A program made the translations under genes and the position numbers. The notes under the pieces are model-generated. The model saw only the letters and a program-made list of their open reading frames with translations. It searched no databases and was not told the origin of the DNA. 64,000 nt of DNA from Apostichopus japonicus (lineage: Eukaryota > Echinodermata > Holothuroidea > Aspidochirotida > Stichopodidae), in the NCBI RefSeq assembly GCF_037975245.1, contig NC_092572.1, positions 20,276,489 to 20,340,488 of the forward strand, read 5' to 3'. Shown here piece after piece: positions 1-64,000 of this stretch. The first letter of the stretch is position 1, and each line of letters begins with the position of its first letter.

Positions 1-57
1 ATATTGATCGCGAATAATTTTGACCGAGGAGCGAAAGTTGGAATTAGCTGCCCACCA

Positions 58-123
58 GACCACACATATTCTATCTTAGTTACCACACATATTCTATCTT
101 AGACCACACATATTCTATCTTAG
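58..123. repeat. Three-unit tandem repeat, about 21-24 bp
   Basis: The phrase CCACACATATTCTATCTTAG occurs three times in a row with 1-4 bp between copies. It is a minisatellite-like stretch with no coding sign. Confidence 0.85.
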
Positions 124-504
124 GTACACAGAAGTATACACATCCATGCATTACGTGTAGATATCATCAGATTTTGAATACCATCCAATGTTATAGCTAA
201 GAGAATACATGGTTTGATTGAGTTATTAGAATTTATGAAATAATGGAATAACAATAACACTTTGGCCTGCATTGAGAAGAAACATCAGTTTAGTATTAAA
301 GAAGCATTCTAGAGGCCTAGCATATTTTAATGTTGCAATACTATCTTCAAAACCGGAATTGTTAGACCAAAATGACTATAGCACTCAAATTTTTCATTTA
401 ATGTTGGACTGCATGACATAAATCCGAGGGTAACATTCTGTCTGAACACATCGTTACTGTATGCAACACCAAACACCTGTTAGAACCAATCTACGATGTG
501 TGAG
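124..504. other. No feature seen
   Basis: AT-rich sequence without a convincing reading frame, RNA or repeat. Confidence 0.5.
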
Positions 505-535
505 CAGGGAGTTGTTATTCCATAACAACTCCCTG
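505..535. repeat. Short perfect hairpin, 14-bp arms
   Basis: CAGGGAGTTGTTAT (505-518) is followed after three bases by its exact reverse complement (522-535). The same arm sequence recurs in a hairpin at 4194-4230 and as a single copy near 25914. This suggests transposon termini with almost no interior left. Confidence 0.75.
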
Positions 536-540
536 GTGTG

Positions 541-910
541 AGAGTGTTGTGGTCAAGTGGTTACGCAGTGGACTTGTGATCTATGGTTTGCACTCTCGAG
601 TCCTAACTAGATCATTACTATTTTAACATTGGGCAAGGCACTTTATCTCCATTGCCTCTCTTCACCAAGGTGGATATAATTATGGGGACTTGCGAGGTAA
701 CTTGTAAAATAGTTGTGTGTGCCGGTTTGTGGCTGCACCCTATGGGAAAGTACCCTGGGGACACGTGGATGTGGTGCACTGTGGTGCCCCAGGAGAGATT
801 GATTGAATTGTGCACACTTTGGTGTGTGGGTGTGACGAGTTACCAATAACCAGGGGTTAAGTGTTGTAAAGTCTTGTGAAGGGGGCCTTGGCCTCAAACA
901 AGACTGTTAA
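541..910 (+). mobile_element. tRNA-derived SINE
   Basis: The head resembles a tRNA. An A-box-like TGGTCAAGTGG lies near 550 and a B-box-like CTCTCGAGTCC near 593. A long body follows, beginning around 628 with GGGCAAGGCACTTTATCTCC, which resembles central domains of invertebrate SINEs. The cloverleaf is not intact, so this is a retroposon and not a tRNA gene. The 3' boundary is approximate. Short open frames inside it are incidental. Confidence 0.6.
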
Positions 911-1135
911 CCTTCCACTTGTGTGGGGACTGGGGTTGTAGTCAAATTGGAAGGGAAAATTTCAAGGAATTCTGTAGTCAAATTGGAAGGAAATTACAGT
1001 CGGTTTGCACATTCAAGTCAAACTGTGTCCAGGCAGCTAACCTCATGTAAGCAGCAGTCTCTGTGTACAAACTACTGGTACCATACCGTTTTTTTTTCTG
1101 AAGATAAAAGTAAAGAAAAAACACAAACATAGAAA

Positions 1136-1234
1136 TACACACACATTGGTTCGTTCATTTATCCATTCATTCATTCGTCCGTTCGTTCATTTATCCATTT
1201 ATTTATTTGGGGGTGGGGGTGGGGGGGGGGTTAC
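1136..1234. repeat. ATTC/ATTT microsatellite followed by G tract
   Basis: Degenerate tetranucleotide repeats (TTCATTTATCCATTCATTCA-like) run into a G-rich tract at about 1209-1230. Confidence 0.85.
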
Positions 1235-3190
1235 AATACCACAGTTATTTGTAGCTTAACAGGTTGGGCCGATTGGGAGCATACAGAACAACTAAGCGGA
1301 GGTAACAACTTATTTCTTCTATTAAAAGCTTTAAAATTCATAAAATAGCTGAAGAAAAAGTTGGCAGTGAATATGCGCATTAGGCTTGCCAGTTCGATGC
1401 GGCTGCCAAACAACTGATCTAGAATTAACTATTGTGTTCGTTCTCCAACTCCTATATAGGTAAGACCCTGTAGTATATAGTACTCATAGATCTAAATGCG
1501 AGCCACTATTTCACCTGTTTGCCCTCATCATAAAGAACATATTTTCTTAATTTCTTTCAGATGGTGATGGTCACGTGCAGCATCGGTTGCTAGGGAGGTA
1601 AAGCGCTATTGGTTTAAGCATCGCTGTTGTTTGTGTTCTTGTAATAGAAGCAATGGGATGAACCCTTGGTTATAAAATAGGGCAGAACGCCAGAGAGGGT
1701 AAAGAGGTTAACTTGTCGATTCCCGGGAACTTGTCCAAGAAACCTGACTTCGCGTTAAAGCTACATGATGGGTATTCCGCTGGTAAGAGTTGTGGGGGGG
1801 GGGGGGGAGGAGGGGGGAGGGAAACATGGAAAGAAAGTGGACATGTAAAGAGTGGGTTATCGTTAAACTTGAAAGGCAAAAGGTGACGAAAACGCGCTCG
1901 GCAATTCCTTTACTTTTCATGAATTTATCTTATCACGTTCCCTATGCTTTTTTTGTCTATATAACAATATACCTTTCTCGAGAAAAAGAGGTCATGATGT
2001 GACCATATTATGTTTATTTACCAGCTTTGTTTTGCTTTTAATATATTCGTTTCCTTTTCCGTTTGGACACGCTACAACATGATGTTATATTTTGGACGGA
2101 TATAAAAGCATCAAATAATTTTTTTCCCGGTTAGAACGGAATTCCAACCAGAGACCTCAGCTTTACACAGTGGTGTAGTACTATAAAGGTACTCGCTCTC
2201 GGTGAAAACTGCCAGCTAGGATGCTAAGGTACTGATACTAACACTCAGTGTAAGGTACAGGAAAGCACACGACGAGTACTTTTTAGCATTCCTCTATTGC
2301 AAAAATGACTATAACAGCACTATCTATACGCATGCGTCTCTAGCCCAATATAGCACTAACATTTCTGCTAATCTTGAGATATTCTGAAATTGTAATGCGG
2401 TAACGCACCAGATCAATGAAGGTATCGCACCACAACTAGAGTAGTGCACGTCCGCCTGAGAGGTTAACCATTGTTGGAAAATAGCCCTAAAGTGCCCAAC
2501 TGTGTTGATTTTTTTGGCATTTCCTGAATCATCACCATTCTTGTTTGATGCTTGGATGTTAAAGAGGATGAAATAAACTTCTGATAAAAATCTGGAGGAT
2601 TGAATTAAGGTGATTTGAGGCATTTTAAAAATCTTGGGTGAAACAAGAAGATTCTGCAGTGACAGCTGGCTGATGGGAAGGGGGGAGCACTATGATAAAA
2701 CTTTGAGCTAAAAATCTCAACGGTCATTGTGGCAAAAGTTGAATATTTTATGATATCTCAGGGTTTCCCTAACTTTACCTCCTGTGTTCCATGTTTAATT
2801 TGAATGATTCTACTGCTTTTTACTTTTGAATATGTTAGTTTTATGCATTACACATGGTGGAAGTTTCTCCGTATCTTGTCCGTATTGACAGGAGGGCTGT
2901 ACATCTGTCAAAGCGATGCATCGTAGATCTCCTCCATATGCCAAGGGATATATTATTCAATCGAATTATATCATGGGTTTGATGTTGCTACTATAGAAGA
3001 CAGGACAGCAGTGTACAAGCTATAAGCAAGCGTACACAATTATACATCCACTGAATGGGTTTGAATTGTTTTAAATTGTTTAAGATTGAATAATGCATCA
3101 ATTTATATACATAATTGCAAATATATATAATAGCTTTACATTTTACTGTTTACATACCACTTTAATATTTATCGGCCATAAACCACTTTT
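1235..3190. other. No gene seen; G-rich tract at 1789-1820
   Basis: No recognisable protein, splice-bounded exon or RNA. A G/A tract near 1789-1820 could form a G-quadruplex. Open frames here are short and lack family motifs. Confidence 0.5.
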
Positions 3191-3204
3191 CTTCAAAATT
3201 GTAT

Positions 3205-3425
3205 AAAAAACCTTCCAGCCTCCACCGGGATTCGAACCGGAGCCTCCGACTTTATGTGCGGACACGCTTAACCAACACACCGGGAAAAAATCCACTTCAC
3301 TACCGGTTTCGTCCTTTTGGAACTCACCAGGTCTACCAAATTGAACAAATTGATATTGAAAATATTAAAAATAGTGAAAAAATTCCAGTCTCCAACTGGA
3401 TTCGAACCCGGACCATAAAGGGATT
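3205..3425 (-). mobile_element. tRNA-derived SINE-like pair, minus strand
   Basis: On the minus strand there are two tRNA-like 3' halves with near-consensus B boxes (GGTTCGAATCC at about 3226-3236 and 3391-3402). Each is followed by a similar TGGAGRCTGGAA segment. The upstream half also has an A-box-like TTGGTTAAGCG and a T-arm that pairs. The anticodon arm is distorted, so these are SINE heads or tRNA pseudogenes. Two similar units in the same direction suggest a dimeric or tandem insertion. Confidence 0.6.
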
Positions 3426-3892
3426 ATACTGACGCAAAACTGATTTATTTGCGATTCATTTCTTGATTTTATGATTTGAGCTCCTTTTTCTCATTACTAG
3501 CTCTATACAACCAAATGCAGACACAAAGTATACGAACGTCGTGGTCTCTGAAGAAGAAAATTTGGCTCCATGTCCTGAAACACATGCAGCAGGACTATGG
3601 TTTCATTGGTTTGTAATTGCATGTGCCGTGTTTGCGACTGTTTGGTTACTCTAGTGGATCACATACACTATATTCCATAACTATCTCTAAAAATTGCTAC
3701 CCGTGTTTTCGTAGAGTTCATTGAAGCCTAATTTTTTCCCCTTTTCTCGTTTTGTGCACAGCGTCCATTATCCAATGAACTTTTCAAATACACTTTGAAC
3801 ATATTTCCTGCTAGAAGTATTCTTGGCATTCTGCCATTTATTCATTGATGAGTTTGCGACAACTTTGATATAGCGATAGAGTATCTCCTTAA

Positions 3893-4508
3893 AGCAGCAT
3901 TTTGCGTTGGGTGGCTTTTTTCCACTTTTTTAACATGTGCATCGATTTTTTTACATGTATCAATCATAAAACAGCAATCTAAGATACCATCCAAGTTTCA
4001 CCCTGCCAAGAGCGTTAATTAGCGAGTAATTAACGATTTATGTCGATAAATGAGAAGAGTGTCCTCGACAAATTTCACAGTTAAAATTAATCGCATACAA
4101 TTCCGCCAAACCCACTAGTTTGAATTCAACCAATCAGAGATGCAGGTTTAGTTATGAGCCGTTGCTAAAAATAGATTCAAGACTTCGCGTTGGTTGTACC
4201 AGGGAGTTGTTATGCAACTCCCTGGTACAACTGCCATATAGACTGTACACAAATCAAGCGTGGTGTTATATTACGTATCTGTCAATGACGTTCGTAGAGT
4301 TTAAATATTCATATTATGGGCGAGGTTTATTAGGTTCCCAACGGAAAATATCTTGGAGAACAACAAAGTTGAAAGTTGCAAATTTTTCGACTTTTATGCC
4401 ACCATTTGAAGTAAAATATAAATAGATTAGCTAGTTATGTATGTCGTTATGGCAAAGTGGAATCAGTGAGGTTGAGAAAAATCGTAGAAAAGGACGCAAA
4501 ATGCTGCT
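3893..4508. mobile_element. TTAA-flanked MITE with 15-bp perfect TIRs
   Basis: AGCAGCATTTTGCGT begins at 3893 and its exact reverse complement ends at 4508. Each end abuts a TTAA (3889-3892 and 4509-4512), which is the target duplication known for piggyBac and Kolobok elements. No transposase is present, so the element is non-autonomous. It contains the 16-bp hairpin at 4194-4230. The short open frame inside (about 4120-4425) has no family motif and is not called a gene. Confidence 0.85.
4194..4230. repeat. Perfect 16-bp hairpin
   Basis: TTGTACCAGGGAGTTG (4194-4209) and its exact reverse complement (4215-4230) are separated by five bases. The core CAGGGAGTTGTTAT matches the arms of the hairpin at 505-535. 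Confidence 0.85.
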
Positions 4509-4670
4509 TTAACTGGGATTACCCTTACTATAAGATCCTACGTGCGTGAAAATCAATATTTTAACATCTGTCGACTTACGAATTCAACATAAGCTCACCC
4601 TTAAAACTGTTAACGTAAAATATTTGTCACAAAATTACAAGTGCTAAGACTAACATATATTTCATAACGT

Positions 4671-4909
4671 GGAGTGTTAGCTCAGTGGTTAACGGCGGTG
4701 CTTTCCAATCATAAGGTCCCGGTTCGAGTCACTCCAAGATTAATGTATGTCGTCCAGTTACAGAGTTGTTGACAATTGACAATTCATAATCATGGACGTT
4801 AAATATGAATGTAAGAGACTGACTTCGGTCAGCTTGCGGCTTTGATAAGCCAATGAGGCTTCTTCGCGAGTTCCTGCTTGCAGGAGGATCTAAAATACAT
4901 ACATACAAA
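4671..4909 (+). mobile_element. tRNA-derived SINE with ATAC tail
   Basis: The head (4671-4737) has A box TTAGCTCAGTGG and B box GGTTCGAGTC. The T-stem 3' strand is missing, so it is not a functional tRNA. The body includes a GACTGACTTCGGTCAGC hairpin and ends in an ATACATACATACAAA tail, typical of SINE 3' ends. The tail and intact promoter boxes suggest a fairly complete copy. No clear target duplication was found. Confidence 0.75.
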
Positions 4910-5815
4910 TCATATTTAATTATTAACCACTTAATAGTGGCGGTTTCAACAAGCTTGATAAGGTAGTGCTGATTCCTACTTTCAGTAATGTTCCACTATG
5001 AATGCACAGTTAAACAAAATAATAATAATAGGTGCAAGTCAAAATGATAAGTTTCTTTGAAAGATTATAATAATAAAATAGGAAGTTAAAAGCACGAAAA
5101 TTTTATGAAGAAAAACATGAAATTCTGGAATTTGTCTTTGTTTTGTTGAAAATACTGAACTGGAACATTGGACTTTGTGGTACAGAATGCAAATGTGAGT
5201 GTAACATTGCTCGGGACGTTTAGAACTGATTTTGTGGGTTTACTCTCTTTAATCCTAGTCACAGTTCCCACTGTCCTTCAAAGTCTTTGTAATCTCCACC
5301 CCACCTACCCCATACCTACTCCCAGATTAGACCCTCGTCCGGCGCCTCTGAATACATTGTCTTGTGTTCGATTAAACAATGTACTTTTGTTATCTCGCAT
5401 AAATGTCATTGTTGTGTTTTTGTTGTCAGTTCTATTTGTTGTGTTTTACAAACTGTTCCATTCACAGCGTGAAAGTGCATGTGTTTATGTGTTCGCTATA
5501 TCTTAACCTCCAACATTACCTTAATGTAATGCCGATATTATTTAGGTCTACACGTGAGGCAATTGAGGCACCCCCACTATCCCGGCAGGGGGTATCTCGC
5601 TTCTCGACATATTGGCTAACATCATGTTGTTTTGTGTAACCTTGAACCTGATCATGCGTAGTATCTATTCCTCTTCGAAGGGACTCGTGAAAAGCACGTG
5701 ACGTAACACAGTCATATGACTGGGGTTAAGGGTGCAACAATTTATATATTGTAATATTTTGCGACAACAGATCTAAACTCCTCGTTGTTGGGAAAAGGAC
5801 AAGTTGTTAACATCC

Positions 5816-5890
5816 GATTTTGATGGTAATAGTGCAAACATCCAGTATAGGTGTTTCTTTCATTACGTTTGCACTATTACCATCAACATC
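5816..5890. repeat. Long hairpin, 19-bp perfect stem
   Basis: TGATGGTAATAGTGCAAAC (5821-5839) pairs perfectly with 5867-5885 across a 27-base loop. With one mismatch the stem extends to 24 bp (5816-5839 with 5867-5890). It could be a foldback MITE remnant or a small-RNA hairpin. Confidence 0.8.
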
Positions 5891-8457
5891 ATAATGTATT
5901 GAAATTCTGACCCTGAGCAGGTGAGGATCCGGGGGTTGGTTACGTGGGTTGGGGTGAGGAGTAAACCTCTCTTTCAAACCCACACAAAAAATTAGTACTT
6001 AGCACACCTTGCATGTAGACCTAACAATGGATCCCATTTATAGCCTAACGATGCCTCAGAATATACAACATTTTCGCACTATATGGAGGGTTTCAACGAT
6101 CCCAGGACCATATCTCTTCTTTTTAAAATCCTAAATCCACCCATGCTGAGAATTCTATTGAGCAACTAAACAACTGCCTGATACAAAACATGAACACGAA
6201 ACAAACGCATAGCAACAAGTGTCACACCCTCGGTAGGTATATGGAGACATTCGGTCAAATGTTAACTCCCAGAATCCAATCCGCCATGAAAAACGTTAAG
6301 ATCACTTGTTCTATTTGTTATCCGAAAAGAACTTTATGACTCAACGTGTTTCATCCTTTTTGCAATTTAAAGCAATATGTTGTTTAGAATAGGCATATTT
6401 TTTTTCTGACCAATTCTGACCAATCTTTTCAAGAGTACTACCATGGATGCGCCCCTCCCCCTTCCTATATATTTATTTATATATTGATCATTGCAAATAC
6501 GTATATACATCTTAATTGGCACAATTTTAACAAACGGACTTCTTTAAATTTCCCTGCTGGTTCTTCATTCACCAATCAGGTGGATGAAACACTCACAACA
6601 GTCACCCACTCACACCCAACGAGCCTAAGGTCCTCATAGCGGGTCACCAAAGGTCACCCCGTAACTAGTAATTCTGCGAAATTTTACTTACATATTGGCA
6701 ATAAGTCAACACAGCCCTGAATATGGCTGCCAAGTATTGAGAAGTGATTCCATATAAATAAAATAGTTATAAAACGGTGAGTGGTTTCTGTTTTTCCACA
6801 TTCGAGATATGTAGGCGTTACCATACATGTATCTCAAGCCAAGGTATAAGGATATGTTTGTGTAACGATGGTTTTCGAGAGCGCAACATATACCACAGGT
6901 GGGATACGTAACTTGTTTGTATTGAGTTGAGATAATGTTGCATTAAATAACGATTTCTGGTGACACCTCGTGTTTTGGATTTGTACCTGTCTTATAACTT
7001 TCAGCGCACGTCATTGGAAATTCGTTTGATTTAATGACGTAATAACAATTTCACTATTTCGTCGGGAAGAAAAAATAATAACAAAGTGTTTGTAAGTTTG
7101 TGTTATAACTGAAGACGATTTACCAACACAGTCCCGTTAATGCCTTCTGACTGTCTAGTCTTTCGGACCCATTCGCTTCGTAATTTATCAAAGGACGCGA
7201 ATAATATTTAATATAGTGTGTAATATTATCATTACCAAAAACTTGTGCTGGTCAAAACCGAAGGATAAAACAAAAGCCTAGGTTGCATGGATTTAATGTA
7301 GACAACAAATCTGAATTCATCTCAACGCACAGTTTACCCGCGGACTGCCAAGCACTAAGCCTCCCTGGAACCTTTGTAACAGAGGGTATTTCACCAACTT
7401 TCACAGGTAGGACGTAATTCATTGGTTTGTTAATATGTAGTTTACAACGGAAGGGAGGTGAAGGACATGGGAGGGGCAGGGACAAGGGAGGGGCAGGGGA
7501 GGAGGGGAGGGATTGAAGATTCTGTACGGTCACAACTGCGTATAGATTATGTGATATAATCACCGTGTATGAATGTGTATACATAATTATATCGCCGCAA
7601 TATCGCAATGTAAAACGTAGATCAGGTTCACTCATTAAAGTATTCCTATATTATTATTATTATTATTGTACTGAGCTCGTTGTACCTTTGCCGTCCACAC
7701 TGGATGTGACATAGGGTATATCCATGGAATGTGTTGTATGTATCCATCAGAAAGAGGTATCCAATTTTGTTGAGCATTATTCTTTTGAATATACAGGAAT
7801 AATACCTTTATACACAGCTTAACATACATTTACTGAATTATATTATTTCTCGACAAATGGCATAATTTATCATCGTCGCTCCACACACCCTCTTCCCGTT
7901 GTCCGCTCTCAGAACATCGCTCTGCACGAATCTGTTCTGGGAGATATAGGAGAATAAATGAGTCTGGCAGTATAAATATACGGTTAACCGATGAAATAAC
8001 TGGTAATTTCATTGGAATATATTGTGAAATGTGCAGACATGTCCCATGCAGCCAGTAATAATCATTACTGCAGTGTCCATTGTCCATTGGGCTGAAGTAG
8101 TTGACTTGCGTCCTCTATTGGATAAGTTTTCTTTGGTCATAAAAGAGGGCTATATTTCGTTATTCTAGTGAAGCTGAGAGATATAAAGCACTGCTCCCGA
8201 ATGCGCGCGGTTTATAATATGAATTACAATGGATAGAGCGTTCAGGCAAGTGTTGACCAACCACTGAGGATGTTTTATCTGGATCACGAGACTTTATTTA
8301 TGCTCGTCCACCAAACTACCTTCCCTCACACAAAGAGCGGAAAAAGCAGAAAGATAAGACCCCCTGCATTCAGCAACAAGAGAGGTTGATATAGCCAAGA
8401 AAACATTCACATGAATCACATTGCACCCGATACTCATAACTGGTATAACTACTGTGC

Positions 8458-8555
8458 ATGTCCTGTAACACATGTAACCGTGTTACGAACACAAAGTAGT
8501 AATTACTGATGCACGGTTGTGGGACATGAACAGTAGTTGCTGTACCAACCATTAA
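8458..8555. repeat. Dispersed direct repeat, copy 1
   Basis: About 95 bp starting CATGTCCTGTAACACATGTA recur with roughly 90% identity at 8830-8925. The shared core includes CACGGTTGTGGGACATGAAC. Confidence 0.75.
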
Positions 8556-8829
8556 GTGCGAGTTCATTAATACGCGATTCTAAATTGAAGTCGTATCTAA
8601 TCGTTTTATGCTATAAGTAGGTTTTTGGATATACCCGAACATGGCCTATCTTCATTCTCGGTATGACGAATTTGTCGTAATTTAAAGAGAGCTGTGAACT
8701 GGAATCAAGCGGTACCGTACCTCCTTTACTTCATCGCTTAGACATTCTCATCTTCATAGACTCCTTGTCCAGTCGCACAGTTATTTTTCTTATATGGGAA
8801 CAAGTTAACAGCTTTGCAGTTGTTACAGT

Positions 8830-8925
8830 GCCACATGTAACACATGTTACCGTGTTACGAATACAAAGTAGTAGTTAATGATACACGGTTGTGGGACATG
8901 AACAGTAGTTACTGTACCAGCTATG
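8830..8925. repeat. Dispersed direct repeat, copy 2
   Basis: Second copy of the 8458-8555 unit in the same orientation, about 370 bp downstream. It shares GTGTTACGAAYACAAAGTAG and CACGGTTGTGGGACATGAAC. Confidence 0.75.
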
Positions 8926-9694
8926 AGTAATGGCTGCACATTTAAAGGATAACAAAAAGATAAGGACGACCCCTTACTGATCCACCCCCTGGAACAAAGA
9001 ATCGAGGGATTAGCCAGTCAAAATATATTACATTCAATTAATCTTATTTCGAGTTAGGGACAAGGTATTGAGATGATTTTTTTCGACTGACAGAGTGGAC
9101 TATTTAGCTCTTCCGTATCAGTTGACATATCTGAATATCTCTGTGATGAAGTGTAGATCAGCATTTGGGTTATTACATAATGATTGGTCCAAACTCTGAG
9201 AGATTTGGGGACCCCATCACATTTTGTGTTATTACATTACCTTTAATGGGAATATTCGAACAGTAACAAGCAAAATAAAGATACCACGACACAATATATA
9301 TTGGCCAAACCTTGAAATGTAGCGCCCTCTTACAATAGATATGACTATACAAAAACACGATTTAATGTTTATACAAGAACGCCCTCTCTTACCATATGTT
9401 CCTGTAAATGTTTAGTCTTGTATTCACTGTTCCGTTTTCCCCACATATTTGAAGCATGCAATGTTATTGTAGCTGTATATTTCACGGTTAATTTTGTAGC
9501 TGTATTTGAAGCTACATTTTATTTGCCACATACGTTAGCTGCATACAACGGTCGATTTAAGCAAAGTGACGTATATCTACTCAAGTATTTCAAAGTTGTC
9601 AACCGATTATTTTAATTTAAAAGTTCAGGCGCTGTAACTGCTGAAACCGACCTTATCAAAACTACTAACTGTCTTTCTTACTTTTTACAGAAAA

Positions 9695-10849
9695 ATGACA
9701 CTGATCGATGAGTCCTTCGATAATCCCGTCTACTCTTCTGATGCGGAGAGGCAGGACAATGAGGATGGACGACAAGACGAAGCAAAGATAGAAGCACCCA
9801 AAGAGGAAGCTGCGACCGAAGCTACCGTCGAAGTAAGCTCTCACGAAGAGAAAGAACTCAAAATTCAAAGTGACATCGACTTGGAGAGAGCTGCACACAA
9901 CGTCGGTTTCGTCGGCACATTGAGGAAGACGACGAAAGTCATCCGAGACCGTCGAGGACTGTTGATCGCCGCTCTTGCCGCGTTCTTCTACTCTGCGAAG
10001 AGTATGTTCATCGATGTTCTCACTATTACAGTAGATCCATTCCAAGCCGTTGTCATGGTGATGCCTATGATGTTCATTGTTTCCTTTTCGGTACTCGCTA
10101 TCAAGCGCATACCACCACCGAAAACAGTTCGTCAGTACGTTTGGTTGTTCCTCGGTGGATGCGCGGTCTCGTCATATCTCTCCACCTTCTCCTTTTCTCT
10201 CTCCTACCTGGAGGTTGCCGACTCGGTAACTATCCTATATGCCTCTCTCATCTTTGTCGGTGTCCTAAGCTGGATAATTCTCAAAGAGAAACTATTAATA
10301 ATCGACTTTATCTTCGCCCTTATTTCATTCGCAGGCGTCATTTTCATATCTCGTCCGCACTTTATCTTTGGAAACAAGAAGGATGACACCACAGAAGACC
10401 AGACCAAACTACTCATCGGAGTCGGTTTTGCACTCGCGGCGGCGTTTTCCGTCTCGATGTCGTTCACTATCTTTCGCAAACATTCTCAGCTTGGCATCCA
10501 AACGTTCATGTCCGTTTTCTGTAGCGCTGTTGTAGGCACGATCACAAATGCGCTGATTTGCACCGCACTGAGCCGGTGGCAGGTGCCATCCTTACAAGAG
10601 TGGTTGCTGGCCACTGCGGCAGGCTTTTGCTACATATCAGCTCAGGGGTCGCTGTTTATCTCTCTGTCGATGGAAACTGCTACGTTTGTCAACATCGTTA
10701 TGACGGTAGAGATCGTCTTTGCATTCATCTGGCAGTTTTGGTTTCTAAGTGTGTCGCCATCGTGGACATCATACGTCGGTGCCACCTTGGTTATCATTTC
10801 TTGCGTAGGAATAACTATAAAGAAGAAAACGTCAGACAATCAACACTAA
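9695..10849 (+). CDS. EamA/DMT-superfamily transporter, SLC35G-like
   Basis: A 384-residue protein read from one uninterrupted exon. An acidic N-terminal cytoplasmic region (about 1-85, rich in E/D/K) is followed by about ten hydrophobic segments from residue ~88 to ~375, in the two-times-five arrangement of the drug/metabolite transporter (EamA) fold. The first half carries YLEVADSVTILYAS and the second half ends in a basic IKKK tail. Both resemble SLC35G1-type proteins. Family members are multipass membrane proteins; the substrate here is unknown. The start is the ATG four bases after a strong acceptor (TTCTTACTTTTTACAG ending at 9690), so an upstream 5'UTR exon is expected. Length and hydropathy suit a complete protein, and no frame break is seen. 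Confidence 0.88.
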   Translation: MTLIDESFDNPVYSSDAERQDNEDGRQDEAKIEAPKEEAATEATVEVSSHEEKELKIQSDIDLERAAHNVGFVGTLRKTTKVIRDRRGLLIAALAAFFYSAKSMFIDVLTITVDPFQAVVMVMPMMFIVSFSVLAIKRIPPPKTVRQYVWLFLGGCAVSSYLSTFSFSLSYLEVADSVTILYASLIFVGVLSWIILKEKLLIIDFIFALISFAGVIFISRPHFIFGNKKDDTTEDQTKLLIGVGFALAAAFSVSMSFTIFRKHSQLGIQTFMSVFCSAVVGTITNALICTALSRWQVPSLQEWLLATAAGFCYISAQGSLFISLSMETATFVNIVMTVEIVFAFIWQFWFLSVSPSWTSYVGATLVIISCVGITIKKKTSDNQH

Positions 10850-11134
10850 TGAGAAATGACTTCGCGGAAAATGTCGATTGCTACGTTTAAAAGTTTCCTA
10901 TATTTCCATTATACATATTATTTTTTTAATTCTTAAATTTTAATACTAATTGGATCAGAAAGGAGGAATGCAGAGGTGAAAGAAACTACAAAAATTATTT
11001 CGAAAACAAAAGCACAATGCTACAACAAAAAAAGGAAGAAAACTCCGTTATTATTTATAAATTGGAAAATAAAAGGGTTGTGTTTGCTGCATTAATAGAG
11101 ATCCCATTTGTTTAGAAATATGTATCAATGTTGT
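10850..11134 (+). other. Transporter 3' UTR candidate
   Basis: AT-rich sequence after the stop codon with no other frame. A canonical AATAAA lies at 11068-11073. Confidence 0.5.
11068..11073 (+). terminator. Candidate poly(A) signal AATAAA
   Basis: Canonical hexamer 219 bases after the transporter stop codon, on the same strand. In AT-rich DNA it could occur by chance. Confidence 0.4.
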
Positions 11135-11490
11135 AGACCCATGGTGAAGCAGATCTAAAACTCTTCATTGATGACATAAACTCGTTTCTGCACACAATCA
11201 AATCCACTGCAGAGGTTTCTAGGCACGATGTTCACTTTCTGGACACCATTGTGAGCGCCCTCAAAACAGACTTGTTAAATAAACCCACGAACAAGCGCAA
11301 CAACATCTTATCAAGCAGTTGCCATACGCTACATTGTACCAGAAACATTCCATACAGTCAAGCGTTGCTCATCTGAAGCAGATTTTGATTCGCACATCAT
11401 GGAACTCTCTGACTGTCTGTCTGACCATATTTTCGGGGTTCTACAGAACATGCCAACAAAAAGGCAAAAATCAAAGCCTGCACTGAAACA
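11135..11490 (+). pseudogene. Penelope-like element RT C-terminal fragment
   Basis: Conceptual translation gives FIDDINSFL...HDVHFLDTIV, then KPTNKRNNILSSSCH, HCTRNIPYSQAL and, after a frame break, SSEADFDSHIMELSDCLS. This order (FLD, KPT-N, SSCHP-like, IPYSQ, acidic-F-H-EL) is characteristic of the C-terminal reverse transcriptase region of Penelope-like elements. There is no upstream RT core and no GIY-YIG endonuclease follows; the sequence runs into an AT microsatellite. It is a 5'- and 3'-truncated relic with at least one frameshift near 11365. Confidence 0.75.
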
Positions 11491-11534
11491 TTGACGTACT
11501 AAACTTGTCAAACCAGGTTCCAAAAGGGTACGAT

Positions 11535-11886
11535 TTGTATATATGCTTATTTATGCTTATATATGCTTATAATTATATATATATATATATGCTTATATAT
11601 ATATATATATAGTATTTTATATAGTTATATATATATATATAATATTATATATATATATATATATAGTATTTTATATAGTTATATATATATATGTATATAT
11701 ATATAATATTATATATATGTATATATTTATATAAATATAATATTTTATATATATATATATATATGTATATTTATATATATATATATATAATATTTTATAT
11801 ATATATATATATATAATATTATATATATATAAATATATATATATAACAGATATATATATATATAAAGTTATATACATATATATACA
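11535..11886. repeat. TA-rich microsatellite
   Basis: About 350 bp of (TA)n with interspersed GCTTATATA and AATATTTTATATA phrases. The TYR/ILE-only reading frame across it is an artefact. Confidence 0.95.
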
Positions 11887-13642
11887 AACGCTGGAATTAT
11901 TGATTTTCTTTCAACTTTCTTCCATTTTTATTGCCGACGTCCATTGAGACCTTTCACATGACTAGCGATATTTGTTTACACGAGCTTCGGCGAACTATCA
12001 AGCCACAATTCCAGATCGAGATAGAAATATTGTACATTTATGGCTGAAATGATCGACAGATAATATGTGTGTGTATGAAGAGGGGACAGGTCGAGAGGAA
12101 GACCTGCAAATTAGCCAATGTGCATGATTTAGCAGGGTTACCAATAAAGCCTTATGTGATATTTCCCTAAACCACGAAATCTCCATATAAGAGTTTAAAC
12201 CATGAAGCAATTTCCACTAGCTTTGTGACCATGTGACCATGGGCTTGCGTAAAAGAAAGGGCGAAATAGGGAACCCATATCGTCATGTCAAGTAGGACAA
12301 TAGTTGTTAATGTTTTTATTAAAGTTTATGAAACTGTTATAATCAAGTACTGAAAAATGTTATAAAACTTGACTGCTCATTAGGAGAAACTGGTCAGTAC
12401 AATAATCCAGATACCATCACAAACATTAAACGCGGAATTGTGTCAAACCAGAGTTTTGAGACAATTCCCGAAGTGAGACAACTCACTTGGTGAAGTGAGA
12501 CAACTCCCGACTATACGGATCCATGATTCCAAATTCCAGCATTTCAATGCTTTCTCAAGACATAGCATCAGAGATTTAAATAAGCTCTAACACTATTCAA
12601 GAGGTGTGTGTGTGCTAACTGGCACTAACGTTAGTCCTGCAAAGTATTCAAAGCTACCCATGGCATGATTGATGAATCGCACTTTTTACAACATACCCTT
12701 TTCAGATGAAATCAAAGTGGTATGGAATTGAGGGGTGGCGTAATGTACATAGAACATTTTGATTTCCTTTAAGAGGCCTTTTAGCAGACATGTCCCGCCA
12801 ATATTTATGTAACAATATTTGCCACAGTATCAACACGATAAAGAGAGAGATAGGTACACTGTTGTGCTTAAATCCTTTTCAACAATAACAAGGTGCAATG
12901 AGGTGATTGAAGTGTAAAAAGTAGGCATATATGTGGTAAAGTAGCAAAATCTTGTAACAACAATTTTCTTAAACTTTATGATAAAAGCGGACAATAGTTT
13001 TTAATTTTCAATAATAAGAATAATAACAATAGAACGAAGAGGTAAAGAAATACCCCTCTGCTAAATTACATAACACGTGGTGGGTATCACGTTTGTATTT
13101 TGCTGACCCAGAATTGTTCACGAAAAATTGCACCCATATGGTAATTGAATGAACTGACAACCTGACGTACCACAGAGATCGCTATAGCTCAGCTGGAAGA
13201 TTTCAGCTGAGCAAATGAGACTCCGGAAATAAGGGAGTGTGATGTTGAGAGCATACACATTTTGGAAAAGGTCGGTGACACAGAAAACGTGGAAATACGT
13301 AACGTTGGGAATCCGACTATCTTTAGGCTCAGTAACGTCAGACAGATTTTTGAGGTGTTACTGGACGAGTGAATGCAATATGGCAGTCGAAAATGTTCAC
13401 AATTGTCAAGATAGAGGATTAGATCCTCTTTCATTTCTAGTTATTGAGGCAGAAAAATGCACAGTCGGGAGGAAAATAGAGAAATAGACCATACATAGGG
13501 TATAATATGTTTAAGAGAAGCAGGCACGCAAAGTGTAATCCAGGCTTAACTCGGACAAGAAAGTGCAGAAAATTTAGCCAAACTCACATATCCAACACGT
13601 GAACATATAACATATTCCACAAAGAATCTTGAATATATAAAG
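11887..13642. other. No gene seen
   Basis: No recognised exon or element. An A-box-like TAGCTCAGCTGGAAGA at about 13185 has no matching B box, so no tRNA is called. Confidence 0.5.
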
Positions 13643-13647
13643 ACAAT
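13643..13647. repeat. Target duplication of gypsy element, left copy (ACAAT)
   Basis: ACAAT abuts the left LTR and is repeated exactly at 19994-19998 next to the right LTR. Confidence 0.9.
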
Positions 13648-13800
13648 TGTAACATTTGATGTTTACGTATATGTATTATTTACTTGGATATAAACAGAGT
13701 CAGGACTTTTTGGAGGTCGCCATGTTTATTGCTCATCAGAAAGGGGTCGCTCTTTACTTTTACAAGAATTACAATGTGATCGCAATATCAATACATTACA
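13648..13800 (-). repeat. 3' LTR
   Basis: 153 bp starting TGTAACATTTGATG and ending ATACATTACA, repeated at 19842-19993. It is the downstream LTR because the coding strand is minus. Confidence 0.95.
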
Positions 13801-13816
13801 TCCCTTCCCCCTTTTA
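13801..13816 (-). promoter_or_regulatory. Polypurine tract for plus-strand priming
   Basis: On the coding strand this reads AAAAGGGGGAAGGGA immediately before the 3' LTR, the expected position and composition of a PPT. Confidence 0.9.
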
Positions 13817-13941
13817 GACTTAAACTTAAAACGTGTGAAATACCTTTTTAAAACTATAACAATTTTGAATGTTTCTAAAACACAACTATTCCATAACTAA
13901 CTATTTAGCTAGTCTATGGTTTCAACTCGGTAACAAAGTCT

Positions 13942-16443
13942 TCAAATCTTTTGGGAACTTTTCTGATTCGAGTCGGTCGGGTAGGTGTACTCTGCAGTTT
14001 GTAGTGGAGTTGCACTCCTATCCGAATAAGTTTCATCAGTTTGATACTTTTTGAGGTGAGCGGAATTCCTTTTGTATTGAACTCCTTCTGGGGATTCAAC
14101 AGTTACTTGACTATTAAATCTGTCAACCACTTCAAACGGTACTTCACAAAATGGTGCAGTTAACTTGTTTTGCTCCTTTTGTTTTACAAGTACATGATCG
14201 CCTATTTGAATGTCACTAGTTTTAACATGTCGTTTTACATCAGCATAATCCTTTGCTTTTTGTTTCATTTCAGTATCCCTGTCTTTCATGTTTTCTTCCT
14301 GACTTTGGGAAAATTTCACATCAGGTAATTTTGTCCTGAGTGACCTTTTGAAAAGACTCTCTGCAGGGCTCACACCTGTAGTAGAGTGTGGGGTGGAACG
14401 ATAAGCCAGCAGAAAGTTATTTAACTCTCTTTTCCAATCAGACTTTTGAATCTGTGCGATTTTGAGTACTTTTAAAATCGTCCTATTTTGCCTTTCAACT
14501 TCCCCGTTTGCCTGAGGCCATAACGGTGTACTCTTCCTATGTTCAACTCCTGAGGTACTCAAGAAGTTTTCAAATTCAATTGAAGTGAAATTAGAAGCAT
14601 TGTCAGTTTTGAGACTCTCTGGTAGGCCAAATCTACAAAACATGCGTTCCAAACATTCAATAACCTTTTCAGTAGTTATGGATTTCAGGATGTCTACTTC
14701 GAAAACTCTACTGTAGTAATCAACTGTTACTAACAAATATGATCCATCAGGTAGTGGGCCAAGAATATCAGTTGCCAAATGTTGCCAAGGTTCTGTCGGT
14801 AATGGTGTCGACTTTATTGGTTCTGGGAAATTTGCCTTACCAACTACCTGACAGCCGTGACATGATTTACATTTTCGTTCTATGTCCTTGTCGGCTCCAG
14901 GCCACCATACCTTTGTACGTAACCTTTGCTTGCTTTTAACTATGCCTTGATGGCCTTCGTGTGCTAAATTTATCACTTGAGCACGAAGAGATTGTGGAAT
15001 AACAATGCGGGTGCCCCTTAAAACTAATTGTCTCAACACTGCCAATTCGAACCTCACACTTTTGTACCCTTTTGGAATGTCTGTCCAGTTTTCATTTATG
15101 ACACATTTTCTTAACAATGATATTTCTGGATCCACTGATGATTCTTTTTCTACCTGTTGGATTGGTATCGCCACTGGAGTTGCATGACTAGCAATAAACC
15201 GAATATGTTCTTCCCCTATGTTTTGACCACTCGATTTTGCCCCCGTTTTGGAAATTAACCTTGAGAGACAATCAGCTATGTTCCTTGGACCAGGAATATA
15301 GACTACTTGGAAGTCATATGACTGCAACCTCAGGACCCATCGCTCAATTCGAGCAGAAGGTTTTGCCTTTTTAGCATAGATATACTGAAGAGGTTTGTGG
15401 TCAGTCAGCAACTCAAATGAAATACCATAAAGATATATATGAAATCTTTCACATGCCCACACGATTCCTAATGCTTCTTTCTCAGTTTGTGAGTAACGTT
15501 TCTCAACATCACTCAAACTTCTACTCGCATATGCTATTATGCGGGGCTGGCCTGCTTGAATTTGCACTAATATACCACCTAGACCGACTGGGCTTGCATC
15601 AGTTATGACTTTGGTTTTAGCGTTTGGGTCGAAATAACCTAGCGTTTCAGCCTTTGTCAATGCATCTTTAAGATCGCAAAATGATTTGTTTTGGTCTGGG
15701 CCGCAGTCAAATTTGACCCCTTTTTTTGTCAGTCGCCTTAGTGGTTCAGACACGGTCGCAAGATCTGGAATGAATCGCGCACAATATTGGACTAATCCAA
15801 GAAAACTACGGACTTCGCTTGCATTAGTAGGCCTGCATGCATCTTTTACTGCTTGAATTTTCTCATCACTGGGACTTACCCCATTGCTTGAGAGATCATG
15901 ACCCATGAATGTAAGTTTATCAAGACCAAATTGACATTTGTCCTTATTCAATGTTAAACCTGCTTTAGAGATACAGTCCAGTACTTTAACTAATCTGGTA
16001 TTGTGTTGTTCCTCGTCTTTCCCATGAACAATTATATCGTCAGAGATGCTGTGGGCTCCCTCACATCCTGCTATGACTTGCTGTATGATGTGTTGGTACG
16101 TTTCAGGAGCAGAGCTAATCCCGAACATAAGCCTCTTGTACCGGAATAGTCCAGCATGTGTGACGAATGTTGTAATTTCCCGAGAACTCTCCTCTAACTC
16201 GATCTGGTGAAAACCCCATTTTAGGTCTAGCTTGGTAAATAGGGAACTACCGTTCATTTCGTAGAGAACTTCTTCAACCGTAGGGATCGGGTGCCTTTCC
16301 CGGATGATCGCATCATTGGCTAATCTCATGTCAACACACAATCGAATATCGCCCCCAGATTTAGGAACTATAACTACCGGGCTTACCCAAGGTGTTGGGC
16401 CTTTAACTTCTTCGATGATATCTTGTTCCATTAGTTCCTTCAA
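13942..16443 (-). CDS. pol: Retrotransposon pol: RT, RNase H, integrase
   Basis: An open frame of 833 codons. The reverse transcriptase is at the N-terminus (LDLKWGFHQI; catalytic ISDDI near residue 134, with Ser-Asp-Asp in place of the usual Tyr-x-Asp-Asp). RNase H is near residue 280 (ITDASPVGLGG). The integrase has an HHCC zinc domain near 497-530 (HEGHQG...CKSCHGC) and D,D-35-E residues near 558 (DILG), 612 (TDNASNF) and 645 (ANGEVE). No chromodomain is evident. The frame has no ATG of its own at the upstream edge; it overlaps the gag-protease frame by four bases and lacks the first residues of the RT linker. All visible catalytic residues are kept. The enzyme copies element RNA into DNA and integrates it. 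Confidence 0.92.
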   Translation of the reverse strand: MKELMEQDIIEEVKGPTPWVSPVVIVPKSGGDIRLCVDMRLANDAIIRERHPIPTVEEVLYEMNGSSLFTKLDLKWGFHQIELEESSREITTFVTHAGLFRYKRLMFGISSAPETYQHIIQQVIAGCEGAHSISDDIIVHGKDEEQHNTRLVKVLDCISKAGLTLNKDKCQFGLDKLTFMGHDLSSNGVSPSDEKIQAVKDACRPTNASEVRSFLGLVQYCARFIPDLATVSEPLRRLTKKGVKFDCGPDQNKSFCDLKDALTKAETLGYFDPNAKTKVITDASPVGLGGILVQIQAGQPRIIAYASRSLSDVEKRYSQTEKEALGIVWACERFHIYLYGISFELLTDHKPLQYIYAKKAKPSARIERWVLRLQSYDFQVVYIPGPRNIADCLSRLISKTGAKSSGQNIGEEHIRFIASHATPVAIPIQQVEKESSVDPEISLLRKCVINENWTDIPKGYKSVRFELAVLRQLVLRGTRIVIPQSLRAQVINLAHEGHQGIVKSKQRLRTKVWWPGADKDIERKCKSCHGCQVVGKANFPEPIKSTPLPTEPWQHLATDILGPLPDGSYLLVTVDYYSRVFEVDILKSITTEKVIECLERMFCRFGLPESLKTDNASNFTSIEFENFLSTSGVEHRKSTPLWPQANGEVERQNRTILKVLKIAQIQKSDWKRELNNFLLAYRSTPHSTTGVSPAESLFKRSLRTKLPDVKFSQSQEENMKDRDTEMKQKAKDYADVKRHVKTSDIQIGDHVLVKQKEQNKLTAPFCEVPFEVVDRFNSQVTVESPEGVQYKRNSAHLKKYQTDETYSDRSATPLQTAEYTYPTDSNQKSSQKI

Positions 16444-17843
16444 CTTGTCCTTAACGTTGGTCGGAGGCTGAATGGAATTCTGCGTACGCTTTGTGCTACC
16501 GGTTTAACAGACTTATTAATGTGGATTTTCGCTTGATATCCTTTTAGTTTGCCGAATCCTTCAAAACATTGCGGATATTGTGCACGGATATCCTGTGCAC
16601 TCTTTACTTGGTTAATGTCAAGCCCTATTTTAAGCACATTCAGCTCAATTGCGCTCTCTTTCCCTAATAGAGGGCATCCTTCTCCATCGATGACGTAGAA
16701 TGTTGCTTCGGTTTTAGACTCGCGGATCTTTGCTGTCGTTGCAAATTTTCCTAGCACTTTTAACGGTTTTCCGCCTCCGTATGGATACAAAGTCTTATCT
16801 ATTTTTGCCGACTCGCAGGTTATCCGTTGTTGCTTTAAATTGTCCCATGTCTTTTTGTCGATAATGTTGCATGATGCGCCTGAATCAATCAGCATCTCCA
16901 CATTGACTCTCCCTACTTTTACATCTACTGTTACACCTGACTTACGGGAACTGGTCACTGCGAAGGCAAAGTCATTTGCCAAGTCAACTAGATTGACGTC
17001 ATCATCATCTTTTCTGTTCCGGTTTTGTCTTCCCCCTTTTTGCTTCCCCTTTTGATAACGTTCTGGTTTAGTTTTGCACATCTTCGCGAAATGCCCAATT
17101 AAATGACACTTTGTGCATACTTCATCTTTCGCGGGACAGTTTAAATCGCGTGAGAAATGTCCTCTACCGCAGCGATAACAACCAGTATCTTTATTATAGG
17201 CTTTTCCCTTTTTATTTTTATTCCAGTGTGCCCCTTTAAGGCTTGGCCTCACCTGATTTGACCTTTGGCTGACGCGATTAACTGATTCTGACTTTTCAGT
17301 GTTCAAGTTTGACCCATGGTTATTTTCTAACTCCATTGCTTTCATCTGTGCATCAACGGTTTCCATTGCTCGAGAAATTTCTTGTAAATCATCTAATTTT
17401 AGCCCTGTCCCTTTTGTCAACAATTTACGCCGTAGGGCTGACGAATTACATTTGTCAATCACTTGATCACGAATGTGCTCCTTTGATTCTTGGCCAAACA
17501 CGCAATTTACCGCTTGTCGCGTTAATCGCGCTATGAATTGGTCAACGGCTTCAGATTCCTCCTGTTTCATTTGGCGGAATATGTGCCGCTCATAAGGCAC
17601 GTTGACTTTAGGTGTGAAATAGTCATCTAATGTTTTCATAGTAAGCTCGTACTTACTCTGCGTTGTCGTCGTATCTGTACTATTAGTACTAGGTTGTAGT
17701 GTTGGCAACGTTTCAAACAGATCCTGTACATCCATGCCCGCCGTGTGTAGTAGTAATGCAGTTTTCTGTGCGTCATCGGTTATCCCCCTACTTGTTATGT
17801 AAAAGGTGAATGCCCTTTTCCAACGTTTCCATCGAGGAGACAT
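16440..17843 (-). CDS. gag: Retrotransposon gag and protease
   Basis: 467 codons from the ATG at 17843. The N-terminal half is capsid-like (WKRWKRAFTFYI; RQMKQEESEAVDQFIARL). Two CCHC zinc knuckles lie near residues 221-260 (CYRCGRGHF..., CTKCHLIGHFAKMC). An aspartic protease with LIDSGAS lies near residue 316. The frame ends shortly after the conserved RRIPFSLR linker that normally leads straight into RT, and RT continues in another frame. Because this join lies after protease, not between gag and protease, a disabling 1-base change is more likely than programmed frameshifting. The open frame runs further upstream without a stop into the foldback insertion at 17860. An in-frame ATG on the far side (19761-19759) looks like the original start, now cut off. 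Confidence 0.9.
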   Translation of the reverse strand: MSPRWKRWKRAFTFYITSRGITDDAQKTALLLHTAGMDVQDLFETLPTLQPSTNSTDTTTTQSKYELTMKTLDDYFTPKVNVPYERHIFRQMKQEESEAVDQFIARLTRQAVNCVFGQESKEHIRDQVIDKCNSSALRRKLLTKGTGLKLDDLQEISRAMETVDAQMKAMELENNHGSNLNTEKSESVNRVSQRSNQVRPSLKGAHWNKNKKGKAYNKDTGCYRCGRGHFSRDLNCPAKDEVCTKCHLIGHFAKMCKTKPERYQKGKQKGGRQNRNRKDDDDVNLVDLANDFAFAVTSSRKSGVTVDVKVGRVNVEMLIDSGASCNIIDKKTWDNLKQQRITCESAKIDKTLYPYGGGKPLKVLGKFATTAKIRESKTEATFYVIDGEGCPLLGKESAIELNVLKIGLDINQVKSAQDIRAQYPQCFEGFGKLKGYQAKIHINKSVKPVAQSVRRIPFSLRPTLRTS

Positions 17844-17854
17844 ACTTGCAAAGT

Positions 17855-17860
17855 CGCCCG
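17855..17860. repeat. 6-bp target duplication of foldback element (CGCCCG), left
   Basis: CGCCCG directly precedes the left terminus and is repeated at 19752-19757 after the right terminus. Confidence 0.85.
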
Positions 17861-17897
17861 TATGGCAAGCCGTTTTAACATTTACCTCTCTATTCTA

Positions 17898-18380
17898 CTT
17901 AAGTAGAATTAATTCCACTTAAGTAGAATACAATTAAGCTTAAGTGAAATGAATTGCACTTAAGTAGAATACAATTAAGCTTAAGTAAAATGAATTGCAC
18001 TTAAGTAGAATTGCATTTTACTTAAGTTTAATTGTATTCCACTTAAGTAAAATTACCACTTTCTTTTAAGCTTAAGTTAAATTCAATTTCACTTAAGCTT
18101 AATTGTATTCTACTTAAGTAAAATACAATTCTACTTAAGTAAAATTTAATTTAGCTTAAGTAAAAGTGTCATTCTTTTTCACTTAAGCTAAATGCATTTT
18201 ACTTAAGTAAAATTGTATTTTACTTAAGTAGAATACAATTAAGCTTAAGTGAAATTGAATTTAACTTAAGCTAAATTGTATTCTACTTAAGTAGAATTGT
18301 ATTTTACTTAAGTAGAATACAATTGCATTTTACTTAAGTAAAATTCAATTCTACTTAAGTAAAATACAATTTAGCTTAAG
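17898..18380. repeat. Left CTTAAG palindrome array (23 units)
   Basis: CTTAAG starts at 17898, 17918, 17939, 17959, 17980, 18000, 18021, 18042, 18071, 18092, 18113, 18134, 18155, 18182, 18202, 18223, 18244, 18265, 18286, 18307, 18333, 18354 and 18375. Steps are 20-21 bp except three of 26-29. Flanking bases on each side come from a small set (TTTTA, TTCTA, TTCCA, TTTCA, TTTAG, TTAAG, TTGCA) and are often mirrored. Confidence 0.97.
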
Positions 18381-18393
18381 TGGAAATGAAGGA

Positions 18394-18422
18394 TATGGCA
18401 AGCCGTTATATCGTTTACCTCG
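18394..18422 (+). repeat. Internal copy of the element terminus
   Basis: TATGGCAAGCCGTTATATCG followed by TTTACCTCG closely matches the left end at 17861, in the same direction. No inverted partner was found on the right side of the core. Confidence 0.8.
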
Positions 18423-19290
18423 TGTGGTTGGTCTGGGGGCAATGTTTACATGCATGGTACCATGCCTTGTGATACTTCTACTACTAGTACCACTGATTGG
18501 TGGTATGTCGTGTTGTAGTCGTTCCCTTGCCCTCAAAAGTGCTTTTCCAACTGCATCAGCAACAGTTTGCAACGATCTATTGGCTGGCTGCATTTACCAA
18601 ATGTCTAACGTTCAGACTCAGTGATAAACAAAGCTTTGCTTCATTTGCTAAGTATGGTGTTATGTTCGTATATACACAACGAAAGCTGGATAAGTATCGC
18701 AGAATGGGGGAATGGCCGCAAATGGTTACGTAACTAGTACGTCTTGAACGTAACTCTATAGGTCTCGCATCACAATTAATTGTTCCATTGACTTACACAC
18801 TAAACTCATCACTTTCAAGACCTGCCAAAGCATAGATAGAAGTTTTCATCTGGTATATCCTACCCACCACATGATAGCTGTGTTCTAGTGGCCTATCATG
18901 GCATTTGCAAACTTCCATATCATGACCGTTTAGATTATGAGCTAGAAGAGGAGCAAGTTTATCACACTGAACCCTTCCATATGCTCGTTCGGAGTAATAT
19001 CAACATTTAACCAAAGATTTTTAAAATGGTTTATATCACCTTCGATCCTCCCTATTTTCACACCATCTGTACTTAAAATTATGCTCTTTCATATAAAGGC
19101 AGAAAAAACGATGACAGTAAATGATAACATGCTTTAGGAAGCTTTACGTTAGGTACTTTTACCTCTTTTCTGACAATGGTAAACCTATTGAGCGGATGAA
19201 CACGTGGTGAGGTACCTAAAATAGTATACAGAGTCGGACTTCGCGGCAAGTACAGTGACGCAATGAGTAGCATATACTGATTGACCAATC
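18423..19290. other. Core of foldback element; no gene recognised
   Basis: Unique-looking sequence between the two palindrome arrays. Open frames are 65-80 codons with no known motif. Confidence 0.5.
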
Positions 19291-19298
19291 ACATTTTA

Positions 19299-19714
19299 CT
19301 TAAGCTAAATTGCATTTTACTTAAGTGAAATAGATTGACCAATCACATTTCACTTAAGCGTAATTCTATTTCACTTAAGTAAAATGCAATTTAGCTTAAG
19401 TGAAATTGAAAAGCCATTTTGCTTAAGTAGAATAGCATTTTACTTAAGTAGAATTGAATTTTACTTAAGCAGAATTGCATTTTACTTAAGTAGAATTGAA
19501 TTTTACTTAAGCAGAATTGTATTTTACTTAAGTAGAATTGTATTTTACTTAAGTAAAATACGATGTAGACAAAAACCGTTTGAACTTAAGCTAATATGAA
19601 TTCCACTTAAGTGGAATACAATTAAGCTTAAGTAAAATGCAATTCTACTTAAGTGCAATTCATTTTACTTAAGCTTAATTGTATTCTACTTAAGTGGAAT
19701 TAATTCTACTTAAG
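19299..19714. repeat. Right CTTAAG palindrome array (19 units)
   Basis: CTTAAG starts at 19299, 19320, 19353, 19374, 19395, 19422, 19443, 19464, 19485, 19506, 19527, 19548, 19585, 19606, 19627, 19648, 19668, 19689 and 19709. Steps are mostly exactly 21 bp. An ATTGACCAATCACATTT phrase occurs twice near 19280 and 19333. The reading frame that gives FYLSRI repeats at 19384-19599 is a by-product of the 21-bp period. Confidence 0.97.
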
Positions 19715-19751
19715 TAGAATAGAGAGGTAAATGTTAAAACGGCTTGCCATA

Positions 19752-19757
19752 CGCCCG
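19752..19757. repeat. 6-bp target duplication of foldback element, right
   Basis: CGCCCG, the partner of 17855-17860. Confidence 0.85.
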
Positions 19758-19828
19758 TCATGTTAAACGATGCCACCGTATCCACGTCCAGTGCTAATGC
19801 CATGATGATAGGTGATGTTTTTACTTTA

Positions 19829-19839
19829 CCTCGTCGCCA
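19829..19839 (-). promoter_or_regulatory. Primer binding site, tRNA-Ser(GCT) type
   Basis: The plus strand reads CCTCGTCGCCA, identical to the 3' end (with CCA) of animal tRNA-Ser(GCT) as I recall it. It lies two bases inside the 5' LTR, so the element RNA would pair with that tRNA. Confidence 0.8.
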
Positions 19840-19841
19840 TA

Positions 19842-19993
19842 TGTAACATTTGATGTTTACGTATATGTATTATTTACTTGGATATAAACAGAGTCAGGAT
19901 TTCTGGAGGTCGCCATGTTTATTGCTCATCAGAAAGAGGTCGCTCTTTACTTTTACAAGAATTACAATGTGATCGCAATATCAATACATTACA
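19842..19993 (-). repeat. 5' LTR
   Basis: 152 bp, TGTAACATTTGATG to ATACATTACA, nearly identical to 13648-13800. It should carry the element promoter. Confidence 0.95.
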
Positions 19994-19998
19994 ACAAT
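19994..19998. repeat. Target duplication of gypsy element, right copy (ACAAT)
   Basis: Exact partner of 13643-13647. Confidence 0.9.
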
Positions 19999-22675
19999 TA
20001 CGCGATGTTATCTACGTTATCCACACAGTAGTTCTCGGATTTGTGAGGTTTTGACGGGTACTATCGGATTTTTGACGTTTTGTATTGTGTTCAATTTGTT
20101 AATTTGCATGTCCATTCTACGCCTTCGTACTTTACCTACCAGAATTGTGCTGGCGTCCTTCTCAATAAGCCGTTTCCTTTTGTTTTCGGCGGAGGATCTG
20201 TTCTTCCCGAGTTCTATCTCCCTACACTATCAAGTGCTCATCCAGCTAGCATCACATACATTGAACTGGTTAGTGTTGTATAAATAATTTTTAGAAGAAA
20301 GGATATTTCGATAGAGACCAAGAAGGTACTTGGTGAAACAGTGTCTTATACACGCCTAACAGTAAGAGACAGCTGTGACTGCATTACTTGTCTTCGGATG
20401 GAATCTTAATGATCCATTTTTGGGGGGATTTACTTGTTTTAATAGCAGAAGTAATACTATCTATGGCCGAGTAAAACCGTACAGCAGAGTAAGACGTTAT
20501 TGTGTGAGTTTGTTTGACAACATGTCGTCATAGAGTTAGCTTAACATTAGACATATACTCGGTACTTTACATTGTATGGTGGTGTATACAGACTTGGCGT
20601 GTCTCATAACTTCGCGTACGGTGGTACACAATGACCTAGCGTAAAATATTTATTTACTCTTACAGACTTAATGTAGGATATTAGAAGTAGAAATGTGATT
20701 GGAATTAAAATTGTATTCGCATCTTTGTAATCAACTTAAATCTATACAACCACAGCAAAACGGTGGAACAATGTAAAGTGATATGAAACGAATAAACGTC
20801 AACTTTGTTTTCAAAGGCATTTTCACGAATTATTGCACTCAATTAGATAACTCAAATTAGGCTACCATGTTGGAATAATTTGTTGCTGTTTCGAGCATTT
20901 GTACATGTAGAATTTCACAACAACTGTAAATAACATTTCAATTTATTGTAAACGTTTATAATGATAATGTTAAAGGGAATATTTTAGTGAAAATGGGATC
21001 CAGTCCTTCCTGTCATATCACTTTTTGATTTTGTATCGCTCTAGGCCTTGCCCTGTGAAGAATTGTAGTTGCTGTGATAGAGTGCTTGGAATGTTGGAAT
21101 GCTGTCGAATCCAAGGACTGACTTACGTAGAGGCGTGACGTCAGTGAGGCACATTGGTCAGACTCGATCAGATCTCACTCTAAGCTTGGCCTTGATACGC
21201 GACACATGAATGTGTACATACTTCGCGTACGGCCGTGAATATGAAAGATTTCACGCAGAACTTGGCCTTTATACACTGCATAGGAAACTGTACAGAATTA
21301 ACACACGGCTGTGAATACAACGTGATGACGCCACGAAGGCCCCTCTGTTGGAACGATTACAAAAATCTCTCAAATAACAAATATCGGAACAAAATATTAT
21401 GAAGAAGAACTAGTTAGGGATTTCTGAAACGTTTTAACTCTCCAAAGGATGCTTACTTGCAACTAAACCGAAACATTTCCATCTACATTGCTATTTTTAT
21501 TTCAGAAATTTTAACTTTCTTCGCTACAGTGTAGCTTGCTAATGATAGCGTCCCTGGAACCCCCGAAACGAAGTGCCGAGATGACGTCACCGTCGCTAAT
21601 TGTTCTCCACTGTTTCAAAAGTATTGTAGATTAAGTTGGCGCCAGGTTCAAAAATTCACTTCTCCTGCAAAATAGGATGAAAAATCCACGAACTAGGACA
21701 GTGGCAATGAAGATGTTATAGAGTAGTTTCCATAAACCCAATACACCTCCACCGAAAAAAAAAACCATGAAATGTCTATGAAATGCAGAATGACGTTGTG
21801 CGGGCAAAAGTTTTCATAACACAAAACAAATTATGATAAATGTTCTTCATCAAATTACGAAATTTAAAATTGAAGGCGATACTGACTTTTGTAGGCATTA
21901 CATTGATTCCCTAAATTTGCATATTGTTAACGCCTTATCCCTCTATAAAACTTCTGAGACAAATTAACTTGCTCTTTCTGACTCAGTTCTGCGAAACCGT
22001 AAATAATACTAGCTGGTATCATATTCGGATAGTATCTCATTACTGTTTTCAAATACTAGCTATATATTAAGTTTCAAATCAGTTAAGGCCAATAACATTA
22101 ACAATTTTGGCAGTGCCGATTTAGTTTCGACATTGAGAAAAAAATCTCGGCATGGTACCTGTCGCAGAAAACAATACCGGAGGATATTTTTTACTTTTTT
22201 TTACTTTTACAAAATTTCGCGTAGAGGAATAATTTTAGACCTCCCGCCTAAGTTTGCCAAAAAAAAAAGGAAGCCTAGCACACGAATCGCAAATGTATTC
22301 AGAGATTATTTTTTTCACAGTACATATTTCCCACTATATCACTACACAACACAAGCTGACTGGCTGGCTCGTTTTAAACAGGCCATGATTACTGATGTAT
22401 GAAGTTCTAGTACATACTTTGTAACTTTTATCCGTCAAAAGTCTTTAGCATTTGTGTCCGTCTGTGCCATAACCTACATGTGCATTCTGTTCATAACGTT
22501 TGATAACATAAAAAGTGCAACATTGTTTGGAGTTTTATATTGTGGATATCCCTGTCCTCCTATAAAATTAGTGTTTGAAGAACTTTTTCATCTAAAGGAA
22601 TTGTTTTACAAATAGGTGGTAAATTGCAATTGTAGCCCTAAACTAAAAATACTAAACTTCATGTTGTCTTTACAG
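19999..22675. other. No gene recognised; upstream region of Ig receptor
   Basis: No family motif in the short open frames. Because a splice acceptor ends at 22675, the promoter and a non-coding first exon of the Ig receptor should lie here or further upstream; I could not place them. Confidence 0.45.
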
Positions 22676-22739
22676 ATTAACATCCTTAGCAATATGGAGT
22701 CTGTATTAATTTTGTCCATGGTCATGTTCCTGTTGTCAG
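22676..22739 (+). CDS. Ig-superfamily receptor, signal-peptide exon
   Basis: The exon follows acceptor TTGTCTTTACAG. The ATG at 22694 opens MESVLILSMVMFLLS, a short hydrophobic signal peptide. The donor GTAAGA begins at 22740, leaving phase 1 (46 coding bases). The next exon in the same phase continues GPILVKGQ, so the mature protein probably begins close to this junction. The bases 22676-22693 are 5' UTR. A start codon followed by a signal peptide and a phase-1 donor is the standard beginning of secreted and membrane Ig proteins. The protein enters the secretory pathway and, with the TM exon at 41270, should be a type I surface protein. Confidence 0.75.
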
Positions 22740-24616
22740 GTAAGATTAATTAGAATGTCACTTTGCATTTGATGTTTGTCACAAATTACCCGCAGCTTGA
22801 CTCACTGTACCGAGTAGAAATATAACTCAAATAAGTAGACTCACTAATCCTTTACCAAGTGAAATTATCTCAGACGTATTTATGACTACATTCTCTTCTT
22901 TAGTGTGTTTTTGTGCCAGACACCTATTATAAGTAATACTCATGTGCCTGAAGGTAATTGGAAATTAATTTCACTTAGCTGGTGGATAGTTTCATCATAA
23001 AAACAACACCTAGGGACATCGTGTGAAAAGTATGTGGAATCTGATCGAGCTGCTGCATAACTTGGGGAAATAACTATAGAACAATAGGGAATGCTAAGTA
23101 GATAGGAAAGAATTTGTGTTTAAGACGAGCCTTTTTTTAGAAGTAATAATAAGAAAAATTGTGGGAACGCGGAAGTGGTGGTGGAAGGCTGCTCTTGCCC
23201 TGGCTGGAGTACTTTGAAGAGAAAGAGCATTCAGAACCGTCCCGGTGGCTGTACTATGTAGCCCACAAGCACTCTAGTCACCTGGTTCCGAGTTTTTTTT
23301 TATAGGGCTTAGGGGCCACCAGCCCCTCATCCCCTCTGCTAAGGCCGAGGCCTCCTACCACGAATTAAACTTATGATTCTTTTTGATTTAAGCTTAGAAT
23401 GGGTAGTTGAGATTATATAATCAAAAAGTAGATTTTTGATCAGAGGGTCATGTATTAAGAGAAGTTTGGTGTCAAAGTTTTTGATAGTAATAATATTGCT
23501 GGATGTTTTGCCAATTTCGTAAATTTGTTTATTGGGAGTAAAAATTGGGATTTTGAGGCAGATACGGTAGGCAGAGTTATGTATGCTATTTAATTTATTA
23601 AGGTACGTAAAGCTAATAAAGGCGAAACTACCATACAAAAGAATAGGTTTGATTTTGGAATGATAGATTTTGAGGAGTGTTTCGGCTCTTAATATGTTTG
23701 TATCACTTAATGTTCTTAGAGTCTTAAGGGTCTTCCATGCTATTCCCGCAACTTTATTTATATGAGTTTTATATTTTAGTTCTTTATCAATTGTTACGCC
23801 TAGGAAAATATCTAAGGACAGCTATCATGGGAGATGTTTTAATTTGTTTGCAGGAGAGTTTCATGATAACTTAGTAGTTATTCTATGCAGTACATCTTTA
23901 CAAATTCACATTGTGTCGCACACGTACTGTGCTTTACATTCAAATTTCTTACTAAAGCTGGAAAGATCACGAAACATTAAAAGCTAAAACCAGGAGTTCT
24001 GGTAAACCAAAATGCAAGTCGTTGTGTATTATAACTGCAGTTCTGTATATCTAAATGTACCAGTACTAATAATGCTTAAATAGTGAACATTATGATCCAC
24101 AATGATTAGCTTTATTTTTTAAAGCAACCTAATAATGTTGTTGTCAAGATCAGACTGAGTGTTATAGTTGCCTGGTACTATGCGGGCAATGAAAGTAAAC
24201 CGAAAAGCATCAATGGCTCCATTGTAAAAAAAATGAATGCCACAATGGAAACATTACATGTTAGATTCATGTTTACACTACAGAGGAACCATATTTCGTT
24301 GTTTAAAGCACGGTGTTGTTTTACAGTCAGCTGCGAGGAATTTAATGAACTGTTCTCTTAAATGTCTATTTTCTACTTGAATGCAATTCCGATCTACCTA
24401 ATACACTAACTTTTAATGGTTTAGCACTGTGAGGGCACTTCCTCATTCCACAACATATTTAACTAAAATGCATTTAAACTCCATACTTAACTACATGTAC
24501 ATATGTTTTTTTTTTTGTAAAATACATAAATTGTCATCAGACATGTAGTACATCATTAGCTGTATCAAAGGTTGTGCAAATGGTACCGAGTGTATCTCTG
24601 TGGCTCATTTTTTCAG
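22740..24616 (+). other. Intron 1 of Ig receptor
   Basis: Phase-1 intron, GTAAGA...TTTTTTCAG. It holds the minus-strand non-LTR fragment at 23297-23815; the rest shows no feature. Confidence 0.7.
23297..23815 (-). pseudogene. Non-LTR retrotransposon 3' fragment (Jockey/CR1-like RT end)
   Basis: The minus strand reads LGVTIDKELKYKTHINKV, then KTLRTLSDTNILRAETLLKI, KIKPILLYGSF and LNKLNSIHNSAYRICLKIP. This matches the C-terminal region after the RT core in Jockey/CR1-type elements (LG..ID..L.....I..V, ...L.L.QN.ALR). It ends RGRRPRP followed by a stop and a short A tract. The 5' part is missing, the usual result of incomplete reverse transcription. The clade assignment is uncertain. Confidence 0.75.
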
Positions 24617-24949
24617 GTCCAATTCTCGTGAAAGGCCAGGGTCCTGTTTACTTATTTGGTGACAATGTTACGCTTCCATGTGTATCAGCTACAATGAGTG
24701 GAAATGAGGTGTTCGAATGGATGGATCAGGGAGAAACTGTTACTATATATTCAGTCAGATCACCTAATTATACAGAAAAAACATACGGTGGTCTGAACAA
24801 CGACAAGTATGACAACTTTGACATAGATAACAATTATCCTAACGATGTGAACCTTCTCATCAATTTACTGGAGGTTAACGATGCTGGAATGTACAGTTGT
24901 AATTTTATACATCAAGAAACACCAGGATCAATGAATGTTAAAGTAGAGG
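24617..24949 (+). CDS. Ig-superfamily receptor, V-like Ig domain exon
   Basis: The exon lies between acceptor CATTTTTTCAG and donor GTGAGT, phase 1 on both sides (333 bases). It encodes one Ig domain. The first cysteine is in NVTLPC, the core Trp in FEWMDQG and the second cysteine in NDAGMYSC, the classic D-x-G-x-Y-x-C F-strand. Two N-glycosylation sequons are visible (NVT, NYT). The spacing between cysteines (about 66 residues) suits a V-set domain. A 1-1 exon carrying one Ig domain is the standard IgSF unit. Ligand unknown. Confidence 0.82.
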
Positions 24950-26321
24950 GTGAGTATCAATTGTTATTACATGATATATAAACTGAATATTACCAATGTG
25001 CGATATGACATATTGTATGCTGTATAAACTGTTGGTAATTACAGAAATTCCTGAGCATCGTGACAACAATTTTGCTTAAAATGTTTTGATGCTACTTTGG
25101 TGTCTTAAACTTTGAATATACCCAAGTTTCTTTCCAAACTTCTAATGACAAATGATGAAAAATAGCAAAACAATTATGATACAATATGTCACAAATCGGC
25201 TAACAGGATTTGGTTATTTTTGAAAACACTGAAATGAACTTGAGCAGGTCTCAGGTCAGCATGTGAAATCACAGGGTGTTTGTTCCCATTCAGATTAACT
25301 TCTGTTATGTAAGTGACTGTGTCATAAGAACAGAAGAATAATATTTTTTCTAAAGTATTTATGAAAAAAGTCATACAAATATTTTCAGTACTCAAGATTA
25401 AGATGGCTGACACAATGACCAAGCATGTAGTATTGGTAATAATACTAGTGTTTCAATAGTTGCGTCAGGGGGACGCAACGTCCTAAAAACGTTTGCCTCC
25501 ACTAAAAAAACGTGCGTCCCTGCAATCCTCCATGAAAATTTGCATTCAAATACCTAGGCATGCAATGCACTCTACTGTACAGTATACAACTCTCTTACTG
25601 AACGTAGCGTCTGTAAAAATGTTATAGAATGTTTGAGACAGCAGCAGCCGAGGATTAGAGAGGCTGCATCACGGGAAACAGCACTAGAGCTACGTGGAAC
25701 TATCCGTTATATAAGGATGATTAGAGTTCAACCGACCGTAACCGCATCTTGTTAATTAGCATGGCGTAGCTTGAAGGAATCGAGACCAGCCAGGTACTTA
25801 GCATGGTAAACACGGTTTACGAACAAAGCAAATGGACTCTTTCCATAACAATACGCTGCATGTGAACGTCGAAATCAACATTGTAATATTCTTGATGACA
25901 ATGATTCAACGGGGAGTTGTTATTATACTTTGACTTCTTGTACTCAGAGTAGCACATTATAACACACTCATTGTTCTAAACTACTTTCACTAACATGCGT
26001 CATATAGAAACATTCCTAAGAGTGACCACAGCCCCATGCTTTCTAAGGGTAGGTTGGTAATTACAATAACAGGACATATGTGGTGGCTAAAGGGTGGTGT
26101 AAAGTACAATATTGTAGAATGAGTGCAATATGTTACAAGCATAAAGTAAAACAGGTGTCAAGATAGAAAATGAATAAAAATACTGCATTTTTCAACTGAT
26201 TTAATTGAGCCACTTAGATGATGTAGAAAAGATTCCGTATAAATCTGAACGACAAGAGAACAGCCCCTGAAAGGACTAGTACATACTCTCAGCTTTTACG
26301 AACCCCTGTCGTAAGTTACCA
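24950..26321 (+). other. Intron 2 of Ig receptor, proximal part
   Basis: No exon seen. At 25465-25522 CAGGGGGACGCAACGT and ACGTGCGTCCCTG face each other, a tiny hAT-like foldback. A GGGGAGTTGTTATTATAC phrase near 25914 matches one arm of the hairpins at 505 and 4194. Confidence 0.5.
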
Positions 26322-26696
26322 TTAAAGAGGCCATGACACGAAAAATCCAACTAATCGAGAATAACTTCCTCTGAATCTATGAGAAAATCTATGTTTAAAA
26401 CTATCCTCATCACCTTGAAAACCTCAAGGACTAATTAGAAATTAACGTTTTAATATTCGCATCCGAAAATAGATATCTGAAAATGCGATTTCAAAACAAG
26501 ACAATGATGACATCATGTTAGGAACATAAATGCCAAGTCCGAGTCACGTACCGGATGCGCGACGATCATACCGTCACACATACACGCACATTTACACTGA
26601 GAGAACAACCACTGTATTACGATATATCGCTAGAAATTTCAAGTTTGTTTTACAGGCGCGTATCCAGGGGGGGCGTTGGGGGCGCGCGCCCCCCGG

Positions 26697-26835
26697 GTAA
26701 GGAAAAGAGGAGAGAAAAAAAAGAGAAGAAAAAAGGGAAAAAGAAGGAGAAAAAAGAAAAGGAGGAGAGGAAGGAAGGGAAAAGAAAAAGAAGAAAGAGA
26801 GAAAAAGGAGAAAAGGAGGAAGTAGAAGATAAACG
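26697..26835. repeat. Polypurine (GA) tract
   Basis: About 135 bases of almost pure A/G on the plus strand. The lysine/glutamate-rich frame across it is an artefact. Such tracts can form triplex DNA. Confidence 0.9.
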
Positions 26836-27148
26836 CCAAGACCTCGGGAAGAGAAAGAGGAACAGTCATAATTACAGCGCTGATCCCTATTATATACACA
26901 GGGTAGCCAGTGACAGATCGAAGATTACAGAGGGGACGTGCGCCTCAACCTACCCCTTACACCGACAACTCCATTTTTAGCTCATACCAGCATGCTGTTT
27001 GCCTACAGGCTTCGCCCTTCCGTTGGCAAATTACTCGCTACACGCCTGTTCAAATTTGTAAAGCAAAGAGCAGACATCACATAATATCAGTGAGCATGAA
27101 AATGCATGTTCAAAAATGAACAGCCTCAAAACTGTTTATGTGTGTAGT

Positions 27149-27590
27149 CAAAGGCGTAGGAGCCCAATTGGATTTGGGGGCTGTAACGACTTGCCCGAAA
27201 AATATAACCAAACTTTTTCGCGCGCGAAACGCGCGTTCAACATGTTAATGTCAATATCATATAAGCAAGCATAGGTCATTACATCGCATGGCATCGTGTA
27301 CTGTACGGTCCGTGAAAGTTGCGCAGTCATCCGCAGGATGCTAATGTAAACAACGAAATGTCTTATGTAGATGGAGAAAATGCATACAGGTCCAATTATG
27401 TCAAAACTCTCTTTTACAGTAGTAATGGCGAATTACTGTAGTCTGCCAAGCTTAGAACTTTATTTCAATTACCAAGGAGATAATTTTTAAACTATTCATT
27501 TATTCTCAGCATATTGCCCGAATTTTCAGGGGAACAAGTTTGGTTGGGGGGGGGGGGGGGGGGCTGCAGCCCCCGCCTCCTACGCCTATG
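27149..27590. mobile_element. hAT MITE, 442 bp
   Basis: CAAAGGCGTAGGAG at the left end and CTCCTACGCCTATG at the right end form a terminal inverted repeat. TGTGTAGT is duplicated exactly on both sides (27141-27148 and 27591-27598), the 8-bp duplication of hAT elements. A run of about 19 G lies near the right end. It has no coding capacity. Confidence 0.87.
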
Positions 27591-28272
27591 TGTGTAGTGT
27601 TCGGGTTCGAAATATCTGATATCGGAAATATCTGGTATTTTTCATTTCCTTCAACGAAGTTTTATAATTGCCGTTATAAGAGGTTGTAATATTTGTACAC
27701 CAATAAATTAACTGTGTCTGAATTTTCGAAAACTTCCTGATCAACATTCTTCATCATACTTCCCTCTACTCGTAGCAATTTTGACCTGTCTGTTAGGGGT
27801 TGAAGGAGGTTTTTCTATATTGGTTGTCCATAGATTGAATTTTGTGCAACATTATGTATATGTTTTGAAGTGATTTTCTGAACAAATAATGGGCTTTAAA
27901 CTTTGAAAAGTGGGGCTTTCGGATATTGTAGGCCGTGACGTAGAATCACCTACAAAAGCAATGATCCACATGACATGCAATGAGGTCGAACATGATGTGT
28001 GACTGGTTACAATCTTCAAAAAGGTTATGGATGAAAAAAAAATATTGGGAAATACTTGGTTCTCAGGCAAAAGTGTACATCTGGTTGGTCATTTTCAAGC
28101 CCGAGAAGTGCCATTTCCTGTGATCTAGGGGGTATCAAAACCTGAAATTTTCTTGTACGCTCCGCGCCAACCGATGGTGGCGGTCCGCTTAGATAGTAAT
28201 TCGCGCCCCCCCGGGTTAGAAAATCCTGGATACGCCCCTGTTTTACAACATGTTGTAAAATATCCGAGAGAA

Positions 28273-28482
28273 ATGCCGGTCCATGGTGTTGTTGGGGGCT
28301 GCACAAATGTCATTACCCATGCAATTAGCCTTCATCGATGGCCGAAGGACGAAAAAAACACCGCGATTATGACCAAGTTAGTGCACAACACCAGCGCCGA
28401 TTCACTGGGCCTAGCCAGTATACAGCTCCGTATGTAGCGAACACTTCACGGAAGCATACTACGATCCCTCCTTTTTTATGAA
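28273..28482 (+). pseudogene. THAP zinc-finger domain remnant
   Basis: From the ATG at 28273 the frame gives VVGGCTN...ISLHRWPKDEKN. After a break near 28405-28430 another frame gives VCSEHFTEAYYDP. This is the C2CH THAP layout: GC-x-N, the LHRxPxD segment, then C-S-E-H-F. The first zinc-binding cysteine is glycine (HGVVGGC where HCVVGGC-like sequence is usual), and the two halves are out of frame, so it is not functional as read. THAP domains bind DNA and occur in Kolobok and P-element transposases as well as in host proteins. Its place about 360 bp from the left TIR, once the 26653-28240 insertion is discounted, fits the start of an element transposase. Confidence 0.7.
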
Positions 28483-28771
28483 ATAAAACAAATGGGCTTT
28501 TACGGGTCGACATAAGCGAGTCGTTCTTCTGTTAAGTATTCCACATTAAAACTCCGAAGACTAGATTGGAGAACAGAAAAACTCCAATGGGCAAGTGGCG
28601 ATCCTTGTACATGTATATGAATACATAGCCAACACACTGTACATGTGGGTTGTAAGTCACCGTAACACAACGCACAATACGGTTTAGGGAGTTCCGCGAA
28701 TTCCAACAACACATGCACAAAATGGACTGGATTTTGTTTTTAAATGCTTCGTTAATAACTTCTTACCACGT

Positions 28772-28858
28772 TGTATGTGCCTTGCAATAGTTCCGAACGG
28801 GTTTGTTGTTCGGTATGTTGTGGAGCTTCAATTTCGGCTCGTTTAACAGGCTCGAACT
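28772..28858 (-). pseudogene. Minus-strand exon fragment cut by composite insertion, 3' part
   Basis: The minus strand encodes EPVKRAEIEAPQHTEQQTRS and then ELLQGTYNV before a donor-like GTAAGA (28771-28766). Discounting the insertion 28859-31771 and one copy of its 8-bp duplication, the frame continues into the segment at 31772-31905 (ANIEPNVDGGPEVLEPYQFE). The PYQFEP phrase resembles the N-terminal part of P2X7-ballast-like proteins found in many invertebrates; this is a weak match from memory. It could be a second gene of the surrounding TTAA element. Confidence 0.35.
28851..28858. repeat. 8-bp duplication CTCGAACT, left
   Basis: Abuts the outer end of MITE copy 1. The identical octamer at 31772-31779 abuts the outer end of copy 2. 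Confidence 0.85.
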
Positions 28859-29508
28859 CAAGGGCGGCGGAACCGGGGGGGGGGCACAGGGGGCACGTGC
28901 CCCCACTTTTCCTAAGGTTAAAAATGTGCCCTTTTACTACATAAAAATTGACGTGTCTCAAGTTAGCAAGAGGCCAGGGAACCAGAATGAACACTCGGGA
29001 AGGGCCGTTCCCGGCCATCTGAGGGGTTTGTAAAACCAAAACTTTTCTTGTACGTTCCGCGCCAACCGATGGTGGCGCTCCGCTCAGATAGCCGTGCATA
29101 CAACTTTGCAAATCCTGGCTACGCCCCTGACTTTTAATGAATTTCCGTGGGTCAAACTCAATGCTATTTCGAATGGAAAAAATTGTTAAGATATTAACAA
29201 GAAATTAACTTCAATTCGGAAGATTCCTACATTAGCAACTAGCATGATTTCACCTCATTTTGTCTCAAAAGAAAACTTTTTCCTTGTTTCCCAATTTGCA
29301 CATTGGATATTGCAGTGCTAGTATTTTCCTTCAAGGGGGGGGGGGGGGGGCGTTGATGGAGTGATGTGTATACGCAAATAAGATAACACAGTAAGAGTTA
29401 TAAAGGCTACTAAATATAAAGCTGCATCAGTCCAAGCGAATTTCTGCAAAGTGCCCTTTGATGTCGGTGCCCCCCTCCCCCAGATTAAAAGTGCTTCCGC
29501 CGCCCTTG
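28859..29508. mobile_element. MITE copy 1, 650 bp
   Basis: Termini CAAGGGCGGCGGAA and TTCCGCCGCCCTTG are inverted. It includes a G tract, the phrase GGGGGCACGTGCCCCC and an internal CTACGCCCCTG resembling another hAT end. About 90% identical to copy 2. Confidence 0.88.
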
Positions 29509-31118
29509 ACTATAACGTAGGCACCCTCAGCGCGAGTCGTTGTTTGGGTGTTTCAAGATGGCGTGAATGACCTTCAAATAGCTGCAAAGAGTAGTTGTTG
29601 TAAACATATGCGATATGGCTTCTATGCATTAATTTCTGTGGTAGAGTCACTGAGCGTTAACTGCTGAGAGTTCGAGCAACCACAATAACATTAACAAAGG
29701 AGTTAACGGGATGTGTTAAATATTAAGTTAAACATTTATGGTCGACACAGGTGCGGAAGATATATATATGTATGTGGAAGCAGTTTTAATCATTTATAAA
29801 ACTATCGGGCAGCGGGGCAAGTGAACAGAACAACAAGACCCTGGAATATCAAGACCCTGCAGGGAAGACAGTGAATGTCAGTAGATGATAATTTGGCATT
29901 TGGTATATGCAAATACATAATGCCTTATCTAATCCATAACCGCTATGTGTAGAGAACTCATTGTCAAGGTAAATAACGCAGAAAAGGATGTATGAAGGGA
30001 CAAGAAGCGAAACCAAAAAGAAAGGAGCAGCCGTTATGATGGGGTTACGATTTGGTTTCACGATTTTATGATAATAATCTATCTCCATTATTGTAAGTGA
30101 TCGCCGATAAACCTGCATTATATCAATATACATATGAATAAAAAGCCTTAGCAGACGTTTCTGTGTGCTCTAGTATATTTTTTTTTAAATTTATTTATTC
30201 ATTTATTAGGATAGTTTTGAATTAGGTTTGGTTGTAGGCCTATCTACTATATTCAATGTTAATCAATACTGAAATCCCATACCAATATAACTCACTAATT
30301 ATCATTAGCTTCTCTTTTGTAAACCGAGTTACCTTTGGTTACAGGATGATAGGAGGGCGTGCCTTATCTTATCCAGAGTGTATAACAGTTGATTATAATT
30401 ATCAACTGTTAATCTGTCATATACCAATGTATTTTGGCGACAACACGGTGAGTTATAGGCTACTGTCATATAGCATGGAGTGAGCTCCATGCATATATAA
30501 GAAGGGGTTTTATGCTTCAGCCCCCATAGGGTTACGACACACGGTACCCGCGGCCTCATCTTGATTTCCAAGGGTTATACACGTCAAAATTTACAGAGAG
30601 ATTTTGTTTGTTTGTATATATGCTATTAAGGTATCGTATAAAGTATTAACCACCACTGTACGTGTATCTCTTATCCGGTATAGGCCTCAAAAATTATATG
30701 CTATAGATAGCGCTATTCGGAAGCCATGCTATCATATATACAAAGAAATACGACTTTGGTGTAACATATATGTGCAAACTAATACAATGTGGAATAGCTT
30801 AGTATGTTTTTTTCCAACAAATGTCGGATTATCTTTCATGCATATTTTGAGAATCAGCCATCTTATAGTTATATTTCATTCCTAGCGGAAGTAATCAATG
30901 TGATTGTGAGATGGCGTACGTGGGTGTGCGCTCGCGTGTGTGTGTTTGATACTCGTAAAATGCTGTAACTTCAGAAGGATAACTAGGATACATTTCATGT
31001 TTGGTATATACGTTCTCCTTAGGAAGAACTGGTTTGAATTGTTGTTGGTATGGGACAAAGGTCATTTCAGGTCAGCACGGGTCAAAGTCTGAAAACATTG
31101 TTCACACAATATCTCAAG
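29509..31118. other. Segment between MITE copies; no gene seen
   Basis: AT-rich, with short open frames only. It may be genomic or transposon DNA carried as cargo. Confidence 0.5.
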
Positions 31119-31771
31119 CAAGGGCGGCGGAACCGGGGGGGGGGGCACAGGGGGCACGTGCCCCCACTTTTCCTCAGGTTAAAAATGTGCCCTTTTTCTA
31201 CATAAGAATTGAGGTGTCTCAAGTTAGCAAGAGGCCAGGGAACCAGAATGAACACTCGGGAAGGGCCGTTCCCGGCCATCTGAGGGGTTTGTAAAACCAA
31301 AAATTTTCTTTGTACTCTCCGCGCCAACCGATGGTGGCGCTCCGCTCAGATAGTCTTGCATACAACTTTGCAAATCCTGGCTACGCCCCTGACTTTTTAA
31401 TGAGTTTCTGTGGGTCAAACTCAAAGCTATTTCGAATGGAAAAAAATTTGTTAAGATATTAACAAGAAATAAAGAGGAAGATTCCTACATTAGCAACTTG
31501 CATGATTTCACCTCATTTTGTCTCAAAAGAAAACTTGTTCCTTGTTTCCCAATTTGCACATTGGATATTGCAGTGCTAGTACGCATATTTTCCTTCAGGG
31601 GGGGGGGGGGGGTGGGCGTTGATGGAGTGATGTGTATACGCAATTAAGAGAATACAATAAGAGTTATAAAGGGTACTAAATATAAGGCTGCATCAGTCCA
31701 ATCGAATATCTGCAAAGTGCCCTTTGATGTCGGTGCCCCCCCCCAGATTAAAAGTGCTTCCGCCGCCCTTG
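31119..31771. mobile_element. MITE copy 2, 653 bp
   Basis: Same termini and internal order as copy 1, same orientation. Its right end abuts CTCGAACT at 31772-31779. Confidence 0.88.
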
Positions 31772-31779
31772 CTCGAACT
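31772..31779. repeat. 8-bp duplication CTCGAACT, right
   Basis: Exact partner of 28851-28858. Confidence 0.85.
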
Positions 31780-31905
31780 GATACGGTTCTAACACCTCAG
31801 GTCCACCATCAACGTTCGGTTCAATATTGGCATGATCATCGCCTTCAGTCTCTGCTTCGAATATGAGAAAAGGCACTCTAAATATAGCCCAAGTTCACTG
31901 CCTGG
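31780..31905 (-). pseudogene. Minus-strand exon fragment cut by composite insertion, 5' part
   Basis: The minus strand reads FEAETEGDDHANIEPNVDGG, then PEVLEPYQ, up to the duplication. It is acidic and proline-rich, and a stop bounds it upstream near 31906. A neighbouring frame (AATEVQSDSGSSPGSELG) suggests a frameshift further upstream. See the 3' part at 28772-28858. Confidence 0.35.
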
Positions 31906-32298
31906 TGAAGAACCACTATCACTTTGAACTTCGGTTGCCGCATTTGGCTCTAACTCTCACTTTCCACGGGAAATTTCAATCTGATTTCGCGCCGACTTGA
32001 TATCGATTGTTTTGTGTATTTATGTACACTTATCGTACTGTAAGTATGATATGTGTTCGGAGGAATCAGCGAGAGCAAAATCGTGTTCACAACATGACGT
32101 CACATGACGTCATGAGATTAGGTAAATTTTCAGCCGAACGAACTTTTCAAGCCCGACGAGGGTAAATTAAATCTCAATTTTCGAAGGGAAAAATGAAATT
32201 TTTAACTGGCAGAATGGTTGATATATGTTCTAGAGAGCATGCTTAGATGGATCACAAAAAGACAGGACTTTGACATTTTCGTGTCATGGCCACTTTAA

Positions 32299-35200
32299 CA
32301 ATGCAATTTTATTAAAATGGTTAATTCAAAGTTGAACGAATTTTCCCGTTACCCCAACCACTAAATCAAGTCGGCCCATCCCCGGCCAGCTCCGACCCAT
32401 TCCCCATTAAAGTATGTAAGTAACTTGTAACGCCATGTTTATAAAAACCTCAAGCTTCAATGGCTACTTTTGGCGATGCATGAAGTAGTTAACAGCCGAA
32501 CGTCGCCCTAAAGAAACTAAAGCACATGATCAATGGAACCGCGAATAGTTACACAACCTGGCAATGAAGAAAGTTCTTGTGGTGTGCATGCAGAGTTTAC
32601 TTTAAATGGCGACTCTCAAAGCAGAGGGAACTGAGCTGAAAATTCCGTTTTAGTATATTAGCGTAGGCATATTTCGCATTTACTAAGTGTTGTCCAGTGT
32701 TGTAGCGGAAGGACGTCTGAAACACTAAATTGCGGTATGTATGCATAATACCTGAAGGCACTGGTATACACAGTGCTTTCGCAAGCTCCACCAAATAGAC
32801 CTGTAAATAATACGAAAACCTTAACTCACATAGGCCTATCCCAAAATATGTTGGACAAAAGTAAAAATTTCGTTTGTTATTTGTGCCTATTTCTTTCTGA
32901 GAAAGGCCGCCTATGCCTTGAAAGCAAAGCCAAACGTTGGAAGCCCTGTTTTAGGCAATTCAAACAACTGGATGTATCGTGAACGCTTATCTCGAGTCGG
33001 AAAACTTTGATAAGTATTTTGAATTTTATTCAACAAATTTAATTACATGGATTTGTTTGTCTGTTTCTAGGCCTCCCATTTCCAATCACCCCTCCCCCCC
33101 CCCCTCAATCCTATAACAAGGTGGTACTTACCAATACTTTTCCAATTTTGATGCTAATTGGAGTACAAATTATAGATTTAATTATAAGTCTAACTTACAT
33201 GAATATTAATAGTAGGCTACACGATGTCCCCCGTTACTGCCTCTGCCTCATTTCGCCAGAGACCCATACCCAACCGCAAACGATCAACTATGCCCACGCC
33301 AGCTATGATTTATAGCGCAAATTAAACAAATTGATTTTAGATGCACAAATTGAACCCTGACTTATGCAGGTTATATACAATTGCAAAAACACCTTACGAT
33401 ACTATTCGCAGTGTGAGTATAATTATTGCTATTATAAAACAGCAGCTGGTTGTAATTTTTAAATATTTGATAACGTTAGCACACTTGATAAGTCCATTCC
33501 ATAGTTAAAGGAGAAATAAACCCTGAGGATTTGCAGTGATCTTATTGCGGAGACTAATATTCTTACCCTGTTTGTAAAATAAGTAGTCAAAACTACCTTT
33601 CCCGAATTTTCAGGAATTTTCTAATTAATTTTTCACACCTACTGTGTAGGCGGCCATTGTGTTAATTTCAATAACGAGGCGGCAAGCCACATCGCTTAAA
33701 CAATTACCCTCTCTGCATATGAATTGTACACTTGCTCTATAGGATAGAGAAGGAAGGGAAAACGAAATTATGTTATACATGACGGGAAAAGGTTTCCAGA
33801 GTAAAGAGAACTGGGGAAAAAGTGGCTGAACAACATCGGTACGGGGAACACAGTCAACAAGTTACTTTCGGTAAACAGAGTTGCAAAACTACTGGTTGTT
33901 AACACAACTGTTGGGATGAGAAGATCGCAACAGCGGAAATATACAGTACGTACTGTATCGTTGAGATACATTAACCGCAACTTTGAACTGAAAATCTAAC
34001 AACAAGATGATTTGTTTTAAAATCTCGAAACGTAGGGAGACTTTTGGCAGCAGTGAAGAGATTTTTCAAATTTAATATTCATTGGTTCTTTTCCCAGCTC
34101 TGAATAGACTTACTGTAAAGCCAGAAAATATAACTTCCATTTTCCACACTTTGAAATGTATAATCATTAATTAACCTCTTTCGTCTTCTATGCTATACAC
34201 TCAAACCTAAGCGATCAATACTCTTGCTTTCGCAATGTATACATCATAGAGTCATACATGTTTCGTTGTTGTCCATCTGAAACTTGTCACAATATCATTT
34301 CTTACGTTGGCAACTTTAATTTTAACAAAGTGGTCAGTATAAACTACTCTAGATTTGCATCGACTGTATAAACTTTAAACACGGGATTATATCATGAAAC
34401 GATTGTTTTAGTTTTAAGTGACCTTGTCAAGGAATTTACGCGATCTTGTACGATGAAAACTTACCAGAGAAACCGCAAACATTTGTGCGAATTCCGTACA
34501 AAATTTTGCGCTCGAATATTATACGATTTGTAAAATGACGTATAATCGTGGAAAATCACACAACATCGTAAAATGATTCTCCAATATTCTACAGCATTTA
34601 TAACCTTGCAAAAATATTACCAGCCTCGCCACATTACTGCTTCAGAGAACTTATAACAAATGTAATGATTGAAATCCAACTTTGTTAACCCATTTCATCA
34701 TCTGACATTGAAAAATTCGCTGTAAACACTAAATTATAGCAACTAATTGATGTTCTTCTGCCTATTTAACATGACATTTTTATCTAATTGATTGTTAGGA
34801 TGATTGCCATTAGGATGTCTAAGTAAATATTCTAGGCGACCATGCGCAGGGTATCCCCACCCCCTCCCCGGTATGATCATGCCCTCCAGTGCCACAAGCC
34901 AGTTACCGCCTCTCACACAATAATTCACAGGGGAAAACAAGTGGATGGATATCATCTCTTTAATTAGGTTCAAAGAACACAAAACGACGGCCAATGAATT
35001 TTTATGCTGAACATGAACAAACCGGTTGATGCAATGCAAACGTATTTAATTTTGTAGACCCTGGGCTAAACTACAAACAATATAAATTTAAGTACCTTTA
35101 TCAGTATCACAATGTGCGATGACCTAGTAAATTCATCAACATTCTCCTGATGGAATTCACACTGTATGTAGTGATTAGATGTGTTGCTTCTGGTATTACT

Positions 35201-35411
35201 GGTATTTTGGTATATACTGGTATAATCGGCAGACCAATCTATCATCCCTTAAATACTTTCATTATATTGTGTCGTATTCATTACAATGCTCATTTTCATT
35301 AACTTTTGATTCAATCAATTGTATGATGAAATATCCAAAGTTTATGGTGACCACAGATATGACAAAAAAGTACATGATTCGATTACTTTTTAATTGTTCT
35401 CTCTCACACAG
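32299..35411 (+). other. Intron 2 of Ig receptor, distal part
   Basis: No exon or element recognised. It contains a C tract at about 33094-33105. Confidence 0.5.
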
Positions 35412-35732
35412 CAATGCCCATTTCAGTTTCGATATCCTGTGAAATATATTTCTCACCTGACTGCAACTCAACATCTTCACCTACATCATATCGTTTTAAT
35501 TGTACCTGCATCGCTATTGGTGCATATCCTCACAACCTGCAGCTTGAGTGGTCTTTTGGTGCTACTGGTGTCGAATCGAGTTTTCCGAGGAGCAATGCAG
35601 AGAGAGCTGGAACATTTGATTACGCCACAAGTGCCATAATAGTCCCCACAGAAGATCAAGGCTCTGTGACCTGTACATTGAATGGGTATAGCGAAAATTG
35701 GGAAGGAGTAAGGCATGCTGATTACGATTTTA
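35412..35732 (+). CDS. Ig-superfamily receptor, second Ig-like exon
   Basis: Acceptor TCTCTCACACAG and donor GTGAGT, phase 1 on both sides (321 bases), in frame with the previous exon. It encodes an Ig-like domain: paired cysteines in YRFNCTC, core Trp in LQLEWSF, and the F-strand cysteine in QGSVTCTLNG after an EDQG turn. Extra cysteines (SISCEIYFSPDC) at the start may form an additional disulfide. Sequons NST and NCT are visible. The domain fits the C2/I-set class better than V. Confidence 0.78.
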
Positions 35733-37507
35733 GTGAGTTCTTGTAGTTTTTTTTACTCCATAATGGGTAGTTACAGTGTATTGCTTCCATTCAACAAAGT
35801 TGAAGCAAGTGCTTCCATCACCATCTTTGTGCATGTACATATACGTTTGGTCCAACAGTATGGAGAAAACCAAATATCGCTAGTAAAGATACTACCCTGT
35901 ATATCGATTTTTGTTTCAAGGAAAAAATTGTGGACGCGGTATATTCTACTCCCGACACTTGCGGGAATTGGTCTGAAATCAGGACAAGAATCTGGGAATT
36001 CCAATATCTCTTTCTTTTTCACTTTTTGGTTACGATACCGGAGGCTGAGTAACATTTTGCAATCGTGGTTGTGGGCGCGCGCGTGTGTGTGACGGCCACC
36101 TTGTTAGCACGATATCTCAAGAAGCACAAGTTTAGTCAATGTTATGCTTATTAGGTAGATATGTAGATATGTAGATTGGCAATTTGTTTTGAGATTTATA
36201 CCAAATGAATTGTAAGTTTTCAAAATATTTCACAGTGCATTTAAAAAATAACGTATAGAGACAAGTTGGACGCGATATGGATGTAAACGAGTGTCAGAAC
36301 CGACAGGATAGTACTGTATGTTTGCACCGTGCCTCAATGGATGTTCCTGATGCTACGATGACACTGTATTATACGTATAGCAGTAAACAGTAGCCTACAT
36401 ATTTCTTTACATTCTTTACATCAATTTTCTGGTCCTTTTTTGGTTGATAAATAATGCTTAAGAAATAAAGTAATCTGATGAAATCTGGGTTAAACAAATG
36501 TGTACTTCTCCATCATACAGCCTTACAGCTTTGTATGCAGCATTTTACACAGATCTGACAGCTTCTAACACACTTTTCTCTTTACTATGGCATGTTGATG
36601 GAAAGTACTGGCTACGGTAAACATGTAGTCATGATCGTGCGTTGTACTGTTAACAATATGTAGTTAATTATGCTTTGAAGATAACAGTAACAGCTTTGTT
36701 AGTCTTTTCACCAATTGTAAAACTACACTTGAGGCTGGTGTTTAAGTTTTACAGCGGCCTCTTAGTACCAGCATATTGCTAATGAATCCAGACATGGGAA
36801 ATATATGGAGTCATATTAGCAACTGTGCAAAATTGTGGGGGAGACTGCGGATTGAAAAGTCGGTAATGACTGTAACGCCGATTACAAAGTCGGTAATTAC
36901 TATTAAGGTTAGATGCGTCTAACACGGCATCACTAAATAGGAATATTTCATACTGTAGTTTTGATCATGCAATGGAAAAGGAAAGCTGCCACGAAAGAAA
37001 AAAAACGGGCAGATTTTGGCTTTAAAGTTTACTTTACTTTTAAAATGGCAACAGTAAAATGTTTGACATAAGATGGACTCTTTCTTCCAAGAAAAGAATT
37101 CCAATTAGCTATTAACCTACATATAGTCTGTGCAGCCTCAAAGTAAAAACATCCATAGAACTTTAAATATTGATAAATTCCCCACAGGTTTCTTTAATGG
37201 CAAAAACCATGCAGTCAATAATCAGAAGAGAAATTAAAAAATAACAAGATTCTCATGTTTATAAAAAATATTTTTGAAGAAAAGTCAAAATGTCGGCAAA
37301 CTTAATAGAAATATTAGCCATTGTAATAATATGAAATGAATGTTTGATAAATATGAAGTACTTAACACCTGTTTATACACTATTTACCCATATTAACATG
37401 AGTTCTCCAAATAAAAATAATAAATAAAAACTATCATATCGGTTTTGTTTTTCACTCTTCATCTTTCAACAAAAAGATAACCTCCCTTTGCTTTGGTTTT
37501 ATGACAG
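35733..37507 (+). other. Intron 3 of Ig receptor
   Basis: Phase-1 intron, GTGAGT...TTTTATGACAG. No other feature seen. Confidence 0.6.
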
Positions 37508-37771
37508 ATCCACCGATGTGTGAACTGAAGAGTATCTGCAACGAAACAAACACTGGTGTCAAACTAATATGTGCTTGCACTGATGCAAATCCAGCTGAGG
37601 GATTGGCATACAGCTTTTTTAATGATGGTGAACTCTTGTCAAGGAGAGACATCAACTACTTTGAGACAGCAATCGAGATGGGTCAGGAATATACATTCGG
37701 GTGCAGAGGATGCAATGATGTTAACTATGGTAGTGCATCATATGTCACAGAAGCTGTGAAATGTCCAGAAA
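37508..37771 (+). CDS. Ig-superfamily receptor, third Ig-like exon
   Basis: Phase 1 on both sides (264 bases) between acceptor TTTTATGACAG and donor GTGAGT. It encodes a cysteine-rich, Ig-like module: GVKLICACTDANP, a B-strand-like cysteine pair, and EYTFGCRGCN, an F-strand-like cysteine. It ends VTEAVKCPE. The usual core Trp is replaced by Tyr/Phe (LAYSFF), so the fold is less certain than for the two upstream domains. One sequon (NET). It is the membrane-proximal ectodomain module. Confidence 0.72.
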
Positions 37772-38609
37772 GTGAGTATGCATGTACCTTATTTTAATCA
37801 TCAACAAGGTAAACATTGTTAGTGTTTAAGCTCCGAAATTGTTATTTCATTAGATATTAAAATCGGTGACGATTGAAACAAGGTAGGGCAACCAGCCTAA
37901 TCCAATATGTGACCCTATTCTTGTGGCTATGCATTAAACAAGAAGGCAAATTACATACCATATGTTTGGAATGAATTACCAGGATTTGCATGTAGGTTAT
38001 CCTTTAATTTGGGAAATCTATCAGAGTCAACGCAAAATTGATTATTTGGTTCTTCCAAAAGACTGTCTCATATATTAAGGACTTAGACTCAGACAACGAG
38101 GACTCAGACGCAGAAATGACAATGTGGGAAAATATTATCACTTAAAAACAGTCTTGCTACAAGTCAAAATAACAAATGGTGTCAGGAAGACATGTATAAG
38201 TCACACATTATGTCGTCCCTCTTAGGAATAGGAACTTACCAGATTAAGTTCGAATATATTAGTACAATTATACTATTACACACAAGGTACAGTGGCCTGC
38301 TGTAAACATGTGGACTCAAAACAATTTAATAAAGCTTTGAACAAAGCTTAATATTGTTACAAAATGTACACAATTTTATCGTTTTGTCCAGTGATAATTC
38401 TGTGGCAGACAATGTGGCACGGAAATGAAGAGAAAGTAAAATATATTTTGCACTGAACTTGAAAAAAACACGCATGTAAATACATATCTTGTAAACGTAA
38501 GTTTGGTTTTCTATATGAAGTAGAGCGAAATTGTTCAACGACAACAATATCCAGAAAAAGATTGGCAAAGAGCTCTGGGGCAGATGGCTAGCATGGTGGA
38601 TATAGTTTT
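37772..38609 (+). other. Intron 4 of Ig receptor, first part
   Basis: No feature seen before the DIRS-like relic. Confidence 0.5.
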
Positions 38610-39951
38610 ATTATGCAGACTCAGAATGAGACAATTAAACTTTCATTTACTGAGTGTAATTGACCAAAAAGAAGCCAGAAAAACAGGTAAGGTTCTCTCG
38701 AACAGACGAAATGTATTCCCATATCCAGTGGTGGTCTACAACAAAGCATTGGTTAGAACTTCCGAAGATGTCGATAACCACGTACGAACCGCTAACAGGA
38801 CAGCATGGGTTGTGGTCCTCAGTAGAGAAAATTTACTACATCAATATGTTTGAAATGTTGGCTGTCAGAAGAGTATTGGAGACCTTCCTACCATAAGTGA
38901 AGAACTCCAAGATGACGGTCTTCACCGACAATACCACGGTGTCGATGTTATGCCAATTGAATTAGCAGGCAAGGAAAACGTAGTGGCAGGCGCCCTGTCA
39001 AGAGGGACCTTAATTCCCAAGGGACATGTGAGAGACTCTTCGAAATTCTAAGAAGACCACTAACAGATGTGTTTGCTACACCCGGAACGCCAAACTACAA
39101 GTGTTCTGGACCATCCGATTTCATCCCAGGGCTTACGAAATACGCGCCCTGTCGTTCCCATGGGATAAATTAGAGGCATACACCTTCTAGCTACTGTGCC
39201 TGATCAATAATATGATATCGGAAACCAGACATTCCTCGGGACGGATGATCATAATAGCACCATTTAATCCTCACAGGCCGTGGATGAGGACGCTACTACA
39301 GTTATTAATGGATGATCCTGTGACACTCCCCATCTACTACAGATGAAAGTAGCACTCATACACCCGGACATCAAAGGTTTGAGATAAGTTGCCTAGAAGC
39401 TGTAAGGACTTCCTTCTGTCAGGATGGCTTTTGTAGGCGTTTGCCTCCATGACGGAAAATTTAAGGAGGAGATCGACAATGGCAACATATGATTCCCAGT
39501 TGCAAAGGTTCGGGGAGTGGTGACAAAGCAGACAAATATTTCCTTCCGAGGGCACTGTAATGGAGGTATTTAGTTTCCTACAGACGCTCTTTGATGAGGG
39601 AAGAAGAAGCCACCATAAAGAATTATAGATCAACAATTTCGATGGTTCACAGAGGGTTTGGCAATAATAGATACATAGCCCTAACTATTCAGGGAAATAG
39701 CCAACAAAATACCGAGGGTCAGAAGGTTAGCACTGTCGTGGGGTTTGTCAGCAGTGCTGCGAGCATTAATGAAACAACCGTACGGACCGATGTGCTCAGC
39801 TTCTGTGGTGGCATTGACACAGAAAACCTTGTTCCTCATTACAACATCATCAGGTAGAAGGAGGAGTTGCCTAGATGCGCTGTCCGCTAAGGACAACCAC
39901 ATCATATTCGAACACCATGGATTGAAAATGGTTCCAGGTCCGGATTTATAG
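38610..39951 (+). pseudogene. DIRS-like retrotransposon pol relic (RNase H and tyrosine recombinase)
   Basis: In shifting frames the plus strand shows, in order: RLRMRQLNFHLLS and IQWWSTTKHW (RT/RNase H junction), HGLWSSVEKIYYINMFEMLA (RNase H), TDVFATPGTPNY, IIIAPFNPHRPWMRTLLQLL, then a recombinase N-terminal part (TIKNYRSTISMVHRGFG) and LTQKTLFLITTSSGRRRS with the first catalytic Arg region of tyrosine recombinases. This order is that of DIRS/Ngaro-type YR retrotransposons. Many stops and frame changes mean it is dead. No split or inverted termini were located. It lies in intron 4 of the Ig receptor. Confidence 0.85.
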
Positions 39952-41269
39952 CTATAAACCTGGTATTGATATTCATTTGGGGAGATATATTTATCTCCTG
40001 AAATTAAGAAGATGTCATCTAGATACGAGGATAAACTTTGGTGAGGGTAATGTAATGATACTTGAAAAAAACAAGGAGTCTCCGAGTAACGAAAAAAACT
40101 TGTTCACATTGTCACGGGCACCATTATCGGGAGCATCAAACATACGTTGTCGATTTAGCTGACTGAGGATTTATTATAAATTCCAAATGTGTAAGTTTGT
40201 TAGCATTTCTGTTTAATGTTACCTCTCTCTTCATTTAGTCTTCCTCTTCTTTTCTATGATGACATTTCTAGGTAAAAAGCAAATCTGAAGCAAAAACATT
40301 AGTAGTTTTCCCTACGTAACTTGTATATTTTGTAAAAGTGTGCTACTCGTACAGTATATTGATATTTATTAAATTAGTTGCAATGACATTTGTTGTAGTT
40401 GTCATGCCACCACTTGTAAAAATTACCACTTAATTAGTACTGGTTACGTATTTTGTAAACTGTTCACCAGAAAATCACAAAATGTTTGTTACAGTAGTTC
40501 CTATGATTTCAATATTATTTCTAGAAATATAGAATGTGGTCAAAACTACATGATCAAGTATCCCAGGGAATAGACAAATGCTCAACAAACATAAAGACTA
40601 CAAAATTGGTTACCATTTCTGTGTTTTTCAACATATTTGAAGGCAAGAATTTTGCAAAGAATATGTTACATTGAAGTTGAAAGTAAATTAATTAGGGTTT
40701 TGGGCTCATAAAAGCCGTCAACAAACTGATAAGAACAATGTTGTTTTTCCCTGTGATGAGAAAAATATAATCGGTGTTTGGATTTGAACTATATAATAGC
40801 TGTAACATCACATTTAATACTTTGTTTTGTGGTGTTTGGTTGAAATCGTTTCCTTTCAATGAACTATTGAATTCATTCTATATTATGTTAACCACTGTAA
40901 CCAATGTAAACAAACTCCTGCCGGACCTTAAGTGTTTTATTAAAATGAATTTTCTAGAAATTTACCGTCCCTTTATATCATTTTACTAGTATTGATTTAA
41001 AATGTACCAGAATTTTTCCAGCTAACTTATAATGTGATTAATATAAATGTGAAAACATTTCTGGCAGACATCATGTAGGAAACAAACTGTATATTAGCTA
41101 CATGCTACCTATTACCTTTATGTGGTGACAAAATGAAGGAGGTTGTCTTCAACCACAAAAGAGTTGCAACCGAAATATTATGGAATTTCCAAGTAACTCT
41201 AGAACTATAAAGTGAAATAGAAATAGTTGTCTTTAGCAGTATACATCTTTCTTTTTTTGTTTATTGCAG
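39952..41269 (+). other. Intron 4 of Ig receptor, last part
   Basis: No feature seen. It ends in a strong acceptor (CTTTCTTTTTTTGTTTATTGCAG). Confidence 0.5.
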
Positions 41270-41361
41270 ATAGTGGTTTTGTTGTATGGCTCATTGTCGT
41301 CATTATCGTGGCTGTGGTGTGTGCTGTAGTGCCGGTATTATTGTATGTGTTTGCAACAAAG
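41270..41361 (+). CDS. Ig-superfamily receptor, transmembrane exon
   Basis: Enters in phase 1, like the Ig exons, and leaves in phase 0 at donor GTAAGT. It encodes a short SGF linker and about 24 hydrophobic residues (VVWLIVVIIVAVVCAVVPVL, then LYVFA) ending in a Lys at the exon edge. This is a single-pass membrane anchor with its N-terminus outside. Together the five exons encode about 352 residues: signal peptide, three Ig-like modules and a TM helix. The cytoplasmic tail must come from one or more downstream phase-0 exons. Confidence 0.8.
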
Positions 41362-42070
41362 GTAAGTTTGTCTTTCTCATTTACATTTCAAAAGTTTTCA
41401 TGTACACATGAATCTGTGACATGCTGAAGCGCAAGTTTGACTTTGTGTAATATTTAATTGAATTTTGCTCATCCCTCTTAGTTGTACATTTTATCCTTGT
41501 ATTTGTTCCTTTATTATAAACATGCAATATTAACAATAAATTGCATATCATAAGCAACGTATTGAACACTTTTTATTCCAGTTACAACATGCATTGAGAA
41601 AAAAATTCTTGGATAATATAAACGGTATTTAAACAAAATACCCTAACATAAGTAAGTGGCTCGTTATCTTTTAGGCAGCATATGAATCCTTATGAAGTGT
41701 GAATCATCCTCTTTGGTAACTAAGAGAGACTGTAAAAAAATTACACCTAATTGGAGCACGACATTACATTTATGATACAGAAGCTCATTAATAGAATAAA
41801 TACATTAAGCGCATTTGATGCAACAGTATAAATGAAGACTAAAATTGAATCTGACCAATCACTGGATCCATCAAAGCAGTGCTAAAATCTCTCTGTTGGT
41901 TACAGATGTTAAGAGTTAGTTTGAGGTCAGAAAAAGGTCAATTTCTGGAATCTGATAAAAGCAAGGTGAACTCGCTAAAGGTTTACTGTAGATAATGTAT
42001 AGTGCATGAAGCTGCCTCATTCCTTAGAAACAGGATCTAAACGTCTACACTAACGAAATCTTGTTTGCAG
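41362..42070 (+). other. Intron after TM exon (if next exon is at 42071)
   Basis: No feature seen. A weaker acceptor at about 41675 would give the very short tail AAYESL. Confidence 0.35.
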
Positions 42071-42127
42071 GGTAAATACTTGCAAACTGCAGCAAAGAAT
42101 CACAAGGCCTTTAGCTTAAAGTATTAA
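42071..42127 (+). CDS. Candidate cytoplasmic-tail exon of Ig receptor
   Basis: Acceptor CTTGTTTGCAG followed in phase 0 by GKYLQTAAKNHKAFSLKY and a stop. The basic residues would suit a stop-transfer segment just after the TM helix. Rival phase-0 acceptors exist (about 41675, 45294 and 50041; the last has the best pyrimidine tract and gives ISSIITCGVNVYQ then stop). The choice cannot be made from sequence alone. Confidence 0.3.
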   Translation, partial: GKYLQTAAKNHKAFSLKY

Positions 42128-45100
42128 TCTACAATTTCTCACTTGGAAGAAAAGAGGTTTTTATATGATTGGTAGCATGCATATTTCAATCCCCTAGACA
42201 TTGCATTGTAAATATTTTAAGTCATTTGACATTGCTGTTGGGAATTTGACTACCATTTGTGTTCCAAATATATTTAAATATTACATTCAAAGACCCTTTT
42301 TTTATAAGTGAGATTCATTTTACCATATTTGTTTGCGATTCATATGCTCTGCTATTTTCGGGATTGTGATTTGCTAGTATGCATTGTGCATTGACATTCT
42401 AAGCTTCACAATGGCAATCACTTTAGTGACTAATGGTAACAAATAATCCACTTAATTTTTTTGGATAAATTTTCGAACAGGTAAAGTGTTTGTATTGTTC
42501 AAAGGTCATCAATATTTTCTCCAAATTTTAGCATGGTAAAATTCTGTACAACCTAATTTGGGAGCAATGCCGTTGAAGTTTTATGCATTGTGCACTTTCC
42601 AACCTGTGTTTTCACGTTTAAATCATACTAAGAGCGCTACAATTTAAATGAATATTTCAATTGGAAAACCATCTGTTATGATGTGGGTGAGTGTTGCCTT
42701 TCATTTAAGGCTTATCTTTGGGGCACAGTCTCAAGGAAGCTGTGTATTTTGTACACGTCTGCTTCTGAATCTCCTTGCAATGTCTCCCTTAGACCGTAAT
42801 TTAAAGTTCTATCATCGGATGAACAAGACCACTTTGATGCAAAGATATAACCGATACATTGTACAACTGATTTGACACATGTCATCTTTAGTCTATGGAG
42901 TTAAAAATGTGTGGATGATTGCCTTTACTTTTCTGCCTATGTATACTGAGTTTACAGTACGTGTGTCACATTTGAGATATTTATACCCCTGATGTTTTGT
43001 AATTTATGTGGTGTACGCTAGTGCTAGGCTGATAATCGATACCTTATATTTGAATATATAACGCAACATACCATGAAGATGATCGTAAATGTACCGCATC
43101 AGTAAAATTCGTGAATTTTGCCGATTCTCAGCTATGATTGAAATTTCCATGTTCATGCATATCTTACAATGTTTACACTAAAAAGACATATAACAAACGA
43201 TAAGGAAATGGTGGAAGGACTAATTCGAAGCCGTAGCTTTTACAAGAGGTCCAACGTAACATAATTCATTACAAAGTAAATGTAAATACAAGGGAAAATA
43301 GAAGGAAAGGAAGAGGATCTGCTCCACCCCACCTATCCTATTGACCCACCCGATAATGTGAGCAGTACTGTAGATTGCTTCGACAGTCTTCTTTTTGCTC
43401 TGCATCGAACAAGGCATTCATTCCTGTCCGCATCTTGTGCATCCTGAGTTTTTTTTTTTTTTGGGGGGGGGGGGGGGTTGGGAGCTACTAGTCTTGGAGT
43501 GATGGTCAAGTCTATTACCGGAATACCTGCATCTTTTAAAGCATTTGTTGGTAGCAGTATTTAGTGATATTTGCACAATTATAACAGGCTATTGGGGTGA
43601 AACATCTTCCATAAACATATAAACCTTTCAAGGTAACATATTTCGTTTAAAACAATGAAAACAGGAAACTTCTTTAAGTACCGTTATTGTAGCAGTTCAA
43701 TAGAATTATTGACTATATTTCTCATACATGGCAACTGTGGTTCACTGGAGGCAGAATTTACTGAATTTGCAAGATCCTCCATAGATACTGTATACTGTAA
43801 GAAGAGTGAATTAACCACTTGAAATAAAAATATTGAAAATTAAAATTTGACCTACTGGATTGATAATTGTATATTTTAAAGCTTGAACTCACATTTTGAG
43901 GAAATTGAGTCACACATATTTTGTTTAGCCCTGCTTTTCATTACTGAGTGCCTCCAGGCAATGTGGGGGAGGGAGGGGGAGGAGGATAGAGATCGGAGGA
44001 TGAGGAGGTGAGGTGATGATGGGAAGGGAGGAGGGAATCAATTAGACACCGCTTTTGCCATCATTTAGCTTGATATATCATGTATCCTTAGCAGTACCTA
44101 TCCTATCCAATACAAATAGATCCTCGGCGGTTGGATGGTATCTTGCCTCCCTTTACAACTCTGCTCACTGCAAAGTCAAGCTAAAGGAACTCTGAAGATG
44201 GATCACTTTAGTTGACCTCGAGGAAAACCTTGACAATATCCTGCCACATATGTCTTTGAGACTTTATGCTTAAAAAATTAAAGAATGAATACCATGGAAC
44301 ATTGTTCTGTAGTATTCACTACACACCAAAATCATTAGAGCAAAACATTTCATAATTTCCCCCTAAAATTGACACATTTTGTCGCTTCAAAAAATGATAT
44401 ATTATTTCATTTCATACACAAAGGGCAATGAAGGTAAATCCAAGTTTTCAGCACGTTTCGCTCACACACAATTTTGTAACAGACCATTGGAGTTTAGTGC
44501 ACAGTGGGAAGTTAATTAAGGTTTAGTTGGTGCAGCAGTTTCTGTTGAAAACCACAAGATAAGGAAGTCATAAGGAAGTACTTGTTCTGTCCATTTATTA
44601 CTGCATAACACTTCACAACACTCTTCTCAAAGTACATGGTGACAGCTCATAAGAAAATCGAATGTCAAAGGTTTCCAAAATGAAAACCGGGAGACAAGTT
44701 TGAGATTAAAGTTCATATTCCATTTATTATAAACCCTGCTTATATTCCCTTGAACGTTGCATACTTAAACGTGTCGTAAAACCAAGTGCAATCATCATCA
44801 AGTGTAATCATCATGTGCCTACATGGTATAGTACTTATTATATGGAGCTCCCATATTCTTCTGAGTGATAAATTCTTTATATCTAGTTAAAAACTTGCAA
44901 AGTCATCTCAGAAGAGTGTAGGATGACAATGGTTTTAATAGAATTGGCATAATGTATGTATTCATTGAAATAGAATGTGAGAGAAACGCTGTAAATTTCT
45001 TTCATAAATCGTATATTTCGTAAAGGCTAGCGACCTATAATATAGATAGGGTACACTCATTGGTCCTAGAATCTTTCCTAAACTCTCATCAAACATCATC

Positions 45101-45489
45101 TGTAGTTGTCACCCTTTTTTGCCTTTGTTCTGTTCGTTAACCGATATTTTCCTATAGCAGTGTCAAAAGTTTACTCAAATGTCCTCATGCATTCCGCAAT
45201 TAATTTTTCAGCTTGAGTTGACTTTGCCATTCTATATTCATTCACTTTTGCAATCTCTGGTAATCACTATCATTAAGACAATTACAGATATATGAAGGAG
45301 GAAGAGATGATATGTTGGTTCTTCCTGTGTAACAGCAGAAAATATAAAGTTCAAAAGAGGATGAAAGTATTGAATAGACAAACAGGATTTACACAAGCAA
45401 TGACTTCAGGACATGGAAATTATAATATTTAAAACTAAAAATATAATTTTACAATGGAACTGCAAATAGAGGCAGCAAGGGGTACATAT
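42128..45489. other. No gene recognised; T/G homopolymer at 43449-43480
   Basis: No supported exon. A run of about 14 T and then about 15 G lies near 43450-43477, and a G-rich purine stretch lies near 43970-44035. Confidence 0.5.
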
Positions 45490-45650
45490 TATTGATACCA
45501 AGTTTTCATGTACCATTCTATGAACCGTTCAAATGATATACCAATTGATTCCAAACTTTGTCTAAAATGTTGAATTGGAAGCCTTCCGATGTGAAAGTTG
45601 TCATCCATGAGCTTCGGGGGCTTCTCTCATATTCGTAATAAATAATGTAT
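45490..45650 (+). mobile_element. SINE 3' fragment
   Basis: Shares its order and wording with the body of the SINE at 51690-51995: ATTCCAAA, then ATGTTGAATTGGAAGCC, GTGAAAGTTGTCATCCAT-like and GCTTCTCTCATATTCGT-like segments. The tRNA-like head is missing. Confidence 0.55.
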
Positions 45651-48600
45651 AAGTTATATCTGATTTCATGTGTAACCTCTACAGAAGCTGTTTGCTACAG
45701 ACTCATCAGAACACAAATATTCACTGCCCTATATTGTCATATCTACTACAGTACAAAACTATGTAGTACTCTCCATGTGAGAAAGTAACATGGAGAGTCC
45801 CCTTTTCACTTAGCGTCTGGTGTTTCACAATCAGCCTGCTTTAATATTAAGACTGTCGTACAATTATTATGAAGAACTGCACATTATATAGTATGATGTT
45901 TTCCATGCCAATTGGTTTATGTCTCTGTGTGTAAGATGCACAGTATTGAGTGGGTGGACTTAAAGTGTTTTAGTAAAAACGTTATATGCCTATTGCAGAA
46001 AACAAAAATATATAAGAGGCAGACAGGATTCTCGCCAACCCGTTTTAACCAATTTGATTCTATACGCATCCTGTTTGACAGTCCACGCACAGATGTTAGA
46101 TCCATTGTACCCTGTACATAGCATCGCGTAAGGGCTGCATACATTACACCACAACACAAATGATAGCTGCTTTTACACGTTTGTCGGACGATGTTTGTGT
46201 TATCTGAGTACCTAAAGATATCAGAATGTTTGCAGCTAGCTATCAGCCAATCAAAGGATCAGATCATTTGTAGATTATTCATGAAACGCAGAATTCTCTT
46301 ATCAATGAACGACATTGCTCAAGTCAAAGCGTGTTAGCCTGGGTAGCATTGGGGTTTGCTGTTACTGAGAGGATTTTACAGTTCATGCAGTGTTGAACAG
46401 GGAACCAAATATTTTTTCCAAGATTGGCCAGATACGTGTTGCAAGATTTATCAGGTGATTTACAAGACATTTACCCTATCATGCACTGATGAACACACTA
46501 AAACATATGATTATGGCAATCATGATATGCTTGTAATTGTAAATGATTAACAATCATTTACATGTTTGTACTTTTATTAAAACTCCAAAATGTTTATCTT
46601 TATTTCTACTACTCTTTGTGTCACTATCTTGTTATAGTTTAACTTAGCCCAATTCTCCCTATTTTTCCTTAATCTTACAATATTTTGGAATTGAATATTG
46701 CTTATCTAGATTCATATATTTCTTACAAGTACTTAATTGTTTCTCTTAAGATTCTTCATGGTAAAAAATATCAACTATGCAGTTTGAACTTGCTTCTAGT
46801 TCAGCAAGGCATTACTCAGAAACATTTAACCAAATACAAGTAGAATTATGATGTGATGAGAAAAAAATCATGCATGATTTCTCAGTATTTTCCAAGCAGA
46901 AGAACATGGTTCTAAGTCCCTCTGCACATGTATGAAAACATTCCATGTGTATTGCACTTGCCTAAGATGGAACCTTTTACCCAGTTAGCTCCCATTGAGA
47001 TTTACAAATATATCAGTTGTGCAATTTAAAATTGCTTCTAGTTCACCAAGAAACTCTTATAAAACCTGTTTTTAAATACAAGTAAAAGTGATATGTGATG
47101 ATACTGAGGAAGCCCCTTAACATGTTTTTTTTTCATAGACTGCCTAAGCTATTGATATACATTACCTGATTAAAATGTGCATCTCAAATCAGGCAAACGA
47201 TTAGTGAAATAAATTCTCTTTTTGCCCAGTGATGGACAATGGTAGAGAAAATACACCATGCATAAAGAAACAACACGATTGAATAAGAGCCATTAATGTT
47301 TTATGTGGTACTAGAAAATGACTTTTGACAAAGCAGATGTATGTAAATCCTCCTAACTCTAACTATTACCTATTGAGATACTTATTTGTAAACCTTGGCT
47401 TTCATTGAAGTATTCAATATTAAGTAATGGTAGCAATGGCGTAAGTGGTCAGCAGAGGGCAAATTGTAAAAATCTAACAAAACAGTTCAGTGAGATACTG
47501 GCTTAGCACAGCTTATGCCATATCTTTTGACCTATACTAAAGTTTGTCAGGTTAAACAAATTTAACTTGGCTAAAAGTATTTCTTATGAACTATCGCAGT
47601 TGATATTGATGTGTAAACAATTTGAATTACTTTCTAAGATGGGCTCAAATCTCACTATCAGTCCTATGCCATAAAATGACAAATGTTCACAGTAGGCCTA
47701 AGCAATGACACCCTTACTGTGCTTACCCTATTGATGATATTTGTTGGATTACCCAACATTACATGGAAGAGATTGGCAGGTCATATGTGCTACATTACCT
47801 AGTATCACGTTAACGTTGTGAGACTTCTTCTGTTATCCAATGACTGCAAAGATATAGTTGATTTGTTTGTTTTCTCATTGTGTTATTTTTGTTTTAATTG
47901 TATATTACTCATTATAATACAAAGTTTAAATAAAATTTCACCATAGCCATTGCCTTTTGGGCCTACTCCTCTTTTAATTGTGCTCTTTTCCTTTATTAAT
48001 TTAGTATGATACAGATGTTTTAAGATTTTTCCTGAGGTTAGTCAAATATAAAAGAAATATCATGTAATCCATTAAAAGCGTTGTCCCACAGGTTTAAAGT
48101 TGACACCATGAAATTAATGTTCATGTAACAACCAGTATATAGAAAGAGGGGAATGCTTTTGTTGTCTTGTGGTGACACTTTTCCCTCTGATATAATATGG
48201 GTAGGTGTGTATACATCAGGTTAAGCAATAGGATATTGCCCAGAATTGATAATATGCATGGTTCACTGAAGATTATGGATACATGAGGCACCACGGTGTC
48301 AATTGAATGATAGCAAAGATTAAATTCTCTGCATGGTGATGGTACGAGATCTGATTTTCTAATCAATCAATCTTTTTTGTTTTCTACATAGTTAATAATG
48401 CTGATATGACTATATTTGTACGCGTTGATTTTACGTCAATCTATCATAAGGACATCTGTTGGGAAATACTTGTATTTCCATCAACTTTAAACGTTTATTA
48501 ACTGTACAGGTGGACTCTGTGTTCCACCAGATTTATTGTTATAGCAATGCATGATGATATTCTGTGTACTATGAGTAACTTGCTGTTTCTTCACATGAGA

Positions 48601-51600
48601 TGTGAAGCAGTAAATAGTACAGTTTAAAAGTCCAATGCATTCAGAACAACGATTCAGTTTACATTGTGGTAGTCGCAAGGTTTCCAATCTTACTTTTCTC
48701 TTAGCTAACATTCTATTAATTCAAACAGACACAAGTATGTGCAATATTACTTAATTAATCAATGATAGATTAAGAAAAGTGTTTTTTTTTTATTATTTAT
48801 TTATGCCGAATGATTAAAAACCTGTTACTGAAAATTTTAGCATAAAAAAAATCCAATGTCATGTTTTCTGGCCGTTCTTACCCTTCAAAATATTACCAGA
48901 TGCAGATGATTACAATACATTATATTATCGACTCAGTGAGGTACAATACTTTAAAGGAGGTTGGGAAATAAGTTGTGTTTTGACCATGATGCCACGATAA
49001 AATTTGTGGGGCTAGTGTACCCCCTCCTTCAAAACCACACATAAAATCTTGTAAACTATGCTATACACTTTTATAATCTTTACAATGTATCCACTGTAAC
49101 GTAACTGTGAATTTGGATTAAAATGTTAACACAAAGCATGTACCGTAGTTGCCTCATGGGTAGTTGAGGGCTCTTAATTTATAGCTGGTCGACCCCCGCC
49201 CCGCTCCTCCTCTCGCCCCACCCCGAGAAGGGAAAGCCAGTCTTGTTAGTAAGCAGTGGTTTATTCCGTGTGTGTAATCAACTTAATGCTTGCTCTGGTT
49301 TTTTCCTGATTTGCAAGGATCTTCACTCTTTTGAAATAGATGGAAAGAGCATAACAGTTGATGGGAGCTTAAGAAGTGTTACTTTAAGATAAACATTTTT
49401 TTTTTCTTTCAAACAAGTAAATAAATTTTAACAAAACATCTTACCGCACCGTTTCATATTCTGAATTTAAGGTGCGGAGCAACTGACCTGCAGCTGACTG
49501 ATGACGTACTCGAGATTAAATGGATATTGGGACGCCTTTCATGCCTTGCAGTAACCCCTTAACTCGGTGTCAACGCACTTGGGTCACATCCAAAGAATGA
49601 TACCTACCGGTATTAAGTAATTGATTTACATCAACCTGTTTACTGTCAAATTAACGATCCCGGCATTGAACTCTCTTTCATCTTACGTCATCTTTTCGTG
49701 AACGGTCGTGTATATAGGGCTGCTAGATAGTCTGAGCAATCCTATCCAACTGCAGCTTTAATTGTTAATGTGAATTCCATGTAGTTGTGTATAGATTTCA
49801 TATGTTGGGTATCTAATTATGCTTTCTTATGTGATGAGTTGCTGCCTTCTATAGTTACAGTATACTTATTAAATGTAGACGTTCATATTTCCGTGAATAA
49901 TGTTAGTGTTAAATATATATTTTTGGCACGTATTGATAGTTTAAAATAACTTCTACCTTTATCTCTAACATAGAACCAAACATTTCACTTAGTCAAGATT
50001 TAACACTGTTTTGTTTTGCATTTTGTATATTTCTATTTCAGATCTCTTCAATTATCACATGTGGTGTAAATGTATACCAATAACAAGGAACGATTGATCG
50101 CAAGTACAACTAAAATCATGGATTGATTTATTACGAGTTTTGACAATCTTTACTTAGAGAAACTTTGTCGACTGTTATATTTTAACTCCGCGTCATATTT
50201 TGTGAAAATAATTGTATTCTGTTCATCACATGTATTGAATTATATATTTTCTTTAACAACTGGAAATATTCGTACATGCGCATTTTTCAATGAATGTTCT
50301 CTTGTGTAGTATGGTATCAATAGTTAGCAACGAAACTTACGAATTGTTAGATGTACAAAATGTTAGCCAAAGAAAGAGATGAACCTTTCGTTTTCGTTAA
50401 TAGATTCTTCCGTTTTTAATGTTAATTGATACATGTTTGTTAATATCTTATGATACAATGTATGACTAAGTGAGCATGTTGAATCATTAAACCACTGAAA
50501 TAGAATTGCCTCATGGCGACTGCCTATAATTTGATAAAAAACTTGATATATAACCCTTAAGACAATTGTTCACGTTCAGGATTTTATTTTGCCATCATGA
50601 CACGTTCTTTTTTAAATTTATTTAATAGTAATTACGATTTCATTTATTATAATTTTCATTTGTTAAAATTTAATTGTTAATTTAACAAGCTTGTCTCACT
50701 TGTTTGAAATTACTAGTATTCCTATCTTTGAGGAAAACTCTAACACACTGTTGTTTTTGTTGTCAAAGTATTTCCCCTAGTCTAGCCATAACGACCAGCT
50801 TAGGAGATCTACGAGTGACAACGCCATGTCTCAAATCGTTCCGTTCTCAATTGAAGTATAGAGGTATGGATCCGGGAGAGTGTGGGTGTCTATTCTTGCA
50901 TGGGCTGTAGGTATAGTACGAACCCAATAAAACGGTGCCTTTCGAAGGCTGTTTTAAAAGGAAGGCATTTCCGTACGGGTGTCAAAGTAACTGATCAGGT
51001 TAAGTCATACACCATGCCTATCGATATGTACATCACATTTCCAGTGCCACGTTTCTGGAATATGGCGAGGACTTTCTCTAAAGATCTCCTTACTCTTCGA
51101 GTGAATAAATTTGTCTACGTAAAATCCCTTTTAATGTCAATAATTAAACTGACCTTTTATTCCAACCCATTTCCGGCTATCTTGTTAAATACATGTCCAA
51201 GGTTACTTTGCTTATGCCCAGTTATCATAATATTGAAAAGGGTATAATTGATCAAAGTATCGATCTATGATATAACGATATCATTCTTTTTAAATTTTTA
51301 ATTAATGATTTCTGGGGGAAATTTGTATATATTGTTGTTACTTTCTTAGTAGTATCAGTAGTTTTAGTATTAGTAGGTATGTATTGCGAAAGTGTATAGA
51401 CACATTGTAAACTGTCAACAACATTAAAACCTTTAGGCATACATTTAATGTAATTTAATTTGTAAACCATTATAAAAACACTGTTATCAGTTCAGGTTGT
51501 ATAGTTAACGGCCAGAACAGTTAATAATGAACAGTTCATACAGTGGCAAGTTACAACACTTTAGTGGCTTAAAATCACTTCTTTGCAATATTTCACAATT

Positions 51601-51689
51601 TTTCAAAGTACAAATAATGTTGCTTTTCTTCTTGTGTCATACATGAATATCTTGAAAACCGGACTATAGCCAAAGACACATTAATAACA
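45651..51689. other. No gene recognised
   Basis: Long AT-rich stretch. A degenerate ~90-bp direct repeat (46769-46860 and 47010-47100, sharing TTGCTTCTAGTTCA) is visible. An AATAAA at about 47927 and an ATTAAA at about 50486 could end the Ig receptor transcript. The acceptor at 50041 is a rival tail exon. Confidence 0.45.
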
Positions 51690-51995
51690 TTGCTTTGACC
51701 GAGTAGATAAAAACGGTGGCACTTGAAGCAATGAGGCTTAGCAATTGGGAGGTTCAGGGTTCGATTTCCGGCCGGGTCATAGTAAGGTGGGTTTTCATCA
51801 AAGAGCAATCTATGGTTTACCAATCTGAAATGACATTCATACTTGAAAAGATTCCAAATTTGAGTTAAAATATTGAATTGGAAGCCACCTGCCGTAAAAG
51901 TTGTAATCCATAAGCCTTTGCGGTTTCTTCCAAATTTGTGGTCGCTTAAGCGTCTAAAAAGCAGTTGTTGATTATTGTTATTATTATTTTTTATC
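51690..51995 (+). mobile_element. tRNA-derived SINE (Leu/Ser-like head)
   Basis: A-box-like TGACCGAGTAGATAA near 51697 and B box GGTTCGATTTCC at about 51758, spaced widely as in tRNAs with a long variable arm. A body follows, shared with 45490-45650, ending in a T-rich tail near 51985. Confidence 0.65.
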
Positions 51996-54234
51996 CTTCA
52001 AACAGCTAAGAAAAACCTTACTTTGTTTGGGAAATATCCTAGTTTCAAGGTCGTGTCTAGGAGCTGTCATATAAGGATTCTATGATGAAACCGTTTACTC
52101 GCTTGTTTTTCAATGTAGAATATTTATATTGTTGACACTGAACTGGTGTCATGACTAGCTCACGTTTAGAGAGTCAATATGTTAGCTTCAGCATTTGCTA
52201 ACTTTAAAAGCAAAATGATACCCGTCTACTGTGTGGGACGTTATTACGCTTACTAGTTACGTTGGTATGACGAAATATACTCGTTTAGATTAATATAATC
52301 TGGTCTCTTTGAAATTCCTGAACGTTATTTACTTCCTAAATATATCTTTAAAGGTCATGGGCATATACTACAAATTCCATCATTCTATAAGGTACTAAAT
52401 TGAAACACACAAAAAACGTACTTTTCTGAAGGTGGCAGCAAATTGCTTGCTAAAGTTTGAGTATGAGGGATCAATATTTGCTTTTAATAATATTTGTAAA
52501 CAAACTGATGATTGCTGAAGCTACGACAAATTATCTCAATTTAGTTTGAAAAATGATTATGTGTCAGTGTTCTACTCAATGTTAACACAATGCATTATAA
52601 ACTTTAATATATCTTAAGTGCTGCATTCAACACAATATATCTCAAATGTTCTCTTTTCTCCAAATTGTAAAATTGTGAGGTGTCCATTGTTTATCAATGC
52701 ACTATATTTTGCATAAGATCTTTATATAAATAAAAGTCAGCAATTAAGGTCACTATCTAGTAAGGTGGCACTTAACAGCATCATAATTCATGCCAAAGTA
52801 GACTTAGTATGTACGACGTTCCCTGATTGAAACGTACTGCAGTTTTATTAATGAAATGACAACCAAGAAATGAAAAATGTAAGTTGTATTGCAAATGTAT
52901 CATGCATGAAAATATAACGTACTTGAAAAACTGATTTGGTGATAAACTTTGCTTCAGTGCAGGGTATGTTCTGTTCCTTTGTTTGTTTGGGGGTCTGTGT
53001 CTCCTTTCTAAATGAAAGCAAGGGAAATAGCTAGAAGTCACTACTTGTAAAGTGTAGCAATGTTAGACATGATGGTATCCATGGAATATTTACAAACTTA
53101 AAAAGGTTACAACATATGGTCAACTAACGAACAGAATCATTCACCAATTTAGAAAACGATTCTAGGGTACATATACTTTGCTAGTCAAGTACAAATTAGG
53201 TAACCAACTATTGAATCTTATTTTTACCCTGCAAGAAAAGTATTCACTTTTGCATGATGTATGAAGATCTTTGGAAGGATTGTGGAATCTCCTGCTTTCT
53301 CTTTAAGCCAAACACGGCATCTAAACTTTCAATTCGTATACCATTCACCCGCACAAGAAAATAGTGTGGATTCGTCTCATATACGACTCAGAAAGAATCT
53401 GAACTACTTTCAATGACTTTGTACCAGAGTGCAACGAAAGCAATTTCATCATTGGTACTTGCTGTATACCAAACACCCTGTAATTATGTTGGTGCACATA
53501 TGAGCTAATAACTTTAACTGAACTGAAGTTCGTAGAAATTTATTGCTGTTTAAGATGTTCAAAAACAGTATTGAATAAAAAAACGTTCTAGTTCACACCA
53601 TCTGATAATGTGGACCTTCCGCAAAACTTTCACGCAGACAACTTCAGACATCTGGACTGATCGAATGTTAAGTTACTTCATTGTTGACAATATAACGCTA
53701 TATGCTACATTTAGCATGTTATTTGTGTCCTGATATAATCATTAAACATTGGTCCCTGAATCCGTCGTGGAAACGTTTAACTTATAGGCCCAACTTTTTG
53801 CATATAAAACTGTGGTTCCATGATAAACACTCAGACTTCAATCTATGTTAACATTGCTGATATTTACACATCTGTAGCATATGACCATGGGGTAACTAAT
53901 TGTAATACAAGTGGTTATCGACTAGAGTGTGGTGGGGGTGGGCGAGAGAGGCCCTGGACATAAATCGTAAATTCTTTTTAACCCTAATGCTCATTTTCTT
54001 GTTTTCAACAATGTTACATGCTCTAGCTGTTCGCTTTATTTGGCCCTTCGAAAGGTAAACCCAATTTATCGGAGCCCCTAGTCCAGTGTACATATAAGAC
54101 ATTATACTGTGATTTATATCTCTTTTGTTTATAAGTGACTTTCTGACTTAGTCTTAAGCCTAGCATAGGATTAAGACCATTGGAATGCTGTGAGGTGATA
54201 CATGCATGGTTCTACTCGATGATACTCCACTTAC
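51996..54234. other. No gene recognised
   Basis: AT-rich, with no exon or element motif that I could support. Confidence 0.5.
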
Positions 54235-54398
54235 TACGTCATAGTACGTGCATTCATTTTGAATCGCCAATAAGGATGGTAGCTTTAAAGCTGAGGCATA
54301 GGCATTGGCCTGTGCTAATATTTCATAGTCCTCATTTCTCCCGCTACTAAGCTGACTCAATTCATACGCATCGGGTGCTTCCGAATACAGCAGGAGAT
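54235..54398 (-). CDS. Candidate minus-strand exon with tyrosine motifs
   Basis: Bounded by a possible acceptor (GGATCAG, ending 54399) and a perfect donor GTAAGT (54234-54229). It encodes LLLYSEAPDAYELSQLSSGR, then NEDYEILAQANAYASALKLP and SLLAIQNECTYYDV. It is Ser/Glu/Asn-rich and hydrophilic with repeated tyrosines (AYEL, DYEIL, AYASAL, TYYDV), the look of a receptor cytoplasmic tail; DYEIL fits Y-x-x-L. No partner exons were found on this strand. The codon flow and donor make it better than background, but it remains unproven. Confidence 0.35.
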
Positions 54399-57300
54399 CT
54401 GATCCCGTGACCTTTTTTACCGAGTGTTACGTTTGAATTACAGCTGTCTCATAGGCTGCACATAGATTTTCCCAATTGCTATATATTGCCAATATGATTC
54501 ATAGTGCTCCAAAAAAAGACACATGCGCGACACATTTAATACATATGTGGAATCATATGTTAAAATTTCGTAAACATTGACGGTGGAGTTAGCCCAGAAA
54601 ATACGTTACTAATTCTTGCCGGATGATGCTTAAAAATCGTTCCTCAAAAACGATTAAGCCTGAAGAAAAATTCGACCCGAATATTACGTTAGGGGAAATA
54701 CCCTTTGTATGTTGTCGCCTTCAGAACGGCAAACATCTTTAGACGACTATTTACAGTTCGTAAATAAGCAGATTATAAGGTGCGTTAGCTTGGCTGGCGG
54801 CCATATTGAATTTCGACTTGAAGTTAGCACAGTAGTTCAGCTGAACATTGTCTCTCGTGGATTGATCACATGTGTAGACAATATATATAATCGTTTTAGA
54901 TCATCGCATTTCTCCAGATGAAGGTAGGTTTGAGTAAATAGAATGTAACATGCAATTTCAAATCACATCAACTTCAAGTAGGGTAGATGAGCGTCGGTGA
55001 GGTTCATGTAAACAACAGCCTACGCAAGGTCAGCAGGCAATGGCCTAAATGGGTTTATTTCATCGGAATGCTGCAGTTATTCATTCTATAGTATACTAGC
55101 ATATCAACTCCCCCACCCCTTCCCATCCACCTTGGGGAGCATTTCATTTGTTAAACACCTGGTTGCCTATCTATTTATCATAGGCTGACAATGACTCACA
55201 CCAATCAAAGAAAAACACAAGTTTGAATTCCTTTTCAACATTTTTGTTCAATATCGTTGATAGAGTATGTTAATGGCAAGATAAAAATGATATTAATACA
55301 AACAAGGAGAAGTACATGGAAAGGTTATATCAAAACAAAGAAACATGGAGGTAAGATTTTTTCCCCATATCCACAACTTTTAAAAAAACCAGTCACCAAA
55401 GTTCTCGCTCATTGCCACTACAAAACAGCAATTCTGAATAGGCAAAAAGATACTGGCTACTGTTGTTTTGAACAAATCTCAAGCATGTGCAAGGTTACAC
55501 GCCAGCAATAACTACACACATGCTGATTAGATTAAGAAGTAATGCTGCCTACAAAAATAATAAATTACAGGTTCCTCACTTAAGTTGTCAGACTCCAATC
55601 ATTACAACTGCCATGCAGCAATTCTGAATAGGTCAATGTACATGGGTACTGTTGAATTTTGAACTGGGTTCCTAGTAAATGCGAGGTGTTCACTGCAGCA
55701 TATGAACCACACAGTGCTATCGAAATGTAATAATGACGAACAGTTATGTGTTCTTTGTCAGTACTAAAGTCCCAACTGGTAACGAAAATAAAGCTCTTTC
55801 ACTTCGCATGAGGATATTACCATGTCTAATTAGTGACTCCAGCCATTACCACTCCATTGCAGCAATTCTGAATATGTCAAGAAACGGTAGTGTTATAATC
55901 CAGCATCAACAAGAAGCAGAACAATAACCCATGGGCTTAAGCATCACAAGGCGAGATGTGTGCGCAAACTTTTCTATTGTAAATACATAAGTATACATAT
56001 CACGAACATCCAGACACCTGCAGTGCTGCTGTGTCAAAATCTGAACTTACAACAGAAATTTTAACTTTAACAGAAAGATCATAACTAGCACAATTTTAAA
56101 ATGAAAGGCACACCATCTCTGGTGCAATTGCTATGAAAACCAAAGCATGCTTAAAAGTTGGAAAATAGCGTTTAGTGAAGAAGGACATAAAGTTGATTAA
56201 CCTGTATCATTTTGACTATGTATTGAGGTAGACATCTATATAGGCAGGTTAGAATAGATTTGTGACCAAATTGGCAATATATATTAACAATAGTAACAAT
56301 AATATGTTAACTATCATGATCGTAAAACTTGTGTAGGGAATTTGAAATTTTTTGAAATAACGGTTGGCAGCTTGTGGTATGAAAGTATATGATAAGTAAA
56401 CATAGAAAATAGCGGACTTCTTCAGCAGTATTATAAAATGTAAAATTTGATAAATAATAGCCATAATGTTCAACACCTCTGTCAAGGTAAACAATGCATC
56501 AGTACAAAAAGCACACTTCAGAAAAAAACAATAAATAAACAAAATCAAGGTAATATAAATGTACAACTAATGATAAGAATGATAATCTATGTGATGTGAA
56601 AGGATAATAATTGTACTGATTGTTATGACAACAAAAGAGGATACAATGTGATAAATGTATGGAGTTGACTTGTTTGGTTAATAATAAAAATGAAAGAAAG
56701 CATATATTTTCTGTAATCATATTGACACTGACAAACATTTATAGCTGTTCAACTGTTAGTCATGACAAAGAGAGAACTAAAGCTAACATACTTGTGCAAG
56801 AAAACCAGCACATTACTGTGACCACTTTGACACTGATAAAAGTAGTATGGCTGCTCTAGGTAGAAAACATAGAATCAAGTGATACAATGAATACAAACAT
56901 AATTCTACAGTTCTACTTACAGGAGGACTTGCAAGAATATGAAAATTGACATATGTTTACCAAAGTTGAAAAACACTAGGAATCTTTTAGTTCTGACAAA
57001 AGTAATCTTCTTCATTACTCTATAAAACAAACTGTTTACCCGATGATGTGGTTTATCAAATTCATAAGCATGACATCCTTCAATATTCCTAAGAAATTTT
57101 GCAAAATACAACACAAACTTTATTATTTCTTATCCGAGGTTATTAGCAAAAGAGCAAAAGCTGATAGTTTTAATTGCTTCAAAAGAGAAAAATGGGAACA
57201 CTAGAACAAATTCTCTTTACCAATGAAGCACGTTTTGGTCTCCGAAATTTCATAAGGTGCAGTAATCAAGTAGACAAAGAGTAAAGCATTTGCAGGATCC

Positions 57301-58726
57301 CTACAGTGGTAGCTTTTTAATACCACAAAATTGGACAGAAACATGTGACAGACAGTAAAATTGTACTTTGTGAGAAATGTGAGAAAAGACAAATCACTAA
57401 CAAACAGTACAACAATGTCACATCAACGAAACAACACACTCTCACAAACAAAATTTGTTACAATGAATTCAGCCTGTGACTGTAAATAAGGCAAGTGTTG
57501 ACGTGAAAGACTTGATACTGGAATATATTTTCATTGACATGGCCAATTACAAGGCAAACAGTGAGAAGCTTGTACAAGAAGCACACAAAGCTGACATGCT
57601 GGTGAAAGTTACAGTATTTAGTACATGTATACAAACACAGAAATATGAAACTGTACAAAAATATATAATTCTGTCAATTTGAAATTAGTGGTGAACATTA
57701 TGATGGAGTCAAAAATCAGCAATGACAATTGGTAGAGGCTGAAAATAATCACCAGTAAGTATAAACCTGTTCAGCCTTTTATGATAAACGCAGCGCTGCC
57801 CCCATACAGGATTAATCATTTTAAAGTTAGAATTCATAAAGAAATCAACAATCAGTCAGAGTGCTTGACAATGGTGGTCAATATTGTTACAGATATTTGA
57901 CTTATAAGCCTAGCAGATTTCTTACTGTTAATTTGTTTCTTTCTGTATTGAGCTCGGGCTGTTTACTATTCTTATTTTGATTTCCCCGTCTCGGGCCCCA
58001 GACCTTTAACCCTTTTCTCTTTAGATCTAAGGAAGCTCACCGTGTTTTCCCAGCAGTGTAGACAGTTTTCCAAAACAAAAAGGAAGCCGCTTCCTGTGTG
58101 CGCGCGCTTCGGCATACATCAAAAACATAAACGGGGGTCACCGAGTTCAGCTATTCAAGCTACTTGGTATAAAAAAGATTGGTTTATTGTTCGTAAGAGG
58201 CAGTTGCCCAAAAGTTGTGAAAGTAGTCAGTTAGCGCAAAGTTGCAATCGTTTACTGCAATATTACTCATATGTACTCTCTACACGGATCTCTACTGTGA
58301 TATTTGTGTATCAAGGAACCGTTATTGTGTTTCCTGGCTCTACCTGGTGACCGGTGATTCTAAACATTTACTTGGTAATGATTTTCATTTGTTTTCTTTT
58401 ATGTGTTAAGGGAACTTGGGAATAAGCCGTTAGTACCCGTCAATGTTATATCGACCGTGTCAGTGAAGTGAACCAATTAACGATAGTATATTTGTTTGTC
58501 TATCTATCTCGACCAAATATAATATTAAAGTTGCCAAAATTACTTGTGATGTAACACTAAAATTTTCAAGGCTGGAGCATTAACGTAGCTCAGAATTCAA
58601 TGCGGTATATTGAGAAAGATTGACGTACAAGTACTGAAAAGTAACCTAAGGCTGAAGCTCGACCATCTCCCTATTTTGTGAATATGTGTATTTAAGACCC
58701 GAGTTATACCTGGGTTTCAGTTTAAG
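54399..58726. other. No gene recognised; degenerate repeats at 55400-55880
   Basis: Three diverged copies of a ~45-bp phrase ending GCAATTCTGAATAGG lie near 55425, 55615 and 55860. No exon is supported. Confidence 0.5.
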
Positions 58727-58992
58727 CTCGCAGGATTTGCGAGACACAGCCCAACTCGCACAGATTTGCGAGAAACAGCACAGATCGCAAGCTGCGAGAA
58801 ACATCCCAGCTCGCACTGATTTGCGAGATACAGCACAGATCGCAAGCTGCGAGAGACAGTCCAACTCGCACAGATTTGCGAGATACAGCACAGATCGCAA
58901 GTAGCGGGAAACAGATCAGCTCGCAGGAATTACGACTTTTAGGGTTCGCTCGCATATTGCGAGTTATTGTCAGAACTCGCAGAGGCTGCGAG
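58727..58992. repeat. CTCGCA/TGCGAG palindrome array, ~27-bp period
   Basis: Ten units, at about 58727, 58755, 58783, 58810, 58838, 58865, 58893, 58920, 58949 and 58976. Most have a CTCGCA-n-TGCGAG palindrome or a slightly changed version. Alternate units pair into a 55-bp higher-order repeat. Confidence 0.92.
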
Positions 58993-61590
58993 GTTTGGTC
59001 TACACTTGTATTTCTTTTGGTACTGCTTTACTTCCAATAGTGTTGTGAATGAGTTAAGCCATGTATTATGCCCAAAGATGTATTGCTACCATTTAACTCA
59101 TCTTAAAGCGTTTAAACATTGATTGGAGGATTAATTGATGTACTTCATTAACCATTGTAACAGGAGAAAGTGTTTTCTTTTTAACAAAGTTTTTAGACAT
59201 TACTTGAACTCTTTGGCTGATTTTTCAAGACTCTGTGTTCCGACTTGACTGTATAGAATTCGGTCGGCGTTACAATATGAAATCAAATTGTGCTAAAATT
59301 TCAGATATAAACCGTAACCGGTTCACAGAAATGGTGCTTACTGCTTATGTTTGATCAAAAAAGGTTGGAAGAGGTTGTTATGTGATGTAAGTATGGAGGC
59401 AACCTATTACGGTTCTCATGTACCACCTGTGCACTTCGATCAAACAAGTACACTGTTTGCTTCCGCTCATACTGTGGAAAGGAAAATAAGTAAAACTTTA
59501 TATAAGTATGCAAGTAATATATGTTCTCCATTGTGCACATTATGAAGACCCATTTTCACCATCAGATTCCAAGTCCTGAACATCTGACCCACACTCAGAA
59601 TTTTTAGAAGAACCTTTTGATAAAATATCATCAATGAATTAACAAGCTTATTAACAACAACAAAGGTTGATACATTTTCACTCACACGTAACTAAAACAT
59701 TAAAGAGCTAAGATTATAACAAAATAAAATATAAAATGAGGCTTAATAGGCTTGGACTAGACTACATCAAATTTAAACAACAAGTATTATCCTAATACTA
59801 ATTGGCCTGTAACTAACTTTAAATAGGCTAGGCTGTGGCATTAGCAAAGTACTGATTCAGTCTCAGGCTATGTAGGCATGTATCCCATTCCTAGTTTATT
59901 TAACTTCTACATAGTTCTGGAGGTTACTGGCTGGCCTAATTTTACTCAATCATATTCCTACTCCTAGGCCTACTTAGATTAGAAAATCAGGTCTGAAATG
60001 GTATGGCGTAGTAATAAAGGCATTCCTTAGCCTATAGCCTGTAGGCCTATCAACAGTTTGAAACATCATACAACTGTTAAAGTTCTAGATCTAAACATGG
60101 CTCTAAGTTATAATTAGGGACAACTAACTAGTTAAGGAGCATTTAGAATCAGGGACTTTTAACTAAGCACGGCGCATTTAGAATCAGACACACCTACCTA
60201 ATAAACAAGCAAGGAGGTTGTGAGTTGACAGATTTGATTTTGAGATAGAAATAGGTTATGAGGAAGTGTGTCCCTAACTCTAATCTGGTACCCTAATCTT
60301 CACCCTTAGGCCTAGTACCTTACCAACACACTATGTAGGCCCACTCACTCCTAGGGCCTACTCCAAATCATATTCATTATTTACCCTGAGCTTATGCACC
60401 CCGATCCTGTTGGCTGTATGACAGTAATGTGTACGTACCATAGAAACTCGGTAGAATGCTGACACAGCGTATCGCCATGTGTTTAATCCCTGAAGTCTTG
60501 AAAGTAGTGAGGGCGCTTTGCGTTGTACGTCAAAAATCCAGATCGTGGTCTTTATACATACATTGTGCATTCGACTTTGAAATTGAATTTTTAGTTTACC
60601 CTTTTTTTCTCGAAAGAGTTGGTTTACTTTTCATAACAGAGACATGTTATGGCAACAGAGTGGTAAGTGCTATATTACTGACTTACGAACAAACTTTTAG
60701 AACTTTTACAAATGACTCGAGCAAATTTGAATGTATGTAAAGTGTCAGTTCCGGTATCTGAGAGGATCATGGCAAATATATTTCTTGCTTGTATTATTTT
60801 AGTGCACCACTCAGATAGATTTATAGTTGTCCCTGGAAAGTGCCAATAAAAGCAACTGCCCCCCTCCCCCCTTCCCATACACACCTACTTTTGTGTAAGA
60901 CTTTCATATTAGTCTGTGCATGCAGTTTTCATTTTAATGTGAATGTTGCAAAGTGGGTAGTAATTTTTGCAAGATAACAGATCCCACCTTGTGAAGTGAG
61001 AGTGCAAACAGTTTGATGCAGTCATCAAAGGATGCTATGTTAGCACGAGTAGTGATTTAAGTGTGTCGTTTTTCCTACAAGCTTTTTTAAAGCATGGTTA
61101 GTGTGTATAATTAGGTCTTAAATTCATAGTTGAGTAAATTTAGGCAAAGATTCTATGAAGCTACTATCCAGAACATACCTGGCTAGGCTAAGTAGGCTGT
61201 AGCCTACCTCAAAACTCAGATTACTGGCTGTGCCGATACTGCTTATGCCCTATTGTCAAATTTACGGTGTTGGGAATATGCTTATTTTCCTAGTATTGAA
61301 CTGTTAGTGATAAGCGCAGGACGTCAGCTCATGTTATACTGGCATGTGCATCTATCGTAAGGGATACAATTTTAAGTAAAATGAGGTGATGATAATTTTT
61401 GTCATTAGGCTTTAGTTATTGCGCATCCGAAAGAACAGCCGTAGCCGGTCTAGGGGCCTAGGCTAACTATATCCAGGGTCCAGTGAATATCAATACATCA
61501 GCTGAGCAGACGCCTTACTAAAGTAAATATATTTCTTTGTAACTGCTTCTACTATCGCTTCCTTAGTAGTACTTGTGGAACTTTAGTCCA
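58993..61590. other. No gene recognised
   Basis: AT-rich with many TAGGCCTA-like phrases around 59820-60360. No exon or element is supported. Confidence 0.5.
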
Positions 61591-61598
61591 CTGCCACA
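61591..61598. repeat. 8-bp duplication CTGCCACA, left
   Basis: Exact copy at 62513-62520. Confidence 0.95.
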
Positions 61599-62512
61599 CA
61601 GGGGCGTAGCGAGCGGGGGGGTGTGGGGGGGTGTCACACCCCCCAATAATTTGGTCGCTGTCGGCAAATTTTAGGTCTGTCGGCAAAAGGAGAAAAGGTG
61701 AAGAGAGCGGAAGGGGAAGAAAGAAGGAAAGCTGAATAGAAAAAGGAGAACGGGAGCTTCTTCCGTGCCAAATTTGACTTAAAATATGCACCAGATTGCA
61801 TCTAAGGACGTTTCAAAACTAAAAATTTTGCCAAAGGGGAGGGGGGACACCCCTCCCCTTAGACCCTCCCCCATTTCAGTCACCACTTCCAGATCCGTCG
61901 GCAAATCAAATTTGACATAAAATATGCACCAGATTGCATCTAAGGACGTTTCAAAACTAATAATTTTCTAAAGGGGAGGGGGACACCCCCTCCCCTTAGA
62001 CCCCTCCCCCATTTCAGCCACCACTTCCAGATCCGTCGGCAAATCAAATTTGACTTAAAATATGCACCAGATTGCATCTAAGGACGTTTCAAAACTAAAA
62101 ATTTTGCCAAAGGGGAGGGGGACAACCCCTCCCCTTAGACCCTCCCCCATTTCAGTCACCACTTCCAGATCCGTCGGCAAATCAAATTTGACTTAAAATA
62201 TGCACCAGATTGCATCTAAGGACGTTTCAAAACTAAAAATTTTGCCAAAGGGGAGGGGGACACCTCCTCCCCTTAGACCCCCCCCCCCCCCCATTTCAGT
62301 CACCACTTCCAGATCCGTCGGCAAATCAAATTTGACTTAAAATATACACCAGATTGCATCTAAGGACGTTTCAAAACTAAAAATTTGCCAAAGGGGAGGG
62401 GGACACCCCCTCCCCTTAGACTCCTCCCCCTTTTTCAGTCAACACTTCTAGATCCGTCGGCAAATCAAATTCTCCACACCCCCCCAACAAAAATCCCTTC
62501 GCTACGCCCCTG
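61599..62512. mobile_element. hAT MITE with five internal tandem repeats
   Basis: CAGGGGCGTAGCGA at the left end and TCGCTACGCCCCTG at the right end are perfect inverted repeats, flanked by the 8-bp duplication CTGCCACA. The interior (about 61771-62470) is five copies of a ~138-bp unit, each containing TGCACCAGATTGCATCTAAG, an AAGGGGAGGGGGACACCCC-like snap-back and AGATCCGTCGGCAAATC. Unit starts step by 138, 138, 138 and 144 bp. It has no coding capacity. Confidence 0.93.
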
Positions 62513-62520
62513 CTGCCACA
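62513..62520. repeat. 8-bp duplication CTGCCACA, right
   Basis: Partner of 61591-61598. Confidence 0.95.
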
Positions 62521-64000
62521 TTTTTTCACGATTTTGGCACCCAAATGCGGCACGAGAAATCACCAGTTCGAGTGATGTATGTCAACTTTATCACTTTAGT
62601 AATGTCAAAGACGTAGTGTTTGTATTACGCGCCGGTACTTTCTTGCCGTACAAGCAAAGCGCCACCAGTTGCATGAGTGACTTCAGTATGTCCCATGATG
62701 TCATTCTCCCTATTTCAATGGCTATGGTACGTACTAGTACAAGTTACTATACATAGGTTAGACTACTGTCACAGTCTGTTGCCCTGTCTGTTGATTGCTT
62801 GTTGTTTATATGGTTCTTCCATCCGTGTTGCAGGGTGCGTTCTCCTGCCGACTGCGCATGTCCTGGGTGACTGCGCATGTGTATTGGGTGACAACGTGTA
62901 TTTGCATGGCCGAATTCCTGCACTTCGGGTGCCTATTGTGTTTGGTCATGCCTGGAGAATGTCCCCTTGTTGTTAGTCTAATTCAGCGTTTGTACCCTTA
63001 CTATAGAGGGACGTTCTTTACCTGGATGGACTTTTGCTTTAGATTGGTTCGGGAGTTTAGAAAGGCAGTTAAGAGGGAAAACGGAAAGAGAGAGGAGGAA
63101 TAAACTGTTCACGACTTATTACTTGTTTTGGACTATATGTACAGGACCCCGTCACACTACTGACAAATAATGTGTAATCCGTAACTTTGTTTTTTAATGC
63201 GATTGCGAAGCCTAAGCACTAATTACATCGTGTAGCGTATACGATATAATAACAATTAAAGACGCAGCAACGCGTTTTAGGGTATCATTTTCAGCAGGCC
63301 AATGGTAACCTCATTTAACTGTGAAATGACTCCACATCGATCGTGGTATATTGTATAAAAAAAAATGTTTTATACCAGAAAATACGCTCGTTGGTACGAT
63401 TGGTGACTTAAAACGGCAATGTCACAGATAACATCGGAGCTAAAATTAAGGTACATACCTCAATATATTCCGCAGGTAACGTTCATTAATTCGTCGTCAA
63501 CCGTACCCCAGCAGCTTAAGTTCGTCAAAATTCGGATAAAGGAATGTATTACGTCACACATCAAGAAAGTTAACCCTTCAAAAATGTATGAATATGCATC
63601 ATTTCTGGGGTCTATTCAACTGGAGGTCCGTGGTGAATTTATTTTTGACGGGAGGAATTTGTTTTTGACGGGAGTAATTTATTTTGGACGGGTATATATC
63701 CGGGGGTAGCTCATATAGGATGCGGGATGAGTTTATATCGCATGGGGTAGATTTTATATGTTGCAATGAACTTAGATTCGACAAACTTATTTGTGATGAA
63801 GGGAGTTTATTTTGGATGTGATTTGTTAAATTTATTTTGATTTAGTAAATGTATTCTTGATTTAGTAAATATGTCTATTATGAAGTAATTTTTTGGGGGG
63901 AGTGGAGTAAATATAATTTTGATGGAGAATTTTTTTTCTCATGATAACTATATGTTTGTTGCAATTTTACCAATCTATTTTCATATTTTGTTTTAATGGT
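62521..64000. other. No gene recognised; diverged short repeats from 63635
   Basis: Around 63635-63880, phrases such as TTATTTTTGACGGGAG, TTTATTTTGGACGGG and TTGATTTAGTAAAT recur, suggesting an old short-unit tandem repeat or the edge of an element that continues past the window. Confidence 0.45.

Follow-up and report, generated by a model that had tools for sequence, protein, structure and literature searches.

At positions 17861–19751 of the window, by which we mean the whole stretch of 64 kb that was analysed, lies an element of 1,891 bp (no strand assigned) that fits a non-autonomous, IS3EU-like transposon, and of which the bounds follow from its terminal inverted repeat (TIR), its target site duplication (TSD) and empty sites elsewhere in the genome. 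The left terminus, TATGGCAAGCCGTTTTAACATTTACCTCTC (17861–17890, + strand), of which the first 28 bases recur across the genome, returns as its reverse complement at the right end (19722–19751, − strand), and the perfect TIR extends over 85 bp. Directly outside the termini are two copies of CGCCCG (17855–17860 and 19752–19757, both + strand). The left arm (17892–18390) consists of 23 CTTAAG units, mostly 20–21 bp apart and with the consensus ATTN2RCTTAAGYN2AAT, and the right arm (19292–19720) of 19 units of the same kind; neither arm has an assigned strand. Such long inverted repeats built of sub-repeats are the structure of the foldback class. On recount, the original prediction of a 1.9-kb TIR element with 42 CTTAAG centres (23 + 19), an 85-bp perfect TIR and a 6-bp duplication was correct in all these respects.

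Just inside the left arm is a second, internal copy of the terminus (18394–18421, + strand, 3 mismatches in 28 bases), which may be the record of an end-to-end joining that occurred when the derivative arose. Such an imperfect internal terminus is also present in several relatives of the window copy, with other flanks in loci L025–L027.

The insertion is proved by the occurrence of the joined flanks, without the element, at seven other genomic places, which match uninterrupted over all 161 bp with 94–98% identity and carry a single CGCCCG. The search with the joined flanks gave nine matches in total, the remaining two being both halves at the window itself. The host of the insertion is a repeated retroelement, in which a gag-protease-like ORF (16440–17843, − strand) and a polymerase-like frame (13945–16503) were named by eye. 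The frames of this retroelement occupy the region 13945–17894 (− strand), with 17 bp between the ATG of the gag-like frame and the element.

No fewer than 42 of the 54 CTTAAG hexamers of the window are inside the element, with centres at 17898–18375 (23, left) and 19299–19709 (19, right), whereas base composition predicts about 0.3 for the 995 arm bases. Outside the element, the window contains 0.19 per kb. In the window element 34 of 40 steps are 20 or 21 bp, as are 877 of 1076 steps under 100 bp across 28 copies. The claim that every centre faces the same side of the DNA holds within such runs; it does not hold along the whole arm, since the remaining steps of 26, 27, 27, 29, 33 and 37 bp break the helical phase and the coherence over the whole arm, taken at 10.5 bp, amounts to only 0.24 on the left and 0.26 on the right. 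It rises to 0.69 and 0.73 with a period of 10.2 bp, which was chosen after the fact. The arms are indeed made of units centred on CTTAAG, as was predicted, but most of these are not long perfect palindromes, a palindrome half-length of at least 9 being found in only 7 of the 42. What is nearly fixed is the combination of ATT, CTTAAG and AAT at set distances, which gives the conserved unit ATT-N2-R-CTTAAG-Y-N2-AAT. The earlier statement that the hexamer never changes is partly circular, because CTTAAG itself was used to find the units; nearly fixed is the proper description.

Copies, target sites and gene-bearing relatives

The genome searched has 35 contigs and 671,581,487 bases in total. A query with the initial 28 bases of the terminus gave 525 matches with at most two mismatches (261 forward, 264 reverse), and the pattern read backwards gave none. 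Full copies could be collected, and, as predicted for a transposon, they have their ends in common. A first set, family 1, consists of 31 fetched loci and the window, with both ends present in 28. These copies were picked by an exact match to the 85-bp end of the window element, so that older copies are under-represented. The complete copies, the window included, carry an exact 6-bp TSD in 24 of 28 cases. Family-1 copies are 1.6–2.3 kb long, have 34–52 CTTAAG each and are 94–99.8% identical to the window copy where aligned; in several other copies the perfect terminal run is 3–28 bp and the TIR goes on with mismatches. A second group, family B, has the same terminus, arms that are about 75% identical to those of family 1, a length of 1.4–3.9 kb and an ORF beginning with MATANHSH or similar. 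In the family-B batch, 11 of 15 complete copies have exact TSDs, with L036 (family-1 interior) and L044 (of mixed type) included in the count.

Of the 61 complete copies taken together, 53 have exact TSDs and 8 are without one. These counts leave out L007, L010 and L019, of which the second end is outside the piece; L001 and L002 are search loci of copies that were fetched again, L032 is part of the gene-bearing copy B described below, and L006, which has a further right end, was counted once. The target consensus is CGGCCG, with G at position 2 in 86% and C at position 1 in 62% (50 TSDs, both strands; L036, L026, which has the flanks of L025, and one member of a C12 pair with identical TSDs were left out).

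Copies differ by gains and losses of whole units, in steps of 42 bp, up to one copy with 52 CTTAAG. The loci L026 (C3:7766380–7768697) and L025 (C3:7817525–7819411), with 52 and 37 CTTAAG, share flanks and TSD at a distance of about 50 kb, and are apparently one insertion that was duplicated, after which the array was altered in unit number.

The distribution of family B has a pattern of its own. Towards contig ends, copies occur every 170–240 kb or so (with one larger gap), many of them 93% identical to the query at equal score, at C19:31.00–32.36 Mb, C20:0.28–1.24 Mb and C21:0.20–0.79 Mb, with further runs at C14:0.15–0.37 Mb, C11:0.13–0.37 Mb and C4:29.27–29.49 Mb. This pattern, of which one place was read (L047), looks like a large subtelomeric repeat with one element per unit.

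For two ORFs inside the 1.9-kb family, Pfam gave nothing at E ≤ 1, and for the ORF of family B it gave sub-threshold matches only. Inspection by eye gave no transposase-like core among the ORFs of at least 60 aa in the longer copies L034, L035, L037, L038 and L042, nor in the two longest ORFs of L036. A genome search with the IS481 profile NF033577, in which 68 of 1287 candidates were scored, did not lead to a gene-bearing element either; many of its matches were in open frames longer than 1,000 aa, which is what retroelement polyproteins would give.

The gene-bearing element was reached through the family-B ORF. Among its 117 matches the least similar one (38%), at C16:5813049, is adjoined by an exact terminus and a 23-unit arm, and near it on the same strand are frames for an N-terminal domain, a helix-turn-helix (GRPK...) and an integrase-like core. 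The complete element, copy A, extends over C16:5792413–5813831 (21,419 bp), with the TSD CGAACC on both sides and a perfect TIR of 49 bp; copy B, at C1:12260970–12283636 (22,667 bp), has the TSD CGGCCG. Both have CTTAAG arms at both ends, and the longer, transposase-bearing relative that had been proposed as a check on the prediction thus exists, with a split DDE gene. The two copies are 92.6% identical over the first 473 bp of the arm and then 97.6–99.1% in pieces out to 17.6 kb of copy A, past which one 1.5-kb stretch was compared (98%). They differ by insertions and in the length of a minisatellite, and their alignment begins 2 bp outside the terminus, where both targets end in CG. The matches on C1 to the DDE exon and the HECT frame of copy A are 97% and 100% identical, respectively, without stops.

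The arms of copy A enclose two genes on opposite strands, the split transposase gene and a HECT-domain gene. A 161-bp minisatellite with about 18 units is located between them, about 5.9–8.7 kb from the transposase-side end of copy A (L050), and is much shorter in copy B. The DDE core with its upstream exon matches the Pfam family rva_4 (E = 1.9e-90) and the IS481 model (E = 2.9e-10, which is below the cut-off of that model); the spacing is D-56-D-34-E across the presumed splice. The helix-turn-helix exon matches HTH_7 with E = 1.8e-4 and 22.0 bits, below the cut-off of 23.8, and the HECT frame matches Pfam HECT with E = 1.1e-11. A sequence comparison of the DDE protein with the PDB gave no match at E ≤ 1.

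The association of the two genes extends beyond copies A and B. The HECT ORF gave 48 matches in 37 loci, of which 20 are within 15 kb of a match to the DDE core, all 20 convergent, and the other 17 have none within that distance; the expected number of such neighbours is 0.4 for random places and 0.7 for local displacement. The 20 loci include copies of the same families and are not independent events. The convergent transposase-HECT pair suggests that these elements regularly carry an accessory ubiquitin ligase. Many partial or broken matches to the transposase core are concentrated in one 10-Mb stretch of C17 (about 15–25 Mb), which is perhaps the pericentromere.

The window copy is evidently a gene-less relative that has its arms in common with copy A. 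Element positions 1–534 are 97.8% identical to the left arm of copy A and positions 1419–1891 are 97.5% identical to its right end, both in the same orientation. From the interior, 333 of 918 bp match copy A, and among the matches listed there is no other interior one. The matching stretch (window 18424–18756, − strand) is akin to the right-hand region of copy A (20494–20810, 85%) and holds an exon-like ORF, MQPANRSLQTVADAVGKAL..., which reads MQPANRS... in the window and MQPANQS... in copy A. Because only about one third of the interior is matched, at 85%, as compared to 97–98% for the arms, the direct parent of the window copy was probably a relative of copy A with an interior that copy A lacks, rather than copy A itself. 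The exon-like ORF is on the HECT-side strand, upstream of the other frames of the HECT gene; from strand and place one may guess that it is perhaps a 5' exon of the HECT-side gene.

Conservation and symmetry of the arm units

If the units have a function, they should change more slowly than their surroundings, and the original prediction had indeed suggested selection on the core. Rates were determined as substitutions from the majority base in the non-CpG columns of the 28 family-1 copies, CpG positions being dropped from the rates by class and kept in the rates per offset. The hexamers were substituted in 57 of 7092 cells (0.80%), as compared to 357 of 21938 (1.63%) in the arms outside the hexamers and 382 of 19761 (1.93%) in the interior, so that CTTAAG changes 2.4 times more slowly; a difference between hexamer and arm of this size was reached in 1 of 5000 column permutations. 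The terminal 30 bases are similarly conserved (13 of 1568, 0.83%). Within the unit, the ATT and AAT positions (−6 to −4 and +9 to +11) show 41 changes in 6938 cells (0.59%), half of them at +11, which alone reaches 1.7%. The N3 positions change at 2.1% (148 of 6930), similar to the interior with 1.9%, and the linker at 2.4% (111 of 4570). As N3 and the interior have similar rates, the contrast does not stem mainly from misaligned units.

Variants present in at least two copies occur in 6 of 258 hexamer columns, 27 of 250 N3 columns and 74 of 713 interior columns (hexamer versus interior, p = 8e-6). Both the substitution counts inside and outside CTTAAG and these shared variants are in agreement with the predicted selection on the core. 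Part of the effect is also found in singletons, with 0.140 versus 0.208 per column, where selection on source copies should show less, and this counts against reading the units as selected transposase sites. In family B (11 of the 14 fetched copies, L035, L038 and L044 being left out) singletons were counted in 20 of 246 hexamer columns and 91 of 588 interior columns (p = 0.002). Exchange or conversion between units could lower the apparent change at common positions and imitate selection.

Tandem arrays grow easily, and the gains and losses of whole units among copies, including the copy with 52 CTTAAG, are what one would expect if the arms were a passive, satellite-like expansion, generated by slippage or unequal exchange and homogenised by conversion, without selection on the core. 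We consider this quite unlikely, as hexamer positions change 2.7 times less and ATT/AAT positions 3.6 times less than N3, while N3 itself behaves like the interior, and as the design recurs in a sister family with a different core that is again slow to change (see below).

The palindromic cores and the foldback arms also raise the possibility, mentioned in the original prediction, that the formation of a cruciform or hairpin by each palindrome is the selected feature. For this, the self-complementarity of the variable halves of the units was compared with that of re-paired (shuffled) halves. The second variable position tends to pair above expectation, with 22 versus 17.5 in the window (fraction of shuffles at or above this value 0.078), 21 versus 16.6 in copy A (0.098) and 30 versus 26.0 in family B (0.018). 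However, in the same three sets the first position does not exceed expectation (24 versus 27.8, 25 versus 28.8 and 33 versus 33.5), the third has no consistent excess (16 versus 16.1, 18 versus 15.5 and 17 versus 22.0), and the variable position of family 2, the sister family described below, is below expectation (9 versus 14.3). The symmetry at the second position reads as a mild half-site preference, as the half-sites of a dimer would equally show, and may in part be structural. Because substitution at the variable positions is as frequent as in the interior, and self-complementarity there is inconsistent, protein binding is favoured, and selection for cruciforms appears very improbable. Cleavage at the CTTAAG cores, another suggestion of that prediction, found no support either; the duplicated target lies outside the terminus.

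Sister families with other cores

Six loci with transposase cores that are 45–51% identical to that of copy A were opened at their left ends. One of these lineages, family 2 (core 51% identical), starts with TATGGCAAGCCGTTTTACTTTTTATTCG, which keeps the first 17 bases of the family-1 terminus, followed by 27 GATATC units that are again mostly 20–21 bp apart (ATTTGNTGATATCANCAAAT); its right arm has 22 GATATC units. The family-2 terminus gave 183 matches at two mismatches or fewer (control 0), and in four elements of 20.4–26.0 kb, matches to both transposase and HECT lie between two such termini. The TSDs are exact in all 16 copies read; two copies on C12 with one TSD are probably one insertion that was duplicated. 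In nine copies (not counting the autonomous ones, L068, L069 and L078, the last of which is without the internal query), GATATC was substituted in 11 of 2568 cells (0.43%), as compared to 90 of 6537 (1.38%) in the other arm positions and 244 of 16372 (1.49%) outside the arms.

Two family-2 copies of 468 and 438 bp consist only of ends with 19 and 18 GATATC units, and have exact TSDs. If these copies moved as such, rather than shrinking in place, ends and arrays suffice in cis. A long array is not needed by every relative, since family 3 (TATGGTTGGCCG...), of which the termini enclose transposase as well as HECT matches in three elements of 18.4–18.7 kb, has at its left end only four ACGCGT, at distances of 19, 23 and 19 bp. 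In family 4, two left ends have ATGN4CAT units, 11 in one and 13 in the other, with a spacing of mostly 22 bp, and TATGG is present at the left ends of both family 3 and family 4.

Proteins other than the transposase could also be the ligand of the units. In copy A one arm is upstream of each of the two convergent genes, and TTAAGTG resembles the sites of NK-class homeodomain proteins, so that the arrays could be sites for a host transcription factor or repressor that drives or silences the transposon genes. This is unlikely, as arm-only copies without genes keep 18–19 units and exact TSDs, and as a single host factor would leave unexplained why CTTAAG, GATATC and ATGN4CAT cores occur in one genome. 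The best reading of the comparison is that the site sequence diverged together with the transposase. The helix-turn-helix region is less conserved between families 1 and 2 (40.5% identity over 79 residues) than exon 3 (58% over 64) and the DDE core (55% over 121). This is what a joint change of site and DNA-binding part would produce, although a single pair of families is no proof.

Proposed mechanism and comparison with known systems

In the reading that we consider likely, the window element is the non-autonomous relative of a large, IS3EU-like transposon with genes for a DDE transposase and a convergent HECT ligase, and its arm units are transposase-dimer sites that load both ends; the incomplete match of the interior with copy A slightly lowers our confidence. 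The data above show the relationship to the gene-bearing element, the ends, TSDs and target preference, the conservation of the unit, arm-only copies with TSDs and the different core of a sister family. We infer that it is the transposase, and not another protein, that would bind the units, as a dimer, and that the array would serve synapsis. Each end has a 30-bp terminus and then about 20 palindromic units in a row, each of which could accommodate a dimer, bound through its helix-turn-helix domain to half-sites of approximately ATTNNRCTT. Rows of bound dimers, spaced by about two helical turns, would load transposase on each end and assist the pairing of both ends. The DDE core would then act at the TATGG..CCATA termini, and insertion into a CGGCCG-like target would generate the 6-bp duplications. 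The window copy, having kept both arms and termini, would be mobile in trans.

A broader scenario is put forward more tentatively, as a real possibility that we would not yet bet on. It holds that in an IS3EU-like lineage the ends grew into long rows of palindromic transposase sites at intervals of about two helical turns, and that the core was switched between families (CTTAAG, GATATC, ATGN4CAT) together with the DNA-binding domain, each transposase driving only its own derivatives. The standard gene set would be a transposase with a convergent HECT ligase that takes part in the transposition cycle or counters host control.

Mutator-like elements have TSDs of 8 bp or more, and Kolobok and piggyBac elements duplicate TTAA. 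The TSD of 6 bp rules out the former, and its length and GC-rich, CGGCCG-like sequence rule out the latter. Among echinoderms, the TU elements of sea urchin are foldback elements with subrepeats; compared by description, they differ in having an 8-bp TSD and 15-bp subrepeats. The available parts of the IS3EU descriptions give TA..TA or TAYGG..CCRTA ends, a 6-bp TSD, a DDE transposase with weak IS481 similarity and, for fungal families, a TIR longer than 30 bp, with an accessory alpha-kinase gene opposite to the transposase in TET-bearing families (PMC10045372, PMC12730594). The elements studied here have TATGG..CCATA ends in families 1, B and 2, a 6-bp TSD, TIRs of 85 bp (window) and 49 bp (copy A) and an accessory gene opposite to the transposase. 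The original prediction could name no family; ends and TSD fit IS3EU, and the putative placement is based on ends, TSD and domain. A HECT ligase in place of the alpha-kinase, arms of about 20 palindromic units and a length of 18–26 kb are features for which the available parts of the IS3EU descriptions have no counterpart.

The literature search, to which Repbase entries did not belong, gave no work joining IS3EU, HECT and transposon. For IS3EU and ubiquitin it gave, in the text available, only a fungal genome comparison and a buffalo methylation study, and for IS3EU and foldback only an oyster paper in which the two words are unrelated. In oyster, the satellite DNAs CgiSat35 and CgiSat47 are labelled IS3EU (PMC8268682, available in part), and repeats related to IS3EU-type elements may occur in molluscs too. 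The combination of palindromic arrays, a HECT partner and differing cores in sister families was not found described in the literature searched.

Among foldback elements, Tetris, as far as described in the parts available (PMC4079207), is similar in its long TIRs with internal repeats and its non-autonomous copies; its TSD is 8–10 bp, its internal repeats are about 220 bp and its autonomous partner was not found, whereas here the TSD is 6 bp and a gene-bearing relative is present. The nearest working example of such an end appears to be Muta1 of Aedes aegypti, an active Mutator-like type-2 foldback element that, according to the accessible part of its description (PMC5225508), has short subterminal repeat arrays and derivatives that share mainly the TIR. 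It belongs to a different superfamily, with a TSD of 8–9 bp and nine 12-bp repeats with 3–4 bp spacers, and by analogy the element in the window may work like Muta1, of which the TSD length excludes it as a member. Foldback elements are often orphans, lacking a known enzyme that moves them. Here one genome contains gene-bearing elements and their derivatives, along with arm-only copies and a sister family with another core, and such a set makes it testable how arrays of sites form the end of a transposon and how the site evolves with its enzyme.
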